Shown here: piece by piece, positions 1-64,000 of the stretch
Position numbering within the stretch: position 1 is the stretch's first letter
Layout: each line of letters starts with the position of its first letter
Source: Cognatilysobacter tabacisoli
GTDB lineage: Bacteria; Pseudomonadota; Gammaproteobacteria; Xanthomonadales; Xanthomonadaceae
NCBI RefSeq assembly: GCF_003586305.1
Contig: NZ_KZ987400.1
Location: 530,635 to 594,634, forward strand
DNA length: 64,000 nt
Direction: 5' to 3'
Translations under genes and position numbers: made by a program
The notes under the pieces: model-generated
What the model saw: the letters and a program-made list of their open reading frames with translations, nothing else
Database searches by the model: none
What the model was told of the DNA's origin: nothing

Positions 1-1
1 C

Positions 2-358
2 TTCCCGATCCGGGTCGAACTGACCGCGCTGAGCAAGGACGACTTCGTCCGCATCCTGACCGAGCCGAAGGCGGCGCTGACGACGCAGTACGTCGAGCTG
101 CTGAAGACCGAAGGCGTGACGCTGGCGTTCGCGCCCGACGCGGTCGAGCGGCTGGCCGAGATCGCCGCGACCGTCAACGAGCGCCAGGAGAACATCGGCG
201 CGCGGCGCCTGCACACCGTGCTCGAGCGCCTGCTCGACACGCTCAGCTACGAAGCGCCCGACCGCGGCGGCAGCGCGCTGACGATCGACCGCGCCTACGT
301 CGATGCGCACCTGGGCGAGCTGGTGCAGGACCCGGACCTGAGCCGCTACATCCTCTGA
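2..358 (+). CDS. hslU: ATP-dependent protease ATPase subunit HslU (C-terminal fragment)
   Basis: The reading frame is open from the first bases of the window and ends at the TGA at 356-358, so only about 118 C-terminal residues are seen. They match the end of HslU (ClpY), the AAA+ unfoldase that feeds the HslV peptidase in the cytoplasm. Recognisable pieces are the sensor-2 region around [19 protein letters not shown], where the arginine of GARR contacts nucleotide in the family, and the terminal DLSRYIL, the tail that docks into HslV. hslV would be expected just upstream, outside the window. Family assignment is secure; nothing can be said of the N-terminal half. Confidence 0.93.
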
Positions 359-371
359 TCGGCCGGCGGCG

Positions 372-821
372 TCAGCTGGCCTGCGGCTCGACGACGACCT
401 CGCAGCGCACCGAGTTGGCGATGAAGCAGTTGCGGTGCGCCGATTCGTGCAGCCGGGCCAGTGCGTCGGCGTCGGGCGCGTCGCCGCCGAACGCCACGCG
501 CGGGCGCAGCACCACCCGCGTGATCGCCAGGCGCCCGTCGGCATTCTTGTCCAGCGTGCCGACCGCGTCGTCCTCGTAGCGATCGATGACGAGCTGCTTC
601 TTCGCCGCGATCGCGAGGAACGTCAGCATGTGGCAGCCCGACAGCGCGGCGACCAGCGCCTCTTCCGGATCGACCGCGTCGGCGGCGCCGCCGTAGCCCG
701 GCGCGGCCGACGCGCGAAGGGTCTGGCCGGAATCGAAGCTCCACGCGTGCTCGCGCGGGTAGCCGGCGTCGAACGCGCGGTCGTCGCGCGACCAGCGGAT
801 CGAGGCGGTGTGCTCGGACAT
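372..821 (-). CDS. OsmC/Ohr family peroxidase-like protein
   Basis: A 149-residue protein of normal OsmC length. OsmC/Ohr proteins reduce organic hydroperoxides in the cytoplasm with two reactive cysteines; here Cys63 (in LSGCHMLTFLA) and Cys132 (in HRNCFIANSV) stand at the expected places, and the central helix pattern fits. The start ATG at 821 is preceded by GAGGAG on the minus strand, a good ribosome binding site. The frame stays open upstream but that part is not OsmC-like. The gene is convergent with hslU (13 bp between stops) and divergent from the subtilisin gene. Without alignment I cannot separate OsmC from the YhfA or Ohr subgroups. Confidence 0.88.
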   Translation of the reverse strand: MSEHTASIRWSRDDRAFDAGYPREHAWSFDSGQTLRASAAPGYGGAADAVDPEEALVAALSGCHMLTFLAIAAKKQLVIDRYEDDAVGTLDKNADGRLAITRVVLRPRVAFGGDAPDADALARLHESAHRNCFIANSVRCEVVVEPQAS

Positions 822-1131
822 GGGGGAACTCCTCGGAACGGAGGGCCGATTATCGGTCCATCGTCCAGGGCGCACGGGGTCGGGACGGCGTCGCGATGGC
901 TCGCGATGGGCGTCGATCTCGGGCCGACGCCGCCCCATTGCGGACCGGTCCGCGCGACGCCCCCGCCGCCGCGGCGACCGGTGCCGTCGCCGCGCCGCGT
1001 TGGAACTGTCGGGTCCGGGTCCATGCGGCAGTGCACAACCGTGTTCAGCCGCGCCCGGGCGTATGGTCGGCGCTCGCGTCCGTACAGGGGCGGCGCGGAC
1101 CTTGGCAGTCCACTCAACGGGGAACCCTTGC
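822..1131. other. Intergenic region between divergent osmC-like and subtilisin genes
   Basis: About 310 bases separate the two divergent genes and must hold both promoters. I see no convincing -10/-35 pair, repeat or RNA structure. Reading frames crossing it are continuations of the flanking genes' frames in a GC-rich background and show no family resemblance. Confidence 0.4.
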
Positions 1132-2892
1132 ATGAAGCAGCATTCGCTCGCCGCCGCGCTGGTCGCGGCCCTCGCGCTGTCCGCCACTGCCGCCGCCACC
1201 GCCGCCGGGCCCGACCCCGACCGCGTGATGGTCAAGTTCCGTCCGGGCGCCGCGGCGCAGGTCGAGAACGCCCTGCGCGCCGCCGGCGGCCGCATCCACC
1301 TGCAGCTGGCGCCGCAGCGCGTGTTCGCCGTCAGCGTGCCGGCCCAGGCGCTGGCCGGACTGCGCAACAACCCGAACATCGAGTACGTCGAACTCGACGC
1401 GCCGCGCTATCCGAGCGCGCAGACCACGCCCTACGGCATCAACAACGTGCAGGCCCCGGAAACGTGGGCGGTCGGCGCCGACGGCACCGGCATCAAGGTG
1501 TGCGTGATCGACTCGGGCATCAACGCCGCGCACGAGGACTTCGCCGGCGTGTCGATGACCGGCTACCCCAGCGGCTGGAACAGCGACAGCTGCGGCCACG
1601 GCACCCACGTCGCCGGCACGATCGCCGCGGCCAACAACAGCGTCGGCGTGGTCGGCGTCAGCCCGGGCAAGGTCTCGCTGCACGTGGTCAAGGTGTTCGA
1701 CGGTGCCAGCTGCGGTTGGAGCTACGCGTCGACGCTGGTCGACGCCGCCAACCGCTGCGCGTCGGCCGGTGCCAAGGTCATCAACATGAGCCTCGGCGGC
1801 TCGACCAGCAGCGCAACCGAAAGCAACGCGTTCGCCACGCTCGACAGCCAGGGCATCCTCAGCATCGCCGCGGCCGGCAACGCGGGCAACAGCAGCAACA
1901 GCTACCCGGCCTCGTACCCCAGCGTGATGTCGGTGGCCGCGGTCGACCAGAACAACGCCAAGGCATCGTTCTCGCAGTTCAACGCGCAGGTCGAGATCGC
2001 CGGGCCGGGCGTCGGCACGCTCAGCACCTACCCGTTCCGCAGCGCCTCGATGAGCGTCGGCGCGTCGAGCTACATCGTCTCGGCGATGGAAGGCTCGGTG
2101 CAGTCCACCGCAGGCGGCGCGCTCGTCAACGGCGGCCGCTGCACCGCGGCGGGCAGCTGGGCAGGCAAGGTCGTGCTGTGCGAGCGCGGCGACGTCAGCT
2201 TCGCCGACAAGGTCAACGCGGTCACCGCCGGTGGCGGCGTCGCCGCGGTGGTCTACAACAACGCGCCGGGCGGCTTCTCCGGCACGCTCGGCACCGGCGT
2301 GACGTCGACCATCCCGGCGCTGAGCATGAGCCAGGAGGACGGCCAGTCGCTGGTCGCCGGCGCGATCGGCCAGAACGCGGCGGTGAGCTCGGTGACCCAA
2401 TCCAACACCAGCGGCTACGCCTACCTCGACGGCACGTCGATGGCGACGCCGCACGTGGCCGGCGTGGCCGCGGTGGTGTGGAGCGCCAAGCCGACCGCGA
2501 CCAACGCGCAGGTGCGCAGCGCGCTGACCTCGACCGCGCTCGACCTCGGCGCCGCCGGCCGCGACACCAGCTACGGCTACGGCCTGGTGCAGGCCTTCGA
2601 CGCGACCGAGGCGCTGCTCGGCGGCGGTGGCGGCGAACCGGCGCCGGCGCCCTCGGGGCTGACCGCCAGCAACCTCGGCACGGTCAAGGGCAAGGTCTCG
2701 GTCGGGCTCGCCTGGAGCGGCGGCGCGGTCACGATAGACGTGTACCGCAATGGCGCGAAGGTGAAGTCGGCCATCAGCAACACCGGCGCGACCAACGACG
2801 CGGTCAAGGTGCGCGGCAGCGGCACGCTGACCTACCAGGTGTGCAACGCCGGTACCACGAGCTGCTCGGGCAGCGCCACCGTCAACTACTGA
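1132..2892 (+). CDS. Secreted S8 (subtilisin-like) serine protease with PA insert
   Basis: A 586-residue preproprotease. Residues 1-25 form a signal peptide ending in ATAAG; about 30-92 form an I9-type inhibitor propeptide. The catalytic domain carries the subtilase triad Asp127 (VIDSGIN), His156 (GHGTHVAGT) and Ser436 (GTSMATPHVAG). A protease-associated domain is inserted at about residues 320-410 between His and Ser, as in several proteobacterial extracellular subtilases. A C-terminal fibronectin-III-like beta domain (about 510-586) follows a glycine-rich linker and contains a Cys pair. Start choice: ATG at 1132 directly opens the signal peptide; the upstream frame is not protein-like. A strong hairpin terminator follows. 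Likely role: extracellular proteolysis, typical of predatory or saprophytic Lysobacteraceae. Confidence 0.95.
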   Translation: MKQHSLAAALVAALALSATAAATAAGPDPDRVMVKFRPGAAAQVENALRAAGGRIHLQLAPQRVFAVSVPAQALAGLRNNPNIEYVELDAPRYPSAQTTPYGINNVQAPETWAVGADGTGIKVCVIDSGINAAHEDFAGVSMTGYPSGWNSDSCGHGTHVAGTIAAANNSVGVVGVSPGKVSLHVVKVFDGASCGWSYASTLVDAANRCASAGAKVINMSLGGSTSSATESNAFATLDSQGILSIAAAGNAGNSSNSYPASYPSVMSVAAVDQNNAKASFSQFNAQVEIAGPGVGTLSTYPFRSASMSVGASSYIVSAMEGSVQSTAGGALVNGGRCTAAGSWAGKVVLCERGDVSFADKVNAVTAGGGVAAVVYNNAPGGFSGTLGTGVTSTIPALSMSQEDGQSLVAGAIGQNAAVSSVTQSNTSGYAYLDGTSMATPHVAGVAAVVWSAKPTATNAQVRSALTSTALDLGAAGRDTSYGYGLVQAFDATEALLGGGGGEPAPAPSGLTASNLGTVKGKVSVGLAWSGGAVTIDVYRNGAKVKSAISNTGATNDAVKVRGSGTLTYQVCNAGTTSCSGSATVNY

Positions 2893-2916
2893 CGCGCGCA
2901 ATCTCGGCGTCGACAG

Positions 2917-2940
2917 GGGCCCGCTTCGGCGGGCCCTTTC
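2917..2940 (+). terminator. Rho-independent terminator after the subtilisin gene
   Basis: GGGCCCGC (2917-2924), a TTCG loop and GCGGGCCC (2929-2936) form a perfect 8-bp stem with a stable tetraloop, followed by TTTC. It lies 24 bp after the protease stop and before the convergent deaminase gene. Confidence 0.8.
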
Positions 2941-2986
2941 CGTTCGTCGCCTGTGGACCGGAGGGGCGCGGTCGGCGCGCGCGCGA

Positions 2987-3445
2987 TCAGTCCTCGCCGA
3001 TGTCCTCGTGCCAGACGTCCGGATTCGCGGCGATCCAGTCGCCGAGCATCGCGATGCATTCCTCGTCGGCCAGGTCGATCACGTTGACGCCGCTGGCGCG
3101 CAGCCAGTCGACGCCGCCGGCGAAGTTCACCGACTCGCCGACCACGACCGTGCCGATGTTGAACTGCCGCACCAGCCCGCTGCAGTACCAGCACGGCGCA
3201 AGCGTGGTGACCATGATCGTGTCGCGGTAGCGGCGCTGGCGGCCGGCCTTGCGGAAGGCGTCGGTCTCGCCGTGCACGGACGGGTCGCCCTCCTGCACGC
3301 GGCGGTTGTGGCCGCAGCCGAGCAGCACGCCGTCGTTGCGGTACAGCGCCGCGCCGATCGGAATGCCGCCCTCGGCCAAGCCCTGGCGGGCCTCGGCGAT
3401 GGCGGTGGCGAGCAGGGCGCGGTAGTCGGGGGTCTCGAGGGTCAT
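2987..3445 (-). CDS. Cytosine deaminase, fungal (FCY1) type
   Basis: A 152-residue zinc deaminase of the CDA fold. The zinc motif is His58-Gly-Glu60 plus Pro84-Cys85-x-x-Cys88, where Glu60 is the proton shuttle. It resembles yeast cytosine deaminase along its length: an early GGIPIGAAL stretch, HNRRVQEGD, VVGESVNF and the C-terminal WHEDIGE, which caps the yeast active site. It should therefore deaminate cytosine to uracil in the cytoplasm, unlike the unrelated amidohydrolase CodA of enterobacteria. It overlaps the upstream acetyltransferase gene by 4 bp (ATGA), so the two are co-translated. A guanine or tRNA-adenosine deaminase role is less likely given the C-terminus. Confidence 0.85.
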   Translation of the reverse strand: MTLETPDYRALLATAIAEARQGLAEGGIPIGAALYRNDGVLLGCGHNRRVQEGDPSVHGETDAFRKAGRQRRYRDTIMVTTLAPCWYCSGLVRQFNIGTVVVGESVNFAGGVDWLRASGVNVIDLADEECIAMLGDWIAANPDVWHEDIGED

Positions 3446-3942
3446 GCGGGCTCCGCGGCGCCGTGGCGGCGCAGCATGTCGACGTGGGGGATGCCGTCCT
3501 CGTCGTAGACGTCGGAGACGGCGACGAAGCCGGCGCGGCCGTAGTAGTGCACGAGGTGCGCCTGCGCGCCGATCTGCACGTCGCAGCCCGGCCACTCGCG
3601 CGCGACCAGCGCCAGCGCCTCGCGAAGGAGCGGCAGGCCGAGCCCGCGCCCGCGGAACGCCGGCGCGGTGACGATGCGGCCGATGCTCGGCTGCGGGTAG
3701 CTCAACCCCGGCGGCAGCACGCGCGCGTACGCGGCGAGCGCGCCGTCGACGCGGCCGCACAGGTGCCACGCCCGCGGGTGCAGGTCCTTGCCGTCGGCAT
3801 CGAGGTAGGCGCAGGCTTGCTCGACGACGAACACCGCGCTGCGCAGCGCCAGCAGTTCGTACAGCGCATCCGGCGCCAGTTCGGCGAATCGGCACGCGTG
3901 CCAGTCGACGGCGGGCGGGGCGAGGGCGGCGGGCTCGTGCAT
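3442..3942 (-). CDS. ElaA-like GNAT acetyltransferase
   Basis: A 166-residue GNAT-fold protein. The N-terminal half (LYELLALRSAVFVVEQACAY) and the acetyl-CoA loop RGRGLG followed by PLLREAL match the ElaA family, whose substrates are poorly defined. The start ATG at 3942 gives normal family length; the frame continues upstream without similarity. It is the first gene of a two-gene unit with the cytosine deaminase (ATGA overlap) and is divergent from ubiE. Substrate is not predictable from sequence. Confidence 0.85.
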   Translation of the reverse strand: MHEPAALAPPAVDWHACRFAELAPDALYELLALRSAVFVVEQACAYLDADGKDLHPRAWHLCGRVDGALAAYARVLPPGLSYPQPSIGRIVTAPAFRGRGLGLPLLREALALVAREWPGCDVQIGAQAHLVHYYGRAGFVAVSDVYDEDGIPHVDMLRRHGAAEPA

Positions 3943-4056
3943 GCGGCCATGATGCCAGCGCAGCGCCGAGCGGGTCCGGCGCGGGCGCGCGTCGCGCGAC
4001 ACGCGCCGCCGCCGAGCGCCCGGCTGCGCGGGTTCGGCCGCTTCCCCGCGATCGGC

Positions 4057-4062
4057 GATAAT
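4057..4062 (+). promoter_or_regulatory. Candidate -10 box immediately before ubiE
   Basis: GATAAT lies 6 bp before the ubiE ATG, with a weak TTCGGC at 4033-4038 (18-bp spacing). If used, transcription would begin at or next to the start codon, giving a leaderless message. There is no Shine-Dalgarno sequence in front of this ATG, which agrees. The AT-rich hexamer stands out in very GC-rich surroundings, but it is a prediction only. Confidence 0.4.
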
Positions 4063-4068
4063 CGGCGC

Positions 4069-4872
4069 ATGAACGAGACCCGCCCCCCGTCGGACCCCAG
4101 CGCCGGCAGTGCCCGTCCCGGCAGCGACCGCGCCGGCACCACCCACTTCGGCTTCCGCGACGTGCCGGTCGGCGACAAGCAGAAGCTGGTCGGCGAGGTG
4201 TTCTCGTCGGTGGCCGGCAAGTACGACCTCATGAACGACCTCATGAGCCTCGGCATCCACCGGGTCTGGAAGCGCTATTTCGTCGGCACCGCGCAGGTCA
4301 AGCGTGGCGACCGCGTGCTCGACCTGGCCGGCGGCACCGGCGACATCGCGCTGCTGCTGCGCGACCGCGTCGGCGACGCCGGCAGCATCGTGCTCGGCGA
4401 CATCAACGGCGAGATGCTTCGCGTCGGCCGCGACCGCATGACCGATGCCGGCAAGGTCGCCGGCTTCGAGTACGTGCAGCTCAACGCCGAGAAACTGCCG
4501 TTCCCGGACGCCAGCTTCGACCTGGTCACGATCGCGTTCGGGCTGCGCAACGTCACCGACAAGGACGCCGCGCTGCGCGAGATGCACCGCGTGCTGAAGG
4601 TCGGCGGCCAGGCGCGCGTGCTCGAGTTCTCCGAGGTCACCGCCGAGTGGTTCAAGCCGATCTACGACTTCCACTCGTTCAACATCCTGCCCCGGCTGGG
4701 CAAGCTGTTCGCCGGCGACAGCGGCAGCTACCAGTACCTGGCCGAAAGCATCCGCAAGCACCCGCCGCAGGCCGAGCTGAAGGCGATGATGGAGGCCGCC
4801 GGCTTCGCCCGCTGCAGCTTCCGCAACCTGTCCGCCGGCATCTGCGCGATCCACACCGGCTACAAGGCGTAG
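4069..4872 (+). CDS. ubiE: Demethylubiquinone/demethylmenaquinone C-methyltransferase UbiE
   Basis: A 267-residue class I SAM methyltransferase. It has the UbiE signature YDLMNDLMSLGIHRVWK (about 52-68), the SAM-binding motif VLDLAGGTGD (83-92) and the second signature around RVLKVGGQARVLEFS. It methylates the quinone ring in ubiquinone (and menaquinone) synthesis at the cytoplasmic side of the membrane. About 20 extra N-terminal residues rich in Ser/Pro/Gly precede the conserved core, so a later start is possible, but no other ATG or GTG fits better. It is transcribed alone, divergent from the elaA-like gene; a 12-bp hairpin follows the stop. Confidence 0.95.
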   Translation: MNETRPPSDPSAGSARPGSDRAGTTHFGFRDVPVGDKQKLVGEVFSSVAGKYDLMNDLMSLGIHRVWKRYFVGTAQVKRGDRVLDLAGGTGDIALLLRDRVGDAGSIVLGDINGEMLRVGRDRMTDAGKVAGFEYVQLNAEKLPFPDASFDLVTIAFGLRNVTDKDAALREMHRVLKVGGQARVLEFSEVTAEWFKPIYDFHSFNILPRLGKLFAGDSGSYQYLAESIRKHPPQAELKAMMEAAGFARCSFRNLSAGICAIHTGYKA

Positions 4873-4886
4873 GCCTGCGCGGGCCC

Positions 4887-4918
4887 GCCGTCGCGGCGCG
4901 TCCAACCGCCGCGACGGC
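4887..4918 (+). terminator. Hairpin after ubiE, possible terminator
   Basis: GCCGTCGCGGCG (4887-4898) and CGCCGCGACGGC (4907-4918) form a perfect 12-bp stem with an 8-nt loop, 14 bp after the ubiE stop. No T-run follows, so it may be a Rho-assisted or attenuating structure and not a classical terminator. Confidence 0.4.
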
Positions 4919-5088
4919 CGGTCATCCCCCCGACGGGAAGTCGGTGTTGCCATCACGACGGCTCGCGCGCAGCCCAGCGCGGCTTCCGCGCTGAGGTGCC
5001 GCGCGGAGGCCGCGCACGTTGGCCTGCGCCCGCCCGACGACTGAATGCGTGGCCCCGGGGGTCACGCGCCCGCGGCGGGGGCCGGCGC

Positions 5089-5094
5089 TAAACT
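5089..5094 (+). promoter_or_regulatory. Candidate -10 box for the M1 peptidase operon
   Basis: TAAACT followed by CGCGG lies 29 bp before the ATG of the M1 peptidase. It belongs to a set of TAAnnT boxes with a GC-rich discriminator found before several genes in this window. No clear -35 partner. Confidence 0.35.
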
Positions 5095-5122
5095 CGCGGC
5101 TTTCCACCACCGCAGGCCTCCC

Positions 5123-7054
5123 ATGCGCTATTCCGTCCTGACGATCTGCCTCGCCGCCGCGCTCGCCGGTGGCTGCCAGCGCGATGCCGCGCCGACTGCC
5201 GAGCCCGCGACCCCGGCCGCCGCCGCGCCGGCGACCGCCGACGCGCGGCTCGACGAGCATTCGTACGCGCAGCCGGACAAGGTCCGCACCCAGGACCTCG
5301 CGCTCGCGCTGAAGGTCGACTTCGACGCCAAGACCCTGTCGGGCAGCGCGACGTACACGCTGGAGTGGCTGGACCCGAAGGCCACGCAGCTGGTGCTCGA
5401 CACCCGCGACCTGACGATCGAGAAGGTCGTCGGCGAGCGCGAGGACGGCAAGTGGGTCGACCTGCCGTTCGCGCTGGCGCCGGAGGACGAGACGCTCGGC
5501 AGCAAGCTGACGATCGAGGCGCCGCAGCGCAATCCGCGCATCCGCGTCACCTACACGACGTCGCCGGAGGCTTCGGGCCTGCAGTGGCTGACCCCGGCGA
5601 TGACCGAGGGCAAGAAAACGCCCTTCATGTTCAGCCAGTCGCAGCAGATCCACGCGCGTTCGTGGGTGCCGCTGCAGGACACGCCGATGGTGCGCTTCAC
5701 GTACACCGCCAAGGTGACGTCGCCGCAGGACGTGATGGTGCTGATGAGCGCCGACAACGACCCGAACGCCGCGCGTGACGGCGACTACACGTTCTCGATG
5801 CCGCAGAAGATCCCGTCGTACCTGCTGGCGATCGCTGCCGGCGACCTGGTGTTCAAGCCGATCAGCGCGCGCAGCGGCGTGTGGGCCGAGCCGACCGCGG
5901 TCGACAAGTCGGTCGCCGAGTTCGCCGACACCGAGAAGATGATCCAGGCCAACGAGGCGCTGTACGGCCCGTACCGCTGGGACCGCTACGACATGCTGGT
6001 GCTGCCGCCGTCGTTCCCGTACGGCGGCATGGAGAACCCGCGCCTGTCGTTCATCACCCCGACGGTGATCACCGGCGACAAGTCGCTGGTCGCGCTGATC
6101 GCGCACGAGCTCGCGCACAGCTGGTCGGGCAACCTGGTGACGTTCGCGACGTCGAAGGACGCGTGGCTCAACGAAGGCTTCACCAGCTACGTCGAGAACC
6201 GCATCATCGAGGAGCTGTACGGCAAGGAGCGCGCCGACATGGAGAACGTGATCGAGCGCAACGAGCTGGCCAGCGAGTTCAAGACCATCGACCCGTCGCT
6301 GCAGGTGCTGTCGCTGAAGCCGGGCACGCTGAAGGATCCGGACGGTTCGAGCAGCGCGACCGTCTACACCAAGGGCGCGTGGTTCCTGCAGTTCCTCGAG
6401 CAGCGCTTCGGCCGCGAGGTGTTCGATCCGTTCCTCAAGGGCTACTTCGACCACTTCGCGTTCCAGAGCATCCCGACCACGACCTTCCTCGAGTACCTGA
6501 AGGCGAACCTCATCGACAAGCACCCGGGCAAGGTGACGATGGCCGAGGTCGAGCAGTGGGTGTACGAGCCGGGCGTGCCGGACAGCGCGCCGAAGACCGC
6601 TTCGCCACGCTTCGATGCGGTCGACGCCGCGCGCAAGGCGTGGCTCGACGCCGGCACGCTGCCGGACGCCAAGCTCAGCGCCGGGTGGACCACGCAGGAG
6701 TGGGTGCATTTCCTCGAGGGCATGCCGGAGACGCTCAGCGTCGACCAGCTGTCCGCGCTCGACGCCGCGTACCGCTTCACCGGCACGCCGAACGGCGAGA
6801 TCGCGCAGCGCTGGTACCCGCTCGCCGTGCGCAGCGGCTACACCCGCGCGAACGATGCGATCGCCGCGTTTCTGCAGACCATCGGCCGGCGCAAGCTGAT
6901 CATGCCGACCTACGAGGCGCTGGTGAAAACCCCCGAAGGCCTGAAGCTCGCCGAGGAAACCTTCGCCAAGGCGCGGCCGGGCTACCACCCGATCACCACC
7001 GGCTCGGTCGAGGGCGTGATCGCCAAGGCCAAGGCGCCGCCGGCCGCGAAGTAG
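5123..7054 (+). CDS. M1 family zinc aminopeptidase lipoprotein (LTA4H-like)
   Basis: A 643-residue peptidase with a lipoprotein signal (LAAALAGGC, Cys about 19), so probably anchored in the outer membrane facing the periplasm. The zinc site is complete: His328-Glu329-x-x-His332 followed 19 residues later by Glu351 (NEGFTSY), preceded by the exopeptidase motif GGMEN. The C-terminal helical region (about 520-640) resembles leukotriene A4 hydrolase, as is usual in Xanthomonas-type M1 enzymes. Expected role: removal of N-terminal residues from peptides in the envelope. Start: ATG at 5123 begins the signal peptide. The alpha/beta hydrolase gene follows at once, suggesting an operon. Confidence 0.93.
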   Translation: MRYSVLTICLAAALAGGCQRDAAPTAEPATPAAAAPATADARLDEHSYAQPDKVRTQDLALALKVDFDAKTLSGSATYTLEWLDPKATQLVLDTRDLTIEKVVGEREDGKWVDLPFALAPEDETLGSKLTIEAPQRNPRIRVTYTTSPEASGLQWLTPAMTEGKKTPFMFSQSQQIHARSWVPLQDTPMVRFTYTAKVTSPQDVMVLMSADNDPNAARDGDYTFSMPQKIPSYLLAIAAGDLVFKPISARSGVWAEPTAVDKSVAEFADTEKMIQANEALYGPYRWDRYDMLVLPPSFPYGGMENPRLSFITPTVITGDKSLVALIAHELAHSWSGNLVTFATSKDAWLNEGFTSYVENRIIEELYGKERADMENVIERNELASEFKTIDPSLQVLSLKPGTLKDPDGSSSATVYTKGAWFLQFLEQRFGREVFDPFLKGYFDHFAFQSIPTTTFLEYLKANLIDKHPGKVTMAEVEQWVYEPGVPDSAPKTASPRFDAVDAARKAWLDAGTLPDAKLSAGWTTQEWVHFLEGMPETLSVDQLSALDAAYRFTGTPNGEIAQRWYPLAVRSGYTRANDAIAAFLQTIGRRKLIMPTYEALVKTPEGLKLAEETFAKARPGYHPITTGSVEGVIAKAKAPPAAK

Positions 7055-7081
7055 CCGGTGGCTGCGACGGCGTCGCGCCGC

Positions 7082-8044
7082 ATGCGCTTCGTTGCGGCCG
7101 CCGTGCTGGCGGCCGTGCTCGGCGCCGCTGCGCTCGTCGCATCCGATCCGTACGCACTGGTGCGCGCGCAGTTCGCGCGCCAGCGCGTCGCGACGGGCCT
7201 GGACAAGGCGACCGTCGACGTCGCCGGCCACCGCTGGGTCTATGCCCACGCCGACGACGCGCCGCCCGGCGCGCCGCTGGTGGTGATGGTGCACGGCTTC
7301 ACCGGCAGCAAGGAGAACTGGTACCCGCTGGCCGAACGCCTGCGCGACCGCTACCGCGTGGTCGTGCCGGACCTGCCGGGCTGGGGCGAGAGCCAGCGCA
7401 TCGCCGGCGCCGATTACGGCTTTGGCGCGCAAGCCGAGCGCGTCGCGGCGTTTATAGAACGCATCGCCGGCGACGCGCCGACCGGCGAGGTCGTGCTGCT
7501 CGGTCACTCGATGGGCGGCGGCATCGCGGCGCTGGTGGCCGCGCGCCACTGGGACCTCGTCGACCGCATCGGCCTGCTCGACGCCGCCGGCGTGCGCTTC
7601 GCCGACAACCGGTTCGGCGTCGACGTGCTCGCCGGGCGCAACCCGTTCGAGGTGACCGATGCGGCTTCGCTGGACGCCTACCTCGACGTGCTGTTCCAGC
7701 GCGACGACGCGCGCCCGTGGATCCCGTGGCCGGCGTCGCGCGGCTACATCGACCGGCGCCGCGCGCAGGCTTCGTTCGAACAGGACGTGCTCGCGCGCAT
7801 CGGACGCGGGCCGGAGCGCTTCGCGCCGGGCGACGCGGCGGTGGGCATCCGCCAGCCGGCGCTGCTGCTGTGGGGCGCCCAGGACCGCGTGATCGACCCG
7901 AGCGCGATGGGCCTTTACGCGCAGCGCATGCCGCACGCGACCCAGGTGCTGATCGACGACGCCGGCCACATGGCGCTGATGGAACACCCCGACGCGGTCG
8001 CCGCCGCGGTGACCGCACTGATCGAACGAGGACGGCCCCGATGA
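7082..8044 (+). CDS. Alpha/beta hydrolase (lipase/esterase-like), membrane-anchored or secreted
   Basis: About 320 residues. An N-terminal hydrophobic stretch (RFVAAAVLAAVLGAAALVA) is a signal or anchor. The hydrolase core has the oxyanion motif VMVHGFTG, nucleophile Ser143 in GHSMGGG, and His in DDAGHMALMEHP, with Asp in the preceding GAQDRVID. It resembles the monoacylglycerol lipase/esterase group of Proteobacteria; the natural substrate is unknown. A GTG at 7058, 3 bp after the peptidase stop, gives 8 more residues; I prefer the ATG at 7082, which opens the signal directly. The stop overlaps the next start (ATGA), so this is the middle gene of a three-gene operon. Confidence 0.85.
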   Translation: MRFVAAAVLAAVLGAAALVASDPYALVRAQFARQRVATGLDKATVDVAGHRWVYAHADDAPPGAPLVVMVHGFTGSKENWYPLAERLRDRYRVVVPDLPGWGESQRIAGADYGFGAQAERVAAFIERIAGDAPTGEVVLLGHSMGGGIAALVAARHWDLVDRIGLLDAAGVRFADNRFGVDVLAGRNPFEVTDAASLDAYLDVLFQRDDARPWIPWPASRGYIDRRRAQASFEQDVLARIGRGPERFAPGDAAVGIRQPALLLWGAQDRVIDPSAMGLYAQRMPHATQVLIDDAGHMALMEHPDAVAAAVTALIERGRPR

Positions 8045-8793
8045 TCCGACCGATGCTCCAGAGCATTCCACGCCCGCTGCTGCTGGCCACGCTGTGCACC
8101 GTCGCCCTGGCCGCCTGCCAGCGCGGCCCCGACCCCGCCGAACAGGCGGCCGCGGCCGCCGCCGAGGCCGCGCGGATCGAGGGGCAGGCCGAGGAGATCG
8201 CCGCGCGCTTCGACGCCGAGTTCGCCAAGGGCAACTGGGAGCTCGCCGCGATGCACGGCCAGGCGCTCAAGTCCGACTTCCCCGACAGCGCCGCGTTCAA
8301 GCGCATCGCCGCGCAGTTCGACGAGGCCAGCACCAAGGGCGACGCCGCGCGCGAGCAGCGCCGCATGCAGGGGCTGTGGTCGTACTCGCGCGTCCCGGCT
8401 GGCAAGGGCACGCAGGTGTCGGCGTCGATCTACGCGCGCGACGGCGTGCGGATCGACGGCGCCGCGCGGTCGGTGCGGCTGATCTTCCGCGACCACCCCG
8501 AGTGGGGCCGCAGCAGCTACCTGGTGCTCGAGTCCGGCGATTTCGACTGCTACGGCGGCTGCCGACTGAAGGTGGCCGTCGACGACGGCGCGGCGAAGTC
8601 GATGGCCGGCAGCCGGCCGAAGACCGACGAGGCGATCGCGATGTTCGTCGAGGACGAGCGCGCGCTGTGGCGGCTGGCGAAGTCCGCCGAGCGCACGCTG
8701 TCGATCGAGGTGCCGGTCAAGGGCGCCGGCAAGCACACCGCGGTGTTCGAGGTCGGCGGGCTCGACGCGGCGCAGCTGCCGGGCTGGAACTGA
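8041..8793 (+). CDS. Lipoprotein of unknown function
   Basis: 250 residues with a clear lipoprotein signal: hydrophobic LLLATLCTVALAAC, Cys26. After it comes an Ala/Glu-rich helix (about 30-60), then a mixed domain with two cysteines (FDCYGGC) that could form a disulfide or bind metal. I do not recognise a named family. It overlaps the hydrolase gene by 4 bp and ends the operon, so it probably works in the envelope with the peptidase and hydrolase. Confidence 0.8.
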   Translation: MIRPMLQSIPRPLLLATLCTVALAACQRGPDPAEQAAAAAAEAARIEGQAEEIAARFDAEFAKGNWELAAMHGQALKSDFPDSAAFKRIAAQFDEASTKGDAAREQRRMQGLWSYSRVPAGKGTQVSASIYARDGVRIDGAARSVRLIFRDHPEWGRSSYLVLESGDFDCYGGCRLKVAVDDGAAKSMAGSRPKTDEAIAMFVEDERALWRLAKSAERTLSIEVPVKGAGKHTAVFEVGGLDAAQLPGWN

Positions 8794-8977
8794 ATCGCGC
8801 CGGATGGCGCGGGCGACCGACGACGGGCGGTCGTGTGCTGCGCCGCACCCAGGCGTAGCCTCGTTGCACGGCGGTGCGTCCCTGCGCCGCCGGCCCGTGC
8901 GCGACGGAACGGCGCACGCCAACGACGCGCGGCGCCTGCCCGAGCGCACCGTCCGCGCCTCGACCGAGGATGCCGCC

Positions 8978-9445
8978 ATGCTCGCCCCCCGACTGCACAG
9001 CCTGCTCGACGAGGGCCACGCCCCGTACACCGAGATCCGCCACCCGCGCACGTTGACCGCGGTCGAGACCGCGGCGGCAGCGCACGTCGACCGCATGCTG
9101 TTCGCCAAGAGCGTCGTCGTTCGCATCGACGGCAAGCTCGCGCTGGTCGTGCTGCCGGCCGGCAACCGCGTCGACCTGACGCGCCTGTCGCGCGCGCTCG
9201 GCGAGGCGCCGGTGGAGCTCGCCAGCGAGGACGAGTTCCGCGGCGCGTTCCCCGACTGCGAACTCGGCGCGATGCCGCCGTTCGGCCACCTCTACGGCAT
9301 GCCGGTCTATGTCGATTCGCGCCTGGCCCAGCAGCCGGAGATCGCGTTCAATGCCGGCACCCACACCGACGCGGTGCGGATGCCGTACACCGAGTTCGAA
9401 CGCCTGGCCGAGCCGGAGCTGCTGTGGCTGGCGCATGTGATGTAG
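8978..9445 (+). CDS. YbaK/ProX-type aminoacyl-tRNA deacylase family protein
   Basis: A 155-residue protein of the YbaK/EbsC fold, which hydrolyses mis-charged aminoacyl-tRNAs in trans. Visible hallmarks are the conserved lysine in LFAKSVVVRIDGK and the glycine-rich G-A-M-P-P-F-G block. The ATG at 8978 has GAGGA 7 bp upstream. The 184 bp before it hold no other recognisable gene. Which amino acid-tRNA pair is edited cannot be told. Confidence 0.85.
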   Translation: MLAPRLHSLLDEGHAPYTEIRHPRTLTAVETAAAAHVDRMLFAKSVVVRIDGKLALVVLPAGNRVDLTRLSRALGEAPVELASEDEFRGAFPDCELGAMPPFGHLYGMPVYVDSRLAQQPEIAFNAGTHTDAVRMPYTEFERLAEPELLWLAHVM

Positions 9446-9477
9446 GCGACCGCCGCCGTCCCCCGGGGCCGACCGGG

Positions 9478-9483
9478 TAAGCT
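9478..9483 (+). promoter_or_regulatory. Candidate -10 box for the EAL gene
   Basis: TAAGCT followed by CGCGC, 41 bp before the EAL gene start. Same pattern as the TAAACT box at 5089 and TAACGT boxes at 34081 and 37153. No strong -35. Confidence 0.3.
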
Positions 9484-9524
9484 CGCGCAACGGCCGCGCC
9501 GCGGCCGACCCGTGGACGGTGCCG

Positions 9525-10301
9525 ATGTACCTCGACCGCTTCTTCGCCGACCTGCCGGAAGCGCGTCAATGCGTGCACTGCCGCGGCGGGTCGCTCGACC
9601 TCGAGCTGCAGATGGCGTTCCAGCCGGTGGTCGACGCGGTCGAGCGCAGCGTCTACGCGTACGAAGCACTGGTGCGTGGGCCGAGCGGAGAGGGCGCCGG
9701 CCACCTGCTGCGCGACGTGTCGCCGGCGCAGCTGTACCTGTTCGACCAGACCTGCCGGGTGCTGGCGATCGACACCGCGGCGCGCCTCGGGCTGCGCGAG
9801 CGGCTGTCGCTGAATTTCTTCCCGAATGCGATGTACGAGGCCAGCAGCTGCATCCGCCTGACCCTGGCCGCGGCCGGCAAGGTCGGCATGCCGGTCGGGC
9901 AACTGGTGTTCGAGCTGTCGGAGGCCGAGCGCATCGACAACCCCGACCACGCGATGACGATCCTGCGCGAGTACCGCAAGCAGGGCTTCAACACCGCGAT
10001 CGACGACTTCGGTGCCGGCTACGCGGGGCTGTCGCTGCTGGCCAGCTTCCAGCCCGACGTGGTCAAGATCGACCGCGCGCTGGTGGCCGGCATCGCCACG
10101 GCGCCGGCGCAGCGCGCGATCGTCGTCGGCGTGCTGTCGATCTGCGCGGCGCTGGGCTGCCGCGTCGTGGCCGAGGGCGTCGAGGACGTGCGCGACTACG
10201 CGGTGCTGCGCGAGCTGGGCGTGCGCCTGTTCCAGGGCCACCTGTTCGCGCGCCCGGTGATCGGCGCGCTGCCCGAGCCCGACTGGCACGCGTTCGGCTG
10301 A
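9525..10301 (+). CDS. Cyclic-di-GMP phosphodiesterase, stand-alone EAL domain
   Basis: 258 residues that are almost only an EAL domain. Catalytic and metal-binding motifs are intact: YEALVR (the EAL glutamate), NFFPNA, ELSEAE, DDFGAGYAGL, the lysine in VVKID, EGVE and the final FQGHLF. It should hydrolyse c-di-GMP to pGpG and be active, although the loop reads DDFGAGYA where DDFGTGYS is standard. An N-terminal Cys-x-x-Cys (CVHC, about residues 17-20 counted from this start) precedes the domain and might bind metal or sense redox. A GTG 6 bp upstream (9519) is an alternative start. Confidence 0.92.
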   Translation: MYLDRFFADLPEARQCVHCRGGSLDLELQMAFQPVVDAVERSVYAYEALVRGPSGEGAGHLLRDVSPAQLYLFDQTCRVLAIDTAARLGLRERLSLNFFPNAMYEASSCIRLTLAAAGKVGMPVGQLVFELSEAERIDNPDHAMTILREYRKQGFNTAIDDFGAGYAGLSLLASFQPDVVKIDRALVAGIATAPAQRAIVVGVLSICAALGCRVVAEGVEDVRDYAVLRELGVRLFQGHLFARPVIGALPEPDWHAFG

Positions 10302-10385
10302 GGGCGCGCGGCGGCCGCCACCCGTGCGGGATGCGACGGGTTGCGCCGCGATTTCGCGGAGCGCGATGGCGGGCCGGGGCCCGCC

Positions 10386-10446
10386 CTAACGCGCGTAGCC
10401 GAACTGCTGCTTGAACTGCTCGGCGAACCCGGCGCAGTCGAAGCGC
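10386..10446 (-). pseudogene. Duplicated 3' fragment of the PfkB kinase gene
   Basis: On the minus strand this stretch would encode RFDCAGFAEQFKQQFGYAR and a TAG stop, nearly identical to the last 19 residues of the neighbouring kinase (RFDYAEFAEQFKQQFGYAL). 52 of 54 bases at 10393-10446 match 10529-10582. It even keeps a stop at the same place, but nothing of the rest of the gene is present. It is a remnant of a tandem duplication or of a lost paralogue. Confidence 0.8.
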
Positions 10447-10521
10447 ACGCCAGACCGGCACGGTGCAACGGCGATGCATGGGCCGTCGCCACGGCCCGCG
10501 GTACCCATCGCGCAGGGTCGC

Positions 10522-11454
10522 TTACAGTGCGTAGCCGAACTGCTGCTTGAACTGCTCGGCGAACTCGGCGTAGTCGAAGCGCTGGTTCTGCGTGCCCGGG
10601 TGCTCGACCTTCAGCGCGCCCATCAGGTTGCCCATGCGGCCGATCGTCAGCCAGTCGTAGCCCTTCTCGATGCCGAAGATCAGCCCGGCGCGGAACGCGT
10701 CGCCGCAGCCGGTCGGGTCGGTGACGCGGCGCTCGTGCGCCGGCGGGATGTCGTAGGTCTTGTCGGGCGTGTGGATCTGCGAGCCGTGCGGGCCGCGCGT
10801 GGTGATGTACGCCTTGACCCGCTTGACGATGTCGGCCTCGCTCCAGCCGGTGCGCTCCTGCAGCAGGTTCGACTCGTAGTCGTTGACGGTGACGTAGTCG
10901 GCCAGCTCGATGAACGCGCGCAGCTCCTCGCCGTTGAACAGCGGCATCGCCTGGCCCGGATCGAAGATGAAGGGAATGCCACCGTCGGCGAATTCCTGCG
11001 CGTTCTGCAGCATGCCCTCGCGCCCGTCGGGGCTGACGATGCCGAAGGTGATGCCGGCCACGTCGCGCACGTGGTTCTCGTACGAACGCATCATCGCGCC
11101 CGGATGGAACGCGGTGATCTGGTTGTTGTCGTGGTCGGTGGTGATGAACGCCTGCGGCGTGAACAGCTCCTCGATCTCCTTGACCTGGTCGAGGCGGATG
11201 CCGTGCTCGGTGAACCATTCGCGGTACGGGCCGAAGTCCTGGCCGACGGTCGCCATCGGCACCGGGTCGCCGCCGAGCAGCTTGAGGTTGTAGGCGATGT
11301 TGCCGGCGCAGCCGCCGAACTCGCGGCGCATCCGCGGGACCAGGAACGACACGTTCAGGATGTGCACCTTGTCCGGCAGGATGTGGTTCTTGAACTGGTC
11401 CGGGAACACCATGATGGTGTCGTAGGCCAGGGAGCCGCAGATCAGGGCTGACAT
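10522..11454 (-). CDS. PfkB family carbohydrate/adenosine kinase
   Basis: 310 residues of the ribokinase (PfkB) fold. The N-terminal substrate region has GGCAGNIAYNL and the C-terminal signature is DPTGCGDAFRAGLIF, with Asp252 as catalytic base and the anion hole GCGD. Length and FDPGQAM resemble the bacterial adenosine kinase/sugar kinase branch found in Xanthomonadaceae, which would phosphorylate adenosine or a sugar in the cytoplasm; the substrate is not settled by sequence. Start ATG at 11454. It is divergent from mreB with 219 bp between. A fragment of its own 3' end is repeated 136 bp downstream. Confidence 0.85.
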   Translation of the reverse strand: MSALICGSLAYDTIMVFPDQFKNHILPDKVHILNVSFLVPRMRREFGGCAGNIAYNLKLLGGDPVPMATVGQDFGPYREWFTEHGIRLDQVKEIEELFTPQAFITTDHDNNQITAFHPGAMMRSYENHVRDVAGITFGIVSPDGREGMLQNAQEFADGGIPFIFDPGQAMPLFNGEELRAFIELADYVTVNDYESNLLQERTGWSEADIVKRVKAYITTRGPHGSQIHTPDKTYDIPPAHERRVTDPTGCGDAFRAGLIFGIEKGYDWLTIGRMGNLMGALKVEHPGTQNQRFDYAEFAEQFKQQFGYAL

Positions 11455-11603
11455 CGGTTCGAACGTCCGTGGGCAGGCGGCCGGTGCCGCGCGGGCGCGT
11501 AGGGTAGCCGGTGACGTCCGGGGCGGCCAGAAGCGGCCTGCGGCCGGGGCGGTCCGGCGACTGCCGCTGCGCGTCACAAATCGCGCCAAAACGTTGATTC
11601 TCC

Positions 11604-11633
11604 TTGCTCCTGACGGCACGCGATTGCTAGTCT
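11604..11633 (+). promoter_or_regulatory. Candidate promoter for the mreB operon
   Basis: TTGCTC (11604-11609), an 18-bp spacer and TAGTCT (11628-11633) lie 40 bp before mreB in the divergent kinase-mreB region. The -10 is preceded by TGC, an extended -10 feature. Prediction only. Confidence 0.35.
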
Positions 11634-11658
11634 GGCGAGCCTGCTCCCGCCCTCCTGA

Positions 11659-12720
<1,062 letters not shown>

Positions 12721-12826
12721 GTGCTGCGCGGGGGCGGCGCTGCCGTCGTCCCCGCCGTCCGGCCGCGGCTGTCGCCGCTGCCGCTTCTTCCTGCCGTCCC
12801 CCCCGCCGACCCTGCGCTGACCTGAC

Positions 12827-13954
12827 GTGCCGCCCTACGCCGGTCCCTCCACCGCCGCCCGCTCGGGCGATGTCGCCGGCACGCTGAAGCTGCTGGCGTA
12901 CCTGGCGCTGTCGGTGACCCTGATCCTGCTCGACCACCGCGGCGGCTGGCTCAACCAGGCGCGACGCCAGGCCGCCGTGCTGGTGCAGCCGCTGTGGCTG
13001 GTCGCCGGCCTGCCCGGGCGGCTGATGCAGACGATCAGCGAAGACGCCGGCACGATCTCCTCGTTGACCGAGGAGAACCGCCGCCTGCGCAACGAGCTGC
13101 TGGTCAGCCGCGCGCGCATGGCGCGGCTGGCGTCGGTCGCCTCCGACAACGCGCGGCTGCGCGGGCTGCTCGCCGCGGCCCAGCAGGGCGCGCTGGACGC
13201 CCAGCTCGCGCCGGTGCTCGACATCGACCTGGAGCCGACCCGCCAGCGGCTGGTGCTCGACGCCGGCAGCAGCGACGGGGTGCGCGTCGGCCAGAGCGTC
13301 ATCGACGCCGGTGGCCTGATCGGCCAGATCATCGACACCACGCCGATGCACGCCACCGTGCTGCTGCTGACCGACCCGTCGCACGCGGTGCCGGTCGCGC
13401 TGGCGCGCAACGGCGTGCGGCTGGTCGCGTACGGCACCGGCCGCACCGACCGGCTGCAGCTGTCGAACGTGCCGCTGTCGACCGACATCAAGGTCGGCGA
13501 CGTGCTGGTGACGTCCGGCCTCGGCGGGCGCTTCGCCGCCGGCTTCCCGATCGGCACCGTCACCGCGCTGCGGCCCGACGAGAGCCGTGCGTTCCTCGTC
13601 GGCGACGTGCGCCCGGCCGCGCAGCTCGACCGCGGCCGCGACGTGCTGATCCTGCGCACCGCGCCGGCGCGGCCGGTGATCGGCCCGACCGCGCCGCTGG
13701 CGAACGCCGGCGCAGTCCGGATCGACGGACTGCAGGTCGAGGCGCCGCCGGCGCCCGCAGCCGCGTCGGCGCCGGCTCCGGCGTCCGCGGCGGGGCAGGG
13801 TGCCGGTCCAACGCCCGCGTCGCCGGCCGCGCAAACACCGCCCGGCGCTGGGCCGCCAGCGGCGACCGCCGCGCCGCCGGCATCGCCCGCGTCGCCCGCC
13901 ACGGCGCCGCCGGGCCCGCCGTCCACGCCGCCGGCCACCGGGGAGCGCCGCTGA
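12827..13954 (+). CDS. mreC: Cell shape protein MreC with long Pro/Ala tail
   Basis: 375 residues starting with GTG at 12827. One membrane helix (about 20-36) puts the rest in the periplasm; a coiled coil (about 65-105) and the two-beta-barrel core follow (DAGSSDGVRVGQSVI, LVTSGLGGRFAAGFPIGTV). MreC links MreB to PBP2 and RodA. Beyond about residue 285 there is a roughly 90-residue tail almost only of Pro, Ala, Thr, Ser and Gly, absent from E. coli MreC. The stop overlaps the mreD start by one base (TGATG). Confidence 0.95.
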   Translation: MPPYAGPSTAARSGDVAGTLKLLAYLALSVTLILLDHRGGWLNQARRQAAVLVQPLWLVAGLPGRLMQTISEDAGTISSLTEENRRLRNELLVSRARMARLASVASDNARLRGLLAAAQQGALDAQLAPVLDIDLEPTRQRLVLDAGSSDGVRVGQSVIDAGGLIGQIIDTTPMHATVLLLTDPSHAVPVALARNGVRLVAYGTGRTDRLQLSNVPLSTDIKVGDVLVTSGLGGRFAAGFPIGTVTALRPDESRAFLVGDVRPAAQLDRGRDVLILRTAPARPVIGPTAPLANAGAVRIDGLQVEAPPAPAAASAPAPASAAGQGAGPTPASPAAQTPPGAGPPAATAAPPASPASPATAPPGPPSTPPATGERR

Positions 13955-14436
13955 TGCGCGCCCGTTCGCCGTGGCTGCGTCCGGCCAGCCTTGTCGCCGC
14001 GCTGCTGCTCGGCCTGCTGCCGCTGGCGCCGGCGCTGCAGCCGCTGCGGCCGTACTGGCTCGCGCTGGTGGTCGCGTACTGGGTGATCGAGGACCCCGAC
14101 CGCGTCGGCCTCGGCTACGCGTTCCTGGTCGGGCTGGTCGCCGATCTCGCGTTCGGCAGCCTGTTCGGCGAGCAGGCGCTGCGGCTGGTGGTGATGACCT
14201 TCATCCTGCAGCGCTTCCGCGCGCGCCTGCGGTTCTTCCCGCTGTCGCAGCAGGCGCTGGCGATGGGCGGCCTGCTGCTCAACGACCGAATCGTCACCGC
14301 GGCGATCCACCTGACCCTCGGCCTGCCGACGCCGCCGTCGTCGGCGTGGATCGCACCGCTGGTCGGGCTGCTGCTGTGGGCGCCGGTGTTCCTGGCGCTG
14401 GACGCGCTGCGGCTCGGGCACTGGCGCAGGCGCTGA
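13954..14436 (+). CDS. mreD: Rod shape-determining membrane protein MreD
   Basis: 160 residues with about five membrane helices, ending in basic residues. It has the normal size and position between mreC and mrdA. MreD is an inner-membrane partner in the elongasome with no known enzymatic activity. Conserved pieces: YWLALVVAYWVIEDP near the N-terminus and GLVADLAFGSLFGEQAL. Confidence 0.93.
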   Translation: MRARSPWLRPASLVAALLLGLLPLAPALQPLRPYWLALVVAYWVIEDPDRVGLGYAFLVGLVADLAFGSLFGEQALRLVVMTFILQRFRARLRFFPLSQQALAMGGLLLNDRIVTAAIHLTLGLPTPPSSAWIAPLVGLLLWAPVFLALDALRLGHWRRR

Positions 14437-14439
14437 CCG

Positions 14440-16488
14440 GTGGGCCCGCGCCGCCGCATCCTGAAGAACGCCTCGGCCGAGGCCGAGCAGTTCCGCCGCC
14501 GCTCGGCGCTGGCGTTCGCGATGGTCGCGCTGATGATCGGCGGGCTGGCGCTGTGGTACTTCCGCCTGCAGGTCTGGCAGCACGCCGACTACGCCAGCCG
14601 CGCCGAGGAGAACCGCATCCGGCTGCAGCCGGTGGTGCCCGGGCGCGGGCTGATCCTCGACCGCAAGGGCCGGATCATCGCCGACAACGTGCCGGCATAC
14701 CGGCTCGACGTGGTGCCGAACGAGGCCGGCGACAGCAAGCGCTGGCTGCCGGCGCTGGGCGCGATCGTCAGCCTCGCGCCCGAGGACATCGCCCGCTACG
14801 AGGCCAACCGCCGCGTCGCCCGCGGCTTCAAGCCGGTGCCGCTGAAGCTGCGGCTGACCGAGGAGGAGGCCGCGCGCTTCGCGGTCGACCGCTGGCGCTT
14901 CCCGGGCATCGAGCTGGTGTCGTACCTCAACCGCCGCTACCCGCACGGCGAACTGACCTCGCACATCACCGGCTACGTCGCCCGCGTCGACGCCGACGAC
15001 CTGGCGATGCTCGGCGAGGGCGGCTCGGCGCTGAGCCACATCGGCAAGACCGGGCTGGAGCGCTATTACGAGGAAGCGCTGCGCGGCAAGATCGGCTACG
15101 AGAAGATCGTCACCAACGTCGACGGCCGCCCGATGCACTCCGCCGGCCGCGTGCCGGCGGTGCCCGGCGCCGACCTGCGGCTGAGCATCGACCTGGACCT
15201 GCAGCAGGCGATGGTCACGGCGTTCGGCGACCGCGACGGGTCCGCGGTCGCGGTCGACCCGCGCACCGGCGAGATCCTGGCGATGGTCAGCCTGCCGGCC
15301 TACGACGCCAACCTGTTCGTCAACGGCATCAGCCAGACCCACTACACCGCGCTGACGACCAACCCGTCGCGCCCGCTGTTCAACCGCAACGTGCTCGGCG
15401 GCGGCCCGCCGGGCTCGACGGTCAAGCCGCTGGTCGCGCTGGCCGGCGTCGACAGCGGCCTGCGCACGCCGGCGTCGACGGTGTTCTCGACCGGCGAGTT
15501 CTTCATCCCCGGCCAGCGCCGCGGCTACCGCGATGCGCACGGCGGCGCCGGCACGACCGACCTGCGCAAGTCGATCGCCGCGTCGGTGAACTACTACTAC
15601 TACAAGCTCGCCTACGAGATGGGGATCGAGCGCTTCGACCAGTACATGCGCAAGTACGGGTTCGGCGAGCCCAGCGGCATCGACCTGGCCGGCGAGAACC
15701 CCGGCGTGGTGCCGTCGCCGCAGTGGAAGGCGAAGAACAGCAAGGAACGCTGGTACCCGGGCGAGACGGTCATCGCCGGCATCGGCCAGGGCTACTGGAT
15801 CGCCACCGCGCTGCAGCTGGTGCGCGCGACCGCCGCGGTCGCCGACGGCGGCGAACTGCGCCGCCTGCACCTGGTCTCGGCGCGCCGCGACGGCTTCGAG
15901 GCGCCGTGGACGCCGCTGCCGCAGCCGGCGCCGCGCCGCATCACCGACAACCCCGACCACCTGCGCGCGGTGCAGGAGGGCATGGTCGCGACGATCCATG
16001 GCGCCGGCGGCACCGCGCGCGCGATGGCGATCGGCGCGCCGTACCTGATGGCCGGCAAGACCGGCACCGCGCAGAAGATCAGCCGCCGCGGCAACGTCAG
16101 CGTCGACCCGAAATCGCTGCCATACCACCTGCGCCACCAGGCGCTGTTCGTCGGCTATGCGCCGGCCGAGAACCCGACGATCGCGATCGCGGTCGTCGTC
16201 GAGCACGGCGGCTACGGCGGCACCGCGGCCGCGCCGATCGCGCGCAAGGTCTTCGACGCGTGGCTGCTCGGCAAGATGCCGGAGCCGGAGGAGGGCGTGC
16301 TGCGCTCGCCGCAGGGCGGCGCGTCGCTGGTGCCGGTGGTGCAGCCGCCGGCCACGACGCCGGCCCAATCGGCCACGCCCGCAGCGTCGCCCGGCACGCC
16401 GCCCGCCGCCACGGCCCCCGCGCCCGCCACGCGTCCGGGCGCGTCCACGCAGCGGCCGCCGGCACCGGCCACGGGACCGTCGCGATGA
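14440..16488 (+). CDS. mrdA: Penicillin-binding protein 2 (elongation transpeptidase)
   Basis: 682 residues from a GTG start 3 bp after mreD. A single membrane helix (about 22-42), the pedestal region and the class B transpeptidase domain follow. Active-site motifs are complete: Ser326 in PGSTVKP (SxxK), SVN in AASVNYYYYK, and KTG in MAGKTGTAQ. It cross-links peptidoglycan in the periplasm during elongation, stimulated by MreC and RodA. The C-terminal 50 residues are a Pro/Ala/Thr-rich tail like that of MreC. The stop overlaps rodA by 4 bp (ATGA). Confidence 0.96.
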   Translation: MGPRRRILKNASAEAEQFRRRSALAFAMVALMIGGLALWYFRLQVWQHADYASRAEENRIRLQPVVPGRGLILDRKGRIIADNVPAYRLDVVPNEAGDSKRWLPALGAIVSLAPEDIARYEANRRVARGFKPVPLKLRLTEEEAARFAVDRWRFPGIELVSYLNRRYPHGELTSHITGYVARVDADDLAMLGEGGSALSHIGKTGLERYYEEALRGKIGYEKIVTNVDGRPMHSAGRVPAVPGADLRLSIDLDLQQAMVTAFGDRDGSAVAVDPRTGEILAMVSLPAYDANLFVNGISQTHYTALTTNPSRPLFNRNVLGGGPPGSTVKPLVALAGVDSGLRTPASTVFSTGEFFIPGQRRGYRDAHGGAGTTDLRKSIAASVNYYYYKLAYEMGIERFDQYMRKYGFGEPSGIDLAGENPGVVPSPQWKAKNSKERWYPGETVIAGIGQGYWIATALQLVRATAAVADGGELRRLHLVSARRDGFEAPWTPLPQPAPRRITDNPDHLRAVQEGMVATIHGAGGTARAMAIGAPYLMAGKTGTAQKISRRGNVSVDPKSLPYHLRHQALFVGYAPAENPTIAIAVVVEHGGYGGTAAAPIARKVFDAWLLGKMPEPEEGVLRSPQGGASLVPVVQPPATTPAQSATPAASPGTPPAATAPAPATRPGASTQRPPAPATGPSR

Positions 16489-17597
16489 AAGTGATCCTGC
16501 GCTGGCTGTTCGACCTGCTGCTGCGCTTCACGCGCACGCTCGACCTGCCGCTGCTCGGCGCGCTGCTGGCGCTGATGGCGGTCGGCCTGGCGGTGCTGTA
16601 CAGCGCCGGCGAGCAGTCGACGCGGCTGGTGTTCGCCCAGGGCGCGCGGTTCGCGGTTGGGCTGGGCGCGATGTGGCTGCTGTCGCGGATGCCGCCGTCG
16701 CAGCTGCGCAACTGGACGCCGCTGGTCTACGGCGCCTCGCTGGTGCCGCTGCTGGCCGTGCTGTTCCTCGGCGACGGCAAGCACGGCAACCACTGGCTGA
16801 ACCTCGGCGTGTTCTATTTCCAGCCGGCCGAGGTGCTGAAGCTGAGCCTGCCGATGATGGTCGCCTGGTACCTCAACCGCCGCCCGCTACCGCCGCGGCT
16901 GCCGGTGGTGCTGATGGCGGGACTGATCATCGGCGTGCCGACCGGCATGATCCTGCTGCAGCCGGACTTCGGCACCGCGATGCTGGTCGGCATCAGCGGC
17001 GCGTTCGCGCTGTACCTGGCCGGGCTGCCGTGGTGGTGGTTCGGCGCGGCGTTCGGCGGCATCGCGGCCGCGGCGCCGGCGGCCTGGTTCTGGCTGCTGC
17101 GCCCGTACCAGAAGGACCGCATCCTGACCTTCCTCAACCCCGAGTCGGACCCGCTCGGCACCGGCTGGAACATCATCCAGTCAAAGATCGCGATCGGCGG
17201 CGGCGGGCTCACCGGCAAGGGCTGGGGCGAGGGCACGCAGGCGCACCTGAACTACATCCCCGAGCACACCACCGACTTCATCTTCGCCGTGCTCAGCGAG
17301 GAGTTCGGCTGGATCGGCGTCGTCGGCGTGCTGGCGCTGTACCTGTTCGTCGTCGGCCGCTGCCTATGGATCGCGGTCGAGGCGCGCGATGGCTATTCGC
17401 GTCTCGTCGCCGGCGCGCTCGGCCTGGCGTTCTGCGTGTACGTGCTGGTCAACGGCGGCATGATTTCCGGGCTGCTGCCGGTGGTCGGCGTGCCGATGCC
17501 GCTGTTGAGCTACGGCGGCACGTCGGCGGTGTCGCTGCTGGCCGGCCTCGGCGTCGTGATGGCGGTGCGTGCGCACCGGCCGGTGCACGGCCGCTGA
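16485..17597 (+). CDS. rodA: Peptidoglycan glycosyltransferase RodA
   Basis: 370 residues with about ten membrane helices, a SEDS-family polymerase that extends glycan strands from lipid II together with PBP2. Diagnostic stretches: QPDFGTAMLV with the essential aspartate, NPESDPLGTGWN, IPEHTTDFIFAVLSEEFG and the C-terminal PLLSYGGTSAVSLL. ATGA overlap with mrdA implies translational coupling. The frame ends at 17597. Confidence 0.97.
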   Translation: MKVILRWLFDLLLRFTRTLDLPLLGALLALMAVGLAVLYSAGEQSTRLVFAQGARFAVGLGAMWLLSRMPPSQLRNWTPLVYGASLVPLLAVLFLGDGKHGNHWLNLGVFYFQPAEVLKLSLPMMVAWYLNRRPLPPRLPVVLMAGLIIGVPTGMILLQPDFGTAMLVGISGAFALYLAGLPWWWFGAAFGGIAAAAPAAWFWLLRPYQKDRILTFLNPESDPLGTGWNIIQSKIAIGGGGLTGKGWGEGTQAHLNYIPEHTTDFIFAVLSEEFGWIGVVGVLALYLFVVGRCLWIAVEARDGYSRLVAGALGLAFCVYVLVNGGMISGLLPVVGVPMPLLSYGGTSAVSLLAGLGVVMAVRAHRPVHGR

Positions 17598-17688
17598 TGC
17601 GCCTTCGCGGGCTCGCGGCCACGCGTTGACCAAGCTGACTGGCGCGTTCATTCGCGCCCGATTCGCGGCAGACGCGCCGTGGCTGCGT

Positions 17689-17696
17689 GATAACCT
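17689..17696 (+). promoter_or_regulatory. Candidate -10 box immediately before mltB
   Basis: GATAACCT lies 7 bp upstream of the mltB ATG, so transcription from it would begin within about 3 bases of the start codon. The 106 bp between rodA and mltB would allow an internal promoter. No Shine-Dalgarno sequence is visible. No good -35. Confidence 0.35.
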
Positions 17697-17703
17697 CGCG
17701 ACG

Positions 17704-18930
17704 ATGATCCGACGCCGCTCCTACGTTCGCAGCGCCCTCGTCGGCGCCGTCCTGATCGCCCTCGCCGGCTGCGCCACCCAGGCCCCGCCGCCGACCGCGA
17801 CCACGCCTCCGCCCGCCGCAGCGCCCGCGCCGGCTGCGCCCGCCTCGGCGCCGGCGCCTGCTGCCGCGGTTCGACCCGCGCCGCCAGCGGCCCCGACCAC
17901 CGCGCCCACGCTGCTGCCGACGGTCGAGCCGACCGCCGAGCAGCGGGCCGCGTTCGCGCGCGAGACGGCGCAGCGCTTCGGCGTCGACGCCGCGTACGTG
18001 GAGTCGGTGCTGGCCCGCGCGCAGATCCGCGACAGCATCGTCAGCGCGATGTCGCGTCCGGCCGAGGCCAAGCCGTGGCGCGACTACCGCCCGATTTTCA
18101 TCACCCAGTCGCGCATCGACCAGGGCCGCGCGTTCCTCGCCACGCACCGCGACGCGCTCGCCCGGGTCGAAGCGCAGACCGGCGTGCCGGCCGAAGTGAT
18201 CGTCGCGATCATCGGCGTCGAAACCAGCTACGGCGGCAACACCGGCAAGTTCTCCGTGGTCGACGCGCTGTACACACTAGCGTTCGCGTATCCGCGCACC
18301 GGCGACCCGGCCAAGGCCGCGCGCGAGGACGCGCGCACCGCGTTCTTCCGCGACGAACTCGCGCAGCTGTTCGCGCTCGGCAAGGAAACCGGCCTCGACG
18401 TGACCACGCTGACCGGCAGCTACGCCGGCGCGATGGGCTGGGGCCAGTTCATGCCGTCGAGCTACCGCGACTACGCGGTCGACGGCGATGGCGACGGCAA
18501 GCGCGACCTGTTCAACGACCTCGACGACGTGTTCGCTTCGGTCGCCAACTACTTCGTCAAGAAGGGCGGTTGGGTCCGCGGCGGCCCGGTCGTCGCGCGC
18601 GCGAACCGCAACGCGACCGCCGCCGATTTCGTCGCCGAAGGGCTCGAGCCGCGCTACACGCTCGACGATCTGGCCGCGCGCGGGTACCGCCCGCTCGTCG
18701 CGGTGCCGCCGGGCGAGAACGCCACGCTGCTGAACCTCGACGGCGTCAACGGCCCGGAGTACTGGCTGGGCTTCCAGAACTTCTACGCGATCACCCGCTA
18801 CAACATCTCCAAGCACTACGCGATGGCGGTGCACCAGCTTGCCGAGGCCATCGCGGGCCGCGACGCCGCGGTCTCAGCGCCCGCGCCTGCCACCCCCGCC
18901 GCAACCGCCAGCGGAGCCGCCGGCGCATGA
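17704..18930 (+). CDS. mltB: Membrane-bound lytic murein transglycosylase B
   Basis: 408 residues with a lipoprotein signal (LIALAGC). A low-complexity Pro/Ala spacer (about 25-80) leads to a GH103 (SLT_2) domain. The catalytic acid is Glu173 in GVETSYGGNTGKF; MGWGQFMPSSYRDYAVDGDGDG is the other family hallmark. The enzyme cleaves glycan strands to 1,6-anhydro-MurNAc ends in the periplasm. Start ATG at 17704 opens the signal peptide. The stop overlaps rlpA by 4 bp (ATGA). Confidence 0.95.
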   Translation: MIRRRSYVRSALVGAVLIALAGCATQAPPPTATTPPPAAAPAPAAPASAPAPAAAVRPAPPAAPTTAPTLLPTVEPTAEQRAAFARETAQRFGVDAAYVESVLARAQIRDSIVSAMSRPAEAKPWRDYRPIFITQSRIDQGRAFLATHRDALARVEAQTGVPAEVIVAIIGVETSYGGNTGKFSVVDALYTLAFAYPRTGDPAKAAREDARTAFFRDELAQLFALGKETGLDVTTLTGSYAGAMGWGQFMPSSYRDYAVDGDGDGKRDLFNDLDDVFASVANYFVKKGGWVRGGPVVARANRNATAADFVAEGLEPRYTLDDLAARGYRPLVAVPPGENATLLNLDGVNGPEYWLGFQNFYAITRYNISKHYAMAVHQLAEAIAGRDAAVSAPAPATPAATASGAAGA

Positions 18931-20165
18931 GCCGCGCGCTGCTCGCGGCGCTGCTGGCGCTCGGGCTGGCCGCGTGTGCCGGCACACCGAAGAAACCCCA
19001 GGCCACCGCGCCGGCGGCCGCGAAGCCTGCGGCCGCCGCGGCTTCCGCGCGAGGCGCCAAGGTGTCGCCGTACGCGCCCGCGCAGGAAGACCCGAGCAAG
19101 CGCGGCAACTACGTCGCCGGCGGCCTGTACGCGCCGGGCGTGGCCGACACGACCCCGGACTACGTGCCCGATGTCGAGCGCATCCCGGAGCCGGAGGTGG
19201 TCGACGAGCCGCGCTCGCGCTACGGCAACCGCTCCCCATACCAGGTGCTCGGCAAGAGCTACCACGTGCGCGACAGCGCGCACGGCTACGTCGAGCGCGG
19301 GCTGGCCTCGTACTACGGGCAGAAATTCCACGGGCGCCGCACGTCGAACCTCGAGGTGTACGACATGTACGCCTTCAGCGCCGCGCACAAGACGCTGCCG
19401 CTGCCGAGCTTCGCCCGCGTCACCAACCTCGACAACGGCAAGTCGGTGGTGGTGCGCGTCAACGACCGCGGCCCTTTCCACGCCGGCCGCGTCATCGACC
19501 TGAGCTACGCCGCGGCGGTCAAGCTCGGCATCACCCGGCGCGGCACCGGCAATGTCGAGGTGCGCGCGCTGAAGCCCGGCGATCCGGACGTGCCGGTGCT
19601 GGCGCGCGCGCAGCCGCCGGCACCGCCGGCAGTCGGCGCGACCAGCGCCGGCAGCGGCCTCGACACGCTGGTCGCGGCGGTCTCGCCGATCGGCACCGCG
19701 CGCGCCGGCGAGCCGGCGCCGCGCGCGGCCGCGCCGACCGACTACCGGTTCGACATGCGCCGCGACGGCAAGCCGATGACCGCCGACGAGTTCGACGCGT
19801 GGATGAAGGCGCGCCAGGTGCGCGTCGCCACCGGCAAGCCGGCGCCGCGCGCCGCCACCACGCAGGCCGTCGCGCCGCCGCCGCCGCCGCCGGCGCAGGC
19901 CGCCGCCGCGGTCGCGCGCGCCGCGCCGGCCGGCGACGCCGTGACCCTGCAGATCGCCAGCTTCACCGCCCGCGCCAACGCCGACCGTGCGCTGTCGATG
20001 CTGCGCGCCGCGGGCATCGACGACGCGCGCGTGCTCGACGCCGACGCCAACGGGCAGAAGGTCTGGCGCCTGCGCGTCGGCCCGCTGCAGGCCACGGCCG
20101 CGCCGGAACTCGCCGCCCGCGTGGTCGGACTGGGGTTCGGCACGCCGCAGCGCGTGCGCGAGTAG
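18927..20165 (+). CDS. rlpA: Septal ring lytic transglycosylase RlpA
   Basis: 412 residues. Lipoprotein signal with Cys17 (LGLAACAG). A double-psi beta-barrel domain (about 115-205) shows GLASYYGQKFHGRRTSN and VRVNDRGPFHAGRVIDLS, including the catalytic Glu/Asp region. A long Ala/Pro linker leads to a SPOR domain at the C-terminus (about 335-410, VTLQIASFTARANADRAL), which binds denuded septal glycan. RlpA cleaves such glycan in daughter-cell separation. Co-translated with mltB. Confidence 0.95.
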   Translation: MSRALLAALLALGLAACAGTPKKPQATAPAAAKPAAAAASARGAKVSPYAPAQEDPSKRGNYVAGGLYAPGVADTTPDYVPDVERIPEPEVVDEPRSRYGNRSPYQVLGKSYHVRDSAHGYVERGLASYYGQKFHGRRTSNLEVYDMYAFSAAHKTLPLPSFARVTNLDNGKSVVVRVNDRGPFHAGRVIDLSYAAAVKLGITRRGTGNVEVRALKPGDPDVPVLARAQPPAPPAVGATSAGSGLDTLVAAVSPIGTARAGEPAPRAAAPTDYRFDMRRDGKPMTADEFDAWMKARQVRVATGKPAPRAATTQAVAPPPPPPAQAAAAVARAAPAGDAVTLQIASFTARANADRALSMLRAAGIDDARVLDADANGQKVWRLRVGPLQATAAPELAARVVGLGFGTPQRVRE

Positions 20166-20350
20166 CGCCGCTCCAGCCTGGATAGCGCACCATACGCACC
20201 TCGATTTCGCCGCATCCCGCGGGGCCGGAGGCCCTGCCCGCGACCGGGTTCCGACCCGGCGCCCGCCAGCGAAACGCGCCGGACGCGCGCCTCGCCGGCT
20301 GCACCCCCTGCCACCGACCGGTCGCCGCCGGTCCCCGGAGCCGTAAACCG

Positions 20351-21562
20351 ATGAAAGCCCGCCTTACCTTCGCCGCGATCGCCGTCGCCGCCCTGGCCAC
20401 CTCGGCCGCCGGCCTCGTCCTCGCCCAGGCGCCCGCGCCCGATGCCCCGGCCGCCGCCGCCAGCGCCGCGCTGCCGGTGCCGCCGCCGCCGAAGATCACC
20501 GGCACCGCGTGGGTGCTGATGGACTACGCCAGCGGCAACGTGCTCGCCGGCGAGAACTACGACACCCCGCTCGAGCCGGCCAGCATCACCAAGGTCATGA
20601 CCAGCTACGTCATCGCCGCCGAGATGAAGGCGGGCAAGGTCAAGGAAACCGACCAGGTGATGATGAGCGAGAACGCCTGGCGCTCCGGTGGCGCCGGCAC
20701 CGACGGCAGCTACTCGGGCTTCGAGGTCAACAAGACCGCGCCACTGCTCGAGATGGAAAAGGGCATGGTCGTGCAGTCGGGCAACGACGCGGCGATCGCG
20801 CTGGCCGAGCACGTCGCCGGCAGCACCGACGCGTTCGCGTCGCTGATGAACCAGTACGCCGCTCGCATCGGCATGAAGAACAGCCACTTCGTGAACCCGC
20901 ACGGCCTGCCGGCCGAGGGCCACGTCTCGACCGCGCGCGACCTGGCGTTGCTCGGCCGCGCGCTGGCGCGCGACTACCCGGTCGCGTACTCGTACAACAA
21001 GATCAAGGAGTTCACGGTCGGGCCGATCACCCAGCCCAACCGCAACCTGCTGCTGTGGCGCGACCCGTCGGTCGACGGCATCAAGACCGGCCACACCTCC
21101 GGCGCCGGCTACTGCCTGATGGCGTCGGCCAAGCGCGGCGACCAGCGCCTGATCTCGGTGGTGATGGGCTCCACGTCCGAGGCCCAGCGCGCGAGCGACA
21201 GCCAGGCGCTGCTGAACTGGGGCTTCCGCTTCTTCGAGACGCACGAGCTGTACGCCGCCGCCAAGCAGGTGGCCAAGCAGAAGGTGTGGAAGGGCAAGGC
21301 CGACGAAGTGCAGCTCGGCGTCGCCGCGCCGATGCTGGTGACCGTGCCGCGCGGCCGCTACGAGCAGCTCAAGCCGATGATGGACGTGCCGGCGACGCTG
21401 GTCGCGCCGATCGCCAAGGGCCAGAAGATCGGCACGGTCAAGGTGATGCTCGACGGCAAGGCGATCGCCCAGCAGCCGCTGGTCGCGCTGAACGCGATCG
21501 AGGAGGGCGGCTTCTTCAAGCGCCTGTGGGACGAGTTCTGGATGTGGTGGGAATCGATCTGA
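20351..21562 (+). CDS. dacA: D-alanyl-D-alanine carboxypeptidase (PBP5/6 type)
   Basis: 403 residues: signal peptide (1-26, ending VLAQA), S11 carboxypeptidase domain with Ser78-x-x-Lys81 (ASITKVM), SGN in VVQSGNDAAI and KTG in GIKTGHTSGAG, then a beta-sandwich PBP5_C domain and a C-terminal amphipathic anchor (GGFFKRLWDEFWMWW). It trims terminal D-Ala from pentapeptides in the periplasm. It is 185 bp after rlpA, so it may have its own promoter. A GC-rich hairpin follows. Confidence 0.97.
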   Translation: MKARLTFAAIAVAALATSAAGLVLAQAPAPDAPAAAASAALPVPPPPKITGTAWVLMDYASGNVLAGENYDTPLEPASITKVMTSYVIAAEMKAGKVKETDQVMMSENAWRSGGAGTDGSYSGFEVNKTAPLLEMEKGMVVQSGNDAAIALAEHVAGSTDAFASLMNQYAARIGMKNSHFVNPHGLPAEGHVSTARDLALLGRALARDYPVAYSYNKIKEFTVGPITQPNRNLLLWRDPSVDGIKTGHTSGAGYCLMASAKRGDQRLISVVMGSTSEAQRASDSQALLNWGFRFFETHELYAAAKQVAKQKVWKGKADEVQLGVAAPMLVTVPRGRYEQLKPMMDVPATLVAPIAKGQKIGTVKVMLDGKAIAQQPLVALNAIEEGGFFKRLWDEFWMWWESI

Positions 21563-21589
21563 TCCACCGCCCCGTCCGAGGGATGCAGC

Positions 21590-21611
21590 AGGGCCGGCGA
21601 AAGCCGGCCCT
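21590..21611 (+). terminator. Hairpin terminator after dacA
   Basis: AGGGCCGGC (21590-21598), a GAAA tetraloop and GCCGGCCCT (21603-21611) form a perfect 9-bp stem 27 bp after dacA. The downstream tract is not T-rich (GTGCGTTCC), so termination may be partial. Confidence 0.65.
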
Positions 21612-21671
21612 GTGCGTTCCGGCGGTCCTGTTCGCCGCCTCGGGACGCTTGGCACGGGGGCGGGCCGCCGC

Positions 21672-21700
21672 TTGGGTTCGCCGCCGGCCGTACCCATAAT
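21672..21700 (+). promoter_or_regulatory. Candidate promoter for ybeD-lipB, leaderless
   Basis: TTGGGT (21672-21677), a 17-bp spacer and CATAAT (21695-21700). The -10 ends 6 bp before the ybeD ATG at 21707, so the expected transcription start is the A of the start codon. There is no Shine-Dalgarno sequence. Best-looking of the three leaderless candidates in this window. Confidence 0.5.
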
Positions 21701-21706
21701 CGGCCG

Positions 21707-21985
21707 ATGGACATCAAATCCGACAACCCCGACCACGGCTTCCAGTTCCCCGGCACCTTCGAGCTGTCCGCGATGGGCCCGGCCGAGAAGGACCTGGAGA
21801 CCGTCCTGCCGACGCTGCTGCTCGATGCCGGCATCGAGGTGCTGCACGAGTCGGTCAACTGGAAGGCCTCGTCGAACGGGCGCTTCGTCTCGGTCCGCAT
21901 CAGCATCCGCGCCGACAGCCGCGAGCAGTACGAGCGCGCGCACCAGGTGCTGCGCGAGCACCCGGAAGTGAAGTGGACGCTGTAG
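21707..21985 (+). CDS. ybeD: YbeD/DUF493 family protein
   Basis: 92 residues of the small ferredoxin-like-fold DUF493 family; YbeD stands between dacA and lipB in many Gammaproteobacteria, exactly as here. Proposed roles are regulatory (allosteric, ACT-like), but no activity is established. The gene overlaps lipB by 13 bp if the GTG start of lipB is right. Confidence 0.92.
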
Positions 21986-22671
21986 GCGTCGCCGAACCCG
22001 CGGCCGCACCGGCCGCTGCCCGGGTGCGGGCCGCCGCGCGCCTGCGCGACCTCGGCCGGCAGCCGTACGAGCCGGTGTGGCGCGCGATGCAGGCCTTCAC
22101 CGACGCGCGCACCGACGACACGCCCGACGAGCTGTGGCTGGTCGAACACGACCCGGTGTTCACCCTCGGCCAGGCCGGCAAGCCCGAGCACGTGCTGATG
22201 CCGGGCGACATCCCGGTGCTGCACGTCGACCGCGGCGGCCAGGTGACCTACCACGGGCCCGGCCAGATCGTGCTGTACCCGCTGCTCGACCTGCGCCGGC
22301 TCAAGGTCGGCGTGCGCGAGTACGTCGAGCGCATCGAGCAGGCGGTGATCGACACGCTGGCCGAATGGAACATCGAGGGCCGGCGCCGCGACGGCGCGCC
22401 GGGCGTGTACGTCAACGGCGCCAAGGTGATGGCGCTGGGCATCCGCGTGCGCCGCGGCTGCACGTTCCACGGACTGGCGTTCAATATCGCGATGGACCTG
22501 TCGCCGTACCGGCGGATCAACCCCTGCGGCTACGAAGGGCTGCAGGTGACCTCGGTGCTAGACTTGGGCGGCCCATCGGGCATGGAGCCGGTCAAGCCGG
22601 TGCTGGTCGCGCAGCTGGCGCGGCAGTTCGGCCTCGACGTCGACGCGGCCCCGCCGCCGACGCTGGCCTGA
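21973..22671 (+). CDS. lipB: Lipoyl(octanoyl) transferase LipB
   Basis: 232 residues from a GTG that overlaps ybeD. It moves octanoate from acyl carrier protein to lipoyl domains. Motifs: [20 protein letters not shown], catalytic Lys151 ([12 protein letters not shown]) and Cys185 ([11 protein letters not shown]). The first 17 residues are Ala-rich and not conserved; a second GTG at 22024 ([18 protein letters not shown]) is an alternative start. lipA follows 101 bp downstream, giving the full synthesis route octanoyl-ACP to lipoyl protein. Confidence 0.95.
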
Positions 22672-22772
22672 GCCGCCGCGGCCCGCCGGCGCCCGACGCG
22701 AAGCCGCTCCCCGACGCCCCTCCCACGCCCGCGCGCCGCGCCGGCGACCCCGCTCCGCCCGGACACCCTGCA

Positions 22773-23786
22773 ATGACCGACCCCGCCGCCAAGTCCATCC
22801 CGCTCGCCGTCGTCGATGGCGCCGCGCCGGCGCCGCTGCAGGCCGGGGTCAAGCAGCTCGGCGGCGACAAGATCGCGCGCTCGCCGGTGCAGTTCGCCGA
22901 CGCGCCGGTGCTGCGCAAGCCGTCGTGGATCCGGGTGCGGATCCCGTCCGGCAACTCGGTCGCCAACCTCAAGGCCAAGCTGCGCGAGAACCGCCTCGTC
23001 ACGGTGTGCGAGGAGGCCAGTTGCCCGAACATCCACGAGTGCTTCAGCCACGGCACCGCGACGTTCATGATCCTCGGCGAGGTCTGCACGCGCCGCTGCA
23101 GCTTCTGCGACGTCGCCCACGGCCGGCCGAAGCCGCCGGACCCGGCCGAGCCACTGAGCCTGGCGACCACCGTCGCCGACATGGGCCTGAAGTACGTGGT
23201 GGTGACCAGCGTCGACCGCGACGACCTGCGCGACGGCGGTGCCCAGCACTTCGTCGACTGCATCGCCGCGATCCGCACCCACAGCCCGCGCACCCGCATC
23301 GAGGTGCTGACGCCGGACTTCCGCGGCAAGGGCCGGATGGAGCGCGCGCTCGACATCCTGGCGACCAACCCGCCGGACGTGTTCAACCACAACGTCGAGA
23401 CCGTGCCGGACCTGTACGCCAACGTGCGCCCCGGTGCCGACTACCAGTGGTCGCTGACCCTGCTGCAGAAGTTCAAGGCGCAGCACCCTGGCGTGGCGAC
23501 CAAGTCCGGGATCATGCTCGGCCTTGGCGAGACGATGGAGCAGGTGCAGGCGACGCTGCGCGACCTGCGCGCGCACGACGTCGACATGGTCACGATCGGC
23601 CAGTACCTGCAGCCGACCGCGCACCACCATCCGGTGCTGCGCTACTGGACCCCGGACGAGTTCAAGCAGCTCGAGGCCTACGGGCTGTCGCTGGGCTTCA
23701 CCCACGTCGCGTCCGGTCCGCTGGTGCGCTCGTCGTACCACGCCGACCAGCAGGCCAAGGACGCCGGGCTGCTGGCGCTGGCGTGA
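22773..23786 (+). CDS. lipA: Lipoyl synthase LipA
   Basis: 337 residues, radical SAM enzyme inserting two sulfurs into octanoyl groups. The auxiliary cluster cysteines are Cys79, Cys84 and Cys90 ([12 protein letters not shown]); the SAM cluster is Cys105-x3-Cys109-x2-Cys112 (CTRRCSFC). The C-terminal RSSYHAD serine ligand is present. ATG at 22773 gives the usual N-terminal length. No other gene is in the 242 bp before prc. Confidence 0.97.
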
Positions 23787-24028
23787 TCGTCCGTCGCCCC
23801 TGAACAGGGGGCACGACACGCGGATCGCGTGCGCCGGAGGCCGCGCCGCGCGGTGGCCTGCGCATCCGCAGCTGAACGTTTTCCCGTATCGATTCCATAA
23901 CGGGGTCGGTGGCACGCTTCATCGCGCCCGTGTCGCGTGACAGCCCCGGCAACTTTCGGCACTGTGGGGTGGTCCTACCCCGCGTCATTCTCGACCCCAT
24001 GGCCGACCCGGCCGAGACGCCTCCCGTG

Positions 24029-26215
24029 ATGAACGCCAAGACCTCCCTGCTTGCCTTCCTGATCGCCGCGCCGATCGCGCTGCTCGCGCGCGCCGACGGC
24101 GGTGCCACCGCGACCGCCCTGTCCGCCGCGCCGACGACCGACCAGGTGACCGCGGCCAAGATGGTCTACGGCTGGCTGTCCGACAGCCGCTACGCCTACC
24201 GCCCGCGCGCGCTCGACGACGCGCTGTCGGCCGACATGTACGACCGCTACCTGGAGTCGCTCGACGCCGGCAAGCAGTTCTTCACCGCGCAGGACATCGC
24301 CACGTTCGACGCGTACAAGCTGCGGCTCGACGACGCGATCAAGAGCGGCGAGCTCGACCCGGCGTACGCGATCTTCGCGACCTACCGCCAGCGCGTCGAC
24401 GAGCGCGTCGCATTCGCCCGCGCGCAGCTCAAGCGCGACATTTTCAACTTCGCCGGCAGCGACCGCTTCGAGTTCGACCGCGAGAAGTCGCCGTGGGCGG
24501 CCGACCGCGCCGCGCTCGACGCGCTGTGGACGCAGTCGGTGCGCAACGACTGGCTGCGCCTGAAGCTGGCCGGCAAGCAGCCCGAGGACATCCGCAAGAC
24601 CCTCGACAAGCGCTACGCCAACCTCGGCAAGGGCATCGCCGAGCTCAAGGGCGAGGACGTGTTCCAGACCTTCCTCAACAGCTACGCCAACGCGATCGAC
24701 CCGCACACCGATTACCTGACCCCGCGTTCGGCCGACAACTTCAACATGTCGATGTCGCTGTCGCTGGAGGGGATCGGCGCGGTGCTGCAGAAGCAGGACG
24801 ACGTCGTCGCGATCCGCGAGATCGTGCCCGGCGGCCCGGCCGGCAGCTCCGGCAAGCTGAAGCCGGGCGACCGCGTGGTCGGCGTCGGCCAAGGCGACAG
24901 CGGCGCGATGGAGGACGTGATCGGCTGGCGCATCGACGACGTCGTCGCCAAGATCCGCGGTGCCAAGGGCACCAAGGTGCGGCTGGACGTGATCCCGGCC
25001 GAGGCCGGCCTCGACAGCAAGCCCAACCGCATCGTGCTGGTGCGCGACAAGGTGCGGCTCGAAGACCAGGCCGCGAAGTCCGAGATCATCTCGATCCCGG
25101 CCGCCGGCTCGACGCCGGCCAAGCGCATCGGCGTGATCAAGCTGCCGGGCTTCTACCAGGACTTCGAGGGCCGGCGGAAGAACGCCAACGACTACGCCTC
25201 GGCGACCCGCGACGTCGGCAAGCTGCTGGTCAGCCTGCGCGCGCAGAAGGTAGACGGCGTCGTGCTGGACCTGCGCAACAACGGCGGCGGCTCGCTCAAC
25301 GAGGCGATCGAGCTGACCGGCCTGTTCATCGACCGCGGCCCGGTCGTGCAGGTGCGCGAGTCCGGTGGCCGCGTCAGCGTGGAGGGCGACGGCGACACCG
25401 GCATCGCGTGGGAGGGCCCCCTCGCGGTGCTGATCAACCGCGGCTCGGCCTCGGCGTCGGAGATCTTCGCCGGCGCGATCCAGGACTACGGCCGCGGCCT
25501 CGTCATCGGCGAGACGACCTTCGGCAAGGGCACGGTGCAGAACCTGGTCGACCTCGACCGCTGGCCGGCCAACGAGACGCCGCGCTACGGCCAGCTGAAG
25601 CTGACGATCGCGCAGTTCTTCCGCGTCAGCGGCGGCAGCACGCAGAACAAGGGCGTGGTGCCGGACATCGCGTTCCCGGTGTCGGTCGACGCGACCGAGT
25701 TCGGCGAGAGCACCTACGACAACGCACTGCCGTGGACCAAGATAGCCGCGGTGCCGCACACGCGCTACGGCAACTTCGGCCCGCTGGTGCCGAAGCTGCG
25801 CGCGCTGCACTCCGCGCGCGTCGCCACCGACAAGGAGTTCCAGTGGTGGTCGGACGACGTCGCCCAGTTCCGCGAGGAGCGCGCCAAGACGTCGGTCACG
25901 CTGAACGAGGCCGAGCGCCGCGCCGAGCGCGACCGCGAGGACGCCAAGCGCAAGCAGCGGCAGGAGCAGCGCCGGGCGCTCGGCCTGGCGATCGATCCGC
26001 TCGGTGACGACGACGCCGACGACGGCCTCGCCGCCAGCGAGCGCGACATCGCCAAGGACGCTGCGCGCGAGAAGCTCGCCGACCAGCGCCCGGACCCGCT
26101 GCTGCGCGAATCGGCCGCGATCCTCGCCGACGCGGTGCGCCTGCTCAACGCGGACCGCCAGCTGTCGGCGCAGGTGCTGCCGACCGCGGTGCAGCCGGGC
26201 CACTGGGCCGACTGA
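24029..26215 (+). CDS. prc: Tail-specific protease Prc (S41A)
   Basis: 728 residues. Signal peptide MNAKTSLLAFLIAAPIALL begins at ATG 24029; two upstream in-frame ATGs (23909, 24000) would bury it. Order: N-terminal helical domain, PDZ (about 245-320, EIVPGGPAGSSGKLKPGDRV), S41 protease and the C-terminal Prc helical domain. The Ser-Lys dyad is Ser475 (SASASEIF) and Lys500 (FGKGT), 25 apart as in E. coli (430/455), with Asp486 matching Asp441. It degrades C-terminally exposed proteins in the periplasm, including wall hydrolases such as MepS in E. coli. Confidence 0.95.
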   Translation: MNAKTSLLAFLIAAPIALLARADGGATATALSAAPTTDQVTAAKMVYGWLSDSRYAYRPRALDDALSADMYDRYLESLDAGKQFFTAQDIATFDAYKLRLDDAIKSGELDPAYAIFATYRQRVDERVAFARAQLKRDIFNFAGSDRFEFDREKSPWAADRAALDALWTQSVRNDWLRLKLAGKQPEDIRKTLDKRYANLGKGIAELKGEDVFQTFLNSYANAIDPHTDYLTPRSADNFNMSMSLSLEGIGAVLQKQDDVVAIREIVPGGPAGSSGKLKPGDRVVGVGQGDSGAMEDVIGWRIDDVVAKIRGAKGTKVRLDVIPAEAGLDSKPNRIVLVRDKVRLEDQAAKSEIISIPAAGSTPAKRIGVIKLPGFYQDFEGRRKNANDYASATRDVGKLLVSLRAQKVDGVVLDLRNNGGGSLNEAIELTGLFIDRGPVVQVRESGGRVSVEGDGDTGIAWEGPLAVLINRGSASASEIFAGAIQDYGRGLVIGETTFGKGTVQNLVDLDRWPANETPRYGQLKLTIAQFFRVSGGSTQNKGVVPDIAFPVSVDATEFGESTYDNALPWTKIAAVPHTRYGNFGPLVPKLRALHSARVATDKEFQWWSDDVAQFREERAKTSVTLNEAERRAERDREDAKRKQRQEQRRALGLAIDPLGDDDADDGLAASERDIAKDAAREKLADQRPDPLLRESAAILADAVRLLNADRQLSAQVLPTAVQPGHWAD

Positions 26216-26242
26216 CGGCCGCGGAGCGATGCGCAAGGAACG

Positions 26243-26276
26243 GATAGCGGGCGCCTTCGGGCGCCCGCTATCGTTT
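26243..26276 (+). terminator. Rho-independent terminator after prc
   Basis: GATAGCGGGCGCC (26243-26255), TTCG loop and GGCGCCCGCTATC (26260-26272): a perfect 13-bp stem followed by GTTT. It lies just 5 bp before the next ATG, so that gene's transcription start must lie in or beyond the stem, or the gene depends on read-through. Confidence 0.8.
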
Positions 26277-26281
26277 GGGCC

Positions 26282-27214
26282 ATGGACACGACCACCGACC
26301 GCACCGCGACCGCCCGGCCCGTCACGCGCCCGGCGTCCGACCACGTCTCCCACACCGCGCGGATGACCGCCCGCCGCCCGCCGACGTCCGACCGCCCCGC
26401 GCCTGCCGACGTGCTCGACCGCGCCCGCGCGCTGCTCGACGCCGGCGAGCCGACGCTGGCCGAACTCGCGCGCACGCTCGGCCTCGGCGCGACGCAGCTG
26501 CAGCGCCGCTTCACCGCGCGATTCGGCCTCAGCCCGTCGGCCTACCTGGCCCAGCGCAAGCTCGGCGCGCTGCGCGCGGCGCTGCGCGACGGCGCCGACG
26601 TCTCCGCCGCGCTGTACGACGCCGGCTACGGCTCGCCGTCGCGCGTTTACGAGGACGGTGCCGCCAGGCTCGGCATGACCCCCGCGCGCTACCGCGCCGG
26701 CGGCGTCGGCGAGCAGATCCGCTGGAGCCTGGTCGACACCGCGCTGGGCACCGCGCTGGTCGCGGCGACCGCGCGCGGCATCTGCATGGTCGAGCTCGGC
26801 GACGACGGCGAGGCGCTCGAGGCGAAGCTGCGCAGCGAGTTCCCGAACGCCCAGATCGAGCGCGTCGACGCCGGCCGCGACGAGTTCCTCGCTCCGCGCC
26901 TGCACGCGGTTGCCGACGCGCTCGCCGGCCGGCACGCGGCGGTGCCGGTGGCGCTGGTCGGCACCGCGTTCCAGAAGCGGGTCTGGGACGCGCTGATGAA
27001 GATTCCGGCCGGGCAGACGCGCAGCTATGCGCAGGTCGCCGAATCGCTCGGCGCGCCGCGCGCCGCGCGCGCGGTGGCCAGCGCCTGCGCCGGCAATCGC
27101 GTCGCGGTGGTCGTGCCGTGCCACCGCGTCGTCCGCGGCGACGGTTCGCTCGGCGGCTACCGCTGGGGCGTGGCGATGAAGCAGCGCCTGCTCGAGCGCG
27201 AGGGCGCGCGCTGA
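26282..27214 (+). CDS. Ada-like AraC HTH / O6-methylguanine-DNA methyltransferase
   Basis: 310 residues. An AraC-type helix-turn-helix (about 45-135, LAELARTLGLGATQLQRRF) is fused to a DNA methyltransferase domain with acceptor Cys280 in VVPCHRVV. Ada proteins repair O6-methylguanine suicidally and activate repair genes. The N-terminal zinc/methyl-phosphotriester domain of full Ada, with its four Cys, is absent, so methylation sensing by phosphotriester cannot occur here. The N-terminal 40 residues are Arg/Thr-rich and unconserved; the ATG at 26355-26370 region or 26366 could be the true start. Transcribed apart from prc by a terminator. Confidence 0.88.
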   Translation: MDTTTDRTATARPVTRPASDHVSHTARMTARRPPTSDRPAPADVLDRARALLDAGEPTLAELARTLGLGATQLQRRFTARFGLSPSAYLAQRKLGALRAALRDGADVSAALYDAGYGSPSRVYEDGAARLGMTPARYRAGGVGEQIRWSLVDTALGTALVAATARGICMVELGDDGEALEAKLRSEFPNAQIERVDAGRDEFLAPRLHAVADALAGRHAAVPVALVGTAFQKRVWDALMKIPAGQTRSYAQVAESLGAPRAARAVASACAGNRVAVVVPCHRVVRGDGSLGGYRWGVAMKQRLLEREGAR

Positions 27215-27387
27215 GCGATGCGCCTTCGCACGGCGCGTCGTTGCGCGCGTGCCGCGCCAGCGTCCCGCCCGGTGTCACTGACGCTGCCGTGCGCGCGCCG
27301 TTACCCTAGTCGCCGCCGCGCGCCGCACGATGTCCCGCAAGAGCACGTCCCGCGCCGCCTCGATCCCTCCGCCTGAGCCCGCCCCCG

Positions 27388-28338
27388 ATGCGCCACGCCG
27401 CCCCCGAAGCCCCGCGCGCCGCGCCCAGCGGGCTGGCGATCGCCGCCGCGCTGCTCACGCTGTACGTGCTGTGGGGCTCGACCTACCTGGCGATCCGCTT
27501 CGCGCTCGAGGGCTACCCGCCGTTCCTGCTCGGCGCGATCCGCATGTCGATCGCCGGCGCGCTGATGTACGCGATGCTGCGCTGGCGCGGCGAGCGCGGG
27601 CCGACGCGCCGGCAGTGGAAGACCCTCGCGGTGCTGTCGATCTGGATGGTGCTGCTGTCGAACGGGCTGGTGAACCTGGCCGAGACCGAGGTCGGCTCCG
27701 GGCTGGCGGCGATCGCCGTCGCGTCGATGCCGCTGTTCGCCGGCGTGTTCGCGATGCTGCGCGGCCGCCACCCGACGCGGATCGAATGGGTGGGACTGGT
27801 GGTCGGTTTCCTCGGCGTGATCTGGCTCAACGCCGGCAGCGAGCTGTCGTCGTCGCTGCTCGGGCTGGTGTGCCTGACGATCGCGCCGATCGCGTGGGCG
27901 TGGGGTTCGATCTGGAGCCGCGACCAGGACCTGCCGGGCCCGTTCATGTCGGCGGCCGGGCAGATGCTCGCCGGCAGCGCGTGGATGCTGCTGGCCGCAC
28001 TGCTGACCGGCGAGCGCATCGTCGCCGCGCCGTCGTTCGATGCGACCGCGGCGCTGCTGTACCTGGTCGTCGCCGGTTCGATCTTCGGCTTCACCGCGTA
28101 CATCTGGCTGCTGCACCACGTGCGCCCGGCACTGGCGACCAGCTACGCCTACGTCAACCCGCCGATCGCGGTGCTGTTCGGCGCGCTGCTCGGCGGCGAG
28201 CACTTCACCGCGCACGACCTCGGCGCGATGGCCGTGATCCTGGTCGGCGTGGTGATCATCACGCTGTCGAAGGCGCGCGCCAGTCGCACTGCCGCGCCCC
28301 AGCCCGCGGCCGCACCCGCCAGCGAGCCGGCGGCATGA
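27388..28338 (+). CDS. EamA/DMT-superfamily permease (YedA-like)
   Basis: 316 residues with about ten membrane helices and two EamA repeats (about 20-150 and 165-290), the first starting LYVLWGSTYLAIRFALEGYPP, typical of YedA/RhaT-related exporters. Such proteins export amino acids, purines or other small metabolites; the substrate is unknown here. An Ala/Pro tail ends the protein. It overlaps rarD by 4 bp. Confidence 0.9.
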   Translation: MRHAAPEAPRAAPSGLAIAAALLTLYVLWGSTYLAIRFALEGYPPFLLGAIRMSIAGALMYAMLRWRGERGPTRRQWKTLAVLSIWMVLLSNGLVNLAETEVGSGLAAIAVASMPLFAGVFAMLRGRHPTRIEWVGLVVGFLGVIWLNAGSELSSSLLGLVCLTIAPIAWAWGSIWSRDQDLPGPFMSAAGQMLAGSAWMLLAALLTGERIVAAPSFDATAALLYLVVAGSIFGFTAYIWLLHHVRPALATSYAYVNPPIAVLFGALLGGEHFTAHDLGAMAVILVGVVIITLSKARASRTAAPQPAAAPASEPAA

Positions 28339-29270
28339 GCCCGTCGGCGGCGCAGGAGCGCCGCGCCGGGCTGTGGATGGCGCTCGGCGCATTCGTGATC
28401 TGGGGGCTGATGCCGCTGTACTGGCACCTGCTGAAGGCGGTGCCGTCGTGGCAGATCGTGCTGCACCGGATCGCGTGGGGCGCGATGCTCGTGTCGGCGT
28501 GGCTGCTGTGGCAGCACGGACGCGGCTGGCTGCGCGCGACGCTCGCGCGCCCGCGCGTGGCCGCGACGCTGGCGCTGACTGGCGTGCTTATCGCGTTCAA
28601 CTGGGGCCTGTACATCTGGGCGGTCAACGCCGGCCACGTGGTCGAGACTGCGCTGGGCTACTACATCAACCCGCTGCTCAACGTGGTGCTCGGCGTGGCG
28701 CTGCTGCACGAGCGGCTCAATCGCGCGCAGTGGGCCGCGGTCGCGCTGGCCGCGTGCGGCGTGGCGTGGCTGACCTGGCAGTTCGGCCAGCCGCCGTGGA
28801 TCGCGCTCGCGCTGGCGCTGTCGTTCGGGCTGTACGGCCTGCTGCGCAAGCTGGTGCCGGTCGACGCGGTCGCCGGACTCGGCGTCGAGAGCCTGTACCT
28901 GCTGCTGCCGGCGCTGGCCGGGCTGGCCTGGGCCGAAGCCACCGGCCGCAGCGGCTTCGTCGGCCTCGGCGACGCGCCGGCGTGGGGCGTCGGCATCGAC
29001 GCGCTGCTGGTCGTCGGCGGTGCGCTGACCGCGCTGCCGCTGATCGGCTTCGCCTACGCCGTGCGCCGCGTGCCGCTGTCGGTGGTCGGCTTCCTGCAGT
29101 ACATCGCGCCGACCCTGCAGCTGCTGATCGGCGTGTTGGTGTTCCACGAGGCGTTCCCGCGCGAGCGCGCGGTCGGCTTCGTGCTGATCTGGCTCGGCCT
29201 GGCGGTGTTCGCGATCGACGGCTGGCGACGCTCGCGCGCCCCGGCGCCGGTGCCGGCCAGCGCCGGCTGA
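28335..29270 (+). CDS. rarD: RarD-type DMT permease
   Basis: 311 residues, ten predicted membrane helices, EamA repeats. The RarD signature is clear: IWGLMPLYWHLLKAVPSWQI, then HRIAWG and NWGLYIWAVNAGHVVETALG. RarD proteins were named for chloramphenicol resistance but their transport substrate is undefined. Co-translated with the preceding EamA gene (ATGA), suggesting paired transporters. Convergent with the ABC permease gene. Confidence 0.92.
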   Translation: MSPSAAQERRAGLWMALGAFVIWGLMPLYWHLLKAVPSWQIVLHRIAWGAMLVSAWLLWQHGRGWLRATLARPRVAATLALTGVLIAFNWGLYIWAVNAGHVVETALGYYINPLLNVVLGVALLHERLNRAQWAAVALAACGVAWLTWQFGQPPWIALALALSFGLYGLLRKLVPVDAVAGLGVESLYLLLPALAGLAWAEATGRSGFVGLGDAPAWGVGIDALLVVGGALTALPLIGFAYAVRRVPLSVVGFLQYIAPTLQLLIGVLVFHEAFPRERAVGFVLIWLGLAVFAIDGWRRSRAPAPVPASAG

Positions 29271-29279
29271 CGCGAGCGC

Positions 29280-30467
29280 TCAGGTCGCGCGCAGCGCGTC
29301 GGTGACCGGGATGCGCGCGGCGCGGACGGCGGGCATCAGGCCGCCGAGGAAGCCGATCAGCAGCGCCCAAACGAGGCCCTGCACGACCAGCGCCGGCGTC
29401 ACCGCGAAGTTGAACGCGACCTGGGTGAACGAGCCCGGGCTCAGCGTCGATACGCTGTAGCCGTTGAACAGCACGTACGCGAGCACCGCGCCGACGAGGC
29501 CCCCGGTCACCGCCAGCACCAGCGACTCGGCCATCACCGAGGCAATCACCGGCAGCCGGCCGAAGCCGAGCGCGCGCAGCGTGCCGATCTCGCGCGTGCG
29601 CGACGACACCGCCGAGTACATCGTGTTGAGCGCGCCGAACAGTGCGCCGAACGCCATGATCACCGTGATCACGTTGGTCAGCAGCCGGATCAGGAACGTC
29701 AGCGATTCCGACTGCGCGCTGAAGTAATCGAGCTCGCGCTCGACGTCGACCGTCAGCTGCGGGTCGTCCTGCAGCCGCGCCTTGAGGCCGTCGAACGACG
29801 CGGCCGAGTCCAGCTGCACCAGCACCGACGAGTAGCCGCTGCGGTCGAACGCGTTCTGCACCGCCTCGGTGTCGGCCCACAGCTCGGACTCGTGGCCGTC
29901 GCCGTTGGACGCGAACACGCCGACGATCGTCCACGGGGCGCCCTTGAACACCAGCACCTCGCCGACCGCGAGGCCGTCGAACTGCCGCTGCGCGCTGCGC
30001 CCGACCATCAGCTCCTGCAGGCCGGGGCGGAAGCGCCGGCCCTCGACGATCGCGACCTCGGGCCGCAGCTCGAACGCGTTGGGCTCGACGCCGCGCAGGG
30101 TCACGTTGGTGCCGCCGGCCTCGCCCTTGCGGGCGACCTCGGTGATCACGATCAACTCGCCCGACGCCAGCGGCAGGCCGTCGCGGCCGCGCACGACCGC
30201 CGGGTCCTGCTTGATCAGCGTGACCAGCCCGCGCTCGAGGAAGCTCGACAGCTCGGCGTTGCTGCCGGCGCGCAGCACGATCGCGCGGTCGTCACGGCCG
30301 GTGGTGCCGAGCGTGCGGGTCAGGCCGGCCGACATCGACAGCATCGCGACGAGCACCGCGACGACGCCGGCGATGCCGACGACGATGACCAGTGAGGCGC
30401 CCCACCGCTGCGGGATGCTCTGCAGGTTCATCGCGACGATCTCGCGGGTCTGGCGCAGCGCGGTCAT
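29280..30467 (-). CDS. FtsX-like ABC transporter permease (second permease of the operon)
   Basis: 395 residues: a helix near the N-terminus (about 25-45), a MacB-type periplasmic domain (about 60-260), then three helices with the FtsX core (NTMYSAVSSRTREIGTLRALG). Together with the adaptor, ATPase and first permease it forms a MacAB/Lol-like exporter in which two different permeases pair. Start ATG at 30467. The first 23 codons and start codon are duplicated 182 bp upstream at 30582-30649, inside the intergenic gap. Substrate unknown. Confidence 0.9.
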   Translation of the reverse strand: MTALRQTREIVAMNLQSIPQRWGASLVIVVGIAGVVAVLVAMLSMSAGLTRTLGTTGRDDRAIVLRAGSNAELSSFLERGLVTLIKQDPAVVRGRDGLPLASGELIVITEVARKGEAGGTNVTLRGVEPNAFELRPEVAIVEGRRFRPGLQELMVGRSAQRQFDGLAVGEVLVFKGAPWTIVGVFASNGDGHESELWADTEAVQNAFDRSGYSSVLVQLDSAASFDGLKARLQDDPQLTVDVERELDYFSAQSESLTFLIRLLTNVITVIMAFGALFGALNTMYSAVSSRTREIGTLRALGFGRLPVIASVMAESLVLAVTGGLVGAVLAYVLFNGYSVSTLSPGSFTQVAFNFAVTPALVVQGLVWALLIGFLGGLMPAVRAARIPVTDALRAT

Positions 30468-30516
30468 TGGCCGATCTCCGTGCATCCCGCCGAGCCGTCC
30501 CTGGCGCACCGAACCG

Positions 30517-30538
30517 GCCCGCGCATCCCTGCGCGGGC
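30517..30538. repeat. Hairpin in the spacer between the two permease 5' copies
   Basis: GCCCGCGCA, loop TCCC, TGCGCGGGC: perfect 9-bp stem inside the 114-bp sequence that separates the duplicated permease 5' ends. It could affect transcription into the second permease or be the core of an inserted palindromic element. Confidence 0.5.
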
Positions 30539-30581
30539 GCTCAGCGGCGCGCGCCAGTGCCGCGCGACAGCCCCGCTTCGC

Positions 30582-30649
30582 CCCCACCGCTGCGGGATGC
30601 TCTGCAGGTTCATCGCAACGATCTCGCGGGTCTGGCGCAGCGCGGTCAT
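30582..30649 (-). pseudogene. Duplicated 5' fragment of the permease gene
   Basis: 68 bp, 67 identical to 30400-30467, containing the ATG and codons 1-23 of the permease gene (MTALRQTREIVAMNLQSIPQ). After that the frame runs into unrelated spacer. It sits 4 bp after the stop of the upstream permease, exactly where the second permease would be expected to start, while the intact copy lies behind a 114-bp insert. It looks like a tandem-duplication scar. If translated it would give a truncated peptide of about 61 residues. Confidence 0.8.
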
Positions 30650-30653
30650 CGCG

Positions 30654-31814
30654 TCACCGCCCCGCCAGCGCGTCGACGATCTTCAGCCGCATCGCGCGCA
30701 GCGCCGGCGGCAGGCCGACCGCGGTCGCCAGCACCAGCACCGACACCGCGACGAACACCCACACGCGCCGGTCCGGCTGCAGCGGCGGGAACTCAGGCGG
30801 CAGCCCGGCGGTCACCACCGCGGCCAGCGCCATGCCGAGCGCGGCGCCCAGCGTGCACAGCAGCAGCGCCTCGGCCAGCACCAGCCACAGCACGGTGCGG
30901 TCGGTGAAGCCCAGGCACTTGAGCACCGCGAGTTCGGGGATGCGCTCGCGCACCGCCTGGCTCATCGTGAAGCCGGTCAGGATCAGGATGGTGAAGAACA
31001 CCGCGCCGGAGATGGCGTTCATGATGAAGCCGATGTCGCCGAACTGGCGCAGGAAGCCGAGCTGGAAGTCCTGCTCGTTCTGGCTCTTGGTCTCGTCGGC
31101 CGAATTGGCGAAGCGGCGGTCGATCTCGGCGGCGACGCGCGGCGAATCCAGCGGGTCGGCCACGCGCACGACGAACACGCCGGCCAGCCCGCGCGCGCCG
31201 GCGCTGCGCGCCTCGTCGAACTGGCCGTAGTTGAGGTACATCAGCTGCGCGCGGTCCTGCCACTCCGCGTCCTTGCCGTCGAAGATGCCGACCACGCGCC
31301 ACTCCCACACGCGCGAGCCGTCGGCCTTGGTCCAGATGAAGCTGTTGAGCGGCACCACGTCGCCGAGCTTCCAGCCGTACTTCTCGGCCAGCTTGCGGCC
31401 GACGATCGCGCCGTCCTGGGTCGACACGAACGCGCGCCACTGGTCCTCGTCCATGACCCACTCGGGGTAGGTGTCGCGCAGGCGCTGCGGGTTGACCGCG
31501 AACTGCGGGAAGCCGGCGCGCTCGTCGCGGTACTGGCCGCCGAAGAACTGCGAGTGGCCGACGCGCTCGACGCCCGGCACCGACTCGATCTGCGGCATCA
31601 GCCGCATCGGCAGCGGCTGGGTGAAGCTGGTCTTGGCCTGCACGATCAGCCGGTTGGCGCCGAGGAAATCGGCACCGCCGGCGAACAGCGAGTTGACCGC
31701 CTGCAGCAGCCCGAGCAGCAGGAACGCCGCGGTCAGCGACAGCAGGGTGAACGCCGTGCGCGTCTTCTTGCGGAACAGCGCGCCCCAGACCAGCGGGAAG
31801 TACTTGCGGATCAT
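30654..31814 (-). CDS. FtsX-like ABC transporter permease (first permease)
   Basis: 386 residues: N-terminal [20 protein letters not shown] with a membrane helix (about 20-42), a periplasmic MacB-like domain, then three helices with [19 protein letters not shown]. It should pair with the second permease around the shared ATPase. It begins 13 bp after the ATPase stop. The substrate is unknown; MacB homologues export peptides, siderophores or toxins. Confidence 0.9.
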
Positions 31815-31827
31815 CGTCGGCGCCCCT

Positions 31828-32571
31828 TCAGTGCGGCGACGGCTCGTCGACCAGCGTGCCCTTGTCCAGGTGCACGGTGCGGCGCGCGTACTCGGCCGCC
31901 TTCGGGTCGTGGGTCACCATCACGATGGTCTTGCCGAACTCACGGTTGAGTCGCTGCAGCAGGGTCAGCACCTCGTCGGCGGTCCTGCGGTCGAGGTCGC
32001 CGGTCGGTTCGTCGCAGATCAGCAGCAGCGGGTCGGACACCAGCGCGCGCGCGATCGCGACGCGCTGCTGCTGGCCGCCGGACAGCTCGTTCGGCTTGTG
32101 CCGCGCGCGGTCGCCGAGCCCGACCAGCCCCAGCGCGATCTGCGCGCGCCGCGCACGCTCGGACGCGCCCATGTCGGTCAGCAGCAGCGGCAGCTCGACG
32201 TTGCGCTGCGCGGTCAGCACCGGCATCAGGTTGTAGCTCTGGAAGATGAAGCCGACCGTGTCCGCGCGCCACGCGGCCAGGTCGTCGCCGGACAGGTCGT
32301 CGATCGCGACGCCGTCGACGCGCAGCTCTCCGTCGCTGGGCGAGTCGAGCCCGCCGATCAGGTTCAGCAGCGTGGTCTTGCCGGAGCCGGACGGACCCAT
32401 CAGCGCGACGAAGTCGCCGTGCGGGATGTCCAGGTCGATGCCGTGCAGCACCTCGATGCGCTGCTTGCCGCGCTCGTAGGCCTTGGTCAGCGCGCGGATC
32501 TCAACCAGCGGCCGCGCTTCGGGCGGCAGGTCGGGCGCCGCGCCGTGGACCGGACGATGCTCGGCGTCCAT
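31828..32571 (-). CDS. ABC transporter ATPase, LolD/MacB type
   Basis: 247 residues with Walker [11 protein letters not shown]-loop ([12 protein letters not shown]), signature LSGGQQQR, Walker [13 protein letters not shown] and the H-switch VTHD. It powers the adjacent FtsX-like permeases. The first 20 residues are a variable extension. It starts 4 bp after the adaptor gene stop, so four genes (adaptor, ATPase, two permeases) form one operon. Confidence 0.95.
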
Positions 32572-32575
32572 CGGA

Positions 32576-33826
32576 CTACTTCGCGTCCGCGCCGGCGACG
32601 GTCACGCGCTGGCCGTCGCGGACCTTGGCCGGATCGATGACGACGGCTTCGCCGGGCTTCACGCCCGACGCGAGCCGGCGGTCGGCGTCGCGGGTTTCCG
32701 CGAGCGCGACCTCGCGCGCGTCGGCGGCGCCGTCGACGACGACGAACACCGTGCCGCGCGTCGCCTTGGCCGCGCCCTTCGGATCGGTGCCCTCGGGCAG
32801 CACGATCGCCTTCGACGGCACCCACACGCCGGTCGGCTTCGGCGCGTTGGCGGCGTTCTTCTCGAGGAAGCTCACGCGCACGCCCATGTCCGGGACAATG
32901 CGCGGGTCCTTCTCGGCCAGCGAGATGCGCACCTTGACCGTGGCCTTGCTGCGGTCGGCGGTCGGGATGATCGCGATCACCGCGCCGGGGATGCGCCAGT
33001 CCGGGTACGCGTTGAGCACCGCCTCGATCGGCATGCCCGGCTGCACGCGGCCGATGTAGGCCTCGTTGACGTCGACCTGCACCTCGAGCGAGTCCATGTC
33101 GACGATCGTGCCGATGCCGGTGCGGGTGAAGCCGCCGCCGGCCGACACCGGCGACACGATCTCGCCCGGCTGCGCGGCCTTGGCGGTGATCACGCCGGCG
33201 AACGGCGCGCGCACGATGGTGTTGTCGACGCCGAGCGCGGCGACCTCGAGCTGCTCGCGCGACACCGCGACGTTGCGCTGCGCAGACGCCAGCTGCGCGC
33301 GCAGGGCGTCGCGCTGCGCGAGCGCCTGGTCGTACTGCGCGCGCGACACCAGCTGCTGCTGCACCAGGCTGCCGAGCCGGCGCGCATTGGCCTCGGCCTC
33401 GCGCAGCTGCGCCTGCACCTGGTCGATCTGGCTGCGCGACGCGGCCAGCTGCGCGGCGGCGAGCTGCTGCTGCGCGCCGGCGTCGATCGGATCGAGCCGC
33501 GCCAGCACCTGGCCTTCCTCGACGCGCTGACCTTCCTCGATCAGCACCTCGCGGACCTTGCCGGAGATCTTGGTCGACACCGTGGCGATGCGGCGGGCGA
33601 CGATGTAGCCCGACGCGTCGAGCACCGACGCGTTGGCGGGGTCGGCCGCGTCGCGCGCCGGGACCGTCTCGACCGCGACCGGGCGGCGCATCGCCAGCAC
33701 CGCGAGCAGCGCCACCACGACGACTGCGGCGCCGACGACGAGCGGCCACTTGCGTCGGCGGGGCTTCTTCGCCCCCGACTTGCGCTCGATGCGCAGTTCC
33801 TTGAGGGCGTCTTCGGGGCGGCTCAT
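32576..33826 (-). CDS. HlyD/MacA-type periplasmic adaptor
   Basis: 416 residues. A membrane anchor (about 27-46, WPLVVGAAVVVVALLAVLA), a lipoyl/barrel-sandwich region, a helical hairpin of about 100 residues with coiled-coil character (IDAGAQQQLAAAQLAASRS...), a beta-barrel and a membrane-proximal domain. Adaptors of this kind connect the inner-membrane ABC complex to an outer-membrane channel. First gene of the ABC operon; the outer-membrane partner is not in the window. Confidence 0.92.
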   Translation of the reverse strand: MSRPEDALKELRIERKSGAKKPRRRKWPLVVGAAVVVVALLAVLAMRRPVAVETVPARDAADPANASVLDASGYIVARRIATVSTKISGKVREVLIEEGQRVEEGQVLARLDPIDAGAQQQLAAAQLAASRSQIDQVQAQLREAEANARRLGSLVQQQLVSRAQYDQALAQRDALRAQLASAQRNVAVSREQLEVAALGVDNTIVRAPFAGVITAKAAQPGEIVSPVSAGGGFTRTGIGTIVDMDSLEVQVDVNEAYIGRVQPGMPIEAVLNAYPDWRIPGAVIAIIPTADRSKATVKVRISLAEKDPRIVPDMGVRVSFLEKNAANAPKPTGVWVPSKAIVLPEGTDPKGAAKATRGTVFVVVDGAADAREVALAETRDADRRLASGVKPGEAVVIDPAKVRDGQRVTVAGADAK

Positions 33827-34029
33827 GCGGGGGCGTCCTGGCGATGGGGGCGTGCGCGGGGCAGTGTGGCCGTGCTCGGGTGCGCCGCCAACCTGCCGGT
33901 CGTCACCTTCGCAGTACGCCGGGACCGGCGCTGCGGAGGCGCGGCCGCGGCGGCGTCGCCGCGGCGGACCGCGTCGATCGCGACGGCACCCAGCATCGAC
34001 GAGCAGCGGGGCCGTGTCACCTGACGACT

Positions 34030-34048
34030 GTCATGGCATCGGCATGAC
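34030..34048. promoter_or_regulatory. Inverted repeat upstream of the ABC exporter promoter
   Basis: GTCATG-N7-CATGAC in the divergent region between the adaptor gene and the ABC ATPase gene. Its centre is 42 bp upstream of the TAACGT -10 box at 34081, a typical activator position. The DesK/DesR-type system encoded next to the transporter is the obvious candidate to bind it, but this is inference. Confidence 0.4.
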
Positions 34049-34080
34049 GCGCGCGACTGCCGGCGCCGCGAACGGGCGCC

Positions 34081-34086
34081 TAACGT
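34081..34086 (+). promoter_or_regulatory. Candidate -10 box for the ABC exporter genes
   Basis: TAACGT, 28 bp before the ATG of the ATPase gene. The same hexamer in the same GC-rich context is at 37153 before the response regulator gene. No good -35 is seen, which fits an activator-dependent promoter. Confidence 0.35.
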
Positions 34087-34114
34087 GGTCGCACCGTCCC
34101 CGCTGGAGTGCGCC

Positions 34115-35029
34115 ATGCCGTCCCCGTCCCCGGTCCTCGCGCGCCTGCACGGCGCCAGCAAGCGCTACGGCGAGGTCGTCGCGCTCGACGGCGTCGACCT
34201 CGAACTGCGCGGTGGCGAAGTGACCGCGCTGCTCGGCGCCAACGGCGCCGGAAAGACCACCGCGGTGGGCCTGCTGCTCGGCCTGCTGCAGCCCGACGCC
34301 GGCCGCGTCGAGCTGTTCGGCACCACGCCGCAGTCGCTGGCCGCGCGGCGCGGCATCGGCGTAATGCTGCAGGCGAGCGCGCTGCAGGACACGCTGCGCG
34401 TCGGCGAACTGCTCGAGCTCACGCGCAGCTACTACGACGCGCCGCGCAGCGTCGCCGACTGCGTCGCGCTCGCGGGCCTCGACGGCCTGCTCGGCCGCCG
34501 CTACGGCGCGCTGTCGGGCGGCCAGCAGCGGCGCGTGCAGTTCGCGCTGGCGATCTGCGGCCGGCCGCGGGTGCTGTTCCTCGACGAGCCGACCACCGGG
34601 CTGGACATCCACGCGCGGCAGGGACTGTGGCGCGCGATCGGCGAGCTGGTCGGGCAGGGCGCCTCGGTGCTGCTGACCACCCACTACCTCGAGGAGGCCG
34701 AACGCCTGGCCGACCGCGTCACCGTGCTGGCCCGCGGGCGCGTCGTCGCCGACGGCGCGATCGACGCGGTCCGCGCGCACGTCGTCCGCCGTCGCGTGCG
34801 CTGTGTGTCGACCCTCGACGCCGCCGCGCTCGCCGGCTGGCCGCAGGTGTGCGAAGTACGGCGCGACGGCGAGCGGCTGGAGCTGGTCGCGCACGACGCC
34901 GCCGAGCCGCTGGTGCGGCGGCTGCTGGCCGAAGACCCCGGCCTGCGCGAACTCGAAGTGGAGCGCGCCGGCCTGGCCGACGCGTTCCTGGCCTTGACCG
35001 GCGACAACGAACTGAAGGAGGCCGCGTGA
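34115..35029 (+). CDS. ABC exporter ATP-binding protein
   Basis: 304 residues, ABC-2 type ATPase: Walker A GANGAGKTT, signature LSGGQQRR, Walker B VLFLDEPTTGLD, H-loop TTHYLEEAERL, with a C-terminal regulatory extension (about 215-304) typical of the CcmA/DrrA/NatA branch. Start ATG at 34115 with GGAG 7 bp upstream; an in-frame GTG at 34085 is less likely. Overlaps the permease gene by one base (TGATG). With the DesKR-like pair downstream this resembles B. subtilis YvfR/YvfS-YvfT/YvfU-type export modules. Confidence 0.93.
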   Translation: MPSPSPVLARLHGASKRYGEVVALDGVDLELRGGEVTALLGANGAGKTTAVGLLLGLLQPDAGRVELFGTTPQSLAARRGIGVMLQASALQDTLRVGELLELTRSYYDAPRSVADCVALAGLDGLLGRRYGALSGGQQRRVQFALAICGRPRVLFLDEPTTGLDIHARQGLWRAIGELVGQGASVLLTTHYLEEAERLADRVTVLARGRVVADGAIDAVRAHVVRRRVRCVSTLDAAALAGWPQVCEVRRDGERLELVAHDAAEPLVRRLLAEDPGLRELEVERAGLADAFLALTGDNELKEAA

Positions 35030-35835
35030 TGGACACGATGATCGACACCACTGCCGCACCCGCCGCCGCACCCGCCGCGGTCGCGCCGCGCCGCCCCGCG
35101 CGCATCCGCAGCTACTGGCTCGAGGCCAAGTACGAGTTCGTGCGGCTGCTGCGCACGCCGATGTTCGCCGTCCCGACGATCGCGTTCCCGGCGCTGTTCT
35201 ACCTGCTGTTCGGGGTCGCGCTGGGCTCGCGCGGCGACGGCCAGGCCGCGCAGTACCTGCTGGCCACGTATGGCGTGTTCGGCGTGATGGGCGCGGCGCT
35301 GTTCGGCTTCGGCGTCAGCATCGCGGTCGAGCGTACGCAGGGGCTGCTGGCGCTCAAGCGCGCCCTGCCGATGCCGCCGGGCGCCTACCTGCTGGCGAAG
35401 ATGGCGATGGCGATGCTGTTCTCGACGCTGGTGTCGCTGCTGCTCCTGCTGCTGGCGGCATCGCTGGGCGGGGTGGTGCTCGACCCGTGGCAGTGGGCGC
35501 TGCTGCCGGCGATCCACGTGGCCGGCGCGCTGCCGTTCTGCGCGATGGGGCTCTACCTGGGCACTCGCGTCAGCGCCAACGCGGCGCCGGTGGTCGTGAA
35601 CCTGCTGTACCTGCCGATGGCGTTCCTGTCCGGGCTGTGGCTGCCGCTGCGGGTGCTGCCGGACGCGCTCGCGGCCGCCGCGCCGGTGTGGCCGGCGTAC
35701 CACCACGCGCAGCTCGCGCTGAAGGTGGTGGGCATGGATGCCGGGGGCTCCATCGCCCTGCACGTGCTCGTGCTGGTGGCCTTCACCGCGGTGTTCTTCG
35801 GGCTGGCGCGCGCGCGCCTGGCGCGTCGTGGCTGA
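35029..35835 (+). CDS. ABC-2 type transporter permease
   Basis: 268 residues with six membrane helices after an Ala/Pro-rich cytoplasmic start. Conserved pieces include YEFVRLLRTPMFAVPTIAFPALFYLLFG, characteristic of ABC-2 permeases of the drug/polysaccharide type. Translationally coupled to its ATPase. Substrate unknown; control by an adjacent membrane-sensing kinase suggests response to envelope or lipid stress. Confidence 0.92.
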   Translation: MDTMIDTTAAPAAAPAAVAPRRPARIRSYWLEAKYEFVRLLRTPMFAVPTIAFPALFYLLFGVALGSRGDGQAAQYLLATYGVFGVMGAALFGFGVSIAVERTQGLLALKRALPMPPGAYLLAKMAMAMLFSTLVSLLLLLLAASLGGVVLDPWQWALLPAIHVAGALPFCAMGLYLGTRVSANAAPVVVNLLYLPMAFLSGLWLPLRVLPDALAAAAPVWPAYHHAQLALKVVGMDAGGSIALHVLVLVAFTAVFFGLARARLARRG

Positions 35836-35899
35836 GCGCGGCGCGGGCCCGTCGACGCGGTGGCATCATCGGCACCGTTGGCCGCATCGCGGAGTGCGC

Positions 35900-37132
35900 A
35901 TGAACGGCGGGGGCGTGGCACGGTTCGTCCCGGCGTGGCTGCAGCCGGCGCCCGATTCGATCGCCGCCACGCTGCGGCGCGAGGGCAAGTCGCCGTGGTC
36001 GGACGCGGTGCACGTGCTGTGGTCGGCGTGGATCTTCATCACCCCGGCGTTCTCGCCAGCCGGCTACGACGCGCGCTGGCTGGTGGTGACGGTGCTGTCG
36101 TACCCGGTGTTCCTGCTGCTGTTCGCGATGACGCTGCTGGCGCCGCCGCGGCAGGTGCCGCGCTACGCGCTCGGCATGGTCGCGATGAGCCTGGCGCTGC
36201 TGCCGTGGTACCTGTCGGGCCTGAGCTACTTCGTGTTCGGCTGCGTGATGCTCAGCCGCGGACAGCCGCACTCGCTGCTGCGCCACGCCGCCGTGCTGCT
36301 CGCGCTCAGCGCGGTGCTGGTCGGCTACGCGGTGTGGCTGGGCTATCCGTGGCAGGCGGTCGCGTGGCTGCCGCTGGTGACCCTGATCGTCGGCTCGGTG
36401 GTCCAGGTCGATTGCCTCAACCAGCGGCGCGACGCCGCGCTGCGGCTGTCGCAGGAGGAAGTGCGCCGGCTCGCCGCGACCGCCGAGCGCGAGCGCATTG
36501 GGCGCGACCTGCACGACCTGCTCGGGCACACGCTGTCGCTGGTCGCGCTCAAGTCGGAACTGGCCGGCAAGCTGGTCGAGCGCGACCCGACGGCCGCGCG
36601 CAGGGAGCTGGCCGACGTGACCCGCGTGGCCCGCGAGGCGCTGACCCAGGTGCGCAGCGCGGTCACCGGCATCCGCGCGGTCGGGCTGGCGAGCGAACTG
36701 GCGTCGGCGCGGCTGCTGCTGGAATCCGACGGCGTGCATTTCCATTACGCGCTGGCGCCGGTGGTGCTGCCGCCGGAGGTCGAGGCGGTGCTGGCGCTGA
36801 CCCTGCGCGAAGCGGCCACCAACATCCAGCGGCACGCGCGCGCCCGGCGCGCCGAGGCGGCGCTGGAGGTCGCCGGCGACGCGGTGGTGCTGCGCGTCGA
36901 GGACGACGGCCGCGGCGGCGACATCGCCCCCGGCAACGGGCTGTGCGGCATGCGCGAGCGGATCGAGGCGCTCGGCGGGCGGCTGCGCGTCGACGCCGCC
37001 CCCGGCCGCGGCACGCGCATCGAAGCGATCCTGCCGATGCCGCGCCCGGCCGACGGCGTGCGCGGCGACGCCCCGCCAGCGCCCGCGCACGCGCCCGGAC
37101 CCGGCGACGCCGCCTCGTCCGCGGCGGCGTAA
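35900..37132 (+). CDS. DesK-type sensor histidine kinase
   Basis: 410 residues. About five membrane helices (40-170) form the sensor; a HisKA_3 dimerisation domain carries His205 in GRDLHDLLGHTLS, and the HATPase has NIQRHA (N box), DDGRG and GNGLCGMRERI. DesK-type kinases sense membrane thickness or envelope state and phosphorylate a NarL-type regulator; that regulator gene follows 58 bp downstream. The last 35 residues are Ala/Pro-rich and probably disordered. Confidence 0.93.
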   Translation: MNGGGVARFVPAWLQPAPDSIAATLRREGKSPWSDAVHVLWSAWIFITPAFSPAGYDARWLVVTVLSYPVFLLLFAMTLLAPPRQVPRYALGMVAMSLALLPWYLSGLSYFVFGCVMLSRGQPHSLLRHAAVLLALSAVLVGYAVWLGYPWQAVAWLPLVTLIVGSVVQVDCLNQRRDAALRLSQEEVRRLAATAERERIGRDLHDLLGHTLSLVALKSELAGKLVERDPTAARRELADVTRVAREALTQVRSAVTGIRAVGLASELASARLLLESDGVHFHYALAPVVLPPEVEAVLALTLREAATNIQRHARARRAEAALEVAGDAVVLRVEDDGRGGDIAPGNGLCGMRERIEALGGRLRVDAAPGRGTRIEAILPMPRPADGVRGDAPPAPAHAPGPGDAASSAAA

Positions 37133-37152
37133 GCGCGCGCGGCGATCTGCGG

Positions 37153-37158
37153 TAACGT
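37153..37158 (+). promoter_or_regulatory. Candidate -10 box between kinase and regulator genes
   Basis: TAACGT, 32 bp before the response regulator ATG and identical to the box at 34081. Could give the regulator its own promoter. Confidence 0.25.
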
Positions 37159-37190
37159 GCCGCAGGGCCAACCGGCACGGGGTGCGCGCA

Positions 37191-37793
37191 ATGATCGGGG
37201 TGCTGCTGGCCGAGGACCAGGCGATGGTGCGCGGCGCGCTGTCGGCGCTGCTGAAGTTGGAGTCGGACCTCGACGTGCTCGGCACCGCCGCCGACGGCGA
37301 GGCCGCGTGGCGCGACGTGCAGCGGCTGCAGCCGGACGTGCTGGTCACCGACATCGAAATGCCCGGCCTGACCGGATTGGAGCTCGCGCAGCGGATCGCC
37401 CGCCACGGGCTGGCCACGCGCGTCGTCGTGCTGACCACGTTCGCGCGCCCGGGCTTCCTGCGCCGCGCGCTCGACGCCGGCGCGCGCGGCTACCTGCTCA
37501 AGGACGCGCCCGCCGAGAACCTCGCCGAGGCGATCCGCCAGGTGCACCGCGGCGGCCGGGTCATCGATCCGCAGCTCGCGGTCGACGCGTGGGGCGAGCC
37601 CGACCCGCTCAACGAGCGCGAGCGGCAGGTGCTGCGGCTGGCCGGCGAGGGGCTGTCGGCCGGCGACATCGCCGCGCAGCTGCAGCTGTCGGCCGGCACC
37701 GTGCGCAACTACCTGTCCGAGGCGATCGGCAAGCTCGGCGTCGGCAACCGCATCGAGGCGTACCGGCTCGCGCGGCAGAAGGGCTGGCTGTAG
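37191..37793 (+). CDS. NarL/DesR-type response regulator
   Basis: 200 residues from the ATG at 37191 (GTG at 37182 adds three). Receiver domain with Asp54 (VTDIEMPG), Thr (VVLTTFAR) and Lys (YLLKDAP); C-terminal LuxR-type HTH (about 140-195, LSAGDIAAQLQLSAGTVRNYLSEAIGKL). It should be phosphorylated by the adjacent kinase and control the ABC exporter, possibly through GTCATG-N7-CATGAC at 34030. Confidence 0.94.
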   Translation: MIGVLLAEDQAMVRGALSALLKLESDLDVLGTAADGEAAWRDVQRLQPDVLVTDIEMPGLTGLELAQRIARHGLATRVVVLTTFARPGFLRRALDAGARGYLLKDAPAENLAEAIRQVHRGGRVIDPQLAVDAWGEPDPLNERERQVLRLAGEGLSAGDIAAQLQLSAGTVRNYLSEAIGKLGVGNRIEAYRLARQKGWL

Positions 37794-37835
37794 GCGGGCG
37801 CGGGCCGGTCTACAGTGCTGCCCAATCGCACGGCA

Positions 37836-37851
37836 GCGGGCGCGAGCCCGC
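37836..37851. terminator. Short hairpin between convergent regulator and aminopeptidase genes
   Basis: GCGGGC, loop GCGA, GCCCGC in the 64-bp gap between two convergent genes. Position suits a bidirectional terminator, but no T-run follows on either side. Confidence 0.3.
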
Positions 37852-37857
37852 CTTGCA

Positions 37858-39240
37858 TCACCCGCAGCGCGACTTCAACAGCGCATACGCCGCGCGCAGG
37901 CCCTGCGCCTCGCCGCCGGCGGGGCGGCCGGGGCGGTCGGCGTCGTTCCAGCTGTAGACGTCCAGGTGCGCCCACGGCTGGGTCGGCGGCACGAAGCGGT
38001 CCAGGTACAGCGCCGCGGTGATGCTGCCGGCCATCTTCGACGGCCCGCCGTTGGCCAGGTCGGCGATGCCGCTGGCGAGATAGCGCAGGTACGGGCGCCA
38101 CAGCGGCATCCGCCACAGCGGGTCGCGCAGCTCGCGCCCGGCGGCGAGCCACGCGTCGGCGACTGCGTCGTCGTTCGCGTACAGCGCCGGCAGGTCCGGG
38201 CCCAGCGCGATTCGCGCGGCGCCGGTCAGCGTGGCGAAGTCGAGCACCAGCGTCGGCGACTGCTCGACCGCGTACGTCAGCGCGTCGCACAGCACCACGC
38301 GGCCCTCGGCGTCGGTGTTGTCGATCTCGACGCTGATGCCGGCGCGGGTCGCGATCACTTCGCCGGGGCGGTACGCGTTCGGCCCGACCGCGTTCTCGAC
38401 CGCCGGCACCAGCAGGGTCATGCGGATCGGCAGGCGGCGCGCCATCACCAGCTCGGCCAGCGCGATCGCGTGAGCGGCGCCGCCCATGTCCTTCTTCATG
38501 TTGCGCATGCCGTCGGCCGGCTTGAGGTCGAGGCCGCCGGTGTCGAAGCACACGCCCTTGCCGACGATGACGACGTGCGGGTGCGAGGCATCGCCCCACG
38601 CCAGCTCGATCAGCCGCGGCGCGCGGTGGCTGGCGCGGCCGACGGCGTGGATCGCCGGGAAGTTCTTCGCCAGCAGGTCGTCGCCGCCGACCACGTCGAT
38701 CCGGGCGCCGAAGCGCTCGGCGAGTTCACAGCACACCTGCTCGAGCTGGTCGGGGCCCATGTGCTCGGTCGGCGTGTTGACCAGGTCGCGCACGCGCACG
38801 CACGCGGCGAGCTGGTCGAATACCTCGGCGATCGCGTCGCCGTCGGCATCGACCTGCAGCAGCGCCGGCGCGCGCGGCGCCGCCTTGTAGCGGCTGAAGC
38901 GGTAGCTGCCCAGGCCCCAGCCGAGCTGCAGCGCGGCGAGCGCCGCCGGCTCCAGCCCGTCGGGTGCGCGCCAGCGCAGCGCCGGCAGCGCGAACGGCGC
39001 GTGCGCGTAGCCGAACGGATCGAGCGGGTCGCCGATGCCGAGCACCGCGGCCGCCGCCGCGCCGCCGTCGCCCGGCAGCACCAGCGCCGTGCCCGGCGCG
39101 CCCTCGAAGCCGTGCGCGTCGAGCCATGCGCCGGCGGCCGCCGGCTGCGCGGCCTTCCAGTCGGCCAGCGTCGCGCGCGACACCAGGTGCAGGGGCAGCG
39201 CGTCCGCGCCGGCGTCGGTGTAGCCCAGGGGCAGGTTCAT
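37858..39240 (-). CDS. M17 leucyl aminopeptidase family protein
   Basis: 460 residues. The M17 catalytic half is clear: VGKGVCFDTGGLDLKP with Lys228, the metal ligands that follow in MKKDMGGAA, and NTDAEGR (308-314) ending in the catalytic Arg314. It removes N-terminal residues in the cytoplasm, using two metal ions as a hexamer. The N-terminal domain is short and divergent compared with E. coli PepA (503 residues), as in the PepB-like subgroup. The start overlaps the HAD phosphatase gene stop by 4 bp. Confidence 0.93.
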   Translation of the reverse strand: MNLPLGYTDAGADALPLHLVSRATLADWKAAQPAAAGAWLDAHGFEGAPGTALVLPGDGGAAAAAVLGIGDPLDPFGYAHAPFALPALRWRAPDGLEPAALAALQLGWGLGSYRFSRYKAAPRAPALLQVDADGDAIAEVFDQLAACVRVRDLVNTPTEHMGPDQLEQVCCELAERFGARIDVVGGDDLLAKNFPAIHAVGRASHRAPRLIELAWGDASHPHVVIVGKGVCFDTGGLDLKPADGMRNMKKDMGGAAHAIALAELVMARRLPIRMTLLVPAVENAVGPNAYRPGEVIATRAGISVEIDNTDAEGRVVLCDALTYAVEQSPTLVLDFATLTGAARIALGPDLPALYANDDAVADAWLAAGRELRDPLWRMPLWRPYLRYLASGIADLANGGPSKMAGSITAALYLDRFVPPTQPWAHLDVYSWNDADRPGRPAGGEAQGLRAAYALLKSRCG

Positions 39241-39956
39241 GCGGCGGCGTTGTCCGTCTGCAGGGCCGCGTCGAGCCAGTCGGCCAGCGCGGCGAGGTCG
39301 GTGAATTCCAGGTCCGGGCGCAGCGCGGCGTGCGGCCACGTGCGTCCGTCGCGGTTGATCCAGCAGCTGCGCAGCCCGGCGCGGTGCGCGCCGACCACGT
39401 CCATCTCGATGTCGTCGCCGACGTGCAGCACGTGGGCCGGCGGCACGTCGAGCCGCGCGCACGCGGCGTGGAAGATGCTCGGGTCGGGCTTGGCGGCGCC
39501 GTGCTCGCGCGCGCCGAGCTGGAATGCGAAGCGGTCCATCAGCCCGATCCGCACCAGGTCGGCGTTGCCGTTGCTCAGCGCCGCCAGCGGCACGCGCGCG
39601 GCCAGCCGGTCGAGCGCGTCGACGGTGTCGTCGTAATGGACGACGTCGCAGCGCGCGGCGAAGAACGCGTCGAACGCCGGCTGCGCCAGCGCGACGTCGT
39701 CGCCGGCGGCGGCGAGCATGCGCTCGAGCGAGATCATCCGCTGGCGGGTGAAGTCATGCGCCAGGTGCGGGTGCTCGCGCGCGACCTCGTCGCGCAGCGC
39801 GCGCATCGCCTCCAGCGGGAACCGTTCGGCAGTGCGCGGGGCGTGCCGGCGCAGCCACTGGCCGAGCACGGTTTCGGCGCGCAGCACCACGGGCGCGATC
39901 GGCCACAGGGTGTCGTCTAGGTCGAGGGTGATCGCACGGACGGGAAAAGGCGCCAT
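39237..39956 (-). CDS. HAD family hydrolase (YigB-like)
   Basis: 239 residues. Motif I LDLDDTL (Asp12, Asp14), motif II LSNGN, motif III Lys in AAKPDPSIF, motif IV GDDIEMDV. YigB-type HADs dephosphorylate FMN and sugar phosphates; the substrate here cannot be fixed. Upstream partner of the aminopeptidase in a two-gene unit (ATGA overlap). Confidence 0.9.
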   Translation of the reverse strand: MAPFPVRAITLDLDDTLWPIAPVVLRAETVLGQWLRRHAPRTAERFPLEAMRALRDEVAREHPHLAHDFTRQRMISLERMLAAAGDDVALAQPAFDAFFAARCDVVHYDDTVDALDRLAARVPLAALSNGNADLVRIGLMDRFAFQLGAREHGAAKPDPSIFHAACARLDVPPAHVLHVGDDIEMDVVGAHRAGLRSCWINRDGRTWPHAALRPDLEFTDLAALADWLDAALQTDNAAA

Positions 39957-39975
39957 GAGCGCATTCTAGCGCCGC

Positions 39976-41103
39976 TCACTCCATCAGCCGGGCCCAGCCG
40001 TCCATGCCCTCGATGCGCTCGAGCACCAGCTTGACGCAGACCAGCAGCGGCACCGCCAGCAGCAGCCCGATCAGGCCCCACAGCCAGCCGAACACCATCA
40101 GCGCCAGGATCAGCACCAGCGGCGACACCCGCATGCTGCGGCCGAGCACGATCGGCGTGACGATCTGGCCTTCCAGCGTGTGCAGGCCGAGGTAGATGCC
40201 GGCCGGCACCAGCGCCTTCCAGTCGTCGAACGCGACGAAGCCCATGATCAGCATCATGCCGATGCCGATCAGCGGGCCGACGTACGGGGCGAAGTTCAGC
40301 AGCGCGGCCATCGTGCCCCACAGCAGCGCCTCGGGCAGCGGCACCTTCAGCCAGTGCAGCAGGCCGGCGAAGATCAGGCCGACGGCGATGTTGATCACGG
40401 TGATCGTCAGCACGTAGCGCGACAGCTCCAGCTCGATCGACTGCATGATCTCGACCGTCAGCTTCTTCTGCTGCCGCCCGGGCAGCAGCGCGATCGCGTT
40501 CTTCTGCAGGTTCTCGCCATAGACCATGAAGAAGAACGTCAGCAGCACGACCGCCAGCACCGAGGCGATCAGCTTCGGGGTCGTGGTCAGCATCTTGTAG
40601 GGGTCGTCGGTTTCGGTGCGCACGACCTGCACCGGCTTCGACTCGCCGCCGGCGGCGCGGGCGATGTTCTCGGCGGCGCGGTTGGCGTCCTGCACCGGCT
40701 TGGTCAGCTCGCGCAGCTTCGGGGTCATCTCGCGCATCGCGCGCGGCGCCTGCCGCACCCACTCGCTGGCCGGCTCGACCAGCTGGGTGCCCAGCGCGCC
40801 GGCGATCGCCAGCCCGCCCAGCAGCACCACCAGCGCGCCGAGCACGCGCGGCACGTAGAGCCGCCGCAGCGCGCGGATGATCGGGTTGCCGACCAGCGCG
40901 AAGAACACGGCCAGCAGCACCGGCAGGATCAGCTCCTGCGTCGCCCACAGCACCGCGCCGACGGCGATCGTCGCCAGCAACGCCGCGGCCGCGGACGAGC
41001 GCGGGCGCGGTTCGGTCGGCGGCGCGTTCGGGATCGGCGCGTCGGGACCGGGCGCAGCCGGCGACGCCGGAGCGGCGTCGGCGGGGGAATCGATCGGCGG
41101 CAT
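39976..41103 (-). CDS. AI-2E/PerM family transporter
   Basis: 375 residues with about eight membrane helices and the AI-2E family core (NFAPYVGPLIGIGMML, YLGLHTLEGQIVTPIVLG). Members include TqsA (AI-2 export) and Na+/H+ antiporter-like proteins, so the substrate is open. A Pro/Ala-rich cytoplasmic N-terminus of about 40 residues precedes the first helix. The gene begins 2 bp after the YqjK-like gene stop. Confidence 0.92.
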   Translation of the reverse strand: MPPIDSPADAAPASPAAPGPDAPIPNAPPTEPRPRSSAAAALLATIAVGAVLWATQELILPVLLAVFFALVGNPIIRALRRLYVPRVLGALVVLLGGLAIAGALGTQLVEPASEWVRQAPRAMREMTPKLRELTKPVQDANRAAENIARAAGGESKPVQVVRTETDDPYKMLTTTPKLIASVLAVVLLTFFFMVYGENLQKNAIALLPGRQQKKLTVEIMQSIELELSRYVLTITVINIAVGLIFAGLLHWLKVPLPEALLWGTMAALLNFAPYVGPLIGIGMMLIMGFVAFDDWKALVPAGIYLGLHTLEGQIVTPIVLGRSMRVSPLVLILALMVFGWLWGLIGLLLAVPLLVCVKLVLERIEGMDGWARLME

Positions 41104-41105
41104 GG

Positions 41106-41531
41106 TCAGGACTCGGCGGCGGTGTGCGTGCGCGCGTCCTGCGCCGGAGGGGAAGCGGGTGCGGCGGCAGAACCGGCGGCGGCGTGCGGGAGGTCGTCGA
41201 CCGGCACGCCGGCGCGTTCGGCGACTTCGGTCGTCGTCTCGGCGGCGCGTTCGGCCTCGCCGGCTGCGGCCTGCGCGCTGCCGCCGGCCACCAGGCTCGA
41301 CACCATCGAGATCATCTGCATCAGCGAGCCGCCGCTGGCTGCCGCGCGCAGCGGCCGCGCGCGGCCGACGAAGAAGCCTGTTACCAGGCCGGCGACCACG
41401 ATGCGCCCCGGCGTCCACGCCGCGCGCCACGACGACTTCAGCTGGCGCAGGTCGGCCGACACGCGCCGCTCCTGCGCCTCGAGCGCGTCCTCGGCCTGTT
41501 TCACCTTCGCGATCAACTGTTCGAAGCTCAT
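41106..41531 (-). CDS. Small membrane-associated protein, YqjK-like position
   Basis: 141 residues: an N-terminal helix with coiled-coil pattern (KVKQAEDALEAQERRV), one membrane segment (about 42-58, RIVVAGLVTGFFVGRARPLR) and an Ala-rich disordered tail. No firm family match. Its place behind YqjD-like and YqjE-like genes repeats the E. coli order yqjD-yqjE-yqjK, so I infer a comparable role in an inner-membrane stress module. Confidence 0.65.
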   Translation of the reverse strand: MSFEQLIAKVKQAEDALEAQERRVSADLRQLKSSWRAAWTPGRIVVAGLVTGFFVGRARPLRAAASGGSLMQMISMVSSLVAGGSAQAAAGEAERAAETTTEVAERAGVPVDDLPHAAAGSAAAPASPPAQDARTHTAAES

Positions 41532-41582
41532 GGCTGTTCGACGCTCATCGGCTCGTCGGCTCGGGAAAGGGGCGCGGCGCGG

Positions 41583-42149
41583 TCATGGCGGCGTGACGTC
41601 GATGCCGCGGCGGTCCTTGACCGGCGCGCCGTCGGCGGCCTCGACCGGTGCGGCCTCGGCGGCGGCGCGGGTCGACACCGGCGAGCCGGGATCGGGCGTG
41701 AAGTCGGCCAGCTCGCCGAGCCCCAGCCGCGCCAGCTGCCGGCGCGTGGCCTGCAGCCGGGTGTGTTCGAAGTAGCGCATGCTCAGCCACCCGGCGACGC
41801 CGGTGACGACCAGGCTCAGCACCGCGGTCAGCAGCAGCGATACGGTCCACGACCACTGCAGCGTGCCGTTGAGGAACACGATCAGCGTGGCCATCAGCAG
41901 CAGCCACGCCGACGCGCCGAACGCGATCGCCACGCCGGTCAGCGCCAGCGTGCGGCCGAGCGCGCTGCGCGCCAGCGAGATGTCGGCGAACACCAGCGAG
42001 CGCATCGCCTTGGCCGCATCGACGCTGGCGCCGAGGCCGGCGCGACCGGTCGCGCCGATCTGGCGCAGCGCTTCGGCCAGGTCCGGCGGCGGCGCGGCGC
42101 CGGTGGCGTCGTCGCCGTCGCGCGGCGCATCGGCGCGCGGGTCGTTCAA
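41583..42149 (-). CDS. YqjE-like protein (phage holin superfamily III, DUF1469)
   Basis: 188 residues. Two adjacent membrane helices (about 68-92 and 98-122) separated by a short polar turn, flanked by cytoplasmic tails; ISLARSALGRTLALTGVAIAFG is typical of the YqjE/Holin-III family. Despite the family name this is a chromosomal inner-membrane protein and nothing around suggests a prophage. Middle gene of the trio. Confidence 0.8.
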   Translation of the reverse strand: MNDPRADAPRDGDDATGAAPPPDLAEALRQIGATGRAGLGASVDAAKAMRSLVFADISLARSALGRTLALTGVAIAFGASAWLLLMATLIVFLNGTLQWSWTVSLLLTAVLSLVVTGVAGWLSMRYFEHTRLQATRRQLARLGLGELADFTPDPGSPVSTRAAAEAAPVEAADGAPVKDRRGIDVTPP

Positions 42150-42305
42150 CGGTGCATCCCCTCTGCAGGTGGCGGTGCGGTCTGCGCTGCGTTCATGGCG
42201 TTCCCCTGCCGCAACGCAAAGGTCGTGTCGCGCGCTGCGCGCGGTTCGAAGCCGGACGGACCGGCTGGCCGGCCCGCGACGTTCGCGCGGGCCGGCGACA
42301 TCGGC

Positions 42306-42668
42306 TTACTTGTCGCCGCTGCGGGCGAGCTTGGCAATGATCCAGCCGGCCGCGAAGGCCACGCCGAACGACGCCAGCGGACGCTCGCGGATCAGCTCGG
42401 CGGCGCTGTCGATCAGGTCCCGGCCCTTGTCCATCAGCGCGTCGACCTGCTCGCCGGCGGCGCTGCCGGCCTGCTCGGCGGCATTGAGGCCGGCCAGCGC
42501 GCCGTCGGCCAGGTCGGCCTTGACGTGTGCCTTGCCGATCTTGAGCTCGGCGCCGGCGGCGCTGGCGGCGTTGACGAGCGCGGCGCCCGCGTCCGAAGCG
42601 GCCTGCTTCAGGTTGCTGCCGGCTTCGCCGAGATTGGTCTTCATGCCGTCGGTGGCGGTGGGGCTCAT
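42306..42668 (-). CDS. ElaB/YqjD/DUF883-like membrane protein
   Basis: 120 residues: a long Ala-rich amphipathic helix (about 10-95) ending in the C-terminal anchor PLASFGVAFAAGWIIAKLA preceded by IRERP, a DUF883 hallmark. YqjD and ElaB tether ribosomes to the inner membrane in stationary phase. First gene of the trio. ATG at 42668 has GGATCC-type weak Shine-Dalgarno upstream. Confidence 0.8.
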   Translation of the reverse strand: MSPTATDGMKTNLGEAGSNLKQAASDAGAALVNAASAAGAELKIGKAHVKADLADGALAGLNAAEQAGSAAGEQVDALMDKGRDLIDSAAELIRERPLASFGVAFAAGWIIAKLARSGDK

Positions 42669-42705
42669 GGGGCGGATCCTCGAATTCGGGTGGGGGCGAC
42701 CGGCG

Positions 42706-44136
<1,431 letters not shown>

Positions 44137-44232
44137 GCGGGGTCGATCCGGGCGCGAGTGGGCAACCGGGGCTGCCGGCTGAACGGAGTCAGTCTCGACG
44201 CGAATCGTACAATCGCCGCTGAAGACGGGCCG

Positions 44233-44829
44233 TCAGCGCGCGCCCTCGACGTCGCTCCCGCGCACGTGTCTGACCGGGCCATCGACGAGCATCCGCTCGA
44301 CGCTGCCGGCCTGAGCGCATGCGCCCGGCGCGCCGTTTAGGCAGGCATGCACGCGCCACCAGCCCGGCCGCGGCCGCGCGACCGGTGCCAGGCGACCGTC
44401 TGCATCGACGGGCACGGCGATCGCGGTCCCGATCGGCAGCGGCGTGCGCGAGCGCAGGCAGTAGTCGCCCCCCGGCGGCCGCACCCAGCACTTGCCCCGC
44501 CCGTCGGCCGCGCCCTGCCGGTCGAGGCAGTACGCGTGGCCGCCCGCGAACGCCGGCGCGAGCCGGCACTCGCTGTCCGCCCGGCAGCTTTCGCCGCCGT
44601 TCGGACCGCTGCTGTAGACCAGGCACGCGCCGCCGGACCCGTTCGACACGATCCCGTCGGGGTGTGCCTCGATCCGGAACGACGCGTGCATCCCGCGCGC
44701 GTCGACGTCGACCGGGCCGGGCACGATGCGCATCGGCGTCTGCGCGCTGGCCACCGCCGCGAGCGCGCACAGCGCCGCCAGCGCGAGTGCTTGAGCCCGC
44801 CGCCTCCGGACCTGCATCCGCATGTGCAT
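44233..44829 (-). CDS. Secreted cysteine-rich protein of unknown function
   Basis: 198 residues from an ATG at 44829 with an excellent AAGGAG site 6-7 bp upstream. Signal peptide (about 1-29, ALALAALCALAAVASAQT). The mature part has a cysteine-rich middle (CLVYSSG, SCRADSEC, YCLDRQG, KCWVRP, YCLRSR) and a final pair (HACLNGAPGAC), enough for four or five disulfides. I do not recognise a family. Second gene behind the 172-residue secreted protein and likely co-regulated with it. Alternative: a disulfide-rich adhesin or inhibitor. Confidence 0.75.
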   Translation of the reverse strand: MHMRMQVRRRRAQALALAALCALAAVASAQTPMRIVPGPVDVDARGMHASFRIEAHPDGIVSNGSGGACLVYSSGPNGGESCRADSECRLAPAFAGGHAYCLDRQGAADGRGKCWVRPPGGDYCLRSRTPLPIGTAIAVPVDADGRLAPVARPRPGWWRVHACLNGAPGACAQAGSVERMLVDGPVRHVRGSDVEGAR

Positions 44830-44999
44830 GTCGATCTCCTTGAAGGGTGGCGCCCTGCCGATCATGCGCGCTCGATCGCGCCGATGGCACGTGGGGCGCG
44901 GGTGGCGTGGCGCGGCACGGTTGCGCCACGCCGCGACAGCGCCGGGCCAGCGGCGCGCAGGCAGCTGCCGCGCGCCGCGGGCGAACCTCGACGCGGGCG

Positions 45000-45518
45000 C
45001 TACTGGATCCGGACGCCGGATCCGGTCCCGCACTCCTCGGCGACGATGCTGCCGTCGGGGCGGTAGCGGACCGCGCGGACGGGCCCGGCGTTCTGGGTGC
45101 CGTCGTTGCTCAGCAGGATCGTCCGCTCGACGACGCCGTAGCCGTGGTAGGCGCCGTCGACGAAGTAGTCGAAGCGCAACTGCATCGCGTACTGCCCGGT
45201 GGCGGGGTTGTACGACCACGTCCCCAGCCCGATCGAGCGCTGGGTGATGCCGGGCACGCCCTGCACGTTGGGCACGCCGTTGGGCGGGAAGCGCGCGTTC
45301 TCGACCACGATGCCGCCGGCCTGGAACACGATCGTGTTGCGCACCGTGCGGAACGGCAGCCCGCTGCCGCACGGCTGCACGAGCCCGGTGCCGTCCCACG
45401 CGCCGACGATGCGGTTGGCCGGCACCGCCAGGGCGCCATCGCGGGCAGGATCGGCGCCGGCGGGCAGCGTGACGGCGGCGACGGCGAGGGCAAGGGCGAA
45501 CGTGGTAGTCAGGTTCAT
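45000..45518 (-). CDS. Secreted small protein of unknown function
   Basis: 172 residues, ATG at 45518 with AGGAG 9 bp upstream. Signal peptide (about 1-22, ending LPAGADP). The mature part is rich in beta-strand patterns (GAWDGTGLVQPC, TWSYNPATGQYAMQLRFDYF, ERTILLSNDG) with two cysteines, suggesting a small beta barrel. No named family recognised. The CTGAAA array at 45600-45625 lies 82 bp upstream of its start. Confidence 0.75.
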   Translation of the reverse strand: MNLTTTFALALAVAAVTLPAGADPARDGALAVPANRIVGAWDGTGLVQPCGSGLPFRTVRNTIVFQAGGIVVENARFPPNGVPNVQGVPGITQRSIGLGTWSYNPATGQYAMQLRFDYFVDGAYHGYGVVERTILLSNDGTQNAGPVRAVRYRPDGSIVAEECGTGSGVRIQ

Positions 45519-45599
45519 GATGCGCACTCCTGTGTGGTGGCCCCGGATCGGGGTGCGGCGACCGTGCCGGTCCATGGCCTGCCTGTCGCCCAAAATCCG

Positions 45600-45625
45600 C
45601 TGAAACAATCTGAAATCCCCTGAAA
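45600..45625. promoter_or_regulatory. Array A: three CTGAAA hexamers at exact 10-bp period
   Basis: CTGAAA at 45600, 45610 and 45620. The array is in the divergent region: 82 bp from the ATG of the secreted protein gene (minus strand) and 14 bp before the TTG start of the regulator gene (plus strand), where it would overlap the mRNA leader. A second array of the same design is at 53933. OmpR-type winged-helix regulators bind head-to-tail repeats at about one helical turn, which fits the adjacent regulator. Confidence 0.65.
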
Positions 45626-45638
45626 CGGAGTCACCGGG

Positions 45639-47539
45639 TTGGCCACCAGCGTCCGCTTCGACGGTTTCCGCCTCGACCCGGCCACGCGGCAGCTGCGCAC
45701 CGAGGCCGGCGCGCCGGTGGCGCTGACGGCCAAGGCCTTCGACACGCTCGCCTACCTGGTCGAGCACCGCGACCGCGTCGTCAGCAAGGACGAGCTGCTC
45801 GCCAGCGTGTGGGCCGGGCGGGTCGTGGAGGAGAACAACCTCACCCAGGCGATCTCCGCGCTGCGCCGCGCGTTCGGCACCGGCGCGGGCGAACACCGCT
45901 ACATCGTCACGGTCCCCGGCCGCGGCTACCGCTTCGTCGCCGAGCTCGACCCGGCGCCGCTCGATGCCGGGGCGCCCGTGCCCGTCGCCGGCACGCCGGC
46001 CGCCGCGTCGGCGCCGCGCCGCCCACGCTGGGAGCACGCGCTCGTGCCCGGGGCGCTGCTGTTCCTGCTCGCGCTGATGTCGATCGCGGCCTGGCAATCG
46101 CAGGACCGCGGCGCCGCGTCGCCGCGCGTCGTGCCGCCGGCCCCGGCGGCGGCGACGGGCGCGCCGGCGGACACGCTGGCGGTGCTGCCGTTCCGCTCGC
46201 TGTCGCCCGGGCCGCGCGACGAGCTGCTCGAACTCGGCCTCGCCGACACGCTGATCGCGCGCATCAGCAGCGCCAGCACCCTGCACGTGCGTTCGCTGGC
46301 GTCGAGCCAGCGCTTCGCCGGCAGCCGCCACGACCCGCTCGAGGCGGCGCGCAAGCTCGGCGCGACGTACATCGTCGAAGGCACCACCCAGCGCAACGGC
46401 GACGCCATCCGCGTCTCCACCCGGCTGCTGGACGCGCGCGACGGCCGCGCGGTGTGGTCGGGCACCTTCGACGAGTCCATCGGCCGCGTGTTCACCCTGC
46501 AGGACCGCATCGCCGCGTCGATCACGTCCGCGCTCGCGCTGAAGCTCGCGCCGGCCACCGGCCGCCCCCCGTGCGAAGGCGCTAACGCCGACGCGTACCG
46601 CGCCTACCTGACCGGCAGCTACCAGCTCGGGCGTCCGTCGGCCGAGCGGATGCGCAGTGCGCTGGCCGCGTTCTACCGCGCCATCGACCTCGACCCGACG
46701 TGCGCGCGCGCCTACGCCGGCCTGTCGTTCGCCTACCGCGCGCTGGTGATGACCGGCGACGAGAACCCGCGCGTGGCCTTCCCGCTGGCCGAGGCGGCCG
46801 TCGAGAAGGCCCTGGCGATCGATCCGGGCCTGGCCGAGGGCTACTCGTCGCGCGGCTTCATCCAGTTCTGGTACGGCTGGGACTGGGCGGCGTCGGAGGC
46901 CTCGCTCAAGCGCGCGATCGAACTCAATCCCAGCCTCGCCGAAGCGCACCTGGCGTACGCGCACCTGCTGCACAACATCGGGCGCATGCCCGAGGCGGCC
47001 GTGCACGCGCGCGAGGCGATCGCGCTGGACCCGCTGTCGCCGCTGGTGGGCACGCTCGGCGCGGCGTTCCTCGGCGCGGCCGGGCATCGCGACGAGAGCG
47101 CGGCGGTGCTCGACGGCGTGCTCGAGCGCGACCCGGAGTTCTGGACCGCGCTGATGGTGCGCGCGCAGCGGCGGATCAAGCAGGGCGATCCCGCCGGCGC
47201 GGTCGCCGACATGCGCCGCGCGCTGTCGCTGTGCGGCAACTGCAGCCAGGCCGAGGCGGTGCTCGGCGCCACGCTGGTCGCCGCCGGCGACCGCGACGGC
47301 GCGCGCGCGCTGGTGCGGGCCATGCACGAGCGCCGGCGCGAGGACTACGTGCCCGCGACCAGCATCGCCGCCGTGCACAACGCCCTGGGCGACACCGACG
47401 CCGCGCTCGACCTGCTCGAGCGCGCCTACGCGGAGCGCGACGTGCGCATGACCTTCCTCGCCTCCGACACGCGCTGGCACAACCTGCGCTCGCAGCCGCG
47501 CTTCCGGGCGCTGCTGCAGCGCATGCGCCTGACGGCCGG

Positions 47540-47543
<4 letters not shown>
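45639..47543 (+). CDS. CadC/ToxR-like winged-helix, membrane-spanning TPR regulator
   Basis: 634 residues. An OmpR-type winged helix (about 1-100, FDGFRLDPATRQL to GRGYRFVAEL), one membrane helix (about 133-152, LVPGALLFLLALMSIAAW), a FlgO-like alpha/beta domain (about 178-290, LAVLPFRSLSPG) and TPR repeats to the end. It is a one-piece membrane sensor-regulator: DNA-binding part inside, sensing part in the periplasm. The start is a TTG with GGAG 8 bp upstream; no ATG or GTG exists before the HTH. The stop overlaps the convergent TonB receptor stop (CTAG shared). Confidence 0.9.
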
Positions 47544-49735
<2,192 letters not shown>

Positions 49736-49801
49736 CCAGTTCCTCCCAGCGTCCTGTCACACGTGGACGGTGCACCCCGTCCCCAGCCTACGCCGCCGCC
49801 G

Positions 49802-51817
49802 TCACCACGGGCGGGCGAACGCCAGCTGCCAGCGCACCGGATCGGCGGCGGCCGGAACGTGCGTCCCCTGCAGGGACCACGCCCAATCGCGCCCGAACCG
49901 GCCGAGCAGCGACCACTCCGCCCACGTGGCGTCGCGCGCCGCCGTCCAGTCGACCACGTCGAACGCCGCGCCCGGGGTGGCGACGAATCCGCCGCGCAGC
50001 GTGCCGTCGGTGCCGAGCCGCCGTTCGCGCCGGACGTCGAGGTGCAGCTCGACGCCGCGCGAACCGGCCAAGCGCCATTCGCGCACGTAGCGCACGCCGA
50101 ACGACGCGCTGGACTGCGCGATGCGCGCGCCGTCCGCGGCCAGTTCCCAGCCGGTGTCGCCGGACTCGCCGAACGCGCCGGCGTGCACGCGCGAGTGGTC
50201 CAGCCCGACGTACGGGCTCAACCCGCCGCCGGCCACGTCGAACGGCCGGCTGGCCTGCGCGTGCACGGCGGTCCAGCGCAGGTGCCGCTGCGACGCCGCC
50301 GTGCGCAGACCGGCGTCGCCAAGGTCGACCGGGCGCCGCACCAGCGCGGTCGTGTGGCCGATGGTCACCGAGCCCGTCGCCCGCCAGCTGCCGAAGCGGC
50401 GGTGCAAATAGGCGCCCGCGCTCGCGCCGGCGTCGTGCGCGCCGGCGCCCGAGACGTGCGCACCGCGCGCCATCGCGGCGCCGACCAGCCAGCCGTCGCC
50501 GAGCCAGCGGTCGCCGCCGTGCACGCGCCCGCCATCGTCGAGCGAGGCCGACCACGCACCGGCAGGTTCGCCTTCGCGTCGCCCGTCGAGCTGCGCATCG
50601 ACGCGCGCGGCCAGCCGCGCCGCGGCGCGATGCGCATCGTGCTGGAGCCGCGCATGCGCGGCGCCGCCGAGGCTTTCCAGCCGACGCGCCGCGCGCGCGG
50701 GATCGGACTCCATCAGCAGGTCGGTGCTCGCCGCCACGAAGCGCCGCCGGGCGGCGTTCGTCGCCGCGGCCGGGTCGAAGCGGTCGGCCACCTCGAGCGC
50801 GCGGTCGACCGCGCCCGCGCCGGCCTGCGCCGCCGGGGTCGCCTGGGCGCTCGACGCGATGGCGCTCTGCATCGACAGCCGGGTCATGTCGAGCCACACG
50901 TCGTTCGGTCCGTAGCGCAGGCCGCCTTCGATGAAGAGCCCCGGCGACGTCCACTGCGCGAACCGGCCGAACACGCCACCGTCGGCGTGCAGGATCTGCG
51001 CGCTGTACGGCGCCGCGGGCAGCGGATAGCCCTCGCCCCAGCCGTCGACGAAGCTGCGGACGATCAGCGTGCCTGCCAGATGCGCCTCGCCGTTCACCTG
51101 CAGGGTGCTGACGTCGCGGGCCAGGCCGTACGGGTCGACCATCAGGGTGACCACCAGCGCGCCGGTCGGCGACTGGCGGAAATTGCTCTGCAGGGTGGGG
51201 AGCGGTACGTCGCGCTCGGTCACGCCGACTTCCAGCTGGCCGTCGTTGTCGAAATCGCCAGCGACCTGGCCGAACAACCGCAGCGCACCGAGGTTGGCCA
51301 CCTCGCCCATGACGACGCCGGCGATCGACGCATAGCCGCGGTTGATCAGCGTGCCGCGGATCATCCCATCGGGGGCGGCCCCCCGCAGTCCGCCGCCGAG
51401 CGACAGGTACCCGTCCGGCCCCACCTCCACCAGCGGCGACGACAGCGTGTTGCCGGCGCGGATCGACAGCGAACCCAGTTCGACCGCGGTGCGGCTGAAC
51501 GTGTACGTGCCCCAGCCCAGCGTGGTGTCCAAGCTGGGATCGTCGCGCCCAAGGACCAGCTCCCGGTACTGCCCGCGCACGATCAGCGCATGGCCGCTGG
51601 TCCGACCTCCGAGCATGATCGCGTTGTCGCTCACCACGCAGTCGGCCAGCACCGGCGGCGGGCACGGACCGATCGGGGCCGCGGCCGGGGGCGGCGGTGG
51701 CGGAAGTGCCGGCGGCGGGGTCGGGGCGCGCACGTTGTCGCCGCCACCGCCCGAGCCGCAGGCGGGCAGCAGGCAGGCGACGGCGGCGGTCAGCAGGGTG
51801 ATCGAAGGCGTGCGCAT
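49802..51817 (-). CDS. Autotransporter-like protein with lipoprotein signal (1)
   Basis: 671 residues from ATG 51817 (CAGGAG upstream). The signal ends in LLPACGSGGGGDN, a lipobox with Cys about 20 followed by a Gly and then a Pro-rich linker. A beta-rich passenger (about 55-330) with repeats of the type GTLINRGYASIAG follows, then an Ala-rich helical linker (about 340-410) and a C-terminal beta barrel of about 260 residues ending in ...WQLAFARPW, a typical terminal aromatic. No protease or other enzymatic motif is visible. Closely related to the neighbouring gene; expected to be anchored by lipid at one end and by the barrel at the other. Confidence 0.8.
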   Translation of the reverse strand: MRTPSITLLTAAVACLLPACGSGGGGDNVRAPTPPPALPPPPPPAAAPIGPCPPPVLADCVVSDNAIMLGGRTSGHALIVRGQYRELVLGRDDPSLDTTLGWGTYTFSRTAVELGSLSIRAGNTLSSPLVEVGPDGYLSLGGGLRGAAPDGMIRGTLINRGYASIAGVVMGEVANLGALRLFGQVAGDFDNDGQLEVGVTERDVPLPTLQSNFRQSPTGALVVTLMVDPYGLARDVSTLQVNGEAHLAGTLIVRSFVDGWGEGYPLPAAPYSAQILHADGGVFGRFAQWTSPGLFIEGGLRYGPNDVWLDMTRLSMQSAIASSAQATPAAQAGAGAVDRALEVADRFDPAAATNAARRRFVAASTDLLMESDPARAARRLESLGGAAHARLQHDAHRAAARLAARVDAQLDGRREGEPAGAWSASLDDGGRVHGGDRWLGDGWLVGAAMARGAHVSGAGAHDAGASAGAYLHRRFGSWRATGSVTIGHTTALVRRPVDLGDAGLRTAASQRHLRWTAVHAQASRPFDVAGGGLSPYVGLDHSRVHAGAFGESGDTGWELAADGARIAQSSASFGVRYVREWRLAGSRGVELHLDVRRERRLGTDGTLRGGFVATPGAAFDVVDWTAARDATWAEWSLLGRFGRDWAWSLQGTHVPAAADPVRWQLAFARPW

Positions 51818-51911
51818 GGCGTAGCTCCTGTACGGAGGGGCCGGCCGGGCCGGCAGGAACGGGAGGAGGGGCGTGTGGGTCGGGCCGGCACAGGGGCGCG
51901 GGTGCGTTCGG

Positions 51912-53852
51912 TCAGAACCGGCGACGCACGAACAGTGACCAGCCCGCATCCGGCGCCCCGGTCGCGCCGCCGTCGCGGTAGTCCATCGCCCACTGCCAGC
52001 CCGACGGAAACCGACCGGTCAGGCCGGCGGCGACGTACCCGGCCCCGGGCGAAGCCGGGCCGGCGTCCAGCGCGAACGTCGCATCCGGCGTGCCGGTGAA
52101 CGCGGCCCGGGCGGCAGCGCCGTCTGCGTCGAGCCGCATCCGGTACCGCGCGTCGACCGACACGCCGACCAGGGCGGCGCCCACCGGCCATTCGCGCGCG
52201 AACCGCGCGCCGGCCGACAGCGCGAACTCGCGCGTGTGCCCGTCTCCGGTGGCGAGTTCGAGGCCGGTGGCGCCGTCTTCGACGAAGCGCCCGGCGCGCA
52301 CGGCGCTGTAGTCGACCGCCACGTACGGCGTCCATGCGCCCGCGCCGAACGGCACGCGCCGGCCCGCTTCCGCGCGGACGTACGCGTGCGACAGCGGGCG
52401 GCGCGCGGTCGCCACATGCACCCCGGCGTCGCCGAGGTCGATCGTGCGCGACGTCGTCAGCGCTGCGCGGCCGTGTCCAGCCTGCACCGTGAGATGCCGT
52501 CCGCCGTCGCGGCGGTGGGCGAACACGCCGCCGGCGACAGCGCGTCCGTGGGCGCGCCCGCCCATCGCGTCGAACCCGACCGTGGCGTCGCCGGCGGCGA
52601 CGTGGGCGCCCACCAGCCAGCGACGATCGAGCCAGTGCGCGCTGCCCGCGGTCGTGCCGTCCAGCGACGCGCCGCCAGCGGTCGCGGCGCGCAGCGCGGT
52701 GGGCTCGGCCCACGCATGCGTGCGCGCGTCGGCCGGGACGGCGGCCAGGCGGGCGTCCAGCTGCCCCGCGGCGTGGATCGCCTGCCGACGCAGCGCATCG
52801 CCGAGCAGGGCCTGTCCCTGGCCCGACAGGCTCGACAGGCTGCGCTCGGCCTGGTGGCGGTCGCGGATGTGCTGCAGCGACGCGGCCGACGCGAGGAAGT
52901 GCCGCTGCGACGGCGCGAGCCGATCGGCCGGAGACCCGGCGAACCGGTCGGCGTGCGCGAACGCCGCGTCCAGCCGCGCGGCCGACGCGCGCGCCGCGGG
53001 CGAGGCCTGTGCGCTGGCCATCGCCGCCGCCAGCGAGATCCGGGTCGCGTCGAAGTAGACGTCCTGCGCGGTGTAGCGCAGCGTGCCGTCGAGGAACAGG
53101 CCGCTGCTGCGCCAGCCGTCGAACGCGCCGCTGATTCCGCCGTCCGCGCGCAGCACCAGCACGCTCGACGGCGCCGTCGGCAGCACGTAGCCCTGCGACC
53201 GCGCGCCCATCAGGATCAGCTGGCCGTCGAGCGCCGCGGTGCCGGTGACCTGCAGCTCCCAGCCGAGCACCGCCTCGAGCGTTCCGGTCGGCGCCTGGAT
53301 GTAGTTGCCTTCGATCCGGCTGCGCTGCGGCTGCACGCAGAAGGTGATGCCGGTGCCGCACGTGTGGTGGAGCGTCACCCGGTCCTCATTGAGCACGTTG
53401 CCGCGCACGGTGCCGGCCAGCCACAGCTCGCTGGGGCCGAATCCCAGTCCGGTGGGGTCGTACTGCACGTGCACGTTCGACACCAGGGTGTCGTGGACGA
53501 CGAGGCCCGCGCCCGCGATCTGGGTGCCGCCGGAAAACCGGTACTCGCCGCCGAACAGGTTCAGCCACCCGCCGTCGCCGGCCACCACCAGGCGGAAATC
53601 ACTCTGCCGCCCACCGGTCATCCGGAACTCGTCCCACGTCGGCGTGTACCTGACCGGGACGACGCAGTCCGCCACCACCGGGCTCGGGCACGGCTCCGCC
53701 GGTGCGCCGCCGGGCGGCGGAGGCGGTGGCGTGGGGGGCGGCGGAGCAGGCGGGGGGTCGTTGCGGACCAGGCCGCCCCCGCCGCCCCCGCCGCCGCAGG
53801 CCGAAAGGCTCAAGCACAGCGCGCACAGCACCGCGATCGATGAACGTTTCAT
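51912..53852 (-). CDS. Autotransporter-like protein with lipoprotein signal (2)
   Basis: 646 residues from ATG 53852. Lipobox LSLSACGGGG (Cys about 19), an eight-Gly run and a Pro-rich linker, then a beta-rich passenger of about 230 residues with a Cys pair (TCGTGITFC), a helical linker and a C-terminal barrel ending GWSLFVRRRF. Paralogue of the following gene, 94 bp downstream. First gene of the three-gene operon with the TonB receptor. The CTGAAA array lies 81 bp upstream. Confidence 0.8.
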   Translation of the reverse strand: MKRSSIAVLCALCLSLSACGGGGGGGGLVRNDPPPAPPPPTPPPPPPGGAPAEPCPSPVVADCVVPVRYTPTWDEFRMTGGRQSDFRLVVAGDGGWLNLFGGEYRFSGGTQIAGAGLVVHDTLVSNVHVQYDPTGLGFGPSELWLAGTVRGNVLNEDRVTLHHTCGTGITFCVQPQRSRIEGNYIQAPTGTLEAVLGWELQVTGTAALDGQLILMGARSQGYVLPTAPSSVLVLRADGGISGAFDGWRSSGLFLDGTLRYTAQDVYFDATRISLAAAMASAQASPAARASAARLDAAFAHADRFAGSPADRLAPSQRHFLASAASLQHIRDRHQAERSLSSLSGQGQALLGDALRRQAIHAAGQLDARLAAVPADARTHAWAEPTALRAATAGGASLDGTTAGSAHWLDRRWLVGAHVAAGDATVGFDAMGGRAHGRAVAGGVFAHRRDGGRHLTVQAGHGRAALTTSRTIDLGDAGVHVATARRPLSHAYVRAEAGRRVPFGAGAWTPYVAVDYSAVRAGRFVEDGATGLELATGDGHTREFALSAGARFAREWPVGAALVGVSVDARYRMRLDADGAAARAAFTGTPDATFALDAGPASPGAGYVAAGLTGRFPSGWQWAMDYRDGGATGAPDAGWSLFVRRRF

Positions 53853-53932
53853 GTGAGTGCCCGGTTGCGGCGGGAGTCGCCAGGTGCGGCCGACGCTGCG
53901 CCCGCGCCGGCGCGTCGCGCCACGTGCAGCGG

Positions 53933-53958
53933 CTGAAAAAAACTGAAAGAAGCTGAAG
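53933..53958. promoter_or_regulatory. Array B: CTGAAA repeats at exact 10-bp period
   Basis: CTGAAA at 53933, CTGAAA at 53943, CTGAAG at 53953, all on the plus strand. It is 81 bp upstream of the autotransporter 2 ATG, matching the 82 bp and orientation of array A before the secreted protein gene. On the transcribed (minus) side both read TTTCAG-N4-TTTCAG-N4-TTTCAG-C. Probable operator of the autotransporter/TonB-receptor operon. Confidence 0.65.
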
Positions 53959-54146
53959 GCGCCGCGCGCGCGACCCCGTCGGCGGCGGGTGTCACGCGCC
54001 GCGCCGCGCGCCGGCCGGACGCGGCGCGCGGCCCGTTGCGCGCGTGCAATCCGGCGTCGCGCACGCGTCTTCGGCGCCGTTCGCGCGCCGGATGCCCACG
54101 CGACGCGGCGCGTCGCCGCAACGCTGCGACGGCCATCAAAAAACCG

Positions 54147-54175
54147 TTGACTTCACCCGGAGCCGGGCGTAGTTT
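54147..54175 (+). promoter_or_regulatory. Promoter of nrdJa
   Basis: TTGACT (54147-54152), a 17-bp spacer and TAGTTT (54170-54175). This is the best sigma-70 match in the window. Transcription would start near 54182, exactly at the first base of the structured leader. Confidence 0.6.
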
Positions 54176-54183
54176 CAGTCTCC

Positions 54184-54300
54184 GCCCCCGCCACAAGATG
54201 TAGTGGTTACTGGCGGGAGAAGCCCAAGCGAAAGGGTTCTCAGGCTTGGGACGTGTGGAACGTACAGCCACCGCTGGGGAGCGGTGGGGGGACGGGAGCT
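54184..54300 (+). ncRNA. Structured leader RNA of the class II RNR operon (nrdJ-motif candidate)
   Basis: Directly after the predicted transcription start come three hairpins: CCCGCCA (54187-54193) with TGGCGGG (54211-54217); CCCAAGC (54223-54229) with GCTTGGG (54244-54250); CCACCGCT (54268-54275), GGGG loop, AGCGGTGG (54280-54287). Single-stranded purine-rich joints (GAGAAG, GAAAGGGTTCTCAG, GACGTGTGGAACGTA) lie between. A conserved RNA called the nrdJ motif has been described upstream of nrdJ genes in Proteobacteria; this leader has the right place and size, but I could not test it against the model. The 150 bases from here to the start codon are unstructured to my eye. Confidence 0.55.
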
Positions 54301-54453
54301 GACACGACCACAAGCGGATAAAAACACGATGCCACGCGACGCGAACACGCGGACGCGGGCACGGCCGTCGGCGGGATTCACGCCGGCGGCGTCCAACCAG
54401 AACACACTCGGTCGCGGCCCGTCCCCGACCGGAACTACGGAGACAGGTCAGGC

Positions 54454-56622
54454 ATGAGCACGGTGCGCCTCGAGGCGGTGAAGATGACGACGGTCGAGCA
54501 GGCCCGGCCTGACGGAGACATCCCGATGCAGCCGGCGTCCCAGGACATCTGGGACAAGAAGTACCGGCTCAAGACCAAGTCGGGCGAGGCGGTCGACGCC
54601 GACATCGATGCCACCTACCAGCGCGTCGCCAAGGCCCTGGCCGAGGCCGAGCCGACCGCCGAGACGCAGCAGTACTGGCACGAGCGCTTCACCTGGGCGC
54701 TGCGCCGCGGCGCGATCCCCGCCGGCCGCATCACCTCCAATGCCGGCGCGCTCGAGCACAAGCCGGCCACCAGCACGATCAACTGCACCGTCAGTGGCAC
54801 CATCGAGGACTCGATGGACGGCATCCTCGAGAAGGTCCACGAGGCCGGCCTGACCCTGAAGGCCGGCTGCGGCATCGGCTACGAGTTCTCGACGCTGCGC
54901 CCGCGCGGCGCGTTCGTCGCCGGCGCCGGTGCGTACACGTCCGGCCCGATGTCCTTCATGGATATCTACGACAAGATGTGCTTCACCGTGTCGTCGGCCG
55001 GCGGCCGCCGCGGCGCGCAGATGGGCACGTTCGACGTGTCGCACCCGGACGTGAAGGACTTCATCCGCGCCAAGCGCGAGGACGGCCGGCTGCGCCAGTT
55101 CAACCTGTCGCTGCTGATCACGGACGGCTTCATGGACGCGGTCAAGACCGACGCCGACTGGCCGCTGGTGTTCCCGGTCAACGAGAAGGAGCGCGGCGAC
55201 ATCAACCTCGCCGACCCGGCGCAGGTCGTGTGGCGCGAGTGGCCGACCCACCGCAACTACATCACCCGCGACGACGGCCTGGTCGCCTGCAAGATCTACG
55301 GCCACATCCGCGCGCGGCACCTGTGGGACATGATCATGGTCTCGACGTACGACTACGCCGAGCCGGGCTTCATCCTGATCGACCGCGTCAACGAGATGAA
55401 CAACAACTGGTGGTGCGAGACGATCCGCGCCACCAACCCCTGCGGCGAGCAGCCGCTGCCGCCGTACGGCGCCTGCCTGCTCGGCTCGGTCAACCTGACC
55501 AAGTTCGTGCGCAACCCGTTCACCGACCAGGCGCAGTTCGACTGGGAGGAATACAAGGAAGTCGTGCGCGTGTTCACCCGCATGCTCGACAACGTGGTCG
55601 AGGTCAACGGGCTGCCGCTGCAGCAGCAGCGCGACGAGATCATGCGCAAGCGCCGCCACGGCATGGGCTTCCTCGGCCTGGGCAGCACGGTGACGATGCT
55701 GAAGATGAAGTACGGCTCCAAGGAGTCGTGCGAGTTCACCGAGCGCGTCGCCCGCGAGATGGCCGTCGCCGGCTGGGAGATGGGCCTGGCGCTGGCCAAG
55801 GAGAAGGGCGCCGCCCCGATCATGGCCGAGCGTTTCGAGGTCACCGCCGAGATGCTGCGCAAGCGCCCGGAGATGAAGAAGGACGGCTGGAAGGTCGGCC
55901 AGCAGATCGAAGGCCGCGTCCTGCACGCCAGGTACAGCCGCTACATGCAGCGCGTGGCCGAGGTTGCCCCGGAGCTGGTCGCCGAGCTGGCCGAGGTCGG
56001 CGCGCGCTTCACCCACCACAGCTCGATCGCCCCGACCGGCACCATCAGCCTGTCGCTGGCCAACAACGCCTCCAACGGCATCGAGCCGTCGTTCGCGCAC
56101 CACTACAGCCGCAACGTGATCCGCGAAGGCAAGAAGTCCAAGGAAAAGGTCGACGTCTACTCGTTCGAGCTGCTGGCCTACCGCGAGCTGGTCAACGCCA
56201 AGGCGATGCCGTTCAGCGACGAGCCCGACGCGAAGCTGCCCGACTACTTCATCTCCGCCGACGACATCTCGCCGAAGGAGCACGTCGACGTGCAGGCCGC
56301 GGCGCAGAAGTGGGTCGACAGCTCGATCTCCAAGACCGCCAACGTCCCGACCGATTACCCGTACGAGGACTTCAAGGACATCTACCGCTACGCCCACGAG
56401 CAGGGCCTCAAGGGCTGCACCACGTTCCGCTTCAACCCGGCCGCCTTCCAGGGCGTGCTGGTCAAGGAAGCGGACCTGGAGAACACGACCTACCGCTTCG
56501 AGCTCGAGGACGGCAGCGTGGTCGAGGTCAAGGGCAACGAGCAGATCGAATACGACGGCGAGATGCACAGCGCCGCCAACCTGTTCGACGCGCTGAAGGA
56601 AGGCTATTACGGCAAGTTCTGA
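54454..56622 (+). CDS. nrdJ: Adenosylcobalamin-dependent ribonucleotide reductase, catalytic part (NrdJa)
   Basis: 722 residues of class II RNR, which makes deoxyribonucleotides using a B12 radical and no oxygen. The radical site is Asn328-Pro-Cys330-Gly-Glu332; Cys330 is the thiyl cysteine. Cys111 (TINCTVSG) and Cys341 (GACLLGSVNL, 11 after Cys330 as in the Lactobacillus enzyme) form the redox pair. The protein ends near LKEGYYGKF, without the C-terminal cysteine module; that part is encoded separately by the nrdJb gene at 57607. An in-frame ATG at 54484 is an alternative start. Confidence 0.95.
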   Translation: MSTVRLEAVKMTTVEQARPDGDIPMQPASQDIWDKKYRLKTKSGEAVDADIDATYQRVAKALAEAEPTAETQQYWHERFTWALRRGAIPAGRITSNAGALEHKPATSTINCTVSGTIEDSMDGILEKVHEAGLTLKAGCGIGYEFSTLRPRGAFVAGAGAYTSGPMSFMDIYDKMCFTVSSAGGRRGAQMGTFDVSHPDVKDFIRAKREDGRLRQFNLSLLITDGFMDAVKTDADWPLVFPVNEKERGDINLADPAQVVWREWPTHRNYITRDDGLVACKIYGHIRARHLWDMIMVSTYDYAEPGFILIDRVNEMNNNWWCETIRATNPCGEQPLPPYGACLLGSVNLTKFVRNPFTDQAQFDWEEYKEVVRVFTRMLDNVVEVNGLPLQQQRDEIMRKRRHGMGFLGLGSTVTMLKMKYGSKESCEFTERVAREMAVAGWEMGLALAKEKGAAPIMAERFEVTAEMLRKRPEMKKDGWKVGQQIEGRVLHARYSRYMQRVAEVAPELVAELAEVGARFTHHSSIAPTGTISLSLANNASNGIEPSFAHHYSRNVIREGKKSKEKVDVYSFELLAYRELVNAKAMPFSDEPDAKLPDYFISADDISPKEHVDVQAAAQKWVDSSISKTANVPTDYPYEDFKDIYRYAHEQGLKGCTTFRFNPAAFQGVLVKEADLENTTYRFELEDGSVVEVKGNEQIEYDGEMHSAANLFDALKEGYYGKF

Positions 56623-56786
56623 TCGTCGCGGTGCCGGCCGCGCGTAACGCGCGGCGGCGGCGATCGCGGCATCGGGTGCGCTCGCGGTGCAACGCGCGCG
56701 CACCCCGGACGAGGCGACCGCATCGCCTCGCGCGCAGACCGGGCCGGTTGCGTCGCGAGTGTCCAGGCCCCGCGCGATCGGCGTCG

Positions 56787-56817
56787 TTGACGGCATTGCG
56801 CGCGCTGCAGGTATAGC
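56787..56817 (+). promoter_or_regulatory. Candidate promoter of the histone H1-like gene
   Basis: TTGACG (56787-56792) and TATAGC (56812-56817) with a 19-bp spacer, 67 bp before the ATG. Spacing is a little long. Confidence 0.4.
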
Positions 56818-56884
56818 ATCGCCCCGTGGAGCGCCATCCCGGTGTTCCCGCCCCGATTACACAAGCACATCCGACGAGGTCCAC

Positions 56885-57490
56885 ATGAGCAACGGTAATG
56901 GAGTGACGGCGACCCTGACGCAGGCCGCCGACAGCGTGAAAGAAACCGCCAGCAACATCGGCAGCGCGATCGCCCATGGCGCCGAAGGCGCGGTCAAGAC
57001 GGTCAAGAAGACCGCGACCAAGGCCCGCAAGGCCGCGAAGAAGGCCGTCGGCACGGCGAAGAAGAAGCTCGCCAGCGCCAGCGCCGCCGCCAAGAAGGAA
57101 GCCGCTTCGCTGACGAAGAAGACCACCAAGAAGTCGACCAAGAAGACCGCGAAGAAGGCCACCAAGAAGGCCGCCAAGAAGTCGACCGCGCGCAAGCCGG
57201 CCGCCAAGAAGGCCGCGGCGAAGAAGGCGACGAAGAAGACGGCGAAGAAGGCCACGAAGAAAGCCGCCGCCAAGAAGACGGTGAAGAAGGCCGCCAAGAA
57301 GGTCGCGAAGAAGGCGACCGCCGCCAAGAAGGCAGTGAAGAAGGCCGCCAAGAAGGCGACCCGCAAGGCCCCGGCGAAGAAGGCCTCGGCCCGCAAGGCC
57401 CCGGCCAAGAAGGCGCCCGCCAAGAAGGCAATGAAGAAGACCGCCAAGCGTCCTGCAAAGAAGGCCGCGAAGAAGGCGTCGAAGCGGTAA
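56885..57490 (+). CDS. Histone H1-like / AlgP-type lysine-alanine-rich DNA-binding protein
   Basis: 201 residues. The first 50 form an amphipathic helix; the rest (about 50-201) is a lysine/alanine repeat built on KKATKKAAKK- and PAKKA-type units, as in eukaryotic H1 tails and Pseudomonas AlgP or Bordetella BpH1. It should bind and compact DNA without sequence specificity. The repeats make the gene prone to length change. It lies between the two RNR genes on the same strand, with its own likely promoter. A 12-bp hairpin follows its stop. Confidence 0.88.
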   Translation: MSNGNGVTATLTQAADSVKETASNIGSAIAHGAEGAVKTVKKTATKARKAAKKAVGTAKKKLASASAAAKKEAASLTKKTTKKSTKKTAKKATKKAAKKSTARKPAAKKAAAKKATKKTAKKATKKAAAKKTVKKAAKKVAKKATAAKKAVKKAAKKATRKAPAKKASARKAPAKKAPAKKAMKKTAKRPAKKAAKKASKR

Positions 57491-57526
57491 GCAACACCCA
57501 AGCAACGAGCATACGTTGCCCCGATT

Positions 57527-57555
57527 GGTCCCCGCGCCCACGCGGCGCGGGGACC
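57527..57555 (+). terminator. Hairpin after the histone-like gene
   Basis: GGTCCCCGCGCC (57527-57538), 5-nt loop, GGCGCGGGGACC (57544-57555): a perfect 12-bp stem 36 bp after the stop. No T-run (GCATTACC), so termination may be partial and nrdJb could also be read from upstream. Confidence 0.5.
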
Positions 57556-57606
57556 GCATTACCGGGGCGTAAGTGCACCACCCAGCACCCGCATCAGGAC
57601 ACGTCC

Positions 57607-58386
57607 ATGGCCGTCAAGATCGAAAAGAAAATCAAGGGTTACGCCGTCCTCACCCCCGAGGACCGCGCCAAGGAAGCCGCCAAGGTCGAGACCGCCGCCG
57701 CGCCCGCCGCCGAGCCCAAGGCGACCGCCGACGTCATCCAGATGCACGAGCGCGTCGAGCGCCCGGAAGTGCTGATCGGCTCCACCTACAAGATCAAGAC
57801 GCCGTTGGCCGAGCACGCCATGTACGTGACGATCAACGACATCGTGCTGAACCCCGGCACGGAGCACGAGCTGCGCCGCCCGTTCGAGGTGTTCATCAAT
57901 TCCAAGAACATGGACCACTTCCAGTGGATCGTCGGCCTGACCCGGATCATGTCGGCCGTGTTCCGCAAGGGCGGCGACGTGACCTTCCTGGTCGACGAGA
58001 TGAAGGCCGTGTTCGACCCGAAGGGCGGCTACTTCAAGGCCGGCGGCGTGTACATGCCGTCGCTGGTCGCCGAGATCGGCGCGGTGGTCGAGGACCACCT
58101 GAAGTCGATCGGCATGATCCACGACCCGGAGATGAGCCCCGCCCAGCGCGCGCTCATCGCCGAGAAGCGCGCCGCGTACGAGCAGCGCTCAAAAAAAAAC
58201 TCTGACGTAGTCGCCGCGCCCGCCGACCAGGTCGGCGCGCAGGGCACCGAGGACGTCGCGGTCACCGGCGACGGCGCGTCGTTCCCGCCGTCGGCGTCGA
58301 TGTGCCACAAGTGCAGCACCAAGGCTGTGGTGATCATGGATGGGTGTGCGACTTGCTTGAACTGTGGGTATAGCAAGTGCGGTTGA
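57607..58386 (+). CDS. nrdJb: Class II RNR C-terminal partner NrdJb
   Basis: 259 residues. The central part (about 60-185) matches the C-terminal domain of class II RNR (TSCPD-like; PFEVFINSKNMDHFQWIVGLTRIMSAVFRKGGD); the end carries three Cys-x-x-Cys pairs (MCHKC, GCATC, NCGYSKC), where the shuttle cysteines re-reduce the active site. In Pseudomonas and Xanthomonas relatives the enzyme is likewise made from two genes. An A9 run (58191-58199) sits in the hinge between the two parts; slippage there would delete the Cys end. Codons after it are less GC-rich than elsewhere. A strong terminator follows. Confidence 0.9.
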   Translation: MAVKIEKKIKGYAVLTPEDRAKEAAKVETAAAPAAEPKATADVIQMHERVERPEVLIGSTYKIKTPLAEHAMYVTINDIVLNPGTEHELRRPFEVFINSKNMDHFQWIVGLTRIMSAVFRKGGDVTFLVDEMKAVFDPKGGYFKAGGVYMPSLVAEIGAVVEDHLKSIGMIHDPEMSPAQRALIAEKRAAYEQRSKKNSDVVAAPADQVGAQGTEDVAVTGDGASFPPSASMCHKCSTKAVVIMDGCATCLNCGYSKCG

Positions 58387-58407
58387 TGAAACTTGCACTC
58401 TGAGAAC

Positions 58408-58442
58408 AAAAAGGTCAGGTCAAAGATGACCTGACCTTTTTT
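58408..58442. terminator. Strong bidirectional terminator after nrdJb
   Basis: AAAAAGGTCAGGTCA (58408-58422), AAGA loop, TGACCTGACCTTTTT (58427-58441): a perfect 15-bp stem flanked by A- and T-runs, so it can end transcription from both sides (nrdJb on plus, the DUF1828 gene on minus). One of the few AT-rich stretches in the window. Confidence 0.9.
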
Positions 58443-58480
58443 CTGGTGGTGTTACGGGCGCAAGCCGCCCTGGGTGGATG

Positions 58481-59221
58481 TTAGGCGGCTAACGCCAGCG
58501 CACCACCGTCGTACACGACAACGTCGGCTGCGTCAGCGAAGTATCGGCCGGCCTTCTCAGTGTCCTTCGCAGACTCCAGGACCGCGATCAAACGTAGGCC
58601 CGGGCGCGCCGGCCGGATATCTCCAAACTTGCCGCCGGCCTCGTAAACCGACTTCCAACTGGTTTGGTTGTCATCCGCCGAGATGGTCTGGATCAGCGCC
58701 GGGCTTTGGCCGTCCAGATCGAGGCCGAAGGGGAACCGAAGCTGATGCCCGCTGATCCCCACAACTTCCGGGCGTCGGACAATCCGCTTGCCGAACTGGG
58801 CCTCAAGCAGCGTGCCGATGATTCGCTCGAACCGTTCGTTGTCCCTCGGGCGATGTTTCAAGCTCGCGTGTGCAATCGCGCTCGCTGCCTGCACATACCG
58901 CGCAACGGCAAAGGGGAGCTCGTCGGGGCTGCATGTTGCGCTAATTACCCCATCGTCGCCGAGTGTCAGGCCGAAGTCTTCCGCTAGCGCTCGGTAACGC
59001 GAAGCCCGATCGCGGGTCAATCTCGCACCAGCCACCGCGGCGTTGAACACGATGTCGCCGTCGTCCGTGACGCGAATCCGCCCAGCATCTGCCGCGACGA
59101 TGTAAGCGCCGATCAGCGTGCCGTCGCCAGGGAACGTCCAGTTCGATTCCAAATACCCCGATCCCTCCGCCAGCTTCACGTAGCGGCCACAGAGCGCGGT
59201 AGCGATGGCGTCGTGGTTCAT
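58481..59221 (-). CDS. DUF1828/DUF1829-type protein
   Basis: 246 residues. The N-terminal part (about 1-90) has the DUF1828 pattern with IRVTDDGDIVFNAAVAG, and the C-terminal part (about 135-246, FERIIGTLLEAQFGK to SAKDTEKAGRYFADAADVVVYDG) fits DUF1829. Such proteins occur on mobile islands and phages; function is unknown, and the C-terminal fold has been suggested to be nuclease-like, which I cannot verify. ATG at 59221 overlaps the preceding gene by 4 bp. Base composition is less GC-rich than the core genes. Confidence 0.7.
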   Translation of the reverse strand: MNHDAIATALCGRYVKLAEGSGYLESNWTFPGDGTLIGAYIVAADAGRIRVTDDGDIVFNAAVAGARLTRDRASRYRALAEDFGLTLGDDGVISATCSPDELPFAVARYVQAASAIAHASLKHRPRDNERFERIIGTLLEAQFGKRIVRRPEVVGISGHQLRFPFGLDLDGQSPALIQTISADDNQTSWKSVYEAGGKFGDIRPARPGLRLIAVLESAKDTEKAGRYFADAADVVVYDGGALALAA

Positions 59222-59736
59222 GGGAGTAGCCCGAGTTGGAGAGTTGGGAACTGGAAAGGTGGGGCGCCGGTTATTCCGGCCTTGGCAACAAAGTAATCCC
59301 AATAGCGTTCAAAGGGCACCGCGTCGAGCGGCTCGGCATACCCTTCGATTGAATCATCGCTGACCGTGTGGACATGCGGGAACCCAACTCGCTGGCAGAA
59401 GTGCGGCCTCCCCACTCCAACGCTATTAAAGTGCCCCCCCGGCCCGTTCTCGTCGACGGCGAATACGCGCGAATGGTTGAAGTAGAGCCCAAGGCTCAAC
59501 TTGTCGGCGCATCCCGGGATACTGGCTGGCTTGAAGTAGCACTGGACGAAAAGGCTGGCTGGCTGCGACCCGTCAGGTAGGGACAGGCGTTCTCGAAAGG
59601 TGAACCCAGGCGGCTTGCCTCCAGCATCCACCCACGTCATCTCACTCGACGCGACCCACGCCTTCGGGAGGGCGATCGTACGTCTGATTTCGGCTACGAC
59701 GGCCGGGTCGGGTATGCCCGAACGCTTACCTGCCAC
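59218..59736 (-). CDS. Hypothetical protein, partner of the DUF1828 gene
   Basis: 172 residues from a GTG at 59736. No signal peptide or membrane helix; aromatic and proline-rich, with a His-x-His (PHVHTV) and a beta-rich look (FTFRERLSLPDG, LFVQCYFKP). I do not recognise a family. The ATGA overlap with the DUF1828 gene marks them as a fixed pair, an arrangement common for toxin-antitoxin or defence cassettes, which is inference only. Confidence 0.6.
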   Translation of the reverse strand: MAGKRSGIPDPAVVAEIRRTIALPKAWVASSEMTWVDAGGKPPGFTFRERLSLPDGSQPASLFVQCYFKPASIPGCADKLSLGLYFNHSRVFAVDENGPGGHFNSVGVGRPHFCQRVGFPHVHTVSDDSIEGYAEPLDAVPFERYWDYFVAKAGITGAPPFQFPTLQLGLLP

Positions 59737-60180
59737 TGGGCCCGTCCTCTGCTCGCATCCAAGCTCTCCGATCCCCTCTTGCCCGAAGCCTAGCGTGGAC
59801 TGTTGCCAATCGCCACGCGAGGAACATTCCCCTCAATCGCTAACCCGCAGGGGCAAGCCTGAGCCCTACACCTGCCGACGAATGGAAGGAATGGAGTCAG
59901 GTGCGGCTGCCCCAGCCGCGGCAGCCGTGCGGGCAAACTGCAAACCAGAAAGCTTTCACGCGCGTCGCGCGCGAGTCGCTTTTGTCCTGGCAAAAGTGAC
60001 CAAAACCGCCCGCGCCGGACGCTCGTCGGGGCGGTGAAGCCGCCCCGATCCCCTGCGCTCCGCAGCGCATGGCGGCACGGCGCCCAAACTCGCTTCGCTC
60101 AGACATGGGCGCCTCTGCGGCCGCCACGCGCTGCGGTGCTCGGCGAGCTTTACGGCGCGCCCAAGATCAACTTCAACGTC

Positions 60181-60222
60181 ACGGCAACGGCAACGGCAAC
60201 GGCAACGGCGAAGGCGATGGGG
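60181..60222. repeat. ACGGCA hexamer tandem repeat
   Basis: Four perfect copies of ACGGCA (60181-60204), then degenerate units ACGGCG, AAGGCG and ATGGGG. A microsatellite of likely variable copy number. Confidence 0.8.
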
Positions 60223-60239
60223 ATGGACGCGACCCGTAG

Positions 60240-60268
60240 GATGGGTCGAGCCGCAGGCGATACCCATC
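60240..60268. repeat. GATGGGT palindromic element
   Basis: GATGGGT and ACCCATC (7-bp arms) flank CGAGCCGCAGGCGAT; CCGCAGGCGATACSCATCATCGG is then repeated once more at about 60275-60298. It resembles intergenic palindromic repeats that recur across proteobacterial genomes. Confidence 0.5.
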
Positions 60269-60365
60269 ATCGGAAGCCGCAGGCGATACGCATCATCGGT
60301 AATGCGGCGCGCGATGACTCGCCCGCCCGGAACGCGAGGTGCTGGTTCCCGGGCCTCGACGGACC

Positions 60366-60650
60366 ATGCTTCCACCTCGACAGCTCCAGACGTCGACCCG
60401 TAAGCGCGACGGCTGGACCCGGGCAGGTCGACGCTTCGACCTCGAGGCTTGGCGCTCCCACCCTGTGGGGTCGACGAGTCGACCCAAAGGGCTGAAGCTC
60501 CGACCTTGAGGGGTCGACGGTTGGACCTGCAGGCCCGGAGCGCCGACCCCCAAGGGTCAAACACTCGACCTTTTGGGGTCCACGGTCCGACCTCTTGGCT
60601 CGGAGGTTCGACCCCTGAGGGTTCGACGTCCGAGTCCCGGGGCTGACGTG
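60366..60650. repeat. Degenerate tandem array 1: 13 units of 22/21 bp
   Basis: Each unit centres on an imperfect palindrome GACC-N5/6-GGTC, consensus about ACGGTCCGACCTCGAGGGGT. The A of the GACC core falls at 60374, 60396, 60417, 60439, 60460, 60482, 60503, 60525, 60546, 60568, 60590, 60611 and 60633: spacing 22, 21, 22, 21 and so on with one exception. The true period is thus about 43 bp, two units. Individual bases vary greatly while spacing is kept. Confidence 0.75.
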
Positions 60651-60693
60651 CGAAGTGTCCTGGTTCGGCGAGGGAGGGGTTGCGGTCGTCAAT

Positions 60694-60920
60694 CCCCGGA
60701 GATCAGACAGCTGGGCCCGGAAAGCAGTCATCGACGTCTAAAATTCACCCGGCGGTGCCTGGATTCCACTCACCGGTGCGTGGAAATCAGCGGGCGGCTA
60801 GTGCCGATCACGCACCGTCGCCTGTCCATTACACACCGGCGTCTGGAATCGAGCCGTCGTTGTCCGGGCATCGCTCGCCAGCATCCGAAACTCAGTCGGC
60901 CATGTCCGTAAATCACTGGG
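60694..60920. repeat. Degenerate tandem array 2: 11 units of 21 bp
   Basis: Consensus about CACCGGCGTCTGGAAATCAG. The conserved ATC-like core recurs at 60703, 60724, 60745, 60766, 60787, 60808, 60829, 60849, 60871, 60892 and 60913; spacing is 21 bp except one 20/22 pair. In one plus-strand frame the units read HRRLxIT-like heptads, but there is no start or open frame of gene quality. Confidence 0.7.
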
Positions 60921-60964
60921 CCGACGGCCCCGCTTACACTCGAGCCGGATCGAAGGGGGCTGGC

Positions 60965-62107
60965 ATGAAGTCAATTGGCACGGAGCTGTTCGCCGCGTCG
61001 CTCGGGGCGCGGGCGAATCCGAAGGTCGCGTACGAGCGACTGAGCGCGCGCGACCTTGAGCTGCGTGAGACATGGTTTCGCGATGCGATCTTCGACAATC
61101 CCGAAATCGTGATCGGGCCGTGCCGCGAAGCGGGGCGGGTCGACGATGCGGAAGTGTGGATGCCGTGGGGCATCGAGAAGAACTTCGGTGCCGGCCCCAT
61201 CGACGTGCTGCTGGTGTCGTCGTACGGCCGCGTGGGTTTGGTCGAAACGAAGCTGTCCTACAACCCGCAGAAGCGCCGCGAGGTCGTGGCGCAGGTGCTC
61301 GACTACGCGCTCTCGCTGCAGGAGAAGGGGCGCAGCGCATTGCCCGACCTGCCGCAGTCCGACGACAGCCCGGACGAGGAGGATCTGGTCGACGCGGTGT
61401 CCAGCGGCAAGTTCCTGCTGCTGATCGCCGGCGACTCGCTCGATCCGCGCGCGCTTCGCCTGTCGGAGGCGCTGTTGGCCCGGCACCTCACCAACGAGTG
61501 GGACCTGGGGATGGTCGACATCAACCTGTTCCGCCATGCGGACCGCCCTGGCGAGGTCATCCTGGTGCCGGAGCTGCTGGGGCTGGTGCGCAGCGACGTG
61601 CGGCAGGTGGTGCGGGTGCAGGTGGAGGGGCAGGTGGCCGCCGCTCGCGTCACGGTCGAGCGCATCGCGCCGGACGTCTCGGTGCAGCGTGGTCGCAAGC
61701 TCGAATCCCCCGATGCGTACCTGCACCAAGTGGCCACCGTGGCGCCCGACACGCTGGAGACGTCGAGAACGCTGGCGGCGGCATTCGCTCTGCGGGCGAC
61801 CTCGGCACCGTCGCGCATCCAGCTCGACCTCGAAACCCGCACGCTGAATCTGTACGCCCTGCTGCCCGGTGGAAGGCGGGCGCGGTTTCTCACGCTGTGG
61901 CCGCAGGGACGGGTCGTCGTGCTGTTCCGTTATCTCACCGCGAATGGCGTTCTGGTCGAACGGCTGAAGCAGGTCTGTCGCGAAACAACGGGCGCGACGC
62001 CGGGCGAGACAAGGTTTGAGCTGCAAATGGATGCCTTCAGCCCCGAGGTGCTGGTTGAGCTGACGAACGCACTGTGCGACGCAGTGGAAGCCCACGAGAT
62101 CGCATAG
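60965..62107 (+). CDS. Putative PD-(D/E)XK nuclease-like protein
   Basis: 380 residues from ATG 60965 (GAAGGGG upstream). Residues about 78-98 show the nuclease pattern: Asp in GPIDVLLVSSYGRVG followed by Glu-Thr-Lys (LVETKLSYNPQKRREVVAQV), as in restriction-endonuclease-like folds that cut or bind DNA. The rest (about 150-380) is unassigned, with a beta-rich C-terminal part. I do not recognise a named family. The frame remains open through the upstream repeats, but that part is repeat-derived and not conserved-looking. An orphan nuclease in an island next to a DUF1828 cassette suggests a defence or mobile-element role. Confidence 0.6.
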   Translation: MKSIGTELFAASLGARANPKVAYERLSARDLELRETWFRDAIFDNPEIVIGPCREAGRVDDAEVWMPWGIEKNFGAGPIDVLLVSSYGRVGLVETKLSYNPQKRREVVAQVLDYALSLQEKGRSALPDLPQSDDSPDEEDLVDAVSSGKFLLLIAGDSLDPRALRLSEALLARHLTNEWDLGMVDINLFRHADRPGEVILVPELLGLVRSDVRQVVRVQVEGQVAAARVTVERIAPDVSVQRGRKLESPDAYLHQVATVAPDTLETSRTLAAAFALRATSAPSRIQLDLETRTLNLYALLPGGRRARFLTLWPQGRVVVLFRYLTANGVLVERLKQVCRETTGATPGETRFELQMDAFSPEVLVELTNALCDAVEAHEIA

Positions 62108-62132
62108 GCACGCGGCACCTCCCAACCGTGCG

Positions 62133-63224
62133 TCAGCGCTCGGCATCCTCGTCCACCCGCCGCGCCCCCGGCCGGTGCGACACCGAATGTCCGGCGGGCA
62201 GGATGCGATGCGAATCGGGGCCGTGGATGGCGACGCAGTTGCGGCCGGTGTCCTTGGCGACGTAGCACATGCGGTCGGCGGCGGCGATGAGCTCGTCGAC
62301 CGACAGGGCGCCGGTGTCGAAGTCGACCTGGCCGATGCTGGTGCCGATGCGGAACTGGCCGCCGTCCCACGCGAACGCGAACTCGATCACCGCCTTGCGG
62401 ATCTTCTCGGCCACGGTGGTGGCGTGCGCGGACGTGCAGTTCTCCAGCAGCACGGCGAACTCGTCGCCGCCGAGCCGGGCGACGGTGTCGCGCTCGCGCA
62501 GCTGCCGACGCAGCAGCACGGCCAGCTGGCGCAGCAGTTCGTCGCCAGCGAGGTGCCCGCCGAGGTCGTTGACCGCCTTGAAGCGGTCCAGGTCGAGGTA
62601 CAGCAGCGCGTTGCAGGTGCCGAACTGCGCGGCGTGGCCGATCGCGCGCTCGAGCTGCGACAGGAACGCGCGGCGGTTGTGCAGGCCGGTCAGCGGGTCG
62701 TGGTTGGCGTGGTAGGCCAGCTCGCGCGCGAGCCGCGTAGACGCGGTGACGTTGCGGAACGTCACCACCGCGCCGATGCGGCGGTGCCGGCGGTCGTGCA
62801 CCGGCGCGACCGCGCCGTCGACGAGGATCGCGTGGCCGTCGCGGCGGCCCAGCGTGACGATGGCCTCGGGGTCGCTGCTGCTGAAGCCGTCAGCCACCAC
62901 GTCGATCGCCCGGCCCTGGTGGTCGGTGAAGTTCAGCACCGACGCGAGCGGGCGGCCAAGGCACTCGCCTTCCTTCCAGCCGCTCAGGTGCGACGCCACC
63001 GGGTTGAGGCAGGTCAGCCGCCCGTCGTTGTCGACGATCGCGATGCCGTCGGCGATCGCGCACAGCGCGAGGTGGTTGCGTTCGGCGGTGAGCTCGCTGG
63101 CGCGCAGCCGCGCGCGCACGGCCGACAGCTCGGCCTGCAGGCGCGTGATCTCGTGCTGGGGCTCGGCGTCCGCGGAATCTGCGGGACGCACGCGCCGGCC
63201 GGGGCTCCTCATGGCGAAGAGCAT
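62133..63224 (-). CDS. PAS-GGDEF diguanylate cyclase
   Basis: About 363 residues from ATG 63224. A coiled-coil lead (about 25-55), a PAS domain (about 55-165, ADGIAIVDNDGRLTCLNP) and a GGDEF domain with intact active site LGGDEF; RERD five residues before it is the inhibitory I-site, so product feedback is likely. It makes c-di-GMP and may oppose the EAL protein at 9525. Starts: TTG 63305, ATG 63224 or ATG 63212; none has a good ribosome site. The last 25 residues are basic and variable. Confidence 0.9.
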   Translation of the reverse strand: MLFAMRSPGRRVRPADSADAEPQHEITRLQAELSAVRARLRASELTAERNHLALCAIADGIAIVDNDGRLTCLNPVASHLSGWKEGECLGRPLASVLNFTDHQGRAIDVVADGFSSSDPEAIVTLGRRDGHAILVDGAVAPVHDRRHRRIGAVVTFRNVTASTRLARELAYHANHDPLTGLHNRRAFLSQLERAIGHAAQFGTCNALLYLDLDRFKAVNDLGGHLAGDELLRQLAVLLRRQLRERDTVARLGGDEFAVLLENCTSAHATTVAEKIRKAVIEFAFAWDGGQFRIGTSIGQVDFDTGALSVDELIAAADRMCYVAKDTGRNCVAIHGPDSHRILPAGHSVSHRPGARRVDEDAER

Positions 63225-63321
63225 CGCCGCGGCGACGCCAAGCGCGGGTGAGTGCCGGGCTCGCGCTGCGCGACGCGTCGTCGGAACTGTGCGCTGCGCG
63301 TGCAAGCCGGATGAAGCGGCG

Positions 63322-63669
63322 TCAGGGCGCGAGGGAGCCGGGCGCGTCGACGGCGGCGTCGAGCGCGGCCAGGTCGCGCGCCTCGCGCGGGCGCACGACG
63401 CGGGCGATCTCGACGCCGTCGCGCAGCAGCACCAGGCTCGGCCACAGCTTCACCCGGAACGCGCGGCCGAGCGGGCGGCCGCGGCCGTCCTCGATGCGCC
63501 GGTGCGCGAGCCCGTCGTGCGCGGCGACCCACGCGTCGACCGGCGCGCGCGCGGCCATGCAGTGCCCGCACCAGTCGGTGCCGAAGTCGAGCAGCACGAG
63601 GCCGGGCAGGGCGGCGACGTCGGCCGCGTCGGGCTCGTCAGCGCGGTACGAGGCGTCGCGGCGGGTCAT
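63322..63669 (-). CDS. Small thioredoxin-fold protein
   Basis: 115 residues from ATG 63669. A thioredoxin domain with Trp-Cys-Gly-His-Cys (DFGTDWCGHCMA) and the cis-proline region LWPSLVLLRDG. The CGHC centre is that of oxidising or isomerising PDI-like proteins, but no signal peptide is seen, so a cytoplasmic reducing role is more likely. 97 bp after it, on the same strand, the GGDEF gene begins. Confidence 0.88.
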   Translation of the reverse strand: MTRRDASYRADEPDAADVAALPGLVLLDFGTDWCGHCMAARAPVDAWVAAHDGLAHRRIEDGRGRPLGRAFRVKLWPSLVLLRDGVEIARVVRPREARDLAALDAAVDAPGSLAP

Positions 63670-63881
63670 GGCAATTCCGAAGTCGCAGGCCGGACAGGCA
63701 CGGTGCGCCGCCGCGCGTCCATGGGGCGTCGATTCGGAGCGGGACGCGGGCATGCGCGGTGTCGTCGCCCGCGACGTCCGGTTCGAACGCCGTGAGCGCG
63801 GTGCGCGGCGTGCGCCATGGGAGCGACGTCAGCGACGGCCGCGACGGCTGCATCCGCTGCACGCCGTGCCGTGCGCGTGGA

Positions 63882-64000
63882 TCACCGACCGTCGCGCGCG
63901 AGGCGGTCGCGGTTGCGCACCGCGGTGACCTGGGCCGGGCGCAGCGCGGCGTTGCCGACGCCGAGCCAGAGGCCGGCGCCGTCCATCCACGCGTTCATCC
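63882..64000 (-). CDS. C-terminal part of a gene running off the window
   Basis: The minus strand is open from the window edge to a TGA at 63882-63884 and would encode at least 38 residues ending AQVTAVRNRDRLARDGR. An ATG lies at 63998, but the gene more probably starts beyond the edge. Too short to assign. Confidence 0.4.
   Translation of the reverse strand, partial: MNAWMDGAGLWLGVGNAALRPAQVTAVRNRDRLARDGR

Follow-up and report, generated by a model that had tools for sequence, protein, structure and literature searches.

A predicted tandem NrdR operator, rather than a riboswitch, in the leader of nrdJ in Cognatilysobacter tabacisoli

The nrdJ gene of Cognatilysobacter tabacisoli, which encodes an adenosylcobalamin-dependent (class II) ribonucleotide reductase, is preceded by a long, structured leader, and this raises the question of whether the gene is controlled by an RNA that senses a ligand or by a different kind of switch. 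In the window, meaning the whole 64,000-nt stretch of DNA that was analysed, nrdJ lies at 54454..56622 on the plus strand, and its 722-aa product matched TIGR02504 at 589.7 bits (cut-off 399.95) as well as PF02867. The TSCPD part is encoded apart, by a plus-strand gene at 57607..58386 for an NrdJb-like C-terminal reductase part (PF12637, and NF006417 matched in part, at its C-terminus), so that the class II reductase appears to be split into two chains. A Lys/Ala-rich, histone-H1-like frame at 56687-57490, without a family match, lies between the two genes. On the minus strand, two adjacent autotransporter-like frames (51912-53852 and 49802-51949) both begin with a lipoprotein-like ACG(G/S)GGG motif, and the first carries a Pfam autotransporter beta-domain.

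The promoter named in an earlier, sequence-only reading of this DNA was found on the plus strand, with a -35 element TTGACT (54147..54152) and a -10 element TAGTTT (54170..54175) separated by a 17-bp spacer, and its position predicts a transcription start at about 54182, as that reading had proposed. TTGAC and TAGnTT recurred at the equivalent sites in relatives, whose nrdJ promoters mostly had the layout TTGAC-N17-TAGnTT. A generic sigma-70 scan did not pick up the promoter because the -10 element matches at only three of six positions. A Shine-Dalgarno sequence, GGAG, lies at 54439..54442 on the same strand.

We searched the locus for known RNA families. No Rfam family matched at gathering score anywhere in the 64,000-nt window, only chance matches appeared on the nrdJ leader at E up to 10, and the nrdJ loci of 20 relatives gave no family match. 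The sequence-only reading had noted that the position of the leader fits the published nrdJ RNA motif. This motif is RF03034 and has been described in Streptomyces (PMC8079986, PMC8388888). Its location before nrdJ is the one likeness that speaks for membership; neither sequence nor structure matches. At the RF03034 cut-off of 40.3 bits, nothing was found in 40 genomes (this one and 39 relatives), and the best sub-threshold match in this genome was on another contig, at C1:1592102. Together with the lack of a gathering-score match in the window or at the 20 relatives' loci, these results refute the likeness at the curated threshold, and we regard membership of RF03034 as almost certainly wrong. 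The cobalamin riboswitch model RF00174 (cut-off 31.5 bits) gave no match at the nrdJ leader even at E 10, in agreement with the earlier reading, which had not found the cobalamin riboswitch consensus. Thus the covariance search with the nrdJ and cobalamin models, which had been suggested as a check, matched neither model.

The three perfect hairpins reported before (7, 7 and 8 bp) were present at their positions on the plus strand. Hairpin 1, or P1 (54182..54217), pairs CCCGCCA (54187-54193) with TGGCGGG (54211-54217) over 7 bp and has an alternative core pairing, CCGCC/GGCGG; hairpin 2 (54223..54250) pairs CCCAAGC (54223-54229) with GCTTGGG (54244-54250) over 7 bp; and hairpin 3 (54268..54287) pairs CCACCGCT (54268-54275) with AGCGGTGG (54280-54287) over 8 bp around a GGGG loop. 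The earlier reading had not noticed DNA palindromes of 16 bp that belong to the NrdR-box type: hairpin 1 encloses one, and hairpin 2 overlaps one. Box 1, CCACAAGATGTAGTGG, a palindromic operator half at 54191..54206 on the plus strand, is flanked by the arms of P1, and it agrees with the NrdR box consensus acaCwAtATaTwGtg (PMC4009431), scoring 18 of 22 consensus points with all core C-W-A...T-W-G positions retained. Box 2, GCCCAAGCGAAAGGGT, at 54222..54237 on the same strand, is degenerate, a weak match of 14 of 22 points, and the left arm of hairpin 2 is its left half. The boxes are 31 bp apart, which corresponds to a 15-bp spacer; tandem NrdR boxes spaced 31-32 bp have been described (PMC2892513), and spacers of 15-17 bp, which set the box centres three helix turns apart, gave the best NrdR binding in vitro and repression in E. 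coli (PMC12051234).

We then compared these boxes across the nrdJ leaders of Lysobacteraceae and their relatives, drawn from 80 named loci, another 30 loci and 60 upstream stretches (170 examined, 149 non-redundant). Box 1 was found at the same post-promoter position in 170/170 leaders, a count that is slightly circular, since the search pattern for the boxes was itself degenerate and tolerated two mismatches. Its core, CxCACWAnATnTWGnG, was essentially invariant among the 149 non-redundant leaders. The best offset of the second box was 31, 32 or 33 bp in 141/149, that is, a 15-17 bp spacer, and its mean consensus score was 13.7 at offsets 30-34, compared with 8.3 and 7.5 at offsets used as controls. 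Within the window, box 1 scored 28.8 bits and the runner-up site 2.0 bits, a margin of 26 bits, and CACWANATNTWGYG had its sole exact match in the 3.12-Mb genome at the box 1 site. A near-match to box 1 at C2:859930 was discarded, as it sits within a queE-like frame. In three very short leaders (L054, 88 nt; L058, 101 nt; L067, 100 nt), the promoter and boxes persist and most of the leader is gone.

The genome also encodes NrdR, in a gene adjoining glyA (TIGR00244, 194.4 bits). Read from its open reading frame, the protein retains C3, C6, R12, D15, R17, R26-R29, C31, C34 and R37, so that all the DNA-contact residues and the four zinc cysteines named for NrdR (PMC9110341, PMC12176259) are present. 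In the presence of dATP plus ATP, NrdR binds and kinks DNA (PMC9110341), and in P. aeruginosa NrdR represses nrdJ, a repression that is relieved by mutating the box (PMC4409342).

These findings indicate that the conserved element before nrdJ is very probably a tandem NrdR operator of the nrdJ promoter and not a riboswitch, and that what is conserved most strongly in the leader is a predicted operator, a DNA site for the NrdR protein. The arrangement is like that of known NrdR operators (the consensus of Rodionov and Gelfand 2005, S. coelicolor nrdRJ and P. aeruginosa nrdJa) in its tandem 16-bp palindromic boxes with a 15-17 bp spacer, in their position at a class II reductase promoter and in the presence of NrdR in the genome. 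It differs from them in the placement of both boxes downstream of the -10 element (about +10 to +56), in the degeneracy of box 2 and in the pairing arms on either side of box 1. The degenerate box 2 counts against the operator, which also leaves unexplained both the covarying arms around box 1 and the excess folding of the remaining leader: the whole 272-nt RNA (54182-54453) folded with a z of -4.91, equalled by 0/200 shuffles, whereas the first 109 nt (54182-54290; -48.4 kcal/mol) reached a z of -2.13, equalled by 5/200.

By analogy with other bacteria, NrdR would bind the nrdJ promoter, repress it and respond to nucleotides there. The two 16-bp boxes, 15 bp apart and spanning transcript positions of about +10 to +56, would form the operator; as dATP rises relative to ATP, an NrdR tetramer would bridge both boxes and bend the DNA, blocking nrdJ transcription, and as dATP falls, NrdR would release the boxes. 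The conserved boxes, the NrdR gene and tandem boxes before nrdAB together make dATP/ATP the most likely signal, with a DNA-bound protein as its sensor. The sequence-only reading had left room for control by another signal; the nucleotide part of that proposal is likely to hold, and control by an RNA aptamer is not supported. A known protein-DNA switch would thus take the place of the riboswitch guess for nrdJ. Because transcribed palindromic operators resemble hairpins, anyone who finds conserved 5'-terminal hairpins should compare them with the consensus of operators before proposing an RNA switch.

The B12-independent (class Ia) reductase genes nrdAB carry AACCTACATTTCGTGT and CCCCACTATGTTGTGG exactly 32 bp apart in their promoter (locus L198, 1643-1658 and 1675-1690), where the tandem boxes overlap the -35 and -10 elements. 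A cobalamin riboswitch (RF00174, E 1.9e-24) precedes nrdAB at L198 1678-1917, equivalent to G000:C1:1670677-1670916, and the second box, at 1675-1690, overlaps the start of this match as well as the -10 element. Among 30 relatives with this nrdA, 27 had an RF00174 match no more than about 1 kb upstream of that gene; G018, G040 and G042 did not, and G018 also lacked an nrdJ match. RF00174 was not seen adjoining nrdJ wherever coordinates were compared. Another cobalamin riboswitch in the genome lies at G000:C2:836861-837100 (76.6 bits). In Streptomyces, B12 turns down the reductase that does not need it, through control of nrdABS. A similar scheme may apply here: NrdR would act on the nrdAB promoter too, through its tandem sites, nrdAB would additionally be under the cobalamin riboswitch, and B12 would turn down the B12-independent reductase only. 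With NrdR sites at both operons and the riboswitch at nrdAB alone, dATP would govern both reductases and B12 only nrdAB, which is the likely scheme of their coordination.

A divergent cobalamin-sensing riboswitch, or one for another ligand, might still be proposed before nrdJ, as NrdJ needs B12 and the leader is long and structured. However, the RF00174 model that is silent here finds a 98.9-bit aptamer before nrdAB in the same genome, where it is tied to the choice of reductase; apart from the NrdR boxes, no invariant loop nucleotides were found as far as +60 from box 1; and stems 2 and 3 had no general covariation. We consider such a riboswitch very unlikely.

Stem 2 gave a null result when its arms were swapped with those of nearest relatives. 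For stem 3, hints of similar hairpins with compensatory-looking changes were confined to Lysobacter relatives. Hairpins 2 and 3 probably arise as by-products, the former because box 2 is palindromic and the leader GC-rich, the latter through base composition, a reading consistent with the null swaps at stem 2 and with mean folding z values after box 1 of just -0.37 (region 28-80) and -0.17 (region 60-120). The compensatory-looking changes in stem 3 speak against it, as does the somewhat raised frequency of GGGG-loop hairpins (0.48 vs 0.30).

P1 behaved differently from stem 2 in swap tests. Comparison of pairing with its own arm and with arms of other species in 149 leaders gave z values of -7.7 to -10.3, arm swaps among 95 representatives gave -5.3 to -7.0, with controls near zero in both cases, and nearest-relative swaps gave p of about 1e-3. 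The signal was found in Lysobacteraceae-like leaders only (z -6.2 to -7.5) and was about zero in Rhodanobacteraceae-like ones. On the transcript strand, P1 had 58 G-U pairs as against 29 on the other, an asymmetry partly due to composition, and the sense-against-antisense energy comparison gave p 0.003. The stem begins at the predicted transcript end. In a fixed-column comparison of close relatives, kept pairs were no more frequent than in shifted controls, perhaps because the arms shift by indels. Since the swap tests are positive but the fixed-column test is null, we rate the covariation support for P1 as moderate, for Lysobacteraceae only. Covariation of the three stems, whose lack the sequence-only reading had named as part of its refuting condition, gave mixed results: stem 1 covaried by arm swap and not by fixed columns, stem 2 did not covary, and stem 3 gave lineage hints.

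Nearer the start codon, folding revealed a plus-strand hairpin, H6, with arms TCGGTCG/CGACCGG (54408..54432), just 5' of the Shine-Dalgarno sequence. Across leaders, the pre-SD region from -60 to -15 had a mean z of -1.53 as against -0.09 in control regions, and -1.43 compared with -0.74 at the TSCPD gene downstream; own-arm swaps of the pre-SD hairpin gave p 1e-3. Hairpin 1 and the pre-SD hairpin show modest signs of conservation as RNA. Another plus-strand hairpin absent from the earlier reading, H5 (GCCGTCGGCG/CGCCGGCGGC, 54364..54390), was seen by folding, with a related motif enriched in relatives, and its own-arm swap support was weak (p 0.03). Many relatives, in part of the family, share a GCCGTCGGCG hairpin at a similar place, roughly 100 nt upstream of the nrdJ start, and an A-rich stretch (ATAAGAA/ACAACAA) follows it.

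It is conceivable, though we think it somewhat unlikely, that besides the operator the leader is a functional cis-acting RNA composed of P1 and H6. P1 would then hold the transcribed NrdR box in a loop and protect the mRNA end, and H6 would keep the ribosome site clear of the GC-rich leader. The preference of P1 arms for their own partners in both leader sets, the roughly twofold G-U excess, the position of P1 at the predicted transcript end and the structured pre-SD region with its own-arm signal argue for this layer. It is opposed by the fixed-column result, by the missing P1 signal in Rhodanobacteraceae, by the share of composition in the G-U asymmetry and by the leaders themselves, which range from 88 to over 500 nt, some without most of the leader. 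That a fusion of operator and RNA, with box 1 inside a covarying P1 (in Lysobacteraceae) and a pre-SD hairpin, constitutes an undescribed leader RNA is a tentative proposal that we consider rather doubtful; if true, it would add post-transcriptional control of nrdJ.

In the Stenotrophomonas-like leaders L038 and L042, a small upstream ORF suspected on visual inspection was dropped, as most differences, likewise judged by eye, alter the amino acid. Elsewhere in the genome, at G000:C1:775153-775774, five copies of CACTACGTGTTGCG lie at exact 152-bp steps, which suggests a tandem repeat.
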